From Hyaloscypha bicolor E (taxonomy: Eukaryota; Ascomycota; Leotiomycetes; Helotiales; Hyaloscyphaceae), in contig NW_020194515.1 in NCBI RefSeq assembly GCF_002865645.1, positions 1,178,001-1,242,000 of the forward strand: a stretch of DNA of 64,000 bases, given 5' to 3'. The notes below the pieces were generated by a model. It was not told where the DNA came from, searched no databases, and saw nothing but the letters and a program-made list of their open reading frames with translations. Positions 1-64,000 of this stretch are shown here, piece by piece; the stretch's first letter is position 1, and each line of letters begins with the position of its first letter. The translations under genes and the position numbers were made by a program.

Positions 1-429
1 AAAGAAGAGAATTACTCATTAATTTTATAAAGTATCCGGTAGCCTAAAAAAGAAAATAGCTAGCTTTTATTAAGAACTAATAATTATTTTATTAAAGGAG
101 AAAATTACTTATTAACTTTATAAAAAAGTATCCGGTAGCCTAAAAAAAAAAGACTCTAATTCTTACTAATTAATAAGTAGTTAGCTATTTAATTATCTAT
201 TTATTTAACTATTTATTATTTTTTAAAACTAATTTCTTTTGGCTTTAAAACTGCTTTCTTAGAAACTATTCTTTTTATTTATATAATACCCGAAATCTAT
301 AAAACCCTCTTTCTAAAACATATATTCTATATATACTCTTAAAGCTCTTTAAAGTTTTAGACTCTCCTAGAATTATAATATTTTACTTCCTAAATTTCTT
401 ATTATAAACGAAATTTTTAAGAGCAAGAT

Positions 430-605
430 ATTTATTTTAATATTCTTACTAGATATCTAGATATCTAGATATCTCGGTATCTAGATATTTCTATTAGATA
501 TCTCAATATCTGGATATTTTAATTAGATATCTAATATTTAAATAAATATCTAGTATCTAAATAAATATCTGGTATCTAAATAAGTATCTAGATATCTGAA
601 TATCT
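430..605. repeat. TATCTAGATATC-type minisatellite in the Copia leader
   Basis: Imperfect repeats built on GATATC/GGTATCT with spacers such as AAATAA. The same type of array occurs at 19,545-19,660 in the second Copia unit, with a different order and number of units, so it belongs to the element's untranslated leader and varies between copies. Confidence 0.7.
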
Positions 606-769
606 AAATAACCTTATTACTAAATTATTTTTATAAACTTATTATAAACTACCTTATTTTTAAACTTCTCTTATTTTTAAACTCCTCTTATTATAAATCA
701 CATATATATTAGAAAGAGCTTAGCTTTAAGAATTTAATATAATAGAATTATAAAATAAATATATATAAA

Positions 770-3700
770 TAAAGAAATAAAAAAGTAGTATTAATCTAAT
801 TACTTATAGTAATAAAGAACTCCTAAACTACCTTAATACTAGACTATTTTAGTATAAGATAAAAAAATTAACTAATAATAATTTCTAGGAATTATTTAAG
901 AATAATTTTAGTAATTTTAATTTCAAAATATTTAATTAACTAGATTAATATAAACTGTATTAATTATAAGCTATTTTATAATATAGTAGTATTTATATTA
1001 AATATAATAATAAAGAATAATATATTTGAATTATAGCTAATATTATTATTATTAAACTAGATCTTAATATAGGCCTTATTACCTTACTATATATATTTCT
1101 TAATAATAGTATTATAAGAAATTAATAAACTAAACTAATTATTACTTATATTTCTTTATTATCTATAATTACTTCTATTAGTACTAGATTATAAAAAGCT
1201 AGTAATAATAGATTTCTATTATTTCTATTATTTTCAAATAGTTCTTTAAATAGCTTTTTTATTATAAAGCTAATTAGAGAAATAATAAAGATATATACTA
1301 AAATATAGAAATATAATAGAACTAATAATAGTTTTAATTAAAAACTCGCTATTTTTCTCGATATTTACTAATATATAAAGCTTTTATAAAAGGCATTAGT
1401 AAGAGCTTTTCCTATTATATTAAAAGAACTAATATAAGATTACTTTTATAATAACTAGCTTTCTTAATATATATATATAAAGGCCTATATAAATATTTAT
1501 AGTTTCTTTAAAAGCCCTAGTTTCTAATATTAAAATTTAAATAAATAGAATATTATTATAATAGTAATTATAATAGTTTAATATCTCGAAAAGATAATAT
1601 TTGAGCTTATTTAGTTACTAATTAATAACCTATATAAATTATAATATAAACTAATACTTGCTTTATAAAATACCAAATTCCTATATAATAAGATTATTAT
1701 CTTTTATTAAAATATATTAGTATACTAATATATAGTTTCGGATTCTTTTTCTAATTTCGGCTAGCTTATTAATAAGCTCTAATTATCTATTACTACTTAT
1801 AAGAAAAAGTAATAGATTAATACCGAAATTCTTTTTACTAATTAATAATATTATTTAAAAAAATAGCCAAATAACTATTTATTCGGAAATTATTAATATA
1901 ATTCTAGTTATAACTACAGCTCCCGAAATAGCTATTTAAATAGCTATAAGTCCCGTAATTATAATAACTATCTAAATAAATCATGTTTTATATATAAAAA
2001 CCCCGAATATTGCTTCTAAAAGCATATATTAAAGAAATAAGAAACTAAGAAAACTTAATTTAGAACCCGAAACTTCTATTAATTTAATAAGAAATTTAAT
2101 AGTAGCTATTTATATCTAGTAGCCAAAGTTAAAAGAGAAGAATATTATAAGAGTAATAAGAATAATAATAGAAAGAACTATTTAGGTAATACTTTTAAAG
2201 CTTTTCTAGTATTAATAAATAAATTAAAGAATTAGTATTTAGATTTCTATTTTATTTTAGTTAAGAGCCTTTTAGCTACTCCTACTATACTAATAATTAT
2301 AGCTAATACTCTTATAAATAATTTTAATTCTCTTTTTCTTATATACTAATTAATAAATAAGAATTATATCTTGGAATCTAATAAATTATTAATAGAATTA
2401 GTAATAGAAAACACTTAAATCTTTATAATAAATAATGTCTCTGAATATAATATCTATTACTTTTACGGAATTATAATTAATACTAGAGCTTCTAGATTTT
2501 TAATTACTAGTTCTAATTAATTTCAAGCTTTATAGTAAACTAATAATAATATTAAATTTAATAAAACTACTAAAGATTAAGTTAATATTTAGTTTAGTAT
2601 TAGATCTATATCTTCTATTAGATCTATAATAGTAAGAATTCTAATTAGGCAAATATAATTCTATATTATACTTATAAAAACTCTATTTTTATTTAGCTTA
2701 ACTAATATAAATAAGCTAAGAGTTTATTTTAATAATTTTACTAATTATTTTATTACTTTTATTAGATATTATATACCTATAATATAATGTTTTAAATACT
2801 TTTTCTTGCTTTAGAATATTATATTATAAAGCTTTATTTCCGAATTCTTTAATTATAATTCCTGTTTTCTTATAAATATTGAATTATAATATCTATACTA
2901 ATGTTTTAGTTATTTATTAGTTAGTAAATTCCGAAATATATTAAAATAAATAGACTATAATATTAGCTTTAATTATTCTATTATTATTAATATTTTCTAT
3001 ATTTCCGGTAAGCTTATATTCTATATTATTAATAAAGGCACCCGATATTAAGCTAGCTAATAGCTATAAAATATTAGTATAATATATATTTGAAATATCC
3101 TAAAATAATATTAGATTAATACCTATTTAGGCCCTTTTAATTAGATTATAGTAAATGCCAAAAAGCAGTTTACTAATAAAGAGTTTATTTAATTTATAAA
3201 TACTACAAGTACTAAAGTTAAAATCGTTTTTATAAAAGCTTATAATTTTATTAGAATTATAAAACGCTATTATAGCCCGATTTAATATATTTATCTTATT
3301 ATTATAGCCGAAATTAATAGAATTAATAAGGATATTATATTCCGAATAGCTTTTAAGGCTATTAATAACTTTATAAAACCTAATAGTATTATTCTAATTC
3401 TTTTAATTTATAATACTTTATCTTAAATAACTAAATATAATACTTTATTATTAACTATATTATAATAATTAGTAGTATTTAAGAAAATAATAACGGAAAT
3501 TCAAAAGCTTTAAGCTAGATATTAAATTATAAATACCCTAAATGCCCGAAATAGTTCTAATATTATTAATATTTATAAACTTCTTCTAAATTCAAATATT
3601 TTCATATAATATAAAGGAAATACTAGTTAATCTAGTAATTGAAATAGGCTATATAAGCTTATAGTAATAGACGGAAAGTTTTATATACTAGTTCTATTAT

Positions 3701-5440
3701 ATAATAATACTATCTTTTATTTAATCTCTATAAAACCCTTTTATAAAAGAAATATTAAGGTTAGTACTAATAGCCCCGAACCTGGATCTATTTCTAAACT
3801 TTATAATAAGGCTAAAAGTAATATAAGTATAATTTCTTTTACTATTCCCGCTATTCTACTAAAGTATAACAGGAAATACCCTTATAAGAACCCTAATATT
3901 ATAATATTTCTATAAAATAATAACTTATACGAGAACTCTTATTAAGTTAAAATTACTAGCTTTCTAGAAAAGAATATATTTGAAATTACTTTCAGATCTC
4001 AAATACTAGAAAGAGTATATATCTTTAATTCCCGATTTATTAATGAGATTAAGAATAAGGATATAGAGAGAGAACTTAAGAAATCGAGATTAGTTATTTA
4101 AGCTTATAATAATAATAAGAAATATATAGTATTAATATAATTACTAACTATTTAATATATTAGTTAGAGAATTATTCTCTATATTACTACTATAATTATA
4201 GGAATTATAAAGCTATATTTATAGGATATATTATAAGCTTATATCTAATTAATAATCTTGCTTAATTATAATTTCTATATTAATTTATCTTATAAGCTTA
4301 CTAAATAGCTAAATCTAAATAATAATTTGATTCTAAAAGTTATAAAACTATTATATAATATATTAAAAGCTAGGAATTATTAGTTTAAAATCTATTATTT
4401 CTATTATATTAATAAGCTCTTTATAAAATAATTAACTTATAATTCTTGTTTCTTTTATAGTAAGTAATTATTTGGAATTATTAGTCTTTAAACTAATAAT
4501 ATCTTATTTATTAGAAATAATAATTTTATAAAAGTAAAGTAACTAAAGCTCTATAAGACTAAGTTCTTGGCTAAGAAATATAAATACTTTACTTTTAATT
4601 ATAATCTCAAATTTAATAAAAGTATTATTTATATAGAAACTACTAGAATTACTCTTATATAGAAATACTAGTATAAAAACTTCCGAATTATATTAGTTAA
4701 GAATTCTACTATTATAAGTAATAGAAATACTATATATTAAAATCTTTCTATTAAAGATTAATATATTATTTAATATACTAGAAAAGTATATATTATATTA
4801 GTTTATTAATTAGAAGCTTTATATAATCTATTAATTACTATTTAAGCTATTAAATTTTTAGAAACTAATATTAAGGTACTTAATAAGTATATTTAATAGC
4901 AAATTAAGAATATTATTAGAAAACTGAAATTTATAAAGCTAGTAAAGGAATTCTTATATTTAATTATTTTTACAAATATTTTATTTATAAATAATCGAGA
5001 TTTTTCTTTCTAAATCAAATATATTCTAGTTCTAGTAAATAGAACTAGGTATACTAATATTATCTACTAGTTCTCTACTAAGTATAAAAAAGTTACTAGA
5101 AGTATTCTAATTTTAAAACTTTATAATATAGCTTATAATTTTAATATAGGTACTTCTATTAAATTAATAATTAATAAAGTACTAGAAATGGAATTTTTAC
5201 TAGTTATTTATATGAATTCGAAATTATTATATAAATATCTTATTAAATTAGATACTACTCGAGAGAAATACCTAATAATTAATATAATATACTTTTACTA
5301 GATATATAAATAACGAGAAATTACAGAAGTTAAATAGATTAAGGAAAAATTAAATCCTGCCGATTTTATAATGAAATTAAAATTCTTAAATACTTTTAAG
5401 TATCTAATTAATATAAATATAATATAATTAGATATAAAGA
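770..5440 (+). pseudogene. Copia gag-pol relic, copy A
   Basis: The polyprotein would have supplied Gag, aspartic protease, integrase, reverse transcriptase and RNase H for retrotransposition. Visible remains: a CCHC-like knuckle near 1,985-2,040 (CFIYK...H pattern); the protease active site near 2,479, where DTGAS now reads NTRAS; an integrase C-terminal part at about 3,120-3,640; RT with a 'LKVIKLLY' block near 4,335 and the TDD-type catalytic triad reading TNN near 4,488; and an RNase H end with an 'NPADF' block near 5,350. Many TAA/TAG codons interrupt it, at positions where CAA, CAG or TGG would be expected. It is dead. Family assignment to Copia is firm from domain order and motifs; exact ends are approximate. 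Confidence 0.8.
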
Positions 5441-5508
5441 AATAAATTAAATATAAATAAAATAGGAAATAGATATATAAAATAAAGAGAAATAGATATA
5501 TAAAATAA

Positions 5509-5811
5509 TATAATATAATAGGTTATACTTATTAAAAATTATATTATTTTAGTAGTTTTAAGGTTTAGGTTATATAGTAAAGGCTATAGTCTTTTATATA
5601 TAACTTGCGGAAATTATATAAGAAAGCTAGTTTTTCTATAGATTTAGAGAATAATTCTTTATAAGTATTTAATTAATTAAGCTTTTATATACTATATATT
5701 ATTTATATTTTACTATTTATACTTTTAATTTATTATTTTATTATTAAGTTATATTTTATACTCTAATATACTTTATATGGGTTTTTGTCTTATTATAGTT
5801 TCTCTCTTATA
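5509..5811 (+). repeat. 5' LTR of Gypsy copy B
   Basis: A 303-bp direct repeat of 18,268-18,570, and inverted at 34,350-34,652 and 45,688-45,990. It begins TATAATATAATAGG, where the least mutated copy (45,990, read on the minus strand) has TATAATATGGCAGG, and ends ...TTTCTCTCTTATA. It contains the 36-bp palindrome at 5,570-5,605. Confidence 0.85.
5570..5605. repeat. 36-bp near-palindrome, copy 1 (Gypsy B 5' LTR)
   Basis: Arms GTTATATA and TATATAAC flank inner arms AAAGGC and GYCTTT around a central TATA. See the finding on its ten copies. Confidence 0.85.
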
Positions 5812-6239
5812 TATTTTATAATAAGTAATATAAGGAAAATAGAAACTTTATAGTTAAGATAATACTCTTATAAAGTTCTAAGAAATATCTATAAGGCGGA
5901 TTATTAGCTTAGTAAGTTAGGAGAAAAAAGAGCTATTATAATACCTTAAGCCTAAAGCCGAAATATTAAGGATATATAAGTATTAATCTTAATATCTTAT
6001 ATTAATTTCTAATATATCTAGTAACTTAAATACAAATTAGTTATAAAATATAATTACTAGTATAATATATAAGAGTAATAAAAATAGAGGCTAATTATAG
6101 AAGGAAAAGAAATAGAGGAAATAGAATAAGAAATATTATACTAAGATAATATAAGTCAGACCTTAGTTAGAACTAGACTTTAATACTCGGAAATAAAGTT
6201 ATATTATTAATTTATATATTATTTTTAGTTATAATAAAA

Positions 6240-8300
6240 GCCGGAATTTAAATAGCTTTAATCTTAGTAATAAAGCTTATTCCTAAGTCCGAAAAAAATA
6301 TCTAAAAGAGGAAATATTCTTAAATTTAAATAAAATAATAAACTAGAATTGGAAAAAAAAATTAAAAAAAAATTAGGAATAAGAAATTATATAAATAAAC
6401 TAGAGAAGCTTCTAGAAAAAGAAATAGATACTAAATAGAGAAAGAAAAGAGAATTTAGAAAAGTCAGAAAAATTAGTAAAATTATATTTATTATTTTTAT
6501 TATTATCTTTAATAATATTAATAAATATATTTAGTTTAGTAAAATTAAGAAAAAATACTATAGGTATTAAGCTAAAGAAATAGAAAAGAGAATATAAATA
6601 ATAGAAATAAAACTAGAAAAGCTATTATTTTATTATTACTAATACTAAAACTTAAATCTTAACTATATCTATTATTATTAACTAGTTTTTTCCTAATTCT
6701 GGTTCCTAAATTAAAAGATATATTTAAACGAGAAATTAGTTCTTTAGGAATATTATTAATAGAAGTCTTAGATACGAAAACTCTATAATTAGCTATAAAA
6801 GAAATTATTGAAATTAATATAGCTAAAAACAAATATATACTAGTACCGGATTTAAACTTGCCGCTTATAAGAGCTTCTAAAGTATTATAGTTTTAGAAAA
6901 GTAATATCTCTATATTCTTGAAATAGTATATAAATATATATAAGAACTATTATATTTCTAATAATACTAAAAGAAAGAGAATTATCTATTATATTTCTCT
7001 TATTTATAAGAATTAGATTAAGGTTATACTAGAATACTATACTAATAATCTAGGAGATTACTAGAAAACTAAGTTCTTTAAGACCTTACTAAAGGAATTC
7101 CGAGAATATAACTAGGAAATACTTAAAATTAGCTATAACTTTCTTAATTAAATTATTATATAAGTCGAGAATAAAGAAATCTCGTTTAAGTCTTATATTA
7201 ATATATTTAATAAAGTATTAAAGAAGTTACTAAAAAGGAAAGAAATAAATAAAATTACTTAGTATTAAGAATTTATAAGAGAATTATTTATTTTAGTAAA
7301 ATATTATATTCTTAAAAATATAAACTTTAAGCCTATAAATATTTCTACCTATAAATATAATAAGATATATAAGAAGATAATAATATCCTATTAGTATAAA
7401 GAAAAGAAATATTATTTTAATATTACTAATAATTTAGATATATCTAGATTTAAATAAGAATACTTAAATATAGTAATTTATAATATAATTCCTAAACTAG
7501 AAAATAATTATTTCTTACTAGTTTCTTTTATTATACTTTCTAAAGCTACTATAGATATAAGTAAGAAAAGAACTTAGCCTATAGCTAATTATATAAAACT
7601 TACTAAAAGTAATAAACCTAAGGGAAATAATATTAACTAGCTAATAAGAAGTCTAGAAAAACTATCTATTATTATTATAACTTAAGAGAACCTATAGAAA
7701 TAACTTAATATAGCTACTATTATAATTCGAGAGAATATTCGTAGCCTGCTTATATAGCCTAGCTAATTATAGTAAGTATAATAGTATTAATAGCCTAGTA
7801 AATATAATTCGAGTTTTTAGAAAAAATATACTAGAAATTATAATAGAGGTTATAAAGAATATTATAGTAATTATAGTAATTAAACTAGAATAAGTAAAGG
7901 ATCCAAATAACTATATTTTAGAAAAAGTTAGTTTTAAGTATAATTAGAAAATATTATTTAAGTTAATATAGCCTATAATATAAACCTAGAACTAAAAGAA
8001 TAAATTTGCTATAAGTACTATAATAGAAATAAGAATAATAATATTAATCCAGAATATATTTATATCTTTTAGTTCTATTACTTACTAATAAAAGAACTTA
8101 TAAATTATAAATATACTTACTAATTTAATAAAAGATAATATAAAGGGCTATTTAAGCCTAAATAAGAAAGCATTTCTTTTTTCTTTACTAATAAGTACTA
8201 GTAGTTTAACTAAATTATTTCCCAAATTTAAAAAGAAGAATTTAATTATAACTTAAATACTTAATCCAAAAATATCTAGAAATTAATAGGAAATACCTAG
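6240..8300 (+). pseudogene. Gypsy copy B gag-like relic
   Basis: A plus-strand frame with RIP-type stops precedes the protease. An Arg/Asn/Tyr-rich stretch near 7,720-7,900 is followed near 8,000-8,110 by a Cys-rich segment (CYKYYNRNK, with further possible Cys codons mutated to Tyr), in the place where a nucleocapsid knuckle is expected. Gag packages the RNA in this class. The assignment rests on position and composition, not on a strong motif. Confidence 0.5.
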
Positions 8301-8849
8301 TTTACTAGGCAAGAAAAAGAAAAGAAAACTAGCTAACCGAAATCTATATATAAAAGCAAGCAAGTTATATCTAGGGAATCTAAATAGCCGCTTTATCTTA
8401 GAGGAAATTATATTAGAATTACTAATACTTTAGGTTCTGAAATTAATAAATAATACTAAGATTTGGCTATAAATAGTATTTCTATTAATACTATAATAGG
8501 TTTCTTATTAAGAAAAAAAGAAAAGAAATAGAAATAGCTAAAGAGGTTTTCCGAAAATAAGCTAGAGTAAAAAAGAAGCTACTTTATATAAGAAGCCAGA
8601 AGAATATTATTCTAAGAAATAATAGATAAGGAAATAGCCTAGCTAAAAATATAAATATTAATACTTCTAGAAATAAATAAAACAAATTAGGGACCTAATA
8701 TATTCTTAATTATAATAAGTATAGAATTCCTAAAATTAATAATATTCTAATAAGATTACTAAAAAAAGTAACTATTCTATTTCTAAAAACTTAGAAGAAA
8801 ATAAGAATATTTATTAATACCTTAAAAATACTAGATCTAGTTATTATAC

Positions 8850-11800
8850 TTTAGAACTAATAGATTAAGAATAATATTTCCTATCTTACTATCTTATAAA
8901 TAGGAAATCCTATTATATTAAATATAATTAGATATATTAGGAAATCTATAGAACTAATAGCTATAGCTTATATAATAAATAAAATATTTAAGAAATTAGA
9001 AATATTAGCTCAGATATCTAATATTAATAAAATTATTTAATTTAAAGGCAATAGTATTAATATTTAGATATTACTAGCTTATAAATATATTATATAAGCT
9101 TTATATTTCTGATTTGTATTTTAAGAATCTTAAAGAAATATTAAATATAAAGAAATAATTAATACTAGAGCTAAAGTTAATATTTTCTCTAAAAAGATTT
9201 CTAGAAATATTAGTAAAATAATATATAATACTATAGATTATTAAATATTTACTATTACTAGAATAGAATTTGGATTTGCAGGAATAGTAAAGCTTAGAGC
9301 TAAGATTATAAATAGAGTAAAATACGAAAATATATTTTTTCTAGTTAAAGAGGCTTTAAAAATCCTATTTAGTTAATTATTCTTAGTAAAAATAAAGATA
9401 AATATTATATATAAAAGTAATAGTTTATAGGATAAAAAATTTACTAATCCTAAAGATAACTAGAATACCTATATTATTATAATTATTCTATTTTTAAAGA
9501 ATACTGGAAAGCAGAAAAAAGTAATAGTTTAAGAATACTAAGCTCCTAAAATTAAGGAATTAAGTAATATGAAATAGGAAACTAAAAGTAAAGAAGAAAA
9601 ATAAAGCCTAGTATTATAACTAGTAATAATATTAGAAAGAATAGGAAAATACTGGAATTTCTTATAGATTCTTTTATTTTAGGTTTAAGAATTTAGGAAA
9701 TTAATAATATTTTTAGAGAAACTAAAATAAAAAAGGCTCTAATTAGAGTATTATTAAAAGTAATTCCGGAATTAATAGAAAAAGAAGTAAAAAGGGTATT
9801 AAATAAAGATATTTTTAAAAAAGAAATAAAATAGTATTTCTTAATAATAAAGAAATATATTCCTAAAGCTAAGGAATATTAAACTTAAGACTAGAAAGAA
9901 TTCTGGAATATATAGGAGCTTAAGAAAGATATATTAAAATATTAAATAAAAAGATATTCTCTATATTTAACTAGAAAAAAATTAAATAGGAAGGTTATAA
10001 ATTTCAGAGATTAGATAAAAAGAATACTAGAGAAAATAACTATAGTTCTTAAAGAAAAAAATAATAATTATAGTCTATTTCTAGTTATAGAAATATATAA
10101 AATAAAGAATAAGAAGATTTAACTAGTAAATACTAATAATAGAACTAGAAAAGGCTTTAGTAAATATCTAAACTAGTTTAAAAGATCTAAAGCTAAAGAA
10201 TATTTATAGGAATATACTAGGAAATATAAGAACTACTTTTTACTAAAGATATTAGCTATTTTAAAAGGTTTATAACTTATTTCGGAATATCTTAAATAAT
10301 TAGATATTAGTAACTAGCTCTAAGAAAAAAAACTAGCTATATTCCGAGAATTAATAATTAATTAAGAAGATATAAATATATTTAATTAGAAAGAAGTAGG
10401 AAAAGTTTATAAGAATATTAGCTTATCTATTCTAATTAAGACTATTAAGTATAAAACCTAGTAAGAAAAGAATTTCTTATATCCCAAAGCTCTAGTATTA
10501 GTAATAATAAAAATATTATTAGAATATCTAAATTATAAAATCCTTAAGAAATATAATAGACCTTACCGAAATCTATAATTCTTAATTATAAAGAAAGTTA
10601 CTAGAACTTATAAACTAATTAATACTACTATAAAAATGAATTTAGTAATCCTATAAAATACTAACTTACTTTTATTTACTAATAAAATCTTAAAGAAATT
10701 TACTAAATATACTTATATTTTTCTAATTAATTTCTTTTCTAAATATAATTAACTTATATTAGATACTTATAATAGAGATTTAACTATATTTATAATATTT
10801 CTAAGACTATTAAGAATAACTATATTATCTTAGGGAACTACTAATTCTATTATATAATTTATATAGGTTATTATAACTATTCTAGAGAATCTATATTCTA
10901 AAATTACTATATTATTTATTAATAATATTAGAATTAAGAGATCTTATATAAAGTATAATAGGTAGCTTATTTTACCCGGAATTTAGTATTTTATATTTAA
11001 ATATCTTTAAAACCTAAATATAATCCTGGATAGAATTAAATAAGCCAGAGCTAGTATAAGAGAAAAATCATAGTTCTATTATAATAGTATAGTTATTATT
11101 AGCTTTATTTATAAAGTATTTAGAAAAAGCCCTTCGAGTTTTGGAATTATTAAGATCTTAAAATAGAAGTATTATAATAGTATAACTAAAGGTAAGGCAT
11201 TTATTAGAATTATTATTTATTATTATATTTGAATTAAAGGCTTTATAATTATTACTAAACTCATTTATTATTTAATAAGAAAGAATATAATATAAAACTA
11301 GAATAATAAATAAAAGTAAGCTATATAAATTCTTTAGGAAAAGCTTATTATTACTCTAATATTTTATAAGTTATACTATAATTTATTAGAAAGTTAGGAA
11401 ATAATTATATTAGTAGTAAATACTAGCCCAAATAAATAAGGTAAAACTCTTAGTTAATATAATAATAAAGAGAAAAAGAAAGTTATATAATACAAGTCTA
11501 GAATCTGAAATAATATTAAATAGAAATATAATATTACTAAGAGAAAATACTAAAGGCTAGTAAAGTATTTATAAAAAGTATAATTCTAGCTATATAAAGT
11601 TTATTTTATTCTTAAACTAGATACTAATATACTTATTATATAACTAAGTAAAGTAGCTATAGATTTTCCTGGGGCTCTAGTTACTTATTAGCTAGTATGA
11701 ATTTAATTATTTAATTTTAAAGTTAAGTATATTAAAGGAACTAAGTATATTACTATTAATAAATTATTAAGATATCTATAATAAGAAGGTAATACTAAAG

Positions 11801-13600
11801 ATAATAAGAATATTAATAAATAGTTAGTAATAGAGCTTAATACTATTAGAATAATACTTATTAAGTAAAAAATTCGAATAAAGAAAATAGTTCCGATTTA
11901 GTTATATAATATTATTTTAAGGAATCCGACTTCTAAGACCTTTACTAGATATTTAAATAATAGTATCTAGTTACTAGAAATTAATAATTAAAGCCTTATT
12001 ATATTTGAAAACAAATTAGTAATATTAAAAAATAATAAAATCCGGAAGTTATATAGTAAAGGCTATAGCCTTTTATATATAACCTCTAGTAAAATAGTAA
12101 ATAATAATACTAACTTTTATACTTTATTTAATAATCTAATTATTTTATTAGACTTTTTAAATAATAGCTATTTTAAATAATATTAGAATATTATATAATA
12201 CTTTATAATACTTTCTAGACTAGAAAAAATATCTAGGGCCGAATTTCGAAAGTTAAATAGGGAAGCTTTAAATTATAGTATAAGAGATTAATTACTATAA
12301 AGAGTTATATCTAAAATATATTTATCTTAATTTATTATTAATAATTAAGAATAAAGAGAAATTATTATTAAAGAGCTATATAATAAAATTAGATATACTA
12401 GAAAAGAAAATACTTTTTACTTAATAGCTAGCTACTATTACTAGAAAAGTTATTATAACTATATACGGAAGTATATTAATACTTATAAAATCTATTAATA
12501 TAAGAATAAAAAAAGATAAAAAGAAGTTTTATATCTAATAAAAGCTATATTTCTTTTCTATTATTTTAGAATTAATATAATTAAATTACTAGACTATAAA
12601 AGATATAACTTATTAGTTATTATTAGAAATAACTTCTTAGAATAGATTAAAGCTAGATCTTTAAAGAACCTAACTAGTAAAAAGATTATTAAGTTTATTT
12701 AGGAAAAAATTATTTATAAATATAGTTTATTTAGATAGCTTAAGATAAATAGTAAATCGGAATTTAAAGAAATAATAATTCAGGAACTTAATAAACTAGG
12801 AATTAATAGAATTATTATTTTGGCCTATAATTCTAAAAGAAATAGTATAATTAAAAGAAAATATTAATTAATTATTTAAATACTTATAATACTTATAATA
12901 AATAAAAAGAAGCTTTAGGTAAATTTACTAACCGAGTTACTATATATAAACTAACTAGATTTATTTCTTTTTATATAATTTATAATAGAGAAATAATATT
13001 ACTTATAGAAATATACTTTCTAACCTAGAGAATATTTAGATAAAATAAAGTCTATAATAGAGAAATACTTCTAAAAATATATATAAAATAAATATAAATA
13101 AAAAATAAAGAAAAATAGATAATACTAAAAGAAAAAAAAGTAATTTAATATTACCTATTAGATTTATTTAAAGCCTATTTCTAAAAAGAATCTAATTCTT
13201 ATATATAATATTAAATTAATAAATTAAAATAAGTTAAGAAATATAAAGCTATTATATTACTAGCTTAGCTTATATAAAATAAAATATATAAATTAACTAA
13301 AAGAATATTATATACTAAAAGAACTTAATAGTATTATATTCTAAAGAATATATACCGGGAATTAATTTAAGTAGTTTATTAAAAGAAATAAATTCTAGTA
13401 TTTCCCTAAAAATAAAGTTAATAATAAGTATATATTTATAAATAAATATTTTAAGATAAATATAAAACTAGAAAAAAAAGTAGTTATAAAGTATTATAAA
13501 TAAAATAGTATTTAGGAGATTAAGAAAGCTACTAATATTATTATATATATTTTAAAATTACTAGAATTAAAGAAAGTAAAATATATTTTTTTTTATAAAA
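8850..13600 (+). pseudogene. Gypsy copy B pol relic (protease, RT, RNase H, integrase)
   Basis: The protease motif lies near 9,161, where DTGAKVN now reads NTRAKVN. RT is clear at 10,560-10,970: a PYRNPWF-like block, a 'LINFFSKY' block (D to N in IDFFSGY) and the catalytic FIDD reading FINN at 10,918-10,926. Integrase is clear at 12,500-12,900, with blocks resembling GINIIKLP, YNLLVIARDDF and NGVIERG, all with G-to-A or C-to-T substitutions. RT before integrase is the Gypsy order. Numerous stops make it non-functional. Copies C and D carry the homologous region (25,131-28,200 plus, and about 37,900-42,700 minus). Confidence 0.82.
12048..12083. repeat. 36-bp near-palindrome, copy 2 (inside Gypsy B, before integrase)
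   Basis: Same arms GTTATATA/TATATAAC and centre GGCTATAGCC as in the LTRs, but located between the RNase H and integrase segments. The homologous position in C is 26,644-26,679 and in D 39,444-39,479. Confidence 0.85.
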
Positions 13601-13619
13601 GACTAAGAAGAAATATCTA

Positions 13620-15545
13620 ATAATAAGAACTTTTTTTAATCTAAAATAAAGCTTATTACCTTTAATTTCTTATATATTTTTTGAATTTTCCTTTTAACTA
13701 TTATTTATAACTTTTAGAGAATATTATTATTAGACTATTATTCTAGAAATCAAATAAGCTTTATTATTATTTATTTCTTATTATTATCTAATTATTACTA
13801 CTAGATAGTATTCTTAATATATGAAATTCTATTACTAGATTTTAGGAATTAAATATAAAGAATTTCTTTTAGTATAAAAATAAATAGGAAATTAAGAAAT
13901 TATCTTATAGACTTTTAATTCCGAACTATAATAATAAATAATAATTATATTTAAAATTAGAAAAAAAAGAAAAAAAGAAAAGAAGTCTTTTATATATATC
14001 TTACTAAACTAGAAATCTTTTAAAGGCTTTATTTGCCTTTTTAACTAGCTATTCTTATAGCTTATACTAGTCTAAAGCTCGATTATAATAATTATAGATC
14101 TCGACTTTAACTTGAATTATTATTATAAGTTTTTTTATAATACCTAAATAAACTTCCTAATTAGGAGTTATATATAGACGGAATAGCTAAACTAGAAGCC
14201 CTATAAAAAGAAAAAGAAATCTTATTAAATTTAATAATTATTTCTAAAAGTATTTAATAATATATAATTCTGGAAATCTATTAGATATTAGATAAGCTAG
14301 ATCTGCCTATTTAAAGCCTATTTTATATTAGAAAACCTACTTTCTCTTTAATATAACTATAGCTACTTTTAAAACTTATATTAAGGCTTAATTAGTATAT
14401 TATATATTCCTATTTCTATATAAAGAGAACTTCTTCTATATAGAACTTATTTCCTAATTAAGATACCGTTTTATTACTAGAAACTAATTACTTCTTTAAA
14501 AAGCTAATATAATTCACTAATTCTTATTATTAATCTATTTCTTACTATTAAATATTATCTAAATAATTCCTATATCTTTAATACTAATTCGGAATATCTA
14601 ATCTTTCTATATTCTATATTAATTTTAATATTAACTATTCTAAACTCAATAATAATATTATAAACCTTATTTATATTATTTTATAATTCTCTTTTCTATA
14701 TACTTTAATATCTTTAGTATTATTTTTATTAATATAGATATTACTTTAAAGTCCTAAATAACTAAATAGTTTTATATTATTTAAAGTTAATTCTAATAAG
14801 TACTAAATAAATATAATTAGCTTTTAGAAAAGATATAAATTAGTTTTAGAAAAAGTAATATCTTATTCTAAATTATTTCTTAATTCTATTATTCTAACTT
14901 TTTTTTTATTAATACTTACTTTATATTTTCTCTAATATCTTTAATATACTTATATACTTTACTTTTTATATATTTCCTATATTATTTCCCTTTTTTTATA
15001 CTATTTTTTAAGTTAATAGGGATATCTATAAATAAATAAGAGATTAGAATATACCTATATTATAAAATTCTTATTATTTCTTTCTATATTTTAATACTTT
15101 AGATATTACTATTATATTACTTTCTTATTTCCCTATTATTACTATTTAGTTTAATTTATTTTAATTATTTCCTTAATTATATTTCCTTAGATATATATAT
15201 TTATATTCTTTTCTATAATAGAAGCCTAATTTTATATTTTACTTTTTATAATTATTTCTAATTTATAACTATATTATCTTAAATATATTTAATTATTATA
15301 CCTATTTTCTCTATTATATATATTATTATTTCAGCTTTATTTTCTTACTAGAAAGAAAGAAAAACTCGAATATATATAATATATTTATATAATTTAAGAC
15401 TATTCTAATTTATTTTTTATTTTGAAATATATTTAAAAGAAATTCTTATAATCTTAAGAACCTTTAATTCTATAACCTATAATTATTATACTAATAATAT
15501 CTTTATAACCTATTAAGAATAACAAAATAGCTAAAGAATAGATTC
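13620..15545. other. Gypsy copy B, non-pol region downstream of integrase, no recognised domain
   Basis: Conserved among B, C (28,230-30,062 plus 33,597-33,900) and D (about 36,000-37,900), so it is an integral part of the family and not a chance insertion in one copy. Translation on the plus strand gives frames rich in RIP-type stops with no domain I recognise. Confidence 0.5.
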
Positions 15546-17900
15546 CTTAAGTTAGTAAAATATAATAGCTAGTTTTTATAAGCTATAGTATTATTAAAAG
15601 CCTATAAATTAATAATATTAAAGTTCAGAATATTAAAGAAGCTTAAATAGTTATAGAAGGCCTACTAATATTAGAAAAGATAACTATAATTACTAAATTC
15701 AATACAAATATTCTAGATAAGCTAAGTAATATATATAATAAGCTCTTAAAATAGAAAACCTTTATTAGAAACGAAACTAGATTAGAATTAATTAAGGAGA
15801 AGCTAAAGAACTACTAAGCTAATAATAAAGAATTCGAGAATATTATTAAAGGCATTTCTAAAGGCAAATAAAAGAAGCTTAATAAGATTAAGACTATAGT
15901 AAACGGTTTTAATACTAAGAATTAGAATAGAATTATATTATATAATAAAGCTTTTAGCTAATATATTAATAATATTTATAATAATCTTAATAAAAATATT
16001 TATAAGAAATTATATTTTCTTTTTAAAATAAAAGCTTTAGTATATAAAGCTATTTAGTTAATTAATAAAGCTATTTTAGAATATATTAAAAATAAGAAAT
16101 ATTAAAATACTAGTATATTTACTAAATCAGATATTACTAAGGTATTTAAATATACTAAAGCTATTTCGGAATATAGAGAATTAGAGTTTAAGCTACTATT
16201 AGCTAATAACCTTAAAGCTAGATAATATATCTTTAATACTTCCGGAATTCTAATTAAGGAAATTTATAGTAATAAGCCTTTTCCTGCTTTCTAAAATAAG
16301 CCTAAAGAATAAGCCTTTATTATAATTTCAGCTTTAATTTAACTGGATCTAGCTAAGAAAAATAGAGCTAATTTAGTAAAGCCTAGTAAGAAAACTACTA
16401 GTAAAGCTAATAGAACTAGTATAACTAGATAAGAGGAACTTAGTAAGAATAGAAAGTAATCTAAGCCTAAAACTTCTAATAAATAGTAGAAATCTGAGTA
16501 TTAGATTAAGTATAAAGTTAGTAAAATAATAAAAAGCGAGAAAGAGCTTTTTATACTAAAAAGAAAAATACTATCTAAAAAGACTTCCTTAATTATATCT
16601 AGAACTAAGAAGTAAAAAACTAGGAATATTAAGTCCGGAGAACTTAATAAAGATATCTAGCATACCTATAAAATACTAGCTAAATAGAAATTAATATTTA
16701 CTTAGTAAAATAAATATATTTTTAAGGAAATATATAATAGTATTATGAGATCTATTTATAAGTAAGAATACTATAGGGTTAATAATAAATTCCTTAAAGC
16801 TCCCTATATAATATATATTTAGTAATTTACTAATATTTTCTTTATTAATATATAAGAGATTAAGAATACTCTAAAGCTAGTTACTAAGATCTATAAAGTT
16901 ACTAAAGGCAAGAAGTATATTTCTATTATTTAGGTAAATAAGGAAATACGAGATTTCTTTTTTAAGAACTAGAAAATTAAGAAATATAGATATAAATATT
17001 ATATTTCTAATTAATTCCGCCCTAATCTATAGCTCTAATTTAATACTATAGTCCCTATTCCTGAGTCTAGTACTACTAATCTAGGTACTAATAGCTATAT
17101 TTATAAGAAGAATTATCTGAAATAAATTAAAAAGCTTAGTATTTAAGAGCTCTTAATAAAAGAAACAAAAATATTATAGTTTTATTTCTAAAAAGATAAT
17201 ATATTAATATATAAAGATCTTAGTAATAGCTATTTTATCTTAGTTTTTTAACTTTTAATAGCAAATCTATTAATATAGCTCGGATTTTATAAGATATTAA
17301 ATAAGTATCCTATTTATCTAGTTATTTATTTTTAGCTAGCCTAATATTTTATTTCTAGAAATATTAATTATAATTAGTATAAAGGTAATACTAAAGATCT
17401 GGCTATTATTAAAGCTTTAAATAGCGAATTCTATCTTAGTAAAAAATATTAGAATATTAGCTATATTTTTCTTATAGATTATAAGAAAACTATTACTTTT
17501 AATAAGAAGTTCTTTAAAAATATTAATTACTTCTCTATTTCTAATAAATTTAAGCTAGAAGTAACTAAGGAAATAGGTAAGTATTTATTAAAAATAATAG
17601 AAGAAAAGACTCTAAATATAGTTTATTTAACTAGATAAATAAATGCCTTTATCTAAATAATCTATAAGTCTAGAATTATAGGAAAGTATTAATTCTCGAA
17701 TAATATATAAATTAAAGAATAGGTTAATAATAATTTACTACTTAATAGGCCTTTTACTATAGTTCCTATAAGTCTAGTTACTATTAAGGATAAAATATAC
17801 AAAATAAAGTCTCTTATAAAGTTATTAAAGCCTCTTATCTAGAGCTTTCTTCTCTTATTAAAGATTAATTTAAGAATACTATAGATAATACGAAATTCAA
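15545..17900 (+). pseudogene. Extra 3' reading-frame relic of Gypsy copy B
   Basis: A single plus-strand frame stays readable for long stretches, interrupted mainly by TAG/TAA at positions compatible with mutated Gln or Trp codons. The product would be Lys/Asn/Ile-rich and partly coiled-coil-like in its first half (blocks LELIKEKLKNY, EFENIIKGISKG, EFKLLLANNLKARQY). I recognise no known domain; it is neither a chromodomain nor an obvious envelope protein with membrane spans. The same frame exists in C (33,850-34,349 and 45,991-48,300) and, with a 1.45-kb deletion, in D. It could be a displaced gag-like or accessory ORF. Confidence 0.5.
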
Positions 17901-18267
17901 AGAAGCTATCTATTTAGAGTATATTAGTATAATTTATAATATAATTCGCTATAATAAGCCTTTTTAATACCCTATAATAAAGGCAGAAATTAAATAATAA
18001 TTAAAGGCAAATACTAATTAATATAGAGAACTATATTAGATTTGGTATAAGAATATAGCTAAGCGGGTTCGGATTACTTTTAAGTAAGTTCGGAAATATA
18101 AAATAAGATTATTTAAAGGTAATAAGTCTTATTTTAGGTATATAGAAAAGAAATTAAATTAACTAATAAAGAAGAATCCTAAATATTTTATTATTTCGGA
18201 TTCTAAGTAGGATTTTTCTATTATTTTTGGTATTTAGGAAATAAATATAAATAAATAAGAAATCAGA

Positions 18268-18570
18268 TATAATATAATAGGCTATACTTATTAAAAATTA
18301 TATTATTTTGGCGGTTTTAAGGTTTAGGTTATATAATAAAGGCTATAGCCTTTTATATATAACTTGCGGAAATTATATAAGAAAGCTAGTTTTTTTATAA
18401 ACTTAGAGAATAATTCTTTATAAATATTTAATTAATTAAGCTTTTATATATTATATACTATTTATATTTTATTATTTATGCTTTTAATTTATTATTTTAC
18501 TATTAAATTACGTTTTATATTCTAGTATACTTTATATAAGTTTTTGTCTTATTATAGTTTCCTTTTTATA
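18268..18570 (+). repeat. 3' LTR of Gypsy copy B
   Basis: Direct repeat of 5,509-5,811, slightly less mutated (it retains GGCGGTTTT where the 5' copy has AGTAGTTTT). It ends ...CCTTTTTATA, and Copia sequence begins immediately after. Confidence 0.85.
18328..18363. repeat. 36-bp near-palindrome, copy 3 (Gypsy B 3' LTR)
   Basis: Same relative place as in the 5' LTR; centre GGCTATAGCC. Confidence 0.85.
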
Positions 18571-19060
18571 ATAGGAAAATATTATAAAAAAGAAAATTAT
18601 ATTTAAAAGATTATAGCCTTTAATATATAACTAAAATCTTAATAAGTAATATAAATATATAAAGTATTTAGAAAATCTAGTATTAGGCCAAATTAGGGAA
18701 TTTATATATAATTAGAGAAAGATACTATTTTTTTATGTTTTTAGAAAGTTTCTAGTATTAGTATAGCTATTTCTTTAGAAGTTATATATATAGTTATAAG
18801 ATACGGGATATAGAATATAGGTAATAGGATATAAGTAATAGAATATAAGATACGAAATATAGTTATATAACCTTATATTCTATTAGTAACTTAATTAGTA
18901 AACTAGATTTCTTTAGGCTTAGTAAATTTAGGAATTATATATTAATACTATAATACTATAATTCTTATTTCTAAATAAAAATAACTTTACTAACTAATAT
19001 AACTAGTATTTTTATACTTATATAATAGTATTATATATTATTAGTAAACTAATACTAATT
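18571..19060 (+). repeat. Shared Copia LTR (3' of copy A, 5' of copy A')
   Basis: Matches 24,638-25,130 along its length. It contains a variant of the 36-bp palindrome at 18,596-18,631 and a short tandem repeat (AGGATATAAGTAAT type) near 18,820-18,845. The left boundary cannot be separated from copy A's internal end because both flanks are homologous there. Confidence 0.78.
18596..18631. repeat. 36-bp near-palindrome, copy 4 (Copia LTR)
   Basis: Mutated copy with the right arm TATATAAC intact and centre GATTATAGCC. Confidence 0.75.
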
Positions 19061-19544
19061 AGTTTATATATATAAATTAGAGAAGATTTTAGATTAGTCC
19101 TAAAAATATTTAGTAGCCTAAAATAAATCTAGTCTATTCTATATTAAAGAAAGAAATTACTTATTAACTTTATAAAAGTATTTAGTAGCCTATAAAAAAG
19201 ATATTTAGTTTTTACTAATTAATAAGTAATTAGCCATTTAATTAATTATTTATTTAATTTCTATTATTTTTTAAAACTAACTTCTTTTAGCTTTAAGACT
19301 ATTTTCTTAGAAACTATCTTTTTTACTTATATAATACTCGTATTTATAGGACCCTCTTTCCGAAATATATATTCTATATATGCCCTTAAAGCTCTTTAAT
19401 TACTACTTCGATTTTACTATTAAATTAAGTTCTTTAAGTTTTAGACTCTCCCGGAATTATAATATTTTACTTTCTAAATTTCTTATTATAAATGAAATAT
19501 TTAAGAGTAAAATATTTACTTTAATATTTTACTAGATATCTGGT

Positions 19545-19660
19545 ATCTTAATTATTAGGTATCTAATATCTTAATAACCAGGCATCTGGTATCTTAATTA
19601 AGTATCTGAACTAGATATTTAATATCTAAATCAGGTATTTAAACTAGGTATCTAGATATC
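19545..19660. repeat. GATATC/GGTATCT minisatellite in Copia A' leader
   Basis: Counterpart of the array at 430-605, with a different unit number and spacing. Confidence 0.65.
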
Positions 19661-19789
19661 TTTATTACTAAATCCTTTCTATAAACCTATTACAAACTAC
19701 TTTATCTTTAAATTGCTCTTATTATAAATCATATATATATACTAGAGAGAACCTGAACTCGGTTTAGTATAAATACTAATAAGGGAAAG

Positions 19790-22700
19790 AAGCTAATTAA
19801 GAAATAGGAGAATAGTATTAACCCGGTAACTATAATAAAGGCTAAACTTCAGAAATATATAATTACTAAAATATATTAGTATATCTTATATAAAAAAAGT
19901 AATAATAATCTATAGGATTTATTTTAGGATAACTTTAAAAACTTTAATACTATAATATATAGTTTAATAAACTATATATTTATATAGAATCTTTAAGTCT
20001 AACTTTAGTATAGTAATATCTATATTAAATAGAATTATAGAAACCTTACTATTATATAATTCTTTATTAATCTTACTTAAGAAAAAATAAAAAATAAAAG
20101 AAATAAAACTAATATTATTAATAATAGTCTAATTAGAATAGATTTTCTTTAGGAACCTATTATATTAGTTTATTTTATTCTAGATAGAACTAGATATAAA
20201 GGAACTAGATAATCTTAGTCGAGAAATTAAGCTATTTATTTATTTTCTCTAAATTAAGGCTATTTACTACTTTTATTTTTATTATTACTAGTATTACTAC
20301 TAAATCCGAACTATTATTAATTAATACTTATTATTTCTACTAAAAAGCTTATTAGGGAAATAATAAAGATATATTCTAAAATATAGAAATATAATAGAAC
20401 TAATAGTAGTTTTAATTATAAACTTACTATTTTCCTTAATATTTACTAATATATAAAGCTTCTAGAAAAGGTACTAGTAAGAGCTTTTCCTATTATATTA
20501 AAGGGCCTAATATAAGACTATTTCTATAATAACTAACTTTCAAGCTATATATATAAAGAGGCCTATATAAATATTTATAGCTTCTTTAAAGGCCCCGGTT
20601 TCTATTATTAAAATTTAGATAAATAAAATACTATTATCTTAGTAACTATAATAGTAAAGAATTCTAAAAAAAAAAATATTTAATCTTATCTAAATACTAA
20701 TTAATAATCTATATAAATTATAATATAGCCTTATTCCTGCTTTATAAAGTATTGAATTCCTATATAATAAAATTATTATCTCTTATTAAGGCTTACTAGT
20801 ATACTAATATATAGTCTCGAATTTTCTTAATAATCTCGGCTAGCTTATTAATAAGCTCTAATTATCTATTACTACTTATAAGAAAAAATAATAAATTACT
20901 ACTAAAATCTACTTTACTAATTAATAATACTATTCTTAAAACCCTCTAAACTACTATTTATTTGGAAATTATTAATATAGACCTAGCTATAATTTCGGAA
21001 CTCGTAATAATTATTCTAAGCTCTATAATTATAATAATTATATTCCAAAGTTATATTTTATATATAAGAGACCCGAATACTACTTATAGAAATATATACT
21101 AGAGAAATAAGAGACTAAGAAGGCTTAATTCAAGAGTAAAAACATTTACTAATTTAGATTTCAAAATACTCGTAACTTTAATAAATACTTTAGTAATATT
21201 TATATATAATATATTACCGAATTTAAAAGAGAAAAAGAGAATAAAAGTAATAAGAATAAACTAGTAAATAATACTTTTAAAGCCTTATTAGTAAAAACGA
21301 ATAAAGAAAAGAAATATTATTCTAATTCCTATTTTATTTTTATTAAGAGCTTTCTAGTTATTTTTATAGCCTCTACTTCTATTATTTCTATAACTAATAC
21401 TTTTATAAATAACCTTACTTCTCTTTCTCTTATATATTAGATAATAGGCGAAAACTATATCCTAGAGCCTACTAAATAAATAGAGGATATCCAGATATTT
21501 ATAATTAATAATATATTAAAATATAATACTTATTATTTTTATAAAGTTATAATTAATACCGGAGTCTCTAGATTCTTAACTACTAATTCTAACTAATTCC
21601 AAGCTTTATAGTAGACTAATAATAGTATTAAACTTAATGAAATTACTAAAGATTAAGTTAATATCTAGTTTAGTATTAGATTTATAATAATAAGAATACT
21701 AATTAGGTAAGTATAATTCTATATTATATTTATAAAGACTTTATTCTTATTTAGCTTAGCTAATATAAATAAGCTAGGAGTTTACTTTAATAATCTTACT
21801 AATTATCTTATTACTTTTACTAGATGTTTTATATCTATAATATAATATTTTAGATATTTTATTTTATTTTAAAATACTATTTTATAAAGCTTTATTTCCG
21901 AATTCTTTATTTATAATTCCTGCTTTCTTATAAAAATCAAATTATAATATTTATATTACTATTTTAGTTATTTATTTATTAATAAGCTCCGAAATATACT
22001 AGAATAAGTAGGCTATAATATTAATATAAAAGCCCTTAAGTATCTTATAAAGTATTATAAGTAATATTAGAAATTCGGATAATTATTAGGATAATTTAAG
22101 TTTAACTTAAGAAATAATATTAGCTTTAACTATTTTATTATTATTAATATTTTCTATATTTCTAGTAAGCCTATACTTTATATTATTAATAAAAGTACTT
22201 AATATTAAGCCGGCTAATAGCTTTAAAATATTAGTATATTATATATTTAAGATATCCTAAAGTAATATTAGATTAATATTTATTTAGGCTCTCCTAATTA
22301 GATTATAGTAAATACCAGAAAGTAGTTTACTAATAAGAAGTTTACTTAGCTTATAAATACTATAGGAACTAAGGTCAAAATTATTTCTATAGAAACTTAT
22401 AATTCCGTTAGAATTATAGAATATTACTATAGTTTAATTTAATATACTTATCTTATTATTATAGCCAAAATTATTAGAATTAATAAGGATACTATACTCT
22501 AAATAGCTTTTAAGGCTATTAATAATTTTATTAGACCTAATAGTATTATTCTAATTCTTTTAGTTTATAGTACTTTATTTTAAATAACTAAATATAATAC
22601 CTTATTACTAATTAGATTATAGTAATTAGTAGTATTTAAAAAGATAATAGTAGAAATTCAGAAGCTTTAAGCTAGATACTAGATTATAAATATTTTAAAT

Positions 22701-24580
22701 ACCCGAAATAGTCCTAGTATTACTAATATTTATAAATTTCCTTTAAATTCAAATATTCTTATATAATATAAAGGAAATACTAGTTAATCTAGTAGTTAGA
22801 ATAGGCCATATAAGCTAGTAGCCATTAATAAAGAGAACTATATACTAGCTCTACTATATAGTAATACTACTTTTTATTTAATCTCTATAAAGCTCTTTTA
22901 TATAGGAGATATTAAGGTTATTACTAATAGCCCCGAACCTAAACCTGTTCCCGAACTTTATAATAAGGCTAAAGGTAATATAGGTATAATTTCTTCTATT
23001 ATTCTTACTATTTTACTAAAGTACGGCAGAAAATACTCTTATAAGAATCCGGATATTATAGTATTTCTATAAGATAATAACCTGTATAAGAACTCTTATT
23101 AAGTTAAAGTTATTAGCTTTCTAGAAAAAAGTATATTTGAGATTATTTCTAGATCTCAAGTACTAAAGAAAATATATATCTTTAATTCCCGGTTTATTAA
23201 TAAAATCAAAAATAAGAATATAGAGAGAGAGCTTAAGAAGTTAAGACTAGTTATCTAGGCTTATAATAATAGTAAGAAATATATAATATTAATATAATTA
23301 CTTACTATTTAATATATTAGCTAGAGAATTATTCTTAATATTACTACTATAATAATAGATATTACGGAACTATATTTATATAATATCTTATAAGCTTATA
23401 TCTAATTAATAATCCTACTTAACTATAATTTTTATATTAACTTACCTTATAAGCTTATTAGAGAGCTAAATCTAAATAATAATTTGGTTCTAAAGGTTAT
23501 AAAACTATTATATAGTATACCGGAAGCTAGGAACTACTAGTTTAAAACTTATTACTCCTACTATATTAATAAGCTTTCTATAAAATAGTTAACTTATAAC
23601 TCTTGCCTCTTTTATAATAAGTAATTCTTTGGAATTATTAGCCTTTAAACTAATAATACTTATTTATTAGAAATAATAATTTTATAAAAACGAAATAACT
23701 AAAGCTTTAAGAAACTAAGTTCTTAGTCAAGAAATATAAATGCCTTATTATTAACTATAATCTCAAGTTTAATAGAGGTATTATTTATATAAATACTATT
23801 AGAATTACTTTTATATAAGAATACTTATATAAAAACCTCTAAACTATTTCTATAAAAAATACTACTATTATAAGTAGTAGGGGTACTATTTATTAAGATT
23901 TCTCTATTAAAGACTAATATATTACCTAATATACTAGAGGAGTATATATTATATTAGTCTATTAACTAGAAGCTTTATATAACCTATTAATTGCGGCTCA
24001 GGCTATTAAATCCTCGGAAACTAATATAAAAGCACTTAATAAGTATATTTAATAGCAAATTAAGAATATTACTAGAGGACTAAGATTTATAAAGCTAGTA
24101 AAGAAGTTCTTATATTTAATTATTTTTATAAATACTTTATTTATAAATAATAGAGATCTCTTTTCCTAAATCAAATATATTCTAGTTCTAGTAAACGGAA
24201 CTAGATATACTAATATTATTTACTAGTTCTCTATTAAATATAAGAGAGTTACTAGAAGTATTCTAGCTTCGGAACTCTATAATATGGCTTATGATTTTAA
24301 TATAGGTACTTTAATTAAATCTATAATTAATAAAGTACTAGAAATAGAACTATTACTAGTAATTTATACGAATTCGAAGTTATTATATAAATACCTGATT
24401 AAATTAGAAACTATTCGAGAAAAGTATCTAATAATTAATATAATATGCCTTTACTAGGTATATAAATAACGAGAGATTATAGAAGTTAAATGAATTAAAA
24501 AAGAATTGAATCCTGCTAATTTCATAATAAAATTAAAGCTAATAAATGCCCTCAAGTACCTAATTAATATAAATACTATA
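19790..24580 (+). pseudogene. Copia gag-pol relic, copy A'
   Basis: Slightly better preserved than copy A. The gag end carries a knuckle-like block near 21,053-21,110. The protease site near 21,555 reads NTGVS, with only the Asp mutated. Integrase remains lie at about 22,270-22,850, RT at 23,140-23,680 with a 'LKVIKLLYSIPEARN' block near 23,500, and RNase H at 24,150-24,540 ending in an 'NPANF' block near 24,510. RIP-type stops throughout rule out function. The domain order fits Copia (Pseudoviridae-like) elements widespread in Pezizomycotina. Confidence 0.82.
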
Positions 24581-24637
24581 TAATTAGATATAGAGAAATA
24601 GGTCGAGTATAAATAGGGCAAGAAATAAATATATAAG

Positions 24638-25130
24638 ATAGGAGAATATTATAGAAGAAGAAGTTATATATAAAAGGCTATAGCCTTTAGTATATAACTA
24701 AAACCTTAGAAATAATATAAATATATAGAGTATTTGGGAAATCTGGTACTAGGCCGGATTAGGGAATTTATATATAATTAGAGAAAGATACTATTTTTTC
24801 GCGTTTTTAGAAAGTTTCTAGTATTAGTATAGCTATTTCTTTAGAAGTCACATATATAATTATAGGATACGGAATATAGGATATAGGTAATAGGATATAA
24901 GTAATAGGATATAAGTAATAGGATATAAGATACGGAATATAGTTATATAACCTTATATCCTATTAGTAACTTGACTAGTAAACTAGACTTCTTTAGGCTT
25001 AGCAAATTTAGGAATTATATATTAATACTATAATACTATAATTCTTATTTCTAAATAAAAATAACTTTACTAACTAATATAACTAGTATTTCTATACCTA
25101 TATAATAGTATTATATATTACTAGTAAACT
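24638..25130 (+). repeat. 3' LTR of Copia A'
   Basis: Direct repeat of 18,571-19,060. Its internal tandem array (about 24,870-24,930) has one more 14-bp unit than the left LTR. The right end abuts Gypsy C sequence at TAGATACTTATAATAG. Confidence 0.78.
24663..24698. repeat. 36-bp near-palindrome, copy 5 (Copia 3' LTR)
   Basis: One of the cleanest copies: arms GTTATATA/TATATAAC, inner arms AAAGGC/GCCTTT, centre TATA. It lies close to the LTR start. Confidence 0.85.
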
Positions 25131-26300
25131 AATATAGATACTTATAATAGAAATTTAATTATATTTATAATATTTCTAGAATTATTAAAAATAATTATAT
25201 TATTTTAAAAAGTTATTAATTCTATTATATAATTTATATAAATTATTATAACTATTTTAGAAAATCTATTTTCTAAAATTACTATATTATTTATTAATAA
25301 TATTAGAATAAAGAAATCTTATATAAATTATAATAAATATTTTATTTTACTTAATATTTAATATTTTATATTTAAATATCTTTAAAATCTAAATATAATC
25401 TTAGATAAAATTAAATAAATTAAAGCTAATATTAGAGAAAAATTATAGTTCTATTATAATAATATAATTATTATTAGCTTCATTTATAAAGTACTTAAAA
25501 GAAGTCTTTTAAACTTAAAAATTATTAAGATCTTAAAATAGAAATATTATAATAATATAGCTAAAAATAAAGTATTTATTAGAATTATTATTTATTATTA
25601 TATTTGAATTAAAGGCTTTATAATTATTACTTAATAAGAAAAGATATAATATAGAAATAAGGTAATAAGTAAATATAAGCTATATATATTCTTTTAAAAA
25701 AACTTATTATTATTTTAATATTCTATAAGTTATATTGTAATTTATTAGAAAATTAGGAAATAATTATATTAGTAATAAATATTAACCTAGATAAATAGGA
25801 TAGAACTTTTAGCTAATATAATAATAGAGGAAAAAAGAGAATTATATAATATAAATCTGAAATCTGAAATAATATTAAATAGAAATATAATACTATTAAA
25901 AAAAATACTAAAAACTAGTAAAATATTTATAGAAAGTATAATTCTAACTATATGAAATTTATTTTATTCTTAAATTAGATATTAATATATTTATTATATA
26001 GTTAAATAAAGCAGCTATAGATTTTCTTAAAGCTCTAGTTATTTATTAGCTAATATAAATTCAATTATTTGATTTTGAAATCAAGTATATTAAAGAAATT
26101 AAATATATTATTATTAATAAATTATTAAAATACTTATAGTAAAAAGGTAATATAGAAGATAATAAGAATATTAATAAATAATTAGTAATAAAGCTTAATA
26201 TTATTAAAATAGTATTTATTAAACGAAAAGTTTAATTAAAGGAAATAATTCTAGTTTAATTATATAATATTATTTTAAGAAATTAGATTTCTAAAATCTT

Positions 26301-26548
26301 TATTAGATATAACGGCAGGAATAGAGTAATGGAACGAGGCTCAAAGATTAATAATTTCCTATATCTTGAGAATTTAAAGCTAAGGAGGAAGGAGTGAGGT
26401 GTGGCAGTAGATAAGTAGGTATGGCCAAGATTACTGGAACACCGAGCTTTGGAAGCGAGCTTGGTTTGAATCATAGCTTGGAACCTTAGCTGAAACTAAC
26501 CCCTTTGGCTAAAACCAATCATGTAATACCAGCCATTATATTAGATAT
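26301..26548. repeat. 10-bp target-site duplication TATTAGATAT around the 228-bp element
   Basis: TATTAGATAT occurs exactly at 26,301-26,310 and 26,539-26,548. Copy B has the uninterrupted target near 11,946-11,955. Confidence 0.75.
26311..26538. mobile_element. 228-bp non-autonomous DNA transposon (MULE-like by target duplication)
   Basis: Absent from the matching place in copies B and D. The ends are degenerate inverted repeats: AACGGCAGGAAT on the left against AATGGCTGGTAT read inward from the right (9 of 12). A 10-bp duplication flanks it; Mutator-like elements typically make 8-11 bp duplications. Its GC content is much higher than the surrounding RIP-mutated DNA, and TG/CA steps are frequent, so it arrived after the host copy was mutated or was too short to be recognised. 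It has no convincing coding capacity. Confidence 0.65.
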
Positions 26549-26643
26549 TTAAATAATAGAATTCAGTTATTAGAAATTAATAATTAAAGTCTTATTATAT
26601 CTAGAAGGGAATTAATAATATTAAAAAATAATAATATCCGAAA

Positions 26644-26679
26644 GTTATATAATAAAGACTATAATTTTTTATATATAAT
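26644..26679. repeat. 36-bp near-palindrome, copy 6 (inside Gypsy C)
   Basis: Homologous position to 12,048-12,083 in B; the centre is eroded by C-to-T and G-to-A changes. Confidence 0.7.
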
Positions 26680-29600
26680 TTTTAATAAAATAGTAAATAA
26701 TAATACTAATTTCTATACTTTATTTAATAATCCGATATTTTTATTAGATTCTCTAGATAATAGCTATTTTAAATAATACTAAAATATTATATAATATCTT
26801 ATAATATTCTTTAAACTAGAAGAAATATCTAGAACTAAGTTTCGAAAACTAAATAAAGAAGCTTTAAATTATAGTATAAGAAATTAATTACTATAGAGAA
26901 TTATATCTAAAATATATTTATTTTAATTTATTATTAATAACTAAAAATAAAGAGAAATTATTATTAAAAGATTATATAATAAAATTAGATATACTAAAAG
27001 AGAAAATACTTTTTATTTAATAATTAGCTATTATTATTAGAAAGATTACTATAATTATATATAAAAATATATTAGTATAAGAATAAAATAAAATAAAAAA
27101 AAGCTTTATATCTAATAAAAGCTATATTTTTTTCCTATTATCTTGAAATTAATATAATTAAATTATTAGATTATAAAGAATATAATTTATTAGTTATTAT
27201 TAGAAACGATTTCTTAGAATAAATTAAAGTTAGATCTTTAAAGAACCCGATTAGTAAAAAAATTACTAAATTTATTTAGGAAGAAATTATTTATAAATAT
27301 AGTTTATTTAAATAGTTTAAAATAAATAGCAAATCGGAATTTAAAGAAATAATAATTCAGGAATTTAATAAACTAGGAATTAATAGAATTATTATTTTGG
27401 CTTATAATTTTAAAAGAAATAATATAATAAAAAGAAAATATTAATTAATTATTTAAGTATTTATTATATTTATAATAAATAAAAAAAAGCCTTAAATAAA
27501 TTTATTATTATATATTTTATTTATTAATTAAATTACTATATATAAATTAACTGGATTTATTTCCTTTTATATAATTTATAATAAAGAAATTATATTACTT
27601 ATAGAAATATATTTTTAATTTAGAAAATACTTAAATAAAATAAAATCTATAATAGAAAAGTATTTCTAGAAATATATATAAAGTAAATATAAATAAGAGA
27701 TAAAGATATTAAAGAAGCTAGAATAAAAAAGAATAAAAGATACTAAAAGGAAAAAAAGTAATTTAATACTATTTACTAGATTTATTTAAAGCTTATTTTC
27801 GAAAAGAATCTAGTTCTTATATATAATATTAAATTAATAAATTAAGATAAGTTAAGAAATATAAAACTATTATATTATTAGTTTGGCCTATATAAAATAA
27901 GATATATAGATTAATTAAAAGAATACTATATTCTAGAAAAGCTTAATAATACTATATTTCGAAAAAATATATATCGAGAATTAATTTAAATAATTTATTA
28001 AAAGAAATAAATTCTAGTATTTCTCTAATAACGAAATTAATAATAAATATAGAGTTAGAAAAAGAAATAGTAATAGAATATTATAAATAAAGTAATATTT
28101 GGGAAATCGAGAAAGTTATTAATATTATTATATATATTCTAGAATTACTAGAATTAGAAAAAATAAAATATATTTCCTTTATAGAAAACTAGAAGAAAGT
28201 ATCTAATAATAAAAGCTTTTTTTAATCTAAAATAAAGTTTATTATTTTTAATTCTTTATATATCTTTTATTTTTTTCTTCTAATTATTATTTATAGCCTT
28301 TGGAAAATATTATTATTAAATTACTATTCTGGAAATCAAATAAGTTTTATTATTACTTATTTTTTACTATTATTTAATTATTATAATTAGATAGTATTTT
28401 TAATATAAAATTTTATTATTAGATTTTAGGAATTAAATATAAAATATTTCTTTTAATATAAAAATAAATAGGGAATTAAGAAATTATCTTATAGATTCTT
28501 AATTCCGAACTATAATATTTCCTTAAAAGTTCTTATAGTATAAATAGTTACTATATATTAAAAAGAAAAAAGAAAAAAAAAGAGGCCTTTTATATATCTT
28601 TTACTAAACTAGAAATCTTTTAGAAGCTTTATTTGCCTTTTTAATTAGCTATTTTTGCGGTTTATACTAGTTTAAAGCTTAATTATAATCTTTATAGATT
28701 TCGATTTTAATTTAAATTACTATTATAAGTTTATTTATAATATTTAAATAAATTTCCTAATTAGAAATTATATATAAACGAAATAGCTAAATTAGAAGCC
28801 CTATAAAAGAAAAAGAAAATCTTATTAAATCTAATAATTATTTCTAAAAGTATTTAATAATATATAATTCTAGAAATCTCTTAAATATTAGATAAATTAG
28901 ATCTGTTTATTTAAAGTCTATTTTATATTAGGAAACTTATTTTCTTTTTTATATAATTATAATTATATTTAAAACTTATATTGAGATTTAATTAATATAT
29001 TATATATTTCTATTTTTATATAAAGGGAATTTCTTTTATATAAAACCTATTCTCTAATTATAATATTATTTTATTACTAGAAACTAATTACTTTTTCGAA
29101 AAAGCTAATATAATTTATTAATTCTTATTATTAATTTGTTTTTTTATTATTAAATATTATTTAAATAATTAAAAAAATACCCTTAATTTTATATTTTTAA
29201 TACTAATTTAGAATACTTAATTTTTTCTATATTTAATATTAATTTTAATATTAATTATTTTAAACTTAATAATAGTATTATAAACCTTATTTATACTATT
29301 TTATAATTCTTTTTTTTATAATTTCTAAAGCTTTTAATATTATTATTTTAAATATAGATATTATTTCAAAGTTTTAATTAATTAAATAGCTTTCTACTAT
29401 ATAAAATCGACTTTAATAAATATTAAATAATTATAATTAGCTTTTGAAAAAGATATAAATCTATTTTAGAAAAAAATAATATCTTATTTTAAATTATTTC
29501 TTAATTCTATTATTCTAATTTCTTTTCTATTAATATTTATTTTATATCTTTCTAATATTTTTAGTATATTTATATATTTTAGCTTTTATATATTTCCTAT

Positions 29601-30073
29601 ATTATTTCTTTCTTTTTATATTATTTTTTGAATTAATAGAAATATTTTCAAATAAATAAAAGATTAAAATATACTTATATTATAAATTTTTTATTATTTT
29701 CTTCTATATTTTAATACTTTAAATACTATTATTATATTTCTATTTCTATTATATTATCTTTTTATTTCCTTATTATTACTATTTAGTTTAATTTACCTTA
29801 ATTATTTCTTAGATTATATTCTTTTAAATATATATATTTATATTTTTTTTTATAATAAAAGTCTAATTCTATATCTTATTTTTTATAATTATTTCTAATT
29901 TATAATTATATTATTTTAAATATATTTAATTATTATACTTATTTTCCTTATTATATATATTACTATTTTAGCTTTATTTTCTTATTAGAAAAAAAAATAA
30001 AAACTCAAATATATATAATATTTTTATATAATTTAAGTTTATTCTAATTTATTCTTTATTTTCAGTGTGTCAA

Positions 30074-30220
30074 AAAAGTAATCAAGATATTTCGAATATT
30101 CATGAATATTCATGAATAACTTGATTAGAATATAATTACCGGAATGCTCAAAAAATTTGATTAGATTAGAATATATATTCATGAATATTCATGAATACAA
30201 GTGATTACTCGTCACGTGAC
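30074..30220. promoter_or_regulatory. hAT left subterminal repeat array
   Basis: Contains ATTCATGAATATTCATGAAT twice plus several GATTAGA/GAATATA units in both orientations, ending at GTCACGTGAC (30,211-30,220). In hAT elements such clustered subterminal motifs are transposase binding sites; binding here is inferred. Confidence 0.6.
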
Positions 30221-30322
30221 TATAATAAATCAAGGTTTACTTAATAATTATTAAATAACTAGAGTATTTATTAAGCAGCCCTATTTAAACTAAGCTAGGG
30301 CTTATAAAATACTAGCTAAATA

Positions 30323-33043
30323 TTAATTTTCTAGAATAATAAACTGATTATCCTCCTCGAAATCTTGTTTTTTCCCCTTTTGCTCTTCCTTTTTAATCTC
30401 TTCTAATTCATCTTTAAATAGCCCCCAGCTTTTTAAGCAAGATATTAGCTCAAAGGTACTCTTATTAAGTCTATTACGTAATTTAGATATAATAAGAGCG
30501 CCTTGAGAGAAGAATCTCTCGCTAGCGGCTGAGGAAGCCGGAATTCCTAAATATTTCCTAGCTATTAAAGCTAAAACAGGAAATCCAGCGGCATTAGACT
30601 TCCAATAGTCTAAGGGCTTAGTCTATATATATATTAGTACTAATATATTAAAAAGAATTAAGGAAATATCGGGTAATTATTTAATAAAATTTAAGTGAAT
30701 TTTACTTACTTTTTTATCTTCTCTCTTTTCTTCTAAATAAGTTATTAATTCGTCCCCTATATTAGAGGGCGAATTAGTAATATATATATCTAAGTCGTCG
30801 GAGTCGGAATCGGCCATACTAAGATCCGAGGAATCGGATCTAGCTTGAGATATATTATAATCATATTTATATCTAAATTAAAAAGTTAATTATTAATTTA
30901 TTAAAAACTAATAAAAGGAATTACTTACACGTTATAATCAGTCTTTAATCTATTATATATATCCAAAGATATACCAGTAGATAAGCCAATACTAGCTAAT
31001 CCTTCTCGTTTAATTCGAGGATCAAGAATAAGAGCTAAATATAAAGCTTTACTTCTATTATCTAAAACGCCTGTTTTAGGATAATATTTTCGAAGCTTAG
31101 CTATACCCTTATCGATAGCATCTGTAAATGCTTTGTCCTATTAAATATTAGTATAATATTATTAATAATATAAGAAGAATTTAAAAAAACACTTACTTTA
31201 AATTCCTTTTTAAAATTTTCAAGTTTATTATATATTTTATATACCTCAGGTATAATATAATATATAGTCGGATAATTTTCGGCTTGTAACTTAGTCGTAG
31301 CTTTAACAAATATTGAAATTATATTTAAAATATTATTTAAATAAGTAATTTTAATATTAGTTAAAACTAGACTTTTATTTTTAAAAGCCTTCGAATTAGA
31401 GCTATTAATAACTACTTCAATAGCTTTATATATATGTAAAAAGTTCTTTAATATATAATAAGTCGAAGACCACCGTATTTTTTGATCTATAAATAATTAG
31501 TATTAATTAATAATTAATTAAATAAATAAATAATTACTTACCAAGTTAAGGGAATCGAGCATTTTCTATATTAAAAGCTTTAATTTGAGCTTCTAATAAC
31601 CGTCGGTTTTCTTGGTTATATTTAAGACCTATAATAGTCTTTCTAACCTTTCTCCAAATCAATAAATCTATAATTATTAATAAATCTCTTATAAATTATA
31701 TAGGAAACTTACTTGTTATTTGTTCTCTTTCTTTATCTTCTTCTCTATCTTCAAGTTCTTCTATTTCTTGCTCGTATAAATCTGTAGAATAAGAAGTATC
31801 GTAATCGTTTTTAATAAGAGATTTTAAAATATCTTGAATTACCAAGTTTAATACGTGAGCTATACAAGGAATATCTCCTTGAAATTTAATGCCTTCCTTA
31901 TTATAATACTTTATAAAAGCCTTTAATAAGGTATCGTTTGAGCTAGCATTATCTCGAGTAATACTAAATAAAATATATTAGTAATTATTTTTTAAAAACC
32001 AAGATTTATATTACTTACCTAGTAATATTATATTCGATATCGTATTGTTTTAAAGCTTCTAATAAAACAGAAAGTATATAAATACCAGAGTATATATCGT
32101 TTAAGTCTTTCATGCCTAATAAATAAGACTTTAATATAAAATCTTTATTTATAAAATGTCTAAAATAAAATTAGTTTATCTTTTAAAAAAATTAATTAAT
32201 TAATAACTTATTAACTTACATAGTAATACCAAGAAAGGCCTTTTGATTTATACTTGTCCAAGCGTCTAAAGTAATAGAGAAAGTTCCTTGAGATTTAATA
32301 TTTTCGCTTAGTTCTTCTTTAATATTTAAACTCTTTTCGATATAGCGTAAATTAAGCTCATCTGTAAGTGTCTTTGAATATATAGCTGGTACTTGACTAT
32401 TAAATATTAGTATATATATATAAGAGGGAATTTAATAAAAACTTACTAATTTAAATAAGATATTAGCTTTTTAAAGCTAGGTATAGTAATAGCCCGAAAA
32501 GAGATATTATTATTAATAATAAAGTTTAATAATAATCCCTTAAAGTGATTAATAGTAAAGCTTTCTTCTCGTTGTCCAGATTGCTTATTAAAAAGGCTAC
32601 TTATAGTCGTTTGCGAGACGTGACTAGAAGCTTCACTTTTACCTATTAAATATATTAGTAAATCTAGTCTTTTATTTAATATAAAATAACTTACTATTAT
32701 TCTCGCTTTCTTTAAGAGCCTCAAGATCTATAAATTTATACGAGTTTCGAAAATGAGTATAATAATTACTTGTAGGGGCATATATTCGTTAATTTATCCA
32801 AGTTTTACTATTATATATATTAGTTAAATAAAAATTATATATGGATATAATAACTTACGAATAACCTCGAACTAAGCACCTTATAGTACATGTACGAATC
32901 TCTTCGGGATCCTCTTATATAGGATCTAAAGTCTTTCTTAAGTAGCTCTTTTTAAAGAGAGGACCTTGCTCATTAATAGGCTTTAATTTAAATTCAGGGT
33001 AATTTTGAGTTAAGTTAAGCTTAATCGAAGATCCTTGAGACAT
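30323..33043 (-). pseudogene. hAT transposase, 11 exons, three premature stops
   Basis: Encodes the DDE-type hAT transposase that cuts and inserts the element in the nucleus. Exons on the minus strand: 33,043-32,859; 32,807-32,695; 32,642-32,447; 32,396-32,220; 32,159-32,019; 31,963-31,713; 31,667-31,542; 31,486-31,197; 31,137-30,929; 30,872-30,710; 30,622-30,323. All phases join correctly, giving about 716 codons. Visible motifs: 'FRAITIPSFKKL' in exon 3, 'TLDAWTS' in exon 4, 'TRDNASSND' and 'CIAHVLNLV' in exon 6, 'RWSSTYY' in exon 8, and the C-terminal dimerisation domain ('DYWKSNAAGFPVLALIAR', 'PASSAASERFFSQ') in exon 11. In-frame TAA codons at 32,915-32,917, 32,789-32,791 and 31,546-31,548 break it; each fits CAA to TAA. 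It is otherwise uneroded. Confidence 0.9.
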
Positions 33044-33424
33044 TTTCGAGTATATCGAGTATAATCGAGTATATTTATAGTAGAAAGTATATTGATAGGA
33101 GTGGTAGTTGAGTTTTTATATATAAATAAAGTATGGGTAAGAAATAAAAATCAAGGAAATCGACGTATTCTTATAGAAAGTTCTAATATTCTAAAGGCTT
33201 CTAAGTTCTTCTTCTAATTATCTAGAATCTACTTATTTCGAAGATTCTAGTCCTTTGATTTCTAATATTTAGCTCTATAATCACTAATATTACTAAATAA
33301 TTAAGTCGAGGTAATTCTAGAAGGATCGTCAAGCTTCGGTTCGCTTACCAAGCGTCACTATTTCTAATTGGGTGGCGAGGTGGCGCTAGGTCGGGAGCAC
33401 CCGGAGCCTTACCCGATTTGGTTA

Positions 33425-33590
33425 GCCGCTCACGTGTATGTCACGTGTATGTCACGTGCAAAGTATTCAAAGTATTCATGAATATTCATGATTACCTTGA
33501 TTAGAATCTGATTAGAATATGATTAGTGAGAATATTTGATGAATAGATTAGATTACTGGCCGGTATTCTAATCTAATCTATTCATTTGAC
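33425..33590. promoter_or_regulatory. hAT right subterminal array with three CACGTG boxes
   Basis: CACGTG occurs at 33,431, 33,442 and 33,453, exactly 11 bp apart, followed by ATTCATGAATATTCATGA and repeated TTGATTAGAAT/TGATTAGAATA units up to the terminal repeat. This is upstream of the transposase start, so the boxes may also serve as its promoter elements; that is inference. Confidence 0.55.
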
Positions 33591-33651
33591 ACACTGTTTA
33601 TTTTAGAAAATATCTAAAAGAAATTCTTATAATTTCAAGAATTTTTAATTT

Positions 33652-33830
33652 TATAACTTATAATTATTATATTAATAATATTTATATAACTTATAATTAT
33701 TATATTAATAATATTTATATAACTTATAACTTATAATTATTATATTAATAATATTTATATAACTTATAATTATTATATTAATAATATTTATATAACTTAT
33801 AATTATTATATTAATAATATTTATATAACT
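33652..33830. repeat. 33-bp tandem repeat, about 5 copies, in Gypsy C
   Basis: The unit is ATAACTTATAATTATTATATTAATAATATTTAT (positions 33,652-33,684 and following). Copy B has a single unit at about 15,474-15,506, so the expansion is private to C. Confidence 0.85.
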
Positions 33831-34349
33831 TTTTTAAAAATAATAAAATAGCTAAAGAATAGATTTCTTAAGCTAGTAAAGTATAATAACTAGTTCTCAT
33901 AAGCTATAGTATTATTAAAAGCCTATAAATTAATAATATTAAAGTTTAGAATATTAAGAAAGCTTAAGTAATTATAGAAGGCCTACTAATATAGAAAAAA
34001 TAGTTATAATTATCGAATTTAATATAAAGATTCTAGATAAACTAAATAGTATATATAATAAACTCTTGAAATAGAAAATCTTTATTAGAAATAAAACTAA
34101 ATTAGAATTAATTAAAAAAGAGCTAAAGAATTACTAAGCTAATAATAGAGAATTTGAGAATATTATTAAAGGCAAATAAGAAAAGCTTAATAAGATTAGG
34201 ACTATAATAAATAGTTTTAAAACTAGAAGTTAGAATAGAATTATATAATATAATAAAGCCTTTAGCTAATATATTAATAATATTTATAATAATTTTAGTA
34301 AAAATATTTATAAAAAGTTATATTCTTTCTTTAAAATAAGCTTTAGTAT

Positions 34350-34652
34350 TATAAGAGAAAAACTATAATAAAACAAAAACCTATATAAAGTATACTAGAA
34401 TATAAAACGTAACTTAATAGTAAAATAATAAATTAAAAGTATAAATAGTAAAGTATAAATAATATATAGTATATAAAAGCTTAATTAATTAAATACTTAT
34501 AAGAAATTATTCTCTAAATCTATAGAAAAACTAGCTTTCTTATATAATTTCTGCAAGTTATATATAAAAGGCTATAGCCTTTACTATATAACCTAAACCT
34601 TAAAACCGCCAAAATAATATAATTTTTAATAAGTATAGCCTATTATATTATA
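34350..34652 (-). repeat. 3' LTR of Gypsy copy D
   Basis: Reverse complement of the copy B LTR; 303 bp; contains the palindrome at 34,557-34,592. Confidence 0.85.
34557..34592. repeat. 36-bp near-palindrome, copy 7 (Gypsy D 3' LTR)
   Basis: Clean copy with arms GTTATATA/TATATAAC and centre GGCTATAGCC. Confidence 0.85.
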
Positions 34653-34679
34653 TCTGATTTCTTATTTATTTATATTTAT

Positions 34680-36000
34680 TTCCTAAATACCAAAAATAAT
34701 AGAAAAATTCTATTTAGAGTCCAAAATAATAAAATATTTAGGATTCTCTTTTATTAGTTAATCTAATTTCTTCTCTATATATCTAAAAAAAAACTTATTA
34801 CTTTTAAATAATCTTATTTTATATTTCCGAACTTATTTAAAGGTAATCCGAACTTACTTAGCTATATTCTTATACCAAATCCAATATAGTTCTTTATATT
34901 AATTAGTATTTGCCTTTAATTATTACTTAATTTCTGCCTTTATTATAGGATATTAAAAAGGCTTATTATAGTAAATCATATTATAAATTATACTAATATA
35001 CTCTAAATAAATAGCTTCTTTGAATTTCGTATTATTTATAATATTCTTAAATTAATCTTTAATAAAAGAAAAAAGCTCTAGATAAAAGGCTTTAATAACT
35101 TTATAAGAAATTCTATTTTTATATATTTTATTCTTAATAATAACTAGACTTATTAGAATTATAATAAAAGGCCTATTAAATAGTAAATTATTATTAAGCT
35201 ATTCTTTAACTTATATATTATCCGAGAATTAATACTTTCCTATAATTCCAGACTTATAAATTACCTAGTTAAAGGTATTTATTTATTTAGTTAAATAAAC
35301 TATATTTGAAGTCTTTTTTTCTATTATTTTTAGTAAATACTTACTTATTTCCTTAGCTACTTTCGGCTTAAATTTATTAGAAATAAAGAAATAATTAATA
35401 TCTTTAAAGAACTTCTTATTAAAAATAGTAGCCTTTTTATAGTTTATAAAAAGAATATAGCTAATATTCTAATACTTTTTACTAAGGTTATTATAGATAT
35501 TATTAATATATTAGCTAAAAGCTTTATTATATAATATAATTCTATTCTAATCCTTAGTATTAAAACCGTTTACTATAGTCTTAATCTTATTAAGCTTCTC
35601 TTATCTGCCTTTAGAAATGCCTTTAATAATATTCTCGAATTCCCTATTATTAGCTTAATAGTTCTTTAGCTTCTCTTTAGTTAATTCTAGTCTAGTTCTA
35701 TTTCTAATAAAGGTTTTCTATTTTAAAAGCTTATTATATATATTACTTAGCTTATCTAGGATATTTATATTAAATTTAATAATTATAGTTATCTTTTCTA
35801 GTATTAATAGGCCTTCTATAACTGCCCAAGCTTCTTTAATATTCTAAACTTTAATACTATTAATTTATAGGCTTTTAATAATACTATAGCTTATAAGAAC
35901 TAGCTATTATATTTTACTAGCTTAAGAAATCTATATTTTAGCCATTTTATTATTCTTAATAAATTATAAAAATATTATTAGTATAATAGTTATAGGTTAT
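34680..36000 (-). pseudogene. Extra 3' reading-frame relic of Gypsy copy D with 1.45-kb internal deletion
   Basis: Collinear with B 15,545-18,260 except that sequence matching B about 15,990-17,435 is missing. The joint near 35,490-35,510 falls within CTTAGTAAAAA-type sequence found at both deletion ends in B, pointing to deletion by recombination or template switching between short direct repeats. Confidence 0.65.
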
Positions 36001-37899
36001 AGAATTAAAAGTTCTTAAAATTATAAGAATTTCTTTTAAATATATTTCAAAATAAAGAATAAATTAAAATAATTTTAAATTATATAAAGATATTATATAT
36101 ATTTAAGTTTTTCTTTCTTTTTAGTAAGAAAATAAAGCTAAAATAATAATATATATAATAGGGAAAATAAATATAATAATTAAATATATTTAAGATAATA
36201 TAATTATAAATTAGAAATAATTATAGAAAATAAAATACGGAATTAGACTTTTATTATAGAAAAGAATATAAATATATATATCTAAGGAAATATTATTAAA
36301 GAAATAATTAAGGCAGGTTAAACTAAATAGTAATAATAGAGAAATAAAAAAGTAATATAATAGAAATATAAATATAATAGTAATATCTAAAATATTAGAA
36401 TATAAAAGGAAATAATAAAAATTTTATAATATAGATATATTCTAATCTTTTATTTATTTAGAAATATTTCTATTAACTTAAAAAATAATATAAAAAAAGG
36501 GAAATAATATAAGAAATATATAAAGAGTAAGATATATAAATATACTAAAAATATTAGAAAAGTATAAAGTAAATATTAATAAAAAAGAAGTTAGAATAAT
36601 AAGATTAAGAAATAATTTAGAATAAGGTATTACTTTTTCCGAAACTAATTTATATCTTTTTTAAAAGCTAATTATATTTATTTAATACTTATTAAAGTCG
36701 ACTTTATATAATATAAAACTATTTAGTTAGTTAGGTCTTTAAAGTAATATTTATATTTATAAAGATAATACTAAAGATATTAAAATATATAAAATAAAAA
36801 AATTATAAGATAATATAAATAGGATTTATAATATTATTATTGAGTTTGAAATAATTAATATTAAAGTTAATATAGAATATAGAAATATTAGGTATTTCGA
36901 ATTAGTATTAAGAATATAGGAATTATTTAGATAATATTTAATAATAAGAAATAGATTAATAGTAAGAATTAGTAAATTATACTAGCTTTTTAAAAAAAAA
37001 AAATCCTGGTAATAAAATAATATTATAATTAGGGAATAGGTTCTATATAAAAAAAGTTCTCTTTATATATAAATAGAAATATATAATATACTAATTAAGC
37101 TTTAGTATAAGTTTTAAGAATAATTATAATTATATTAAAGAAAAAGTAGGTTTTCTAGTATATAGTAGGCTTTAAATAAGTAGATCTAGTTTATCTAATA
37201 TCTAAAAGATTCCCAGAATTATATATTAGTAAATATTTTCGGAAATAACTATTAGATTTAATAAGATTTCTTTTTTCTCTTATAAAGCTTTTAGTTTAGC
37301 TATTTTATTTATATATAATTTCTAATTAGGAAGTTTATTTGAATATTATAAGGAAACTTATAATAATAGTTTAAGTTAAAATCGAGATTTATAAATATTA
37401 TAATTAAGCTTTAAACTAGTATAAGCCATAAGAATAGCTAGTTAAAAAGGCAAATAAAGCTTCTAAAAGATTTCTATTTTAATAAAATATATATAAAAGG
37501 CTTTCTTTCTTTTTTTCTTTTCTTTCTAATTCTAAATATAGTTATTATTTATTATTATAGTTCGGAATCAAGAATTTATAAAGTAATCTTTTAATTCCCT
37601 ATTTATTTTTATACTAAAAGAAATACTTTATATTTAATTTCTAGGATCTAGTAATAGAATTTTATATATTAAGAATACTATCTAGTAATAGTAATTAGAT
37701 AATAGTAACAAATAAGTAATAATAAAGTTTGTCTAATTTCTAGAATAATAGTTTAATAATAATATTTTCTAAAAGTTATAAATAATAGTTAGAATAGAAA
37801 ATTTAAAAGATATATAAAGAATTAAAAATAATAAGCTTTATTTTAGATTAAAAAAAGCCCCTATTATTAGATACTTCTTCCTAGTTTTTTATAAAAAAA

Positions 37900-40800
37900 A
37901 ATATTTTATTCTTTCTAATTCCGGTAATTCTAAAATATATATAATAATACTAGTAGCTTTCTTAATTTCCTAAGTATTATTTTACTTATAGTACTTTATA
38001 ACTACTTCCTTTTCTAGTTCTATATTTATCTTAAAATATTTATTTATAAATATATATTTATTATTAACTTTGTTTTTAGGGAAATACTAGAATTAATCTT
38101 TTTTAATAAACTATTTAAATTAATTTCTGGTATATATTTTTTAAAGTATAGTACTATTAAGTTCTTCTAATATATAGTATTTTTTTAGTTAATTCATATA
38201 TTTTATTTTATATAGGCCAAGCTATTAGTATAATAGCTTTATATTTCTTAACTTATCTTAATTTATTAATTTAATATTATATATAAGAACTAGATTTTTT
38301 TTAGAAATAGGCTTTAAATAAATCTAATAAATAGTATTAAATTACTTCTTTTTTTCTTAATATTTTCTATTCTTCTTTATTCTAGCTTCTTTAATATCTT
38401 TATTTCTTATTTATATTTGCTTTATATATATTTTTAGAAATATTTCTTTATTATAGACTTTATTTTATCTAAGTATTTTCTAGATTAGAAAGTATATTTC
38501 TATAAGTAATATAGCTTCCCTATTATAAACTATATAAAAAGAAATAAATCTAGTTAGTCTATATATAATAACTCGATTAGTAAATAAAATATATAGTAGT
38601 AAATTTACTTAAGGCTTTTTTTTACTTATTATAAATACTATAAGTACTTAAATAATTAGTTAATATTCCCTTTTAATTATATTATTTCTCTTAAAATTAT
38701 AGGCTAAAATAATAATTCTATTAATTCCTAGTTTATTAAATTCCTGAATTACTATTTCTTTAAATTCTAATTTACTATTTACCTTAAGCTACCTAAATAA
38801 ATTATACCTATAAATAATTTCTTCCTAAATAAACTTAGTAATCTTCTTACTAGTTAGGTTTTTTAAAGATCTAGCTTTAACTTATCCTAAGAAGTTATTT
38901 CTAATAATAACTAGTAAATTATATTTTTTATAATCTAGTAATTTAATTATATTAATTCCAAAATAATAGAAAATAAATATAGCTTTTATTAAATATAAAG
39001 CTTTTTTTTATTTTCTTTTATTCTTATATTAATAGACTTTATAAATACTAATATACTTCTATATATAATTATAATAATCTTCTTAGTAATAGTAGCTAGC
39101 TACTAAATAAAAAGTACTTTTTTTCCTAATATATCTAATTTTATTATATAGCTTTTTAATAATAATTTTCCTTTATTTTTAATTATTAATAATAAGTTAA
39201 GGCAAGTATACTTTAGATATAACTCTCTATAGTAATTAATCTCTTATATTATAATTTAAAGCTTCTTTATTTAACTTTTAAAACTTGGCTCTAGATATTT
39301 TTTCTAGTCTAGAAAGTATTATAAGATATTATATAATATTCTAGTATTATTTAAAATAGCTATTATTTAAAGAATCTAATAAAATAATTAGATTATTAAA
39401 TAAAATATAAGAGTTAGTATTATTATTTATTATTTTACTAATAATTATATATAAAAGATTATGGCTTTTATTATATAACTTTCGGATTTTATTATTTTTT
39501 AATATTACTAATTTATTTCTAGATATAGTAAGGCTTTAATTATTAATCTCTAGTAACTAGATATTATTATTTAAATATCTAGTAAAGGTCTTAGAAATCT
39601 AATTTCTTAAAATAATATTATATAACTAAACCGGAATTACTTCCTTTAATTAAATTTTTTATTTAATAAATATTATTCTAATAATATTAAGCTCTATTAC
39701 TAACTATTTATTAATATCCTCGTTATCTTTAGTATTATTTTCTTATTATAAATATCTTAATAATTTATTAGTAATAATATACTTGATTTCTTTAATATAT
39801 TTAATTTTAAAATTAAATAATTAAATTTATACTAGCTAGTAAGTAACTAGAGCTCTAAGAAAATCTATAGCTGCTTTACTTAGCTATATAATAAGTATAT
39901 TAGTATTTAGTTTAAGAATAAAGTAAATCTCATATAGCCAGAATTATACTTTTTATAAATATTTTACTAATTCTTAGTATTCTTTCTTAGTAATATTATA
40001 TTTCTATTTAGTATTATTTCAGATTTCAGATTTATATTATATAACTTTCTTTTTTCCTTTATTATTATATTAATTAAGAGTTCTGTCTTATTTATCTAGG
40101 CTAGTATTTATTACTAATATAATTATTTCCTAACTTCCTAATAAATTATAATATAACTTATAGAATATTAAAATAATAATAAGCTTTTCTTAAAGAATTC
40201 ATATAGCTAGTACTTATTTATTACCCTAGTTTTATATTATATCTTTTCTTATTAAGTAGTAAATAGGTTTAGTAATAATTATAAAGTCTTTAATCCAAAA
40301 ATAATAATAAATAATAATTCTAATAAATGCCTTACTTTTAGTTATATTATTATAATATTCTTATCTCAAGATCTTAGTAATTCCTGAGCTTAAAGGGCTT
40401 CTTCTAAGTACTTTATAAATAAAGCTAATAATAACTATACTATTATAATAGAATTATAATTTTTCTTTAATACTAGCTCTAGTTTATTTAATTTTATCTA
40501 AGATTATATTTAGGTTTTAAAGATATTTAAATACGAAATACTAAATATTAGATAAAATAAGTTACTTATTATAGTTTATATAAGGTTTTTTAACTCTAAT
40601 ATTATTAATAAATAATATAGTAATTTTAGGAAATAGATTTTCTAAAATAGTTATAATAACTTATATAAACTATATAATAGAATTAGTAGCTCCCTAAGGT
40701 AATATAGTTATTCTTAATAGCCCTAGAGGTATTATAAATATAATTAAATATTTATTATAAGTATCTAGTATAAGTTAATTATATTTGAAAAAGAAATTAA

Positions 40801-42700
40801 TTAAAAAAATATAAATATATCTAATAAATTTCTCCGAGATCTTATTAGTAAATAGAAATAGATTAATATTTTTTAAGGTTACTAAATTTATTTTTATAAT
40901 AGTATTAATTAGTTTATAAGTTCTAATAACTTTCTTTATAATTAAGAATTATAAATTCTAGTAAAGTCTATTATATTTCTTAAGAACTTTATAATCTAGA
41001 TATTCTAATAATATTTTCATTATTACTAGTACTAGAGCTTTAGAATATAGGAAATTCTTTTCTTACTAGGCCTTATACTTAATAGTCTTAATTAGAATAA
41101 ATAGGCTAATATTTTTATAAACTTTTCTTATTTCTTTCTAATTAAATATAATTATATTTTCTTAATTAATTCTTAATTCTTAAAATATAGCTAGTTTTTT
41201 TTCCTAAAGCTAGTTACTAATATCTAATTATTTAAGGTATTCCGGAATAAGTTATAAATCTTTTAAAATAGCTAATATCTTTAGTAAAAAGTAATTCTTA
41301 TATTTCCTAGTATATTTTTATAAGTATTTTCTAGCTTTAGATTTCTTAAACTAGTTCGGATATTTACTAGGGCCTTCTCTAGTTCTATTATTAGTATTTA
41401 CTAGTTAAATCTTTTTATTCTTTATTTTATATACTTTTATAATTAGAAATAGATTATAATTATTATCTTTTTCTTTAAAAACTATAGTTATTTTCTCTAG
41501 TATTCTTTTTATTTAATTTCCGGAATTTATAACCTTCCTATTTAGCTTTTTTCTAGTTAGATATAGAAAATATCTTTTTATCTAGTATTTTAATATATCT
41601 TTTTTAAATTCTTATATATTTTAAAATTCTTTCTAGTTTTAGGTTCTATATTTCTTAGTTTCAGAAATATATTTCTTTATTATTAGGAAATTTTTTTATT
41701 TAATATTTTTTTATTTCTTTTTCTATTAAATCCGGAATTATTTTTAATAATACTCTAATTAGAGCCTTTTCTATTTTAGTTTCCCTAAAAATATTATTAA
41801 TTTCCTAAATTCCTAAATCTAAAATAAAAGAATTTATAAGAAATTCTAGTATTTTTCTATTTTCTCTAATATTACTACTAGTTATAATATTAGGCTTTAT
41901 TTTTATTTTTTATTTTTAGTTTCCTATTTTATATTACTTAATTCCTTAATTCTAGAAGCTTAATTTTTTTAATTTTTTTTTCTTTTTCTATTTCCTAGTA
42001 TTCTTTAAAAATAAAATAATTATAATAATATAAGTATTCTAGATATTTTTAGAATTAGTAAATCTTCTATTTTATAAATTATTATTTCTATATATAATAT
42101 TTATTTTTATTTTTATTAAGAATAATTAACTAAATAAGATCTTTAGAGCTTTTTTAATTAGAAAGAATATATCTTTATATTCTATTCTATTTATAACCTT
42201 AGCTTTAAGCTTTACTATTTCTATAAATCCAAATTCTATTCTAGTAATAATAGATATTTAATAATTTATAATATTATATATTATTTTACTAATATTTCTG
42301 GAAATCTTTTTAGGAAAAATATTAACTTTAGCCCTAATATTAATTATTTCTTTATATTTAATACTTTCTTAAGGTTCTTAAAATACGAATTAGAAATATA
42401 AAAATTATATAATATATTTATAAGCTAGTAATATCCGAATATTAATACTATTATTTTTAAATTAAATAATTTTATTAGTATTAGATACCTAAACTAGTAT
42501 TTCTAATTTCTCAAATATTTTATTTATTATATAAGCTATAGCTACTAGCTTTATTAACCTTCTAATATATCTAATTATATTTAATATAATAGTATTTCCT
42601 ATTTATAAAATAATAAGATAGAAAGTATTATTCTTAATTTATTAGTTCTAAAATATAATAGCTAGATCTGGTATTTTTAAGATATTAATAAGTATTTTCG
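37900..42700 (-). pseudogene. Gypsy copy D pol relic (protease, RT, RNase H, integrase)
   Basis: Read on the minus strand it aligns with B 8,850-13,600: protease near 42,335, RT 40,560-41,000 (YRNLQF-, KVIRTYKLIN-like blocks), integrase 38,640-38,960. Stops of RIP type are dense. Together with B and C it allows ancestral positions to be judged by comparison, but none is functional. Confidence 0.78.
39444..39479. repeat. 36-bp near-palindrome, copy 8 (inside Gypsy D)
   Basis: Counterpart of 12,048-12,083; the centre now reads GATTATGGC. Confidence 0.75.
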
Positions 42701-43199
42701 TTTTTTTCTAAATCTTTAGGAATAAAATAATTACTTTTTTTTAGTAATCTTATTAAAATATTATTAATTTTAGAAATCTTATACTTATTATAATTAAGAG
42801 TATATTAGGTTCCTAATTTATTCTATTTATTCCCGGAAGTATTAATATCTATATTCTTAGCTAGATTATTTCCTTATTTATTATTTCTTAAAATAGTACT
42901 TTTCTGGCCTCTTATATAAGATAGCTTTTCTTCTATTTTAGTTTGTTTTTAGAAAATCTCTTTAGCTATTTCTATTTCTTTTTTCTTTTTCCTTAATAAG
43001 AAACCTATTATAGTATTAATAGAAATACTATTTATAGCTAAATCTTAATATTATTTATTAATTTCATAATTTAAAATATTAGTAATTCTAATATAATTTT
43101 CTCTAAGGTAAAGTAGTTATTTAGATTCTCTAGATATAACTTACTTACTTTTATATATAGATCCTAGTTAGCTAGTTTCTTTTTTTTTCTTACCTAGTA

Positions 43200-45300
43200 A
43201 ACTAGGTATTTCAAATTAATTTCTGAATATTTTTAAATTAAGTATTTAAATTATAATTAAATTCTTTTTCTCGGACTTAGGAAATAATTTAATTAAATTA
43301 CTAGTATTTACTAGTAAGAAAAAAGAAAATACTTTCTTATTTAGGCTTAAATAGCCCTTTATATTATCTTTTATTAAATTAGTAAATAGATTTATAGTTC
43401 ATAAGTTCTTTTATTAGTAAGTAATAAAATTAAGAGATATAAATATATTCTAGATTAATATTATTATTCTTATTCTTACTATAGTACTTATAGCAAATTT
43501 ATTTTCTCGGTTCTGGATTTATATTATAGGCTATATTAACTTAAATAATATTTTCTAATTATACCTAAAACTAACTTTTTCTAGAATATAGTTATCTAGA
43601 TTCTTTATTTATTCTAGCTTAATTATTATAATTACTATAGTATTCTTTATATCCTCTATTATAACTTCTAATATATCCTCTCTAAAAACCCAAATTATAC
43701 TTACTAGATTATTAATACTATTATACTTATTATAGTTAGCTAGATTATATAAGCAGGCTATAGATATTCTCCCGAATTATAATAATAGCTATATTAAGTT
43801 ATTTCTATAGGTTCTTTTAAGTTATAATAATAATAAATAGTTTTTCTAGATTTCTTATTAGTTAATTAATATTATTTCCCTTAGATTTATTACTTTTAGT
43901 AGGTTTTATATAATTAGCTATAGGCTAGATTCTTTTCTTACTTATACCTATTATAGCTTTAAGAAATATAATAGAAGGAACTAGTAAAAAATAATTATTT
44001 TCTGGCTTAGGAATTATATTATAGATTACTATATTCAAGTATTCTTATTTAAGTCTAAATATATCTAAATTATTAATAATATTAAAATAATATTTCTTTT
44101 CTTTATATTAATAGGATATTATTACTTTCTTATATATCTTACTATATTTATAAGTAGAAATATTTATAGGCTCGAAATTCGTATTCTTAAGAATATAATT
44201 TCTTACTAGAATAGATAATTCTCTTATAAATTCTCGGTACTAAGTAATTTTATCTATCTTTTTTCTCTTTAGTAACTTCTTTAATATTCTATTAAATATA
44301 TTAATATAAGATTTAGAAGAGATTTTTTTTATTCTGGGCTTATATAATAATCTAATTAAGAAAGTTATAGCTAATTTTAAGTATTTCCTAATTATATTCT
44401 CGGAATTCCTTTAGTAAGGCCTTAAAAAACTTAGTCTCCTAATAATCTCCTGAATTATTAGTATAATACTCTAGTATAGCCTTAATCTAATCTTTATAAA
44501 TAGGAGAAATATAATAAATAATTCTTTTTCTTTTAGTATTATTAGAAATATAATAGTTCTTATATATATTTATATATTATTCTAAGAATATAGAAATATT
44601 ACTTCCCTGAAATTATAGTATTTTAGGAGCTCCTATAAATGGCAGATTTAAATCCGGTACTAGTATATATTTATTTTTAGCTATATTAATTTTAATAATT
44701 TCTTTTATAATTAATTATAAAGTTTCTATACTTGAGACTTTTACTAATAAGGTTCCTAAAAAACTAATTTCCTATTTAAATATATCTTTTAGTTTAGAAA
44801 CCGGAATTAGAAAGAAACCGGTTAATAATAATAGATATAATTGAGATTCGAGTTTTAGTATTAGTAATAATAAAATAATAGCTTTTCTAATTTTATTTCT
44901 ATTACTTATATTCTCTTTCCTATTTTTTTAGCTTAATACCTATAATATTTTTCTTTAATTTTATTAAAAATAATAATAAAAATAATAAATATAATTTTAC
45001 TAATTTTTCTGACTTTTCTAAATTCTCTTTTATTTCTTTACTTAGTATCTATTTATTTCTCTATTTAGTATCTATTTCTTTCTCTAGAAGCTTCTCTAGT
45101 TTATTTATATAATTTCTTATTTCCGATTTCTTTTTAATTCTTATTTCTGATTCTTATTTACTATTTTACTTAAAATTAAGGATATTTCCTCTTTTAGATA
45201 TTTTTTCCGGATTTAGAAATAAGCTTTTTTACTAAAACTAATATTATCTTTATTCCGGACTTTATTATAACTAAAAATAATATATAAATTAATAATATAA
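43200..45300 (-). pseudogene. Gypsy copy D gag-like relic
   Basis: Reverse-complement counterpart of B 6,240-8,300, with the Cys-rich segment near 43,390-43,505. Same caveat as in copy B: identified by position and composition. Confidence 0.45.
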
Positions 45301-45687
45301 CTTTATTTCTAAATACTAAAGTTTATTTCTAACTAAGATCTAACTTATATTATCTTAGTATAATTTTTCTTATTTTATTTCCTCTATTTCTTTTCCTTCT
45401 ATAATTAGCCTCTATTTCTATAACTCCTATATATTATACTAGTAACTATATCTTATAGCTAACTTATATCTAAGTTACTAGATATATTAGAAATTAATAT
45501 AAGATACTAAGATTAATATTTATATATCCTTAATATTTTAGCTTTAGGCTTAAGGTATTATAATAACTCTTTTCTTTCCTAACTTACTAAGCTAATAATC
45601 CGCCTTATAAATATCTCTCAGAACTTTATAAGAGTATTACCTTAACTATAAAGTTTCTATTCTTCCTATATTACTTATTATAAAATA

Positions 45688-45990
45688 TATAAAAGGGAAA
45701 TTATAATAAAACAAAAACCTATATAAAATATACTAGAGTATAAAACATAACTTAATAATAAAATAATAAATCAAAAGTATAAATAATAAAGTATAAATAG
45801 TATATAGTATATAAAAGCTTAATTAATTAAATACTTATAAGGAATTATTCTCTAAGTCTATAGAAAAACTAGCTTTCTTATATAATTTCTATAAGTTATA
45901 TATAAAAGGCCGCAGCCTTTATTATATAACCTAAACCTTAAAACCGCTAAAATAATATGATTTTTAATAAGTATAGCCTGCCATATTATA
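45688..45990 (-). repeat. 5' LTR of Gypsy copy D
   Basis: The least mutated LTR end in the window: read on the minus strand it starts TATAATATGGCAGGCTATAC. It contains the palindrome at 45,895-45,930. Confidence 0.87.
45895..45930. repeat. 36-bp near-palindrome, copy 9 (Gypsy D 5' LTR)
   Basis: Here the centre is GGCCGCAGCC, probably the pre-RIP state, instead of GGCTATAGCC. Confidence 0.85.
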
Positions 45991-46348
45991 GTATATAAAG
46001 CTATTTAATTAATTAATAAAGCTATTTTAGAATATATTAAAAATAAAAAGTATTAGAATATTAGTATATTTACTAAATTAGATATTATTAAAATATTTAA
46101 ATATATTAAAGCTATTTCGGAACCTAAAGAATTAGTTTTTAAGCTATTATTAGCTAATAATCTTAAAACTAGATAGTATATTTTTAATATTTCCGGAATT
46201 CTAATTAAGGAAATTTATAATAATAAACTTTTTTTACTTTTTGAGATAAGCTTAAAAAATAGGCTTCTATTATAATTTTAGCTTTAATTTAATCGGATTT
46301 AGTTAATAAAAATAGAGCTAATTTAATATAGCCTAGTAAGAATTCTAT

Positions 46349-46820
46349 TATAGCAAAAACTCGCTATAATAATCCTCGATTTAGTAATATCCTTAATAGT
46401 ATAATATAGCTATAAGGTTCCTCGGTTTTTTGGCCCTATACTTATAATATACTCCCCATAACGATTATTATAAGGATTTATGGTCCGGAGATTATTTTTT
46501 TGGTATAATATTATTCTAATTATTAAACCCAATAGATTAATTCCTCTCTTCTATAGGACCTTCTATCCCCCAAACCCCGGTAATACGGAGTCGCAGACTA
46601 TTAATCTCACTGGTTTATAGCCTGCAGTATTTACTACTAATTCTATAGGCCCTCGGTAGCCTAAAAAGCATCGAGGAGCTATTACTAGAGAGATTCTTTA
46701 TATATCTTTAATTTTTACTGTCTTTATATAAGTGCACGTGATTCTTAATATAATAATACCTCGGTGTATTATTAGAAAAAGATACTAAAATCAATATTAT
46801 TATAGCGAGTTTTTACTATA
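46349..46820. mobile_element. About 472-bp miniature inverted-repeat element with TA target (Tc1/mariner-like)
   Basis: Inverted termini TTATAGCAAAAACTCGC at 46,348 and, read inward from the right end at 46,821, TTATAGTAAAAACTCGC; the match continues through CTATAATAAT (about 26 of 27). Copies B and D lack it. TA at both edges suggests a TA target duplication, as in Tc1/mariner elements. The body has normal TG/CA content and GC well above the host, with no reading frame of note. It contains one CACGTG near 46,735. Confidence 0.75.
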
Positions 46821-48330
46821 ATATTTCTAGTTAAAAAGAATCTAGTAAATAAAAAGAATAAGCTAAGTCTAAAACTTCTAATAAATAATAAAAATCCGAG
46901 TACTAGTTTAAATATAAGGCTAATAAAATAGAGGAAAATAAATAATAAATAAAAAGAAAAAGATATTATTTAGAAAAACTCTTATAATTATATCTAAAAC
47001 CAAGAAGTAAAAGACTAAAGATATTAAGTTTAGAGAAATTAAAGGTAATAAATATATTTATAAGATATTAGTTAAATAGAAAGTAATATTTATTTAATAA
47101 AATAAGTATATTTTTAAAGAAATATATAATAGTATTTTGGAACTTATTTATAAACGAGAATACTATAGAATTATTAATAGATTTCTTAAAAATTCCTATA
47201 AAATATATATTTAGTAGCTTATTAATACTTTTTCTATTAATATAAGAAATATTTATATTTCCGAGAATATTCTAAAACTAATTACTAAAATCTATAAAAT
47301 TACTAAAAATAAAAAATATATTTCTATTATTTAAATAAATAAGGAAATATGGAATTTCTTTTTAAAAAAAACTAGGAAATTAAAGAATATAAATATAAGT
47401 ATTATATTTTTAATTAATTTTATCCAAATTTATAGTTCTAAATTAATATTATAGTTTCTATTTCTGAGTTTAGTATTACTAATCTAAATATAAATAGTTA
47501 TATTTATAAAAGAAATTACTTGAAATAAATTAAAAAGCTTAATATTTAAAAGCTTTTAATATAAGAAATAGAAATACTATAATTCTATTTCTAAAAAATA
47601 ATATAATAAAATATAAAGATCTAGATAATAACTACTTTATCTTAGTCTTTTAATTCTTAATAGTAGATTTATTAATATGGCTCGGATTTTATAAAATATT
47701 AAATAGGTATTCTATTTATTTAATTATTTATTTTTAGCTAGCTAAATATTATATTTCTGGAAATATTAATTATAATTAATATAGAGGCAATATTAAAGAT
47801 TTGGCTATTACTAAAGCTTTAAATAGCAAATTCTATTTTAATAAAAAATATTAGAATATTAGCTATATTTTTCTTATAAATTATAAAAAAGCTATTATTT
47901 TTAATAAATTTTTTTTAAAGATATTAATTACTTTTCTATTTCTAATAATTTTAAGCCAGAAATAGCTAAGAAAATAAGTAAGTATTTATTAAAGGTAATA
48001 AAAGAAAAGATTCCGAATATAGTTTATTTAATTAAATAAACAAATATTTTTAGCTAGGTAATTTATAAGTCTGGAATTATAAATAAGTAATAATTCTCGA
48101 ATAATATAGAAACCGAAAAATAGTTTAATAATAATTTACTATTTAATAGGCCTTTTATTATAATTCTAATAAGTCTAATTACTATTAAAAATAGAATATA
48201 TAAAAATAGAGTTTTTTATAAGATTATTAAAGCCTTTTATCTAGAGTTTTCCTTTTTTTATTAAAGATTAATTTAAGAATATTATAAATAATACGAAATT
48301 CGAAAAAGCTATTTATTTAAAATATATTAA

Positions 48331-48399
48331 TATAATTTATAATATAATTTATAATATAATTTATAATATAATTTATAATATAATTTATAATATAATTTA
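48331..48399. repeat. 12-bp tandem repeat (ATAATTTATAAT), nearly 6 copies, in Gypsy C
   Basis: Copy B has a single unit at about 17,933-17,945; the expansion is specific to C. Confidence 0.85.
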
Positions 48400-48778
48400 C
48401 TATAATAAGCTTCTTTAGTATTTAGTAATAAAGGCAGAAATTAAGTAATAGTTAAAAGCAAATATTAATTAATATAGAGAATTATATTAGATTTAATATA
48501 AGAATATAGCTAAACGAATTCGAATAACTTTTAAATAAATTCGATAATATAAAATAAAACTATTTAAAAAATAATAGATTTTATTTTAGATATATTAAAA
48601 AGAAATTAAATTAGCTAATAAAAGAGAATTCTAATTATTTTATTATTTCGAATTCTAAATAGGATTTTTCTATTAGTTTTAGTATTTAGGAAATAAATAT
48701 AAATAAATAAAGAATTAAATATAATATAGCAAGCCGTATTTTCCAAAAATTATATTATTTTAATAGTTTTAAGGTTTT

Positions 48779-48814
48779 AATTATATAATAAAAGCTATGG
48801 CCTTTTATATATAA
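48779..48814. repeat. 36-bp near-palindrome, copy 10 (Gypsy C 3' LTR)
   Basis: Arms ATTATATA/TATATAAC, centre GCTATGGCC. Confidence 0.75.
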
Positions 48815-48910
48815 CTTATAAGAATTATATAAAAAAGCTGGTTTTTCTATAGTTCTAGATAATAATTTCTTTTTAATATTTAATTAATTAAGCTTTTATA
48901 TATTATATAT

Positions 48911-48980
48911 TATTTATATTTTATTATTTATATTTTATTATTTATATTTTATTATTTATATTTTATTATTTATATTTTAG
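48911..48980. repeat. 14-bp tandem repeat (TATTTATATTTTAT), 5 copies, in the Gypsy C LTR
   Basis: The LTRs of B and D have one unit and a partial one at the same place. This is a private expansion of C. Confidence 0.85.
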
Positions 48981-49029
48981 TATATTTTATATAAGTTTTT
49001 ATTTTATTATAATTTCCTTTCTATATTAT

Positions 49030-52000
49030 ATAAGAAACTAAATATATTTTTATAATTTCTAATAGCTTTAGAAAAAATAAATAGCTATACTATTTTAGAA
49101 TCTCAAATAGATTCTTTATTTAGTTTCCTAACTTCTGGTTCAAATAATTAAATTTCTAGTATTTTATAATAATTTATACTTTATTTCCGATTTTGAAATT
49201 AATTAGATAATAGTATTTATTAGCTTATATTATATATTATTTTTATATTTACTTTATATAACTTTAGGTAAATTATTATAATTTATATAATTAATTTACT
49301 AATACTTTAGCTTTATTTTTATTTAGCTTTTTTTTAAATAAGCTAGCTTTAATAAAGAAGTTCTAGTTTAGAGAAATACGAGGCTTATAGCTCTTTTTAG
49401 TTTTATATTAAAAAGAGGCTTATTAATAATTAATATATAGATATAATTTCTAATTAAAATATTATTTAATAATCTCTATTTATTTATCTATTTAAGAATA
49501 ATTAGCTATTAAAAACTTGAGCTTTATACTAATTCTTATATAGAATTCGCTTTAAAAATCGAATATAAATTAGAGTTTCTAATCTAATATAATTATTTCT
49601 GAAATATTTATTTAGTATATTATATAAAATAAAAACAGGAATATTAGTTATTTAGTTATAATTATATCTTATACGGGAATTATAATTAGGTATTTGGATA
49701 AGTAATCTATAAATATAGTAATTATATTATAGCCCGATTTATTTTTTAGATAGCTCTCAAAATCTATAATAATATATTACTAAAAGTAATTAGGAACTAG
49801 AAGAAAATAAAGTAAATTAGGCTTCTTGTTTCTAGATATATATAATCTCCTATAAATATAGTAATTATTATAGTATTAATTAATATTCTTGCCTATAAAT
49901 AGCTAGTAATATTACTTCTTTAATAGCTAATAGAACTTTATATATCTAGAATATCTAGAAAGGAATTTATTATATATTTTACGAATTAAAATAGTTTATA
50001 AAAATAGTTCGGGAATTATTTTGTTTTCTATAATATAGAGTTTTTTATAATATAAAAGAAGGCTATTTTATAATATTTAGATATTATTTTTAGCTTGGGC
50101 TATTATATATAGCTTTTCTAAATCCGATAATATATAATTATCTTATAGAATCTTATTTATAAGTTATAAGCTATTATATTTAGTAAGAGCTTTTAATAGT
50201 ACTTTTATAAAAGTAATTATAATAGAGTTTATTAATAAAGCTTTTAAAAAAATATCTTTTTCTAAGGAAATTATACTTCTAATAAAAGTATTCTTTTCCG
50301 GAAAATCTTTAATATATACTTGGTTTTTAGTACCAAATTCCGAATTAAATAAGCCGATTTTATAAAGTATTACTATAAGCTATAAGTTATAAATAATTTC
50401 CGGATTAACTTTATTTTTAGAAAGAAGTATTTAAGTTTATAGCTTTTTTTTAATCTGGCTCTAAATATCTATTTCATTTTATTTTTATAATAAAATATTT
50501 ATTTATTTATTTAATTTTCTAAAATAATATATAAGTTTAAAATAATAGTAAAATAAGAGCTTAGCAAATTTAGCTTATTAAAAAAAAGAGCTTTTTAGTA
50601 ATTATAAAATACTCTAAAATATAATAATTAGAATAAATCTTAAAGAAAGTATTTTAAAGGCCTTTTAGTTTAGCTTTCTATTTCTTTAATACTTATATTA
50701 TAGTAAGTATTTCTTTATTATATATATTATAATTAAGCTTTACTAGAAATATAATTTTGAAAAAATAAGCTATAGAATATTAAAGGCCTATTTCTGGGTC
50801 TTATTAAGAAAATGGGCTAATAATTACTCTTTTAGATATATTTATTTCTATTATTATAAGTAGATCTAAATTATAGTATTATAGAACTAGAATAGAAATT
50901 ATAGCTTTTTTTAGATAACTAAAAGCCTTTTAATATTACTTGAATTATTTAAAGGAAATATTCTTTTTTATAAATAAAATAAGAAATCTAGTAATTCATT
51001 TATACTTTTTAATAAAGTATTTATAGAAGTTATAAAAGCTAAAAAGAATTATATGCCCTTAACTATTTTTAGGAGTTACTAGTTATGTATTACTTTGACT
51101 TTATTAGGATCTACTTTAATATCAAATATAAAGATAATAAAGCCTAAGTATTTTATATATATAATTTTAAATTCCGATTTCTTAATATTTATTTAGAGGC
51201 TAGTAAGGCATAAGTAGTCTAGTACTTTTTATATATATTATTTATATTTTATTAGGTTCTCTAAATAAATAAGAATATTATTAAAATATATTATATAAAA
51301 ATTATCTAAATATTTAAAGAATATATTATTTATATAGTATTAATATATATCCGGGCCATTTATAAGGCTTTTCTAAAGAATATTATATTTACATATTCTA
51401 TAATAGATATAAAATATAATTAGTTCCTAAAAGTCCGGATTTATAGCTATATAATAGAAAGCTTAGTAAATATCTAATTTAGTATAAATCTTGGCTTTAA
51501 ATAATTAATTTAAAGTTTTATTAATAAAAAGAAAGAAATATTAATTCTTTCGGGTAATATTATTTAAATAATAAAAATTAATATAAAAGTATAAACCTCT
51601 ATTTATTTTCTTTATAAAAAGAACTAGTAAAATAAAAGAAACTTAATTAGCTTTAATAAAGCCTTTAGCTAGATTATTTTCTAAGAAATACTTAATTTCT
51701 AAAATCTTTTAAGTAAACTATTACTAGAGAAATTAGTATCTAATATTTTTGGTTTCTTTTAGGCCTTTAATCTAAATCTTATAATTATATAATTTATAAA
51801 AAAAAAGAATATCTAATTTCTTTTTAGAAAAAATAGAAATATATTTCTTAAATTCCGGAAATAGTATTTTCTAGAGCTATTAAAGCTTTATTTTTCCTAG
51901 TTATTAATTCTCTGAACCAGGAATAGTTTCTCTTTTTCGAGCTTTAAGCTTTTTATTAATCTTATAAATAGAGATTTAATTAATAATATTATTTCCTTTC

Positions 52001-54250
52001 TTAGCTATATAATTAAATACTATAAAAATAAAAATAGCTAGATCTAATATTTGCTTTTTATTAAAACCTTCTTTTTACTTCTTTAGCTTTTATTTGAGTA
52101 TTATATCTTAATTAGGCTATAAAAGCTTCTTTTCTATAATTTTCTATAATTTCCTCTAATTAATCTAAAAGAAAAAAGATTATTTAAAAATAGAAGATTT
52201 CTAGAAATAGTTTATAATAGAATTTTATTAATTAGTATTTTTTTAATATTTCTTATTAGATTACTTCTTTAGCTATTATTAAGAAATATTAATAATATAA
52301 TTAAATTATATAGATTTAAGCTTATTTTTTAATTATATAAGCCTATATTTTCTATAATTAACTAGAATATTAATATATATAGCTTATTTTATATTAAAAA
52401 TAATATTATAATTCCTAAGATTTAAAATAATTATAAATATTTTAATATTTTAATATTTTAATATTTTAATTATTAATTAAAAATAAGATTTTTATATATT
52501 TTTTAATAAACTTAACTAACTTTCTATTAGAACCATATATAATATAAAATAAGAGAAAAAGTTATAATTCTATTTCTAGAAATTACTTTATAAGCTAAAT
52601 AAGCTTTATATTAATAAAAGTATAATTATTAATTCTAGTATTAATAAAAGAAAAAAACTTAATTCCTAATTTATTTATATTAATAATATAAGATATTATA
52701 AGAGTATTTTCTCTTATTAGATAAATTAAGTTAATCTTTACTAAATCCATATTATAAACTCCTAAAATAGAGACTTTTTTTTAGGAATACTTATTTTCCG
52801 GTTCTATATTAAAATTAGAGCTTAAATTCTCTAAATACTTTACTAGAATAATAATTAAATATTCTAATAAAATAGAAACTAAGCCTAATTTAATTTTAGA
52901 AAGAGTTATCTTGGTTTCTTTATTATATTTAACCGGATAATACCTAATATAATAGCTAAACTCGTTATAGTTATAATATTTAATAGTTAAGAGATTTTTG
53001 ATTTTTATAGGATATTATTTATATTTATAAGAAAGTATATATTTAATAAAAGTAATTAATATAGGCTTTTTGAATTCTTTCTTAGAAATATACTTCTTAG
53101 GAATATAAGAAAATATAATACTAGAAATAAATTTAGCTAAAATAATTCCTGTTTTTTTATATTTCTTAGTTTTCTTATATATAGCCTTAATCTATTAATT
53201 ATTAATAGTATAGTACTAAATAAAGCAAATAGTATTAATAGAAGAATTATTATAATATATATATACTAATTCCTAGAGCTTTAGTAAAAGCTTTTTATTT
53301 AATTTATATTTAATATTTTAAAAACTAATATTACTCTTTATAAATAGTTATAAAAAGAGAATATAAAACTCCTAAAATACTTAACTAAAATATATTTAAA
53401 GCTTATTAAAGTTATAGCAAGTATTTTATATTTTATTAGGGTTAGAATATAGCTTCTTTAGATAGAAATATAATTCTAAGAACTAATAATACTAATTCGA
53501 ATTATCTTTATTTATATAAGAGTTAGTTAAAATAAGAGTATTACTAGTAAGTTTACTAGAAATATAGATAATCTTAAAATTCTTAAAGAAATATAAATTA
53601 GTATTTTCTTATAGCTTATTTTTAATCTAAACTAGCTAGTTATTAAAGATAATATAATCTCTAGTAAAGAGAATTAGATCTAGAAGCTTAATAATTCTAA
53701 TATATTTAAAAGAAATATAAGATATAAGGAATTCTAAACGGGAATAAATAGGAAATAGTTCGGAATTCTTTTAAAAGAAATTCAAAATAGCCGGAACTAT
53801 AGAAATAATAGAAGTAGATAGAATAGAAGTAGCTAGAGCTATTATAAACTAATTTATTATAGCTATATAATATTTAATATTATTCTTAAACTTGGTATTA
53901 TAGAGCTTAGTATTTTCAAAAAGGCCCTTAATATCTTTATAGCTTATTTTATATAAAATAGCTTTTTTGAGATTCTTCTAGTAACTAATAATAATTGAAT
54001 TAATATTAGAAAATAAATAATTAGCTTTCTTGGCCTATTTATATAGTTCTTTAATAATAATAAGTTAATTAGTATATAGGAACTTTTTAATAAAAAGAGA
54101 AGTCTTTTTTTTTATAAATTCGTCTAAGAAACTTCTAGAAATATTAATAAAATATTTGGTTCGGGAAAGGCTACTAATAAAATAACCTGAACTAATAGAA
54201 GCCTTAGAAGAAATTAATATTATTCCGGATTATATAATAATTTGAAAAGT
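49030..54250 (-). pseudogene. Gypsy E gag-pol relic
   Basis: The RT block near 51,450-51,700 reads AKIYTKLDIYQAFYYIAINP, one or two RIP changes from the standard Gypsy KLD-R-A-H-I pattern. The protease site near 52,640 reads FINTRINNYTF (DTG to NTR). The nucleocapsid knuckle near 52,965 reads YYNYNEFSYYIRYYP, with Cys and Gly codons turned to Tyr and Ser. Integrase has 'KSGYNIITIFIDYLSKY' near 49,720 (V-D to I-D region) and ends in 'GNKVQIIIKYQK...KIYLVSYI', the conserved C-terminal GDKV...HPVFH block. RIP-type stops occur throughout. Less mutated than C in places. Confidence 0.8.
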
Positions 54251-54299
54251 TAATCTATTATATTTTTCTTTTATTATATTTTTCCTAGTAGTTTTATTA

Positions 54300-54852
54300 C
54301 TAGTATATATATAGGGCTTATAAAGTTATAGGATAAGGCTTAAGAATAATAGTTAGGTTTACTAGCCTATAGGTACCTATTACTCTAAGACTTGATTAAA
54401 GAATAGCCTTTATTTAAGGTTCTTTGATTTTCGGGTTTTTAAGATAATTTCTAATATATTATTAGTATATATTTATAAAAATATAAATACCTGATTTCTT
54501 TAAAAGTTCTAAAGCTTTTTGCTTTTATTATTCTAGAGTCTATTACTTATATTTCTAAGGTTCCGTTATCTTAATAGTGCCTATATTTCTAAATTAGTTT
54601 ATTTGAAATCCTTTATAGGATTAAAGGAAATAAGCTTTAAATACTATTATAGGTATAGTATTTAGGGCTTAGAAAGCAAGATAAAAGGTCTCTTATAAAA
54701 ACGATTTAAAGCTAAAAAAGGGAAAATTAGAATATAGAAGACTATAAGAAAGTATATATATCCTATAATATACTAGTCCCAAAGAGGCTTAGCCTTCTAA
54801 ATATCTCTAGTATATTCCAAGTATACTTCCCTAGTAAGGCGGCCGCATTACA
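54300..54852 (-). repeat. Probable 5' LTR and leader of Gypsy E
   Basis: Lies upstream of gag on the minus strand and begins with TGTAATGCGGCCGCC, the TG start typical of LTRs. Its partner LTR is outside the window, so the inner boundary cannot be set. It retains more GC than its surroundings. Confidence 0.45.
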
Positions 54853-55975
54853 TGTGTCTAGGAGGCATCTAGTATCTGGCCAGGTATCTGGGAATTATAA
54901 TAATATAATTGGTTTTAACTAAGGTATTAAGCTAGAGTTTAAATTAAGCTCGGCGTTTTAATAGTCTTGGCCTTATTTACTTATCTATTACTATATTTTA
55001 CTTCTTTTCTTAGCTTTAAAACCTATAAAATACTAGAATTTTAGATTATTTACTTGCTTTATATAATAATATTTCAAAGTCTAAATAAATAAGCTTTAAG
55101 AACTAATAAGATTTATTTAAAAAGAAAAATATTATATATTAGCTAAAAAGTAAGTAATATATTTTTAAGAAATATAAGTAAATAGAATTTAGTAAAAAAT
55201 AAAAAAATATTTATTATTAAAAGCTTTAGTTTATAAATTAATTTTGAAAAACAAGTTATACTAGCTCAAATTATATTAAATTAAAATAAGAAAAGTATAA
55301 AAAAAAGAAAGCTATATAATTATAAGCTTCTTATTATTAAATTTTAGGGAAATAATTATTAAATTATAAGTTATAAATATTAAAAATTAGTACTTAACTT
55401 TTTAATAAAATATAATATAAATTTATAATAAAAGTTTCTTTATTTCTATTTTCTTTATTTCTTATATATTTATAAAAAGAAAAAAGAATTAAAAAAAGTA
55501 AATAAAATATATATAAGTATTTATAATTTTTAATAAAGTAAATATATTTTATATTAAGTTATAAGTTATAAAAGAAATATATAAAATAATACTTCTTTAA
55601 GTATTAATTAATATATTAATTAGGGGCTAGAATATTTTGGGATATTAAGTTAAAGTTTTAAATAAAAGTATAAGCTAATATAATATAAGGCTTATAATAT
55701 AATTATATATTTCTTAATTAGAATTTTAATTAAAAGAACTTTATATACTAACTAATTATATTCTAGTTTCTAGGCCTTATAAGGCTCTTATATCTAGTTT
55801 TAGGAACTTATTTACTAAATTTCTAGGCTTTCTTAAGTTTATTTTTAAGTTATAAAATATAAATAAAAAAATTTAATTTAATAAGCTTTTATTAATTCAA
55901 AGTTTATTAAAAAAAATTGCCCTTAATTAGCGCTATAAGTAATTAAAACAAATATTGAATTGTATTAATTCCTTA
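54853..55975. other. AT-rich relic DNA between Gypsy E and the gene-rich part, origin unrecognised
   Basis: The first 140 bp hold GC-richer sequence with GGCATCTAGTATCTGG-type repeats resembling the Copia leader arrays. The remainder is strongly AT-rich with TAA/TAG-studded frames and no motif I can name. It is probably another decayed transposon. Base composition changes sharply at about 55,975-56,010. Confidence 0.4.
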
Positions 55976-56045
55976 TAAAGTTAAATTAAACTAAAGAGAA
56001 AGCTAGATTTTTGGTGTTCCCTGTTCGAGCGCCTCTACTTTGGGT

Positions 56046-56093
56046 TAGTGGCCCCCAATCGACACCCCAATCGACACCCGGAGGGGTGTCGTT
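56046..56093. repeat. GC-rich hairpin with duplicated CCAATCGACACCC at the RIP boundary
   Basis: CCCCAATCGACACCC appears twice in tandem, and CGACACCC pairs with GGGTGTCG across a short GGAG loop (56,073-56,093). The TA-adjacent sequence TTAGTGGCCCCCAATCGACA resembles the terminus of a Tc1/mariner (Fot-type) element, so this may be a collapsed transposon end. Suggestive only. Confidence 0.4.
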
Positions 56094-56120
56094 TTACACA
56101 TTCCCGTCATAAGTTGTAAG

Positions 56121-56440
56121 TTAAAAGTTCGTTGGCACATCCACGTCCTTACTTAAGGCTTTCCGTAATGGTGTGAAACCCCCCATATTTCCAGGGTGGT
56201 CAAGATTCTGCACGCATTTCTCGACAGCCTTACCGCTCATTTCCCCGTCGTTGCCTTCGTGGAAGACGAACATTCTGGTCCAAGGAAAGGGATTGAACCA
56301 CTCCAGTCTCTTGAACCATGGGTCAGCCCCATGAGCAAGAAGGCCCTGGCAGTAAGTGGCCCTCCCCAAGCTTATAGCGTAACTTACGAGGCACTCTGGA
56401 AACAGTACCGAAATGTTTCTTTGCGGATGTTCCCGTAAAA
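56121..56440 (-). pseudogene. Ankyrin-repeat protein fragment (C-terminal)
   Basis: The minus-strand frame ends with a natural stop at 56,121 and contains the ankyrin signature 'YAISLGRATYCQGLLAHGAD', followed after a linker by 'NMGGFTPLRKALSKDV', the start of another repeat. Ankyrin repeats are protein-binding modules in large fungal protein families. Only about 100 residues remain. Further upstream on that strand (56,441-56,570) the open frame is merely antisense to the oxygenase gene and has no ankyrin character, so the gene appears truncated at about 56,440. It is probably a relic. Confidence 0.5.
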
Positions 56441-57411
56441 GATGTTTCGTCGGCTCTACTCTACCTTCGAAAGGACGAGATTCACGAGTCGGAGAAACCA
56501 TACAAGCTGCAATACAACCCGGGGGGTGACCTCCCGCACCAGAACACTGCTCAGGAGAGCCGTGGGCCAATTCTCATCCAGGATCTGAGAGGACAGTCGA
56601 GATCATTCTCTTTCGAAAACAATGGTTTCTCATTCTTGAAAATGGAATCTAAACTGGACCCAGGAGACTTTTACAATGTGAAAAGAGTAAAAGATATCTA
56701 TTATGCTGAAATTAAAGCTCTCCTTCTGAAATATTTCGGGGCAAAGCGGGTCGAAATTTTGGAGCATATAGTAATCAATCTCACGGTTTGATATCAACTT
56801 TGATGGGTGCTGAAAATATACAGACAAGAAAACGGCATCCTGAATTTCCAATTTCCACTGGCGATGACTACGACTACGCCCAGCCGACATCAATCGTGCA
56901 TGCTGACTTCACCATGGGCGCGATTTTGGAGATGAGCCAAGATGTTCTCAAGATGAACAATTCAGATTATAATCGTATTCAATGCCTGAAGTCCGCCATC
57001 TCCAATCAACTGCAAAGACTGGAGCTGAAAGTTACAGCATCTGGAAACCATTACGAGGCCCTCTCGCGGATTGGCCATTAGCACTCTGCGATGCCGAGAG
57101 CGTCAACTACGAGGCCGATTTGATCGCTGCAGATGTGGTATCTCGAACCGGATACACAGAAAATTTCCAGGTTTACTATAATCCAAAGCATCAATGGTAT
57201 TACTTGAGTGGACAGAAGTCGACAGAGCTGGCTATCTTCTGTCAGGGCGACACAAATTATGTCGATCGGAAGTGTACGTCATTGAATTTAATCAACAGGT
57301 CCATGCTAAGAAAAAATAGGCGTCCCGCATTGTGGCTTCCGGAATCCTCTGAGCGACCCAAACGAGCTCCCGAGGGAGAGCATTGAGGCGAGGGCATTTG
57401 TTTTCTACTGA
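56318..57411 (+). CDS. CmcJ/NvfI-like 2-oxoglutarate-dependent oxygenase family protein, 5 exons (first exon tentative)
   Basis: Exons: 56,318-56,351 (tentative), 56,442-56,770, 56,824-56,990, 57,038-57,273, 57,320-57,411, giving 285 residues, a usual length for this fungal family. Introns are 90, 53, 47 and 46 nt; the last has GTACGT, TGCTAAG and TAG. Motifs of the family are plain: 'YLRKDE' near the N-terminus, 'RKRHPEFPISTGDDYDY', 'PTSIVHADFT', 'IWKPLRGPLADWPLALCDA', 'YNPKHQWYYLS', 'VPHCGFRNPLSDPNELPRES'. His147, Asp149 and His259 are candidate iron ligands (inferred). Known members act on secondary metabolites, but the substrate here is unknown. Without the first exon there is no in-frame ATG: the frame is closed by TAG at 56,375-56,377. 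The start exon has a good context (ACCATGG) and a GTAAGT donor but lies antisense in the ankyrin fragment. Confidence 0.8.
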
Positions 57412-57549
57412 CGCAGTCTTCTTCCACGAATTATTGCATAGCCTCCTCAGGAGGATGACTTAATAATGTAGGAAGCTGAATGGGTCACGAGATGGGAGAT
57501 GATTCTTGCATATTCTGAACTTTTGCTATTCCAAACGATTTCCTTCATC

Positions 57550-57582
57550 AATAAATAACAAGTCATGACTTCCACAAATAAA
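57550..57582 (+). terminator. Candidate poly(A) signals AATAAA (two) for the oxygenase gene
   Basis: AATAAA at 57,550-57,555 and 57,577-57,582, about 140-170 bp after the stop codon. No other features are seen in 57,412-57,689. Confidence 0.3.
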
Positions 57583-57689
57583 GCACTGCCACCACAATCT
57601 AACGAACGAGTGGAGGGTATCCATCCATGCAGAGTAAAAGCGGTCGGCGACGACGGTGAACAATCCGGCTAGAGCCACCGAAAGACCTC

Positions 57690-57872
57690 TCACTTTCTAT
57701 CTTTCAAAGGATCTAAACAAGCACCACCTTGCCCACCAAGCTGGAGCATCTCTCCTTTGGCAAAGCCGTGCTTCTCTCCCTGCGCTTCCTTGGTTTGGGG
57801 AGGCCAAGCCTTCTTCCAGGGCTGAGCCTTGCGTTCCTTGGAAGCCTGTGGAATCTTTTGAGATGCCTCCAT
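57690..57872 (-). CDS. Small Lys/Gln/Trp-rich protein, 60 residues, unknown function
   Basis: The start codon sits in an ideal fungal context (CACCATGG), and codon use (AAG, GAG, CAG, GCC) is that of a real gene. A typical intron lies in the 5' leader at 57,882-57,929: donor GTGAGT, branch-like CTTAAC, acceptor CAG, ending 9 bp before the ATG. The product is soluble, with 'PWKKAWPPQTK', 'GEKHGFAKGEM' and a Gly-rich 'LGGQGG' stretch; it has no signal peptide or membrane span. The stop may be the beginning of another donor (AAGTGAGA), so a further exon is possible. I do not recognise the family. Overlapping frames on both strands are shadows. Confidence 0.5.
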   Translation of the reverse strand: MEASQKIPQASKERKAQPWKKAWPPQTKEAQGEKHGFAKGEMLQLGGQGGACLDPLKDRK

Positions 57873-57881
57873 GGTGTATAT

Positions 57882-57929
57882 CTGCTTGAATTAACACCCA
57901 CGGAGTTAAGACACTACTCACAAACTCAC
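57882..57929 (-). other. Intron in the 5' leader of the 60-residue protein gene
   Basis: 48 nt, GTGAGT...CTTAAC...TTCAAGCAG on the minus strand. All three splice signals are of canonical fungal type. Confidence 0.5.
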
Positions 57930-57934
57930 GTCTG

Positions 57935-58963
57935 AAGTCCTTCTTTGCTTCAATTACTGCTGAGATTCAATATACTCAATGTCTGGTACATTGATGGCGA
58001 AAACTCAACGGGGGTCCAATTTGGCTTGGGGGCGCCGACAACCATAATTCATACCCGAAACTCGAGGGAAAGTGGGGTATCGCATGAGCCTTGGAGTAGA
58101 TTAACCATCAATACCCAATTGGTAGGAGTGCCAAAAGATCCGTCCCGTCCCGCAGTTTTGGGCCCGCAAGTTGGCATGGGTGGTGGCTGCGACTGGCTAT
58201 CCAAACGTCGCTCGCCTCACCTTTGCAAAGCATGTGCTTTCCCCCTGTCCTTATTAGACGCTACTGAGAGGGTTTGGAAGGTAACACAGAACGGCTATCT
58301 TAGTCGAATGAGGATTTACCCGGCTGCCCGTCATGAATCATAATTCTCAAGTACCAGTATCCTTCATGTCGTGGTGCAGAAGACGCCAAAGCCGCAGGGG
58401 TCGTCCGTGAGCCAATCTGGCTCGATTACTGTACCAGCGGTCAGGGGCGGACCCCAGGAAAAGCTCATTGTTTCTCTGTTCGCGTAAGACATGTGCTTTG
58501 TTGTCATTGTAAAATTCTCTCCTTGACTCAGTACCCGGTTGGTGGAACCATAAATATTGAACGAGGACCCACAAGCCACAAGCCACAAGAAATTCAAAGC
58601 CACGGTAGTTTACCGGACTCCAAAGCCATGTAGGTGGCCTCCATAGTGCGCCCAGCTTGGGAGAGCATTTAAAAGAGTTTGGGTCAGGGATCTTGAAAAG
58701 CAGATTTCTTCAACGTCTGATCACCTACTAAAAGCCGCAGTCCGTAGATTCACTGATTCAGGCTTGACTCCGACATCAATTCGTCGAGAAAGACGGACTT
58801 TGCCAGACAGCAAAAATGGCGCTCCTTCCTCAAAAGAGAGCAGATATTTCTATTAAAGCAGGGACTCTCATATCAGCTCAGTTATGTTTCTCTTCCAGAA
58901 TGCTAGGTTATACTATCCCTGATAGCTTCTCGTGCAATACCATACACTTCTGCCCCGAAAAAA
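57935..58963. promoter_or_regulatory. Intergenic region shared by two divergent genes
   Basis: Separates the minus-strand small gene from the plus-strand membrane-protein gene and so should hold both promoters. STRE-type pentamers (AGGGG/CCCCT) occur at 58,242-58,246, 58,396-58,400 and 58,443-58,447. A TATA-like CATTTAAAAG lies near 58,666. Open frames here (57,945-58,343 and overlapping minus frames near 58,350-58,600) show no domain and no splice context. Confidence 0.35.
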
Positions 58964-60951
58964 ATGGCGTTTGCATGGATCATCATGTCCACTAGGTGGG
59001 ATTTCGCCAATGTTCAAGCCACACTCAACGTTATCATCAGCGTTTTAGGAACGATAGGCATATGGGCATTTTCTCGATTCTGGTATCAGCGTGGCAGCAC
59101 AAAAATTATCTCCAAAACCAACGCTCCCCTATCAACCCTCTTCACCTTCACCAGCCCCGGAGAGGCTTGGGACTTGCTTGTACTCCTGAAGGCCCACATA
59201 TTCGAGAGTCGATACTTCAATCTCCTAGTTCAGCTTGTTGCGATATTGATAGTAACTACTGCAACGACGCTTGCTGGCCCGATTGCAAGATACGCTTTGA
59301 GGACGGGGCATATGGTTCAACAAAATACCATTGCCGGGCTATCTGCAAGCAAAGGAGGTGGCGCGTCTGGCAACAGTGCAGGTGCGAGCGTGCTGTGGAA
59401 CAACACTTTCCGGAATCTGGACGAGGCAAACTTCCCTCACGACCAGCTTTTGGACTTTTTGCCACCAAGCACCCTATCGTGGACCTATCGTGCCGATGAA
59501 TGGGATCCTGCTTGGCGGGTTCACTGTAACGAAACCGGGGAGACATCCCTGGCTATCACGGCGAACCCAATCTACCCAATTGTCGACCCTCTTAATGCAT
59601 TTCCAGCGTTTCGGGACACGTTCGACGCGCTTTGGTTCAATAAATCCATCTACCGTGTCACAGCAGACTTCTGCGGGTGGTTTCCATGGGATCCAAATTA
59701 CTCCTTACTCTTAGCAAAGGATGTGGTTGTCTTTGTCCTTATTCAATCTGATCCGGCTGTGGACGATCAGATGCACAAGAATGAACACCCAATCCATCTT
59801 TCTCTCTCCACCATTCGTCTTCACTCATCCACCCTAGTTATGCGTAATGACCAGGTCAATTACTCTGCCCGTACTGCTTGGGCTTTGAATGGGACAGTGG
59901 GGAACGCAAGTTACGTCAGGACCGAATGCACAATCACTCGAAAAGCGGTGGTGGCGGACGAAGATAGGATAGCGTGGCCATGGACCAATGACACTGTAAG
60001 CTTCTTCGAGAGATCTATTCTTTTGTTGTTGAAAATATTTGTCTCATGTACCTCATGCGCATTCCAGGAGAAAAAACTTACGGCAATCCCAGGCCTCTCT
60101 CATCAAAGCATTTGCCGATTACAATCGCTTTGCAGTGATTCAAGGTTCAGTGAAGAATGAAACAGTGCCTCTCTTCAATTCTAGTGAGCTTTTTCGCTTC
60201 TACCAGTAAGCACCACCTGAAGACCACCTTCAAGTCCGAGCTCCCTGAGAGACATATTCCAAGACTTGTGAGTCTTGGCATACTGACTTGCCATTTTTCT
60301 AGGGTATATCAGGTCGCTACCTCAACTGGATGGCAAGTAGCGGGGACTAAGCTTCTTAGCCTCAACCACACCACAGTCGAAATTTCAACAGCCTTCGTAA
60401 CCGTGGTGCTTCTTCTCGTGCTCTTTACCGTCGCCGGTAGCATCAGGTATATTTGGTTCTACCACCGCAACAAGGACACGCTGGAAGCTCTCTTCGTGCC
60501 GGACGGTACAATCGATTGGATGCTACACGCAGCAAAAGCTGCCCACACTAACCTAGAGGTCGGGGTGAAAGATCGCGTTCATTTTCAAAAAGCCATTTTC
60601 GGAAAGCGACCTTCGAGCACTCCAATATGCAGGCTTGCTCGTGTGCATAGTGGTGTAGCATTGCCTGATATGAAGCAATCGAGGTGCAGTGTCGGAAGAA
60701 CGGGCGTGAAGAAAGGGGCAGTTGTTACTTTTAACGAGATTCGAGACAGCTCTTCTTCGGGACCATCTTCAGCAAACTCGGACGAGAAAGGCAGCAGGGC
60801 AACAGTAAACTTAGTACAGCCACAATGCGATTTTCGCACGTCTGTTGAACTGCTGCAAAGTGATGGCAGAAGCTCACATGGTATCGTGGATCCGATTATT
60901 TTACCCAAGACAGAAGGGAAGGACGAAAGTTTAGATGAGAAAGCGACTTGA
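58964..60951 (+). CDS. Three-span membrane glycoprotein, 597 residues, unknown function, 3 exons
   Basis: Exons 58,964-59,995, 60,093-60,205 and 60,303-60,951; both introns are 97 nt (GTAAGC...CCCAG and GTAAGC...TTCTAG), and phases join cleanly. Predicted spans at residues about 17-37, 85-107 and 411-433. The loop between spans 2 and 3 carries about 11 N-glycosylation sequons (NNT, NET, NKS, NYS, NGT, NAS, NDT, NHT and others) and must face the lumen or exterior. The last 160 residues are a Ser/Lys-rich cytosolic tail with a 'DSSSSGPSS' run. The layout matches lineage-specific fungal membrane proteins of unknown role; no catalytic motif is visible. The start at 58,964 is the first in-frame ATG (AAAAAATGG), with a second at residue 8. 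Confidence 0.8.
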
Positions 60952-61123
60952 TGAATTTGAGGCCGGTCTGCTTCAACTTAGTGGAGTAACCCTACTGAGA
61001 AGGGTCAAATTGTACCGACGCAGATGCGAGCGAAAATATTGATTGTTCGAATAACGAATTTTACAAGTGTGTAAAGTTGGTAAGTATGAATGGAGAAACA
61101 GCCTAGTAAGTACAGGAACAGCA

Positions 61124-61129
61124 AATAAA
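61124..61129 (+). terminator. Candidate poly(A) signal of the membrane-protein gene
   Basis: AATAAA about 175 bp after the stop codon; 60,952-61,217 holds nothing else recognisable. Confidence 0.3.
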
Positions 61130-61217
61130 CATTATAAATGTGCCTCTTTATCAATTGCAAACCCCAGTCCGACTCTTGTCACCTGCTTCCCTCGTTGTCA
61201 CGCGGCATATTACTAAC

Positions 61218-61595
61218 CTATTCTACACGATTCTCTGGTAAAGCCATCGCAGATCCCTCCACCGTATTCCCTCCTTCTTCCTCGTCAATCCCCCAAGTTA
61301 TATCGGCCAGAACAGGCTGGAAATAAGTAAATTCCCCATACACCTCTTTAGTGTCGAGCCACATTCCTTTCGACTCTAGTATATCTATGTGCCGGAAGCA
61401 ATATACAATTGACTCCTTTACTTCGTTACTACTGTTACGTTCATTGCAAAAGCTGCTGGCATCTCCTAGATGTATAACCTCCTTCATCTCTGGAACAAAC
61501 TTGGCGAATCTCCATGTGTATAATATCTTGGGGGACAAAATCTTAAGGAGAACGAGATAAGCAGAATAAAATAGGAGGGGGACTACGGTGCGCAT
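61218..61595 (-). CDS. Hypothetical protein, 125 residues, with N-terminal hydrophobic segment
   Basis: A continuous frame with a plausible amino-acid mix. Residues about 4-20 (VVPLLFYSAYLVLLKIL) form a hydrophobic segment that could be a signal anchor. The rest is soluble and acidic toward the end (DEEEGG). The region 'FRHIDILESKGMWLDTKEV' looks like a genuine folded-protein sequence. No intron needed. I do not recognise the family. It converges on the membrane-protein gene. It may be a fragment of a longer gene, since nothing supports a promoter directly upstream. Confidence 0.4.
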   Translation of the reverse strand: MRTVVPLLFYSAYLVLLKILSPKILYTWRFAKFVPEMKEVIHLGDASSFCNERNSSNEVKESIVYCFRHIDILESKGMWLDTKEVYGEFTYFQPVLADITWGIDEEEGGNTVEGSAMALPENRVE

Positions 61596-62230
61596 TTCAG
61601 CCGCTCTTTACATTCGCAAGACATGGGGTGACCCGTAAAGTTTTTTTTTTACGAAAGAATGGAAAGTGGGTTTGGAGGCTGTGATGAGCAGTGGCGAAGA
61701 GATAATCTCGAGGAAAGCCTCCTGAACTCGGAATTCAAATTCAAATGCGACTCAGTAGTATACCAGATAATAAACCTGAGAAATTCATCGCTTTCTTTTG
61801 CGTGCGCGGCCACAATCAGCTAGTCCTCGTCATTGCACCCAAACTCAGGGGTATCATGTGATACGTAACCGACCTCCTTTCCATTATTCTGCTGTCGATC
61901 ACTGGTCTATATATAGCAGTAATATTCCAAGTGAGTTAAGAAAAACTCCTACTTCGAAAGGGTTGTAGATTTGAAGACGGAGCAAGCAGAATAAGCAGTA
62001 TATAAGGCGCTTGATTCTGTGGCGAGAAAAAATACCTCTGCTTGATTCAGCTGCTGGAGGAATGGTTCACTGGGAAGAAGAGCGTGACCGCAGGGGATTG
62101 TTCTATATTGTGTCTAACAAACTAATGGTTTGCAGTGCAAATGTTCGACTCGAGGGCTCTTGCTTATTGTTTCGTCAGACGAGACGGCAGGTGAACGTCT
62201 AATGACAGAGGAACATTGGACAGTGACAAA
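61596..62230. other. Intergenic region without a supported gene
   Basis: Contains a poly-T run at about 61,640-61,650 and a TATA-like CTATATATAG at 61,907-61,916. The short frame at 62,011-62,202 has no support. No other structure noted. Confidence 0.3.
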
Positions 62231-62683
62231 CAGTGTGTCAAAAATTTGAGTAGAGTAGAGTATATACTCATGAGTAGTATGAGTAGTAATGAGTAGCCGT
62301 CACGTGACAATAATAAACTAAGGTTTATTTAATAATTATTAAATAATAAAGATATTTATTAAGTAGCCCCAGTAAAGGTAAGCTAGGGCTTGTATAAGAC
62401 TAGCTAAATATTAATTTTCTATAATACTAAACTAGTTATGCTTCTTAGAATCTTGATTTCCCCCTGACCTTTGGCTCGCTTACTAAGCAATGTCATTGCC
62501 TAATTGGGTAGAAACTTGGCGCTAGATGGGAGGCTTACCTAATTAGGCTAGCCTGTCACGTGCAACTGTCACGTGGGTACCTACTCACACTACTCATACT
62601 ACTCATGAGTAGCTTGAGTAGAGTATGAGTAGAGTATGAGTAGGACCCACTACTCTACTCTACTCTACTCATTTGACACACTG
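62231..62683. mobile_element. 453-bp hAT-derived miniature element (internal-deletion derivative)
   Basis: CAGTGTGTCAAA / TTTGACACACTG termini identical to those of the 3.5-kb hAT at 30,063, and an exact 8-bp duplication GTGACAAA (62,223-62,230 and 62,684-62,691). The interior retains the end of a transposase gene (about 62,420-62,465, aligning with the last 20 or so codons at 30,323-30,390) and the sequence beyond its start side (about 62,468-62,575, aligning with about 33,340-33,460), so the middle was deleted. Subterminal repeats are about 20 units of GAGTA/TACTC instead of GATTA/GAATA. Confidence 0.92.
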
Positions 62684-62691
62684 GTGACAAA

Positions 62692-63760
62692 GAACTTGAC
62701 AGCAATGAGTTGGGACAATTGTATGGAGTATAGCTAGTATATTGAGAGTATGAAATTGCTGAATTCGCAATAGCGTCGCGCTGAGCTCTTTTGCAAGGTT
62801 CAAAAAGAGACGATGAGTTACAGAACTGGTAGACAGTTTTCCTCGAGAAGCGATCACCCGGGCCGTAAAATTTATCTCTTTGAGTTGAGCCTCGTGAATG
62901 TCTGTAAGCACTACAAAGTCGCATTCACCATCACAGCTCAGGGTTCATAATACAGGCAAGCACCCCTGGGAAGCGAGGCGATCTCCTCCCAACTAGAAAG
63001 GGACATCAAACCTGACAGAGAGGACTATTATCATTTCTCTTCTCATTTTTTGTTGTTCCCTCCTCTTCTGATATAAAATCACGCGTGGAGTCTGAACCTT
63101 TTCGATCAAGAAAGAACTATCAATTGAGGCCATAGTGCGAGTCCTTTCGCAACGGCAAACTGCAGTGAGTGCATGGGCCCCGCCAGTTTCCCCGTAGGCG
63201 AGCATGCCAAACTCGGAATCCCTGGCTTGAAGTCTACGTTTTTTTTAATTTTAATAAAGCGCAGCATCTCAAACTGAGCAGGAAATGAATGATAACAAAT
63301 CGCCACTTGACAGCGATGATAAGTGAACCTCTCTCTAACGTGTCGTCCCCAACCCCGCTAGTGTTGTTGAATACGGAAATCTAGTGGATTTCACAAAAGG
63401 CTTCCCAAGGCGTCAAGCTAGCTTCTTCAAGGTGCCGGTAAGCAACGAATAGGTACCTATATTCAGTCCTTTAGCAATGCAGCTGTTGCTGGTTAATATT
63501 CAAATCCTCAACGTAAGCAGCCGTTTTATATAACCCTGCACGACCACAACCTCAATCTTTGAAATACATTGTATATGACGGCAAAGTAAATCGCTGCAGT
63601 GACACACAAGGAAAAGCAATCCGCGATGGAAAGTACCGAAGTGCTACTTCCTAAGAGACGGTGGGGTATTTACAGAACGAGCACGCAGCAATGGTATTTC
63701 CTTGGCCGCCCTTTTCCTCACTCGAAGACGAGTCTCGTCCTCCGCTCCGCAATCCACCTC
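62692..63760. other. Intergenic region without a supported gene
   Basis: Only short frames on both strands without domains, hydrophobic patterns or convincing splice signals. A T-run lies at 63,240-63,247 and a TATA-like TTTTATATAA at 63,524-63,533. A diverged or intron-rich gene cannot be excluded. Confidence 0.3.
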
Positions 63761-63800
63761 TAAGTATATAAAAAGGTGAGAGTGACTTCGGGCTCATACC

Positions 63801-63965
63801 ATGGACCCACGGAGGCTGGACAAGAGTCACAAGACTACCTATGGCTTCGAATACACAAGGAACCCTCAACTCGAGGTATTTGATTATATATCGAATATTG
63901 GTAGGCCCAGCACCGTGCTCAAAATTGGGTGCCAATTCAGAGCTGCGTTCCAACTCTATTGCTAA
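63801..63965 (+). CDS. Possible small ORF, 54 residues, or first exon of a gene running off the window
   Basis: The ATG sits in a strong context (ATACCATGGACC) 35 bp after a TATA-like AGTATATAAAAAGG (63,761-63,774). The distance is too short for a normal leader, which argues against it. The product begins MDPRRLDKSHKTTYGFEYTR, with no recognised domain. A GT following CTCGAG at 63,873 could be a splice donor. Confidence 0.2.
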   Translation: MDPRRLDKSHKTTYGFEYTRNPQLEVFDYISNIGRPSTVLKIGCQFRAAFQLYC

Positions 63966-64000
63966 CCAGGGCAAGGCCGATGCAGCAAGAAAACTGTGAC

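Follow-up and report, generated by a model that had tools for sequence, protein, structure and literature searches.

It is an open question how a transposase and dozens of its sites can change specificity together while avoiding a dead intermediate. The window analysed here, a stretch of 64,000 nucleotides from Hyaloscypha bicolor E, raises it with two elements: a full-length hAT element and a miniature relative whose subterminal arrays are built from different five-base units.

The two window elements and the closest relative of the MITE

The full-length element belongs to family A (labels A–G were assigned in this analysis from ends and tree) and spans 30063..33596 (3,534 bp), with its coding strand on the minus strand, between two copies of the target site duplication TTTATTTT (30055..30062 and 33597..33604). 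Its left array (30076..30215) and its right array, which carries an inverted-repeat tip (33458..33584), consist of GATTA and GAATA units, as the preliminary description had stated; 13 GATTA, 20 GAATA and a single GAGTA were counted in the first plus last 200 bp. The transposase gene (30326..33043, minus strand) falls into about 11 exon pieces and is broken by stop codons, with stops in exons 1–2. Superfamily membership is indicated by the hAT dimerisation domain PF05699 in the joined exon pieces (E 9.3e-20; score 70.7 bits, cutoff 21.4), by short terminal inverted repeats of CAGNG type (CAGTGTGTCAAA and variants), CAGNG being the hAT consensus, and by exact 8-bp duplications at both window elements, at L035, at L039 and at 17 of the 30 MITE-query loci L001–L030, the window MITE included. 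The match to the RNase-H core PF14372 (E 0.0015) lies under its gathering score. Among 14 proteins that match at E ≤ 0.001, the best is one of Rhynchosporium graminicola. Just right of this element, a tandem array of ~33 bp units occupies 33648–33831. GC content is 12–21% in 2-kb steps across positions 1–56000 (25% over 30001–34000, at the hAT element) and shifts abruptly to 44–50% in 56001–64000, the GC-normal part in which the miniature element sits.

The miniature element (62231..62683, plus strand, 453 bp) is a non-autonomous hAT element, or MITE, with CAGTGTGTCAAA/TTTGACACACTG at both termini. It is short, multicopy and non-coding, as judged over these 453 bp, and has terminal inverted repeats and a target site duplication in common with a full-length element. 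The duplication GTGACAAA was read directly on both sides (62223..62230 and 62684..62691), and the terminal inverted repeats (left, CAGTGTGTCAAA, 62231..62242, plus strand; right, 62672..62683, minus strand) are identified by a genome-wide 12-mer count, which gave 466 copies of CAGTGTGTCAAA in the 82-Mb genome versus 4 for the reversed control. The arrays at 62248..62296 and 62581..62671 hold 7 and 13 GAGTA/TACTC units, the 20 that had been claimed, and the first and last 200 bp hold 0 GATTA or GAATA units. Two MITEs of the genome (L012/L026) lie head to tail inside 1,102 bp.

The full-length element of the window was considered as the parent of the MITE and ruled out by identity. The left part of the window MITE is 83.8% identical to L039, a full-length element elsewhere in the genome, versus 80.4% to the window hAT; the left 308 bp of the longer MITE copy L002 give 85.8% versus 78.7%, and the left parts of L002 and L007, both longer copies, give 85–86% versus 78–79%. 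The window pair is therefore a MITE and a cousin, not a MITE and its parent, and by these identities the window MITE is a member of L039's GAGTA class. L039 (C62:2138601-2142131, 3,531 bp), with CAGTGTGTCAAA ends and the 8-bp duplication ACTACGGC, has GAGTA arrays at both ends and is the second lineage that had been predicted. Its arrays contain 12 GAGTA on the left and 15 on the right, with GAATA 3 and 1 times, respectively. It constitutes family E, which is thus one fully read copy, and a mosaic one. A second GAGTA family, D, has eight copies and a terminal repeat unlike CAGTGTGTCAAA.

Array classes and the middle base of the GANTA unit

At least seven full-length families of this group occur in the genome, with long copies at 32 loci, some of them truncated or interrupted. 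Their arrays fall into distinct classes: GATTA in F, GAGTA in D and E, mostly GAATA in B, GATTA plus GAATA in A and G, and GAGTA plus GAATA in C. One divergent copy, L062, stands beside the seven families with units that resemble RIP-worn GATTA. Terminal repeats vary as well, being CAGTGTGGGCAA or CAGTGTGAGCAA in D, CAGTGTGAGCAA in C and TAGTGTGAGAAA in G; GAATAGAGTAGAATA and GAATAGAATAGAATA are further end types whose owner copies were located only, and further F-like copies were located on C61, C69, C70 and C56. The two ends of an element agree in class. Excluding L034, L048, L050, L056 and L059 from the counts, the F copies carry 18/17 and 18/14 GATTA (left/right) and six of the seven D copies counted carry 15–19/14–15 GAGTA, the exception being L053 (6/12), in which the left end has been replaced. 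In the GAGTA full-length copies L039, L043 and L049, the palindrome GAATATTC or lone GAATA/AAATA units survive within otherwise uniform arrays, and these odd units perhaps represent a separate site.

Unit-by-unit alignment of the ends, with one copy per family, confirms the base-by-base match with parallel substitutions noted in the preliminary description. The units keep their places and orientation and, for the most part, their spacing; the base that moves is the middle one of GANTA: G in D and E, T in F, mostly A in B and fixed mixtures in A, C and G. Among matched units, T occupies 24/25 in F, G occupies 24/27 in E and 22/24 in D, and A occupies 21/24 in B; the mixed families have 15 A and 12 T (A), 12 A and 10 T (G), and 12 G, 12 A and 1 T (C). 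Of the 25 homologous units compared between the window hAT and L039, 22 are different, 12 by T>G and 10 by A>G, and in each case the G is on the L039 side. The earlier wording of a change in every unit overstates this: GAATA survives at a few places in the arrays of the GAGTA families, among them 3 of 27 matched units of L039.

Such uniformity is beyond chance, as had been proposed. When the seven families are compared at 29 homologous unit columns, the uniformity within elements is 1413, against a null mean of 692.6 (sd 20.2, max 817) when states are shuffled among families within columns, and 0 of 10,000 shuffles reach the observed value. Pairwise family divergence is 0.60–0.63 at the middle base, 0.43–0.46 outside the units and 0.09–0.12 at the other four unit bases, the last value being lowered by construction because units were chosen by GA.TA, a choice that leaves the uniformity of the fifth base unaffected. 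With both ends summed, E and A differ at 26/29 middle bases, 3/111 other unit bases and 54/161 positions outside units; for E and C the figures are 13/29, 5/111 and 54/162, which places the mixed arrays of C closer to those of E. Mixed arrays had been named as a potential sign of gradual drift. Such arrays are indeed present, yet for the most part their pattern is fixed for a whole family and does not drift from copy to copy.

A genome census of right ends, using a pattern with the middle bases left free, gave 143 matches versus 0 for the reversed control; the pattern misses any end whose terminal repeat has changed or whose units are broken. The 48 right ends read among the matches listed resolve into only 6 strings: GAGTA three times (14 ends), GATTA three times (10), GAATA-GATTA-GATTA (8), GAATA-GAGTA-GAATA (6), GAATA three times (6) and GAATA-GAGTA-AAATA (4). 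Exact genome counts are 37 for the pure G string and 30 for the pure T string. Pairing right ends with the opposite ends listed yielded at least ten short elements of 163–873 bp, distributed as GATTA 2, GAATA-GATTA-GATTA 2, GAATA-GAGTA-GAATA 4 and GAATA 2. At least these four classes therefore own short relatives, besides the GAGTA MITEs. The triple-GAATA and GAATA-GAGTA-GAATA ends occur on short elements (C14:773293-773748, C17:218421-218992, C2:338578-339120 and others), and none of the loci with right ends read supplied a full-length partner for them.

The N-terminal finger and its covarying codon

Exons 1–2 encode a Cx4C...Hx4H finger with a helix of the form xTSNYxxH. The whole pattern, Cx4C...xTSNYxxHFRxxH, is seen in less mutated copies such as L035, and Cys or His is lost in many others. 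In the window element, the finger lies at 32735..32896 (minus strand; approximate limits, with an intron between two exon parts), and the codon before TSN, helix position −1 and the equivalent of Hermes Q64, is CCT (P) at 32774..32776 (minus strand). A BED-like identity is suggested by this pattern together with weak profile matches. A 12-row finger profile whose rows included other hAT fingers had the ZBED2 BED domain as its best PDB match (E 0.03); a 9-row fungal profile had Tramtrack finger 1 (E 0.078), with ZBED2 absent from its 17 matches. Tramtrack finger 1 reads a GAT triplet through its S and N. A Pfam search of the N-terminal regions returned no domain, BED included, in 4 of 4, and a single finger sequence searched against PDB had no match. 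The Rhynchosporium graminicola proteins P0001 and P0003, the best and third-best matches (40% and 45% identity), have the same finger spacing but different helix starts (HTIINYITH and ELISNLFTH), and are known here from proteins alone. A predicted structure of P0001 reached a mean pLDDT of 42 and was left unused.

The lineages differ at the residue equivalent to base-contacting Hermes Q64, within the N-terminal region that had been singled out for comparison. Leaving aside L034, L048, L056 and L060, which have no usable sequence here, helix −1 is CAA in 5 of 8 D copies and a stop in the other 3. It is P in 11 of 16 copies of A, B, C and G, with C-to-T derivatives in the other five (S 3, L 1, F 1), TCT (S) in both F copies and A in L062. 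In L039, the codon is TAA, which is one CpA-to-TpA step from CAA and three changes from CCT, and its ancestral residue was accordingly, as we infer from that single step, Q. YAA is also matched at this position by the sequence closest to the finger exons of L039, a second E-like copy at C59 (23647-24819), whose end aligns to L039 at 77%, too little to fix its array class. Ten places in the genome match the TCT helix pattern: six are F-like by position, four of these with an exact GATTA end within ~0.85 kb, two (L047, L058) belong to C and carry a C-to-T change, and two are unassigned. The S of F is one C-to-T step from P, which weakens the covariation on that side.

The agreement between D and E at this codon conflicts with the relationships of the elements as a whole. 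Interior trees from DNA and from purine/pyrimidine states unite E with A at bootstrap 100 in both, followed by B (98); the deeper order, with weak support, is G (61 and 75), C (58 and 72), D (74 and 66) and then F. The two GAGTA families are thereby set apart by A, B, G and C, and through most of its length E groups with A as its sister and apart from D, although D and E both carry GAGTA. Among 2,781 usable purine/pyrimidine columns, five are common to E and D alone, as against 3 for A alone, 3 for F, 2 for C, 2 for G and 1 for B. Two of the five E–D columns fall in the single helix −1 codon, where they may represent one mutational event; by hand arithmetic, at least one of five random columns would fall in the four contact codons (12 columns) with a chance of ~2%.

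Residue −1 is not the whole code, since the P-type families differ in their arrays (A and G with T plus A, C with G plus A, B mostly A), and other residues must matter. At helix +6, S replaces T in all 7 copies of B. At +1, I occurs in 5 of 5 C copies and in 4 of 7 B copies; being C-to-T-like in B, the I of C may reflect mutational wear.

Hermes, the hAT element of Musca, resembles these families in its short repeats, present in both orientations and at both ends with quasi-palindromic pairs, and in an N-terminal finger with the helix register xTSN---H (PMC10368747). According to the available part of that source, its helix reads Q64-T65-S66-N67...R70-H71, and base-specific contacts are made by Q64, S66, N67 and R70 in the register xTSNxxxH and by two main-chain carbonyls. 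Hermes differs in its motif (AAGT versus GANTA), in its ligands (CCHC versus Cx4C...Hx4H) and at +6, where Hermes has R and the H. bicolor families have T, S or A. In the docking described there, R70 (helix +6) touches the third base of AAGT, and the available text names no base for Q64; the middle base of GANTA may therefore be read from −1 or from another residue.

Origin of the concerted change

The preliminary description had read the motif change as coevolution with a transposase of altered DNA-binding specificity. The array classes, the tree conflict and the finger codon support this; the transposase copies examined look RIP-degraded, so that binding of the units by the finger is presumed. 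On the sequence evidence, coevolution of the transposase and its putative sites is probably the best explanation, though well short of certain.

Homogenisation inside the element, in which gene conversion, slippage or template switching would spread a neutral variant and leave specificity unchanged, is unlikely. The repeats are short and many, a long inverted repeat with matching arms makes up the right tip, and real array expansion has occurred in family D (L044, L055). However, register, orientation and most spacing stay constant across families while the middle base moves, both ends change alike though they are not copies of each other, the four other unit bases change little, and the finger codon covaries.

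It is equally doubtful, or a shade more so, that recombination accounts for the pattern, with L039 receiving its GAGTA ends, perhaps with the finger, as a module from another family and undergoing no unit change on its own branch. The nearest family does shift along L039. By transversions, it is A or B at 240–1800 (1.7% and 1.6%), A at 1800–2640 (3.4 and 3.9%) and C/G at 2640–3330, and recombination between families contributed to L039, so part of its difference from A need not have arisen on its own branch. Region trees group L039 with A at 240–1800 (100), 1800–2560 (99) and 2560–3000 (100), with D at 2640–2830 (72%) and with A and C at 2830–3330 (79%). The short-tree grouping with D could reflect common descent of that piece. 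Gene conversion of the finger from D to E was considered and is unsupported by distance: in the finger segment (2640–2830), transversion distances from L039 are 8.0% to G, 8.6% to C, 10.2% to A, 11.8% to B, 13.4% to D and 19.4% to F, so four families lie closer than D, which argues against a conversion tract from it. The segment is diverged by 8–19% from all families, whereas 240–2640 is only 1.7–3.9% from A; fast change or an unread donor perhaps lies behind this. Further points against a module transfer are that the finger is far from every family, with no evident donor among the families read, that outside the units L039's ends are no nearer to D than to A, and that the 2560–3000 tree keeps L039 with A. 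Recombination would, moreover, only mean that the change began in a different lineage.

Escape of the motif from a host DNA-binding repressor of the arrays, with the transposase following, would also yield a whole-array change but has no direct support, and we consider it very improbable. RIP, which prefers CpA, or another mutation bias turning GAGTA into GAATA or GATTA is the least credible account and was rejected, despite strong indices in the 11 interiors measured (TpA/ApT 1.20–1.34, CpA+TpG index 0.29–0.62) and the worn arrays of L062: the T/G differences are transversions (22/24 F–E units), which excludes RIP and already contradicted it for GATTA, in L031 the CpT of TACTC differs although the neighbouring CATG still has its CpA, and L039, whose CpA+TpG index (0.29) is the lowest among the 11, retains GAGTA.

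Under coevolution, the GANTA units would be subterminal sites bound by the transposase's N-terminal BED-like finger, with the middle base as the specificity base. That base would have switched several times, at both ends and in most units, becoming G, T or A or settling as a fixed mixture, and the switches would accompany changes at the start of the recognition helix, above all at residue −1, with Q paired with GAGTA, P where GAATA is kept and S with GATTA. Residue −1 may read the middle base, and if the finger reads GANTA sites cooperatively, a helix change would shift the middle-base preference. On the simplest account, sites would then convert singly, under selection, via mixed arrays, of which A, B, C and G may be fixed examples; such stepwise conversion would be feasible because many weak sites would tolerate partial mismatch. 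Each class would subsequently have amplified its own short non-autonomous copies with the matching enzyme, and the classes would presumably not be cross-mobilised. We advance tentatively, as somewhat less than an even prospect, a fuller model in which the middle base is determined by a small finger-helix code centred on −1 (Q, P or S). In this model, that residue and some 20–35 sites would have switched in concert, repeatedly and through mixed arrays, and the hAT families of one genome would thereby have split into separate mobilisation groups with their own MITEs.

Diversity of hAT site preference is already known (PMC10368747, PMC8097297, PMC3260210). Maize Ac/Ds likewise combines an autonomous hAT element with small relatives, common terminal inverted repeats and subterminal AAACGG hexamers thought to give specificity, but, in the part of the source available, with a single motif class across the family (PMC3260210). 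The hAT-derived CGG-binding proteins have diversified BED-containing domains, and the motifs of the transposon-encoded ones match their own subterminal regions; they differ in coming from distant hosts and domesticated genes, and the available text holds no within-genome, unit-by-unit comparison (PMC8097297). The accessible part of the Hermes study likewise reports no whole-array single-base switch (PMC10368747), and none of the titles listed in a search of open-licence papers reports a within-genome unit-by-unit motif switch. In H. bicolor, at least five array states occur in one genome together with transposase relics and can be aligned unit by unit. The candidate specificity residue and the mixed arrays, as possible intermediates, make directly testable how a transposase and its dozens of sites may change specificity.
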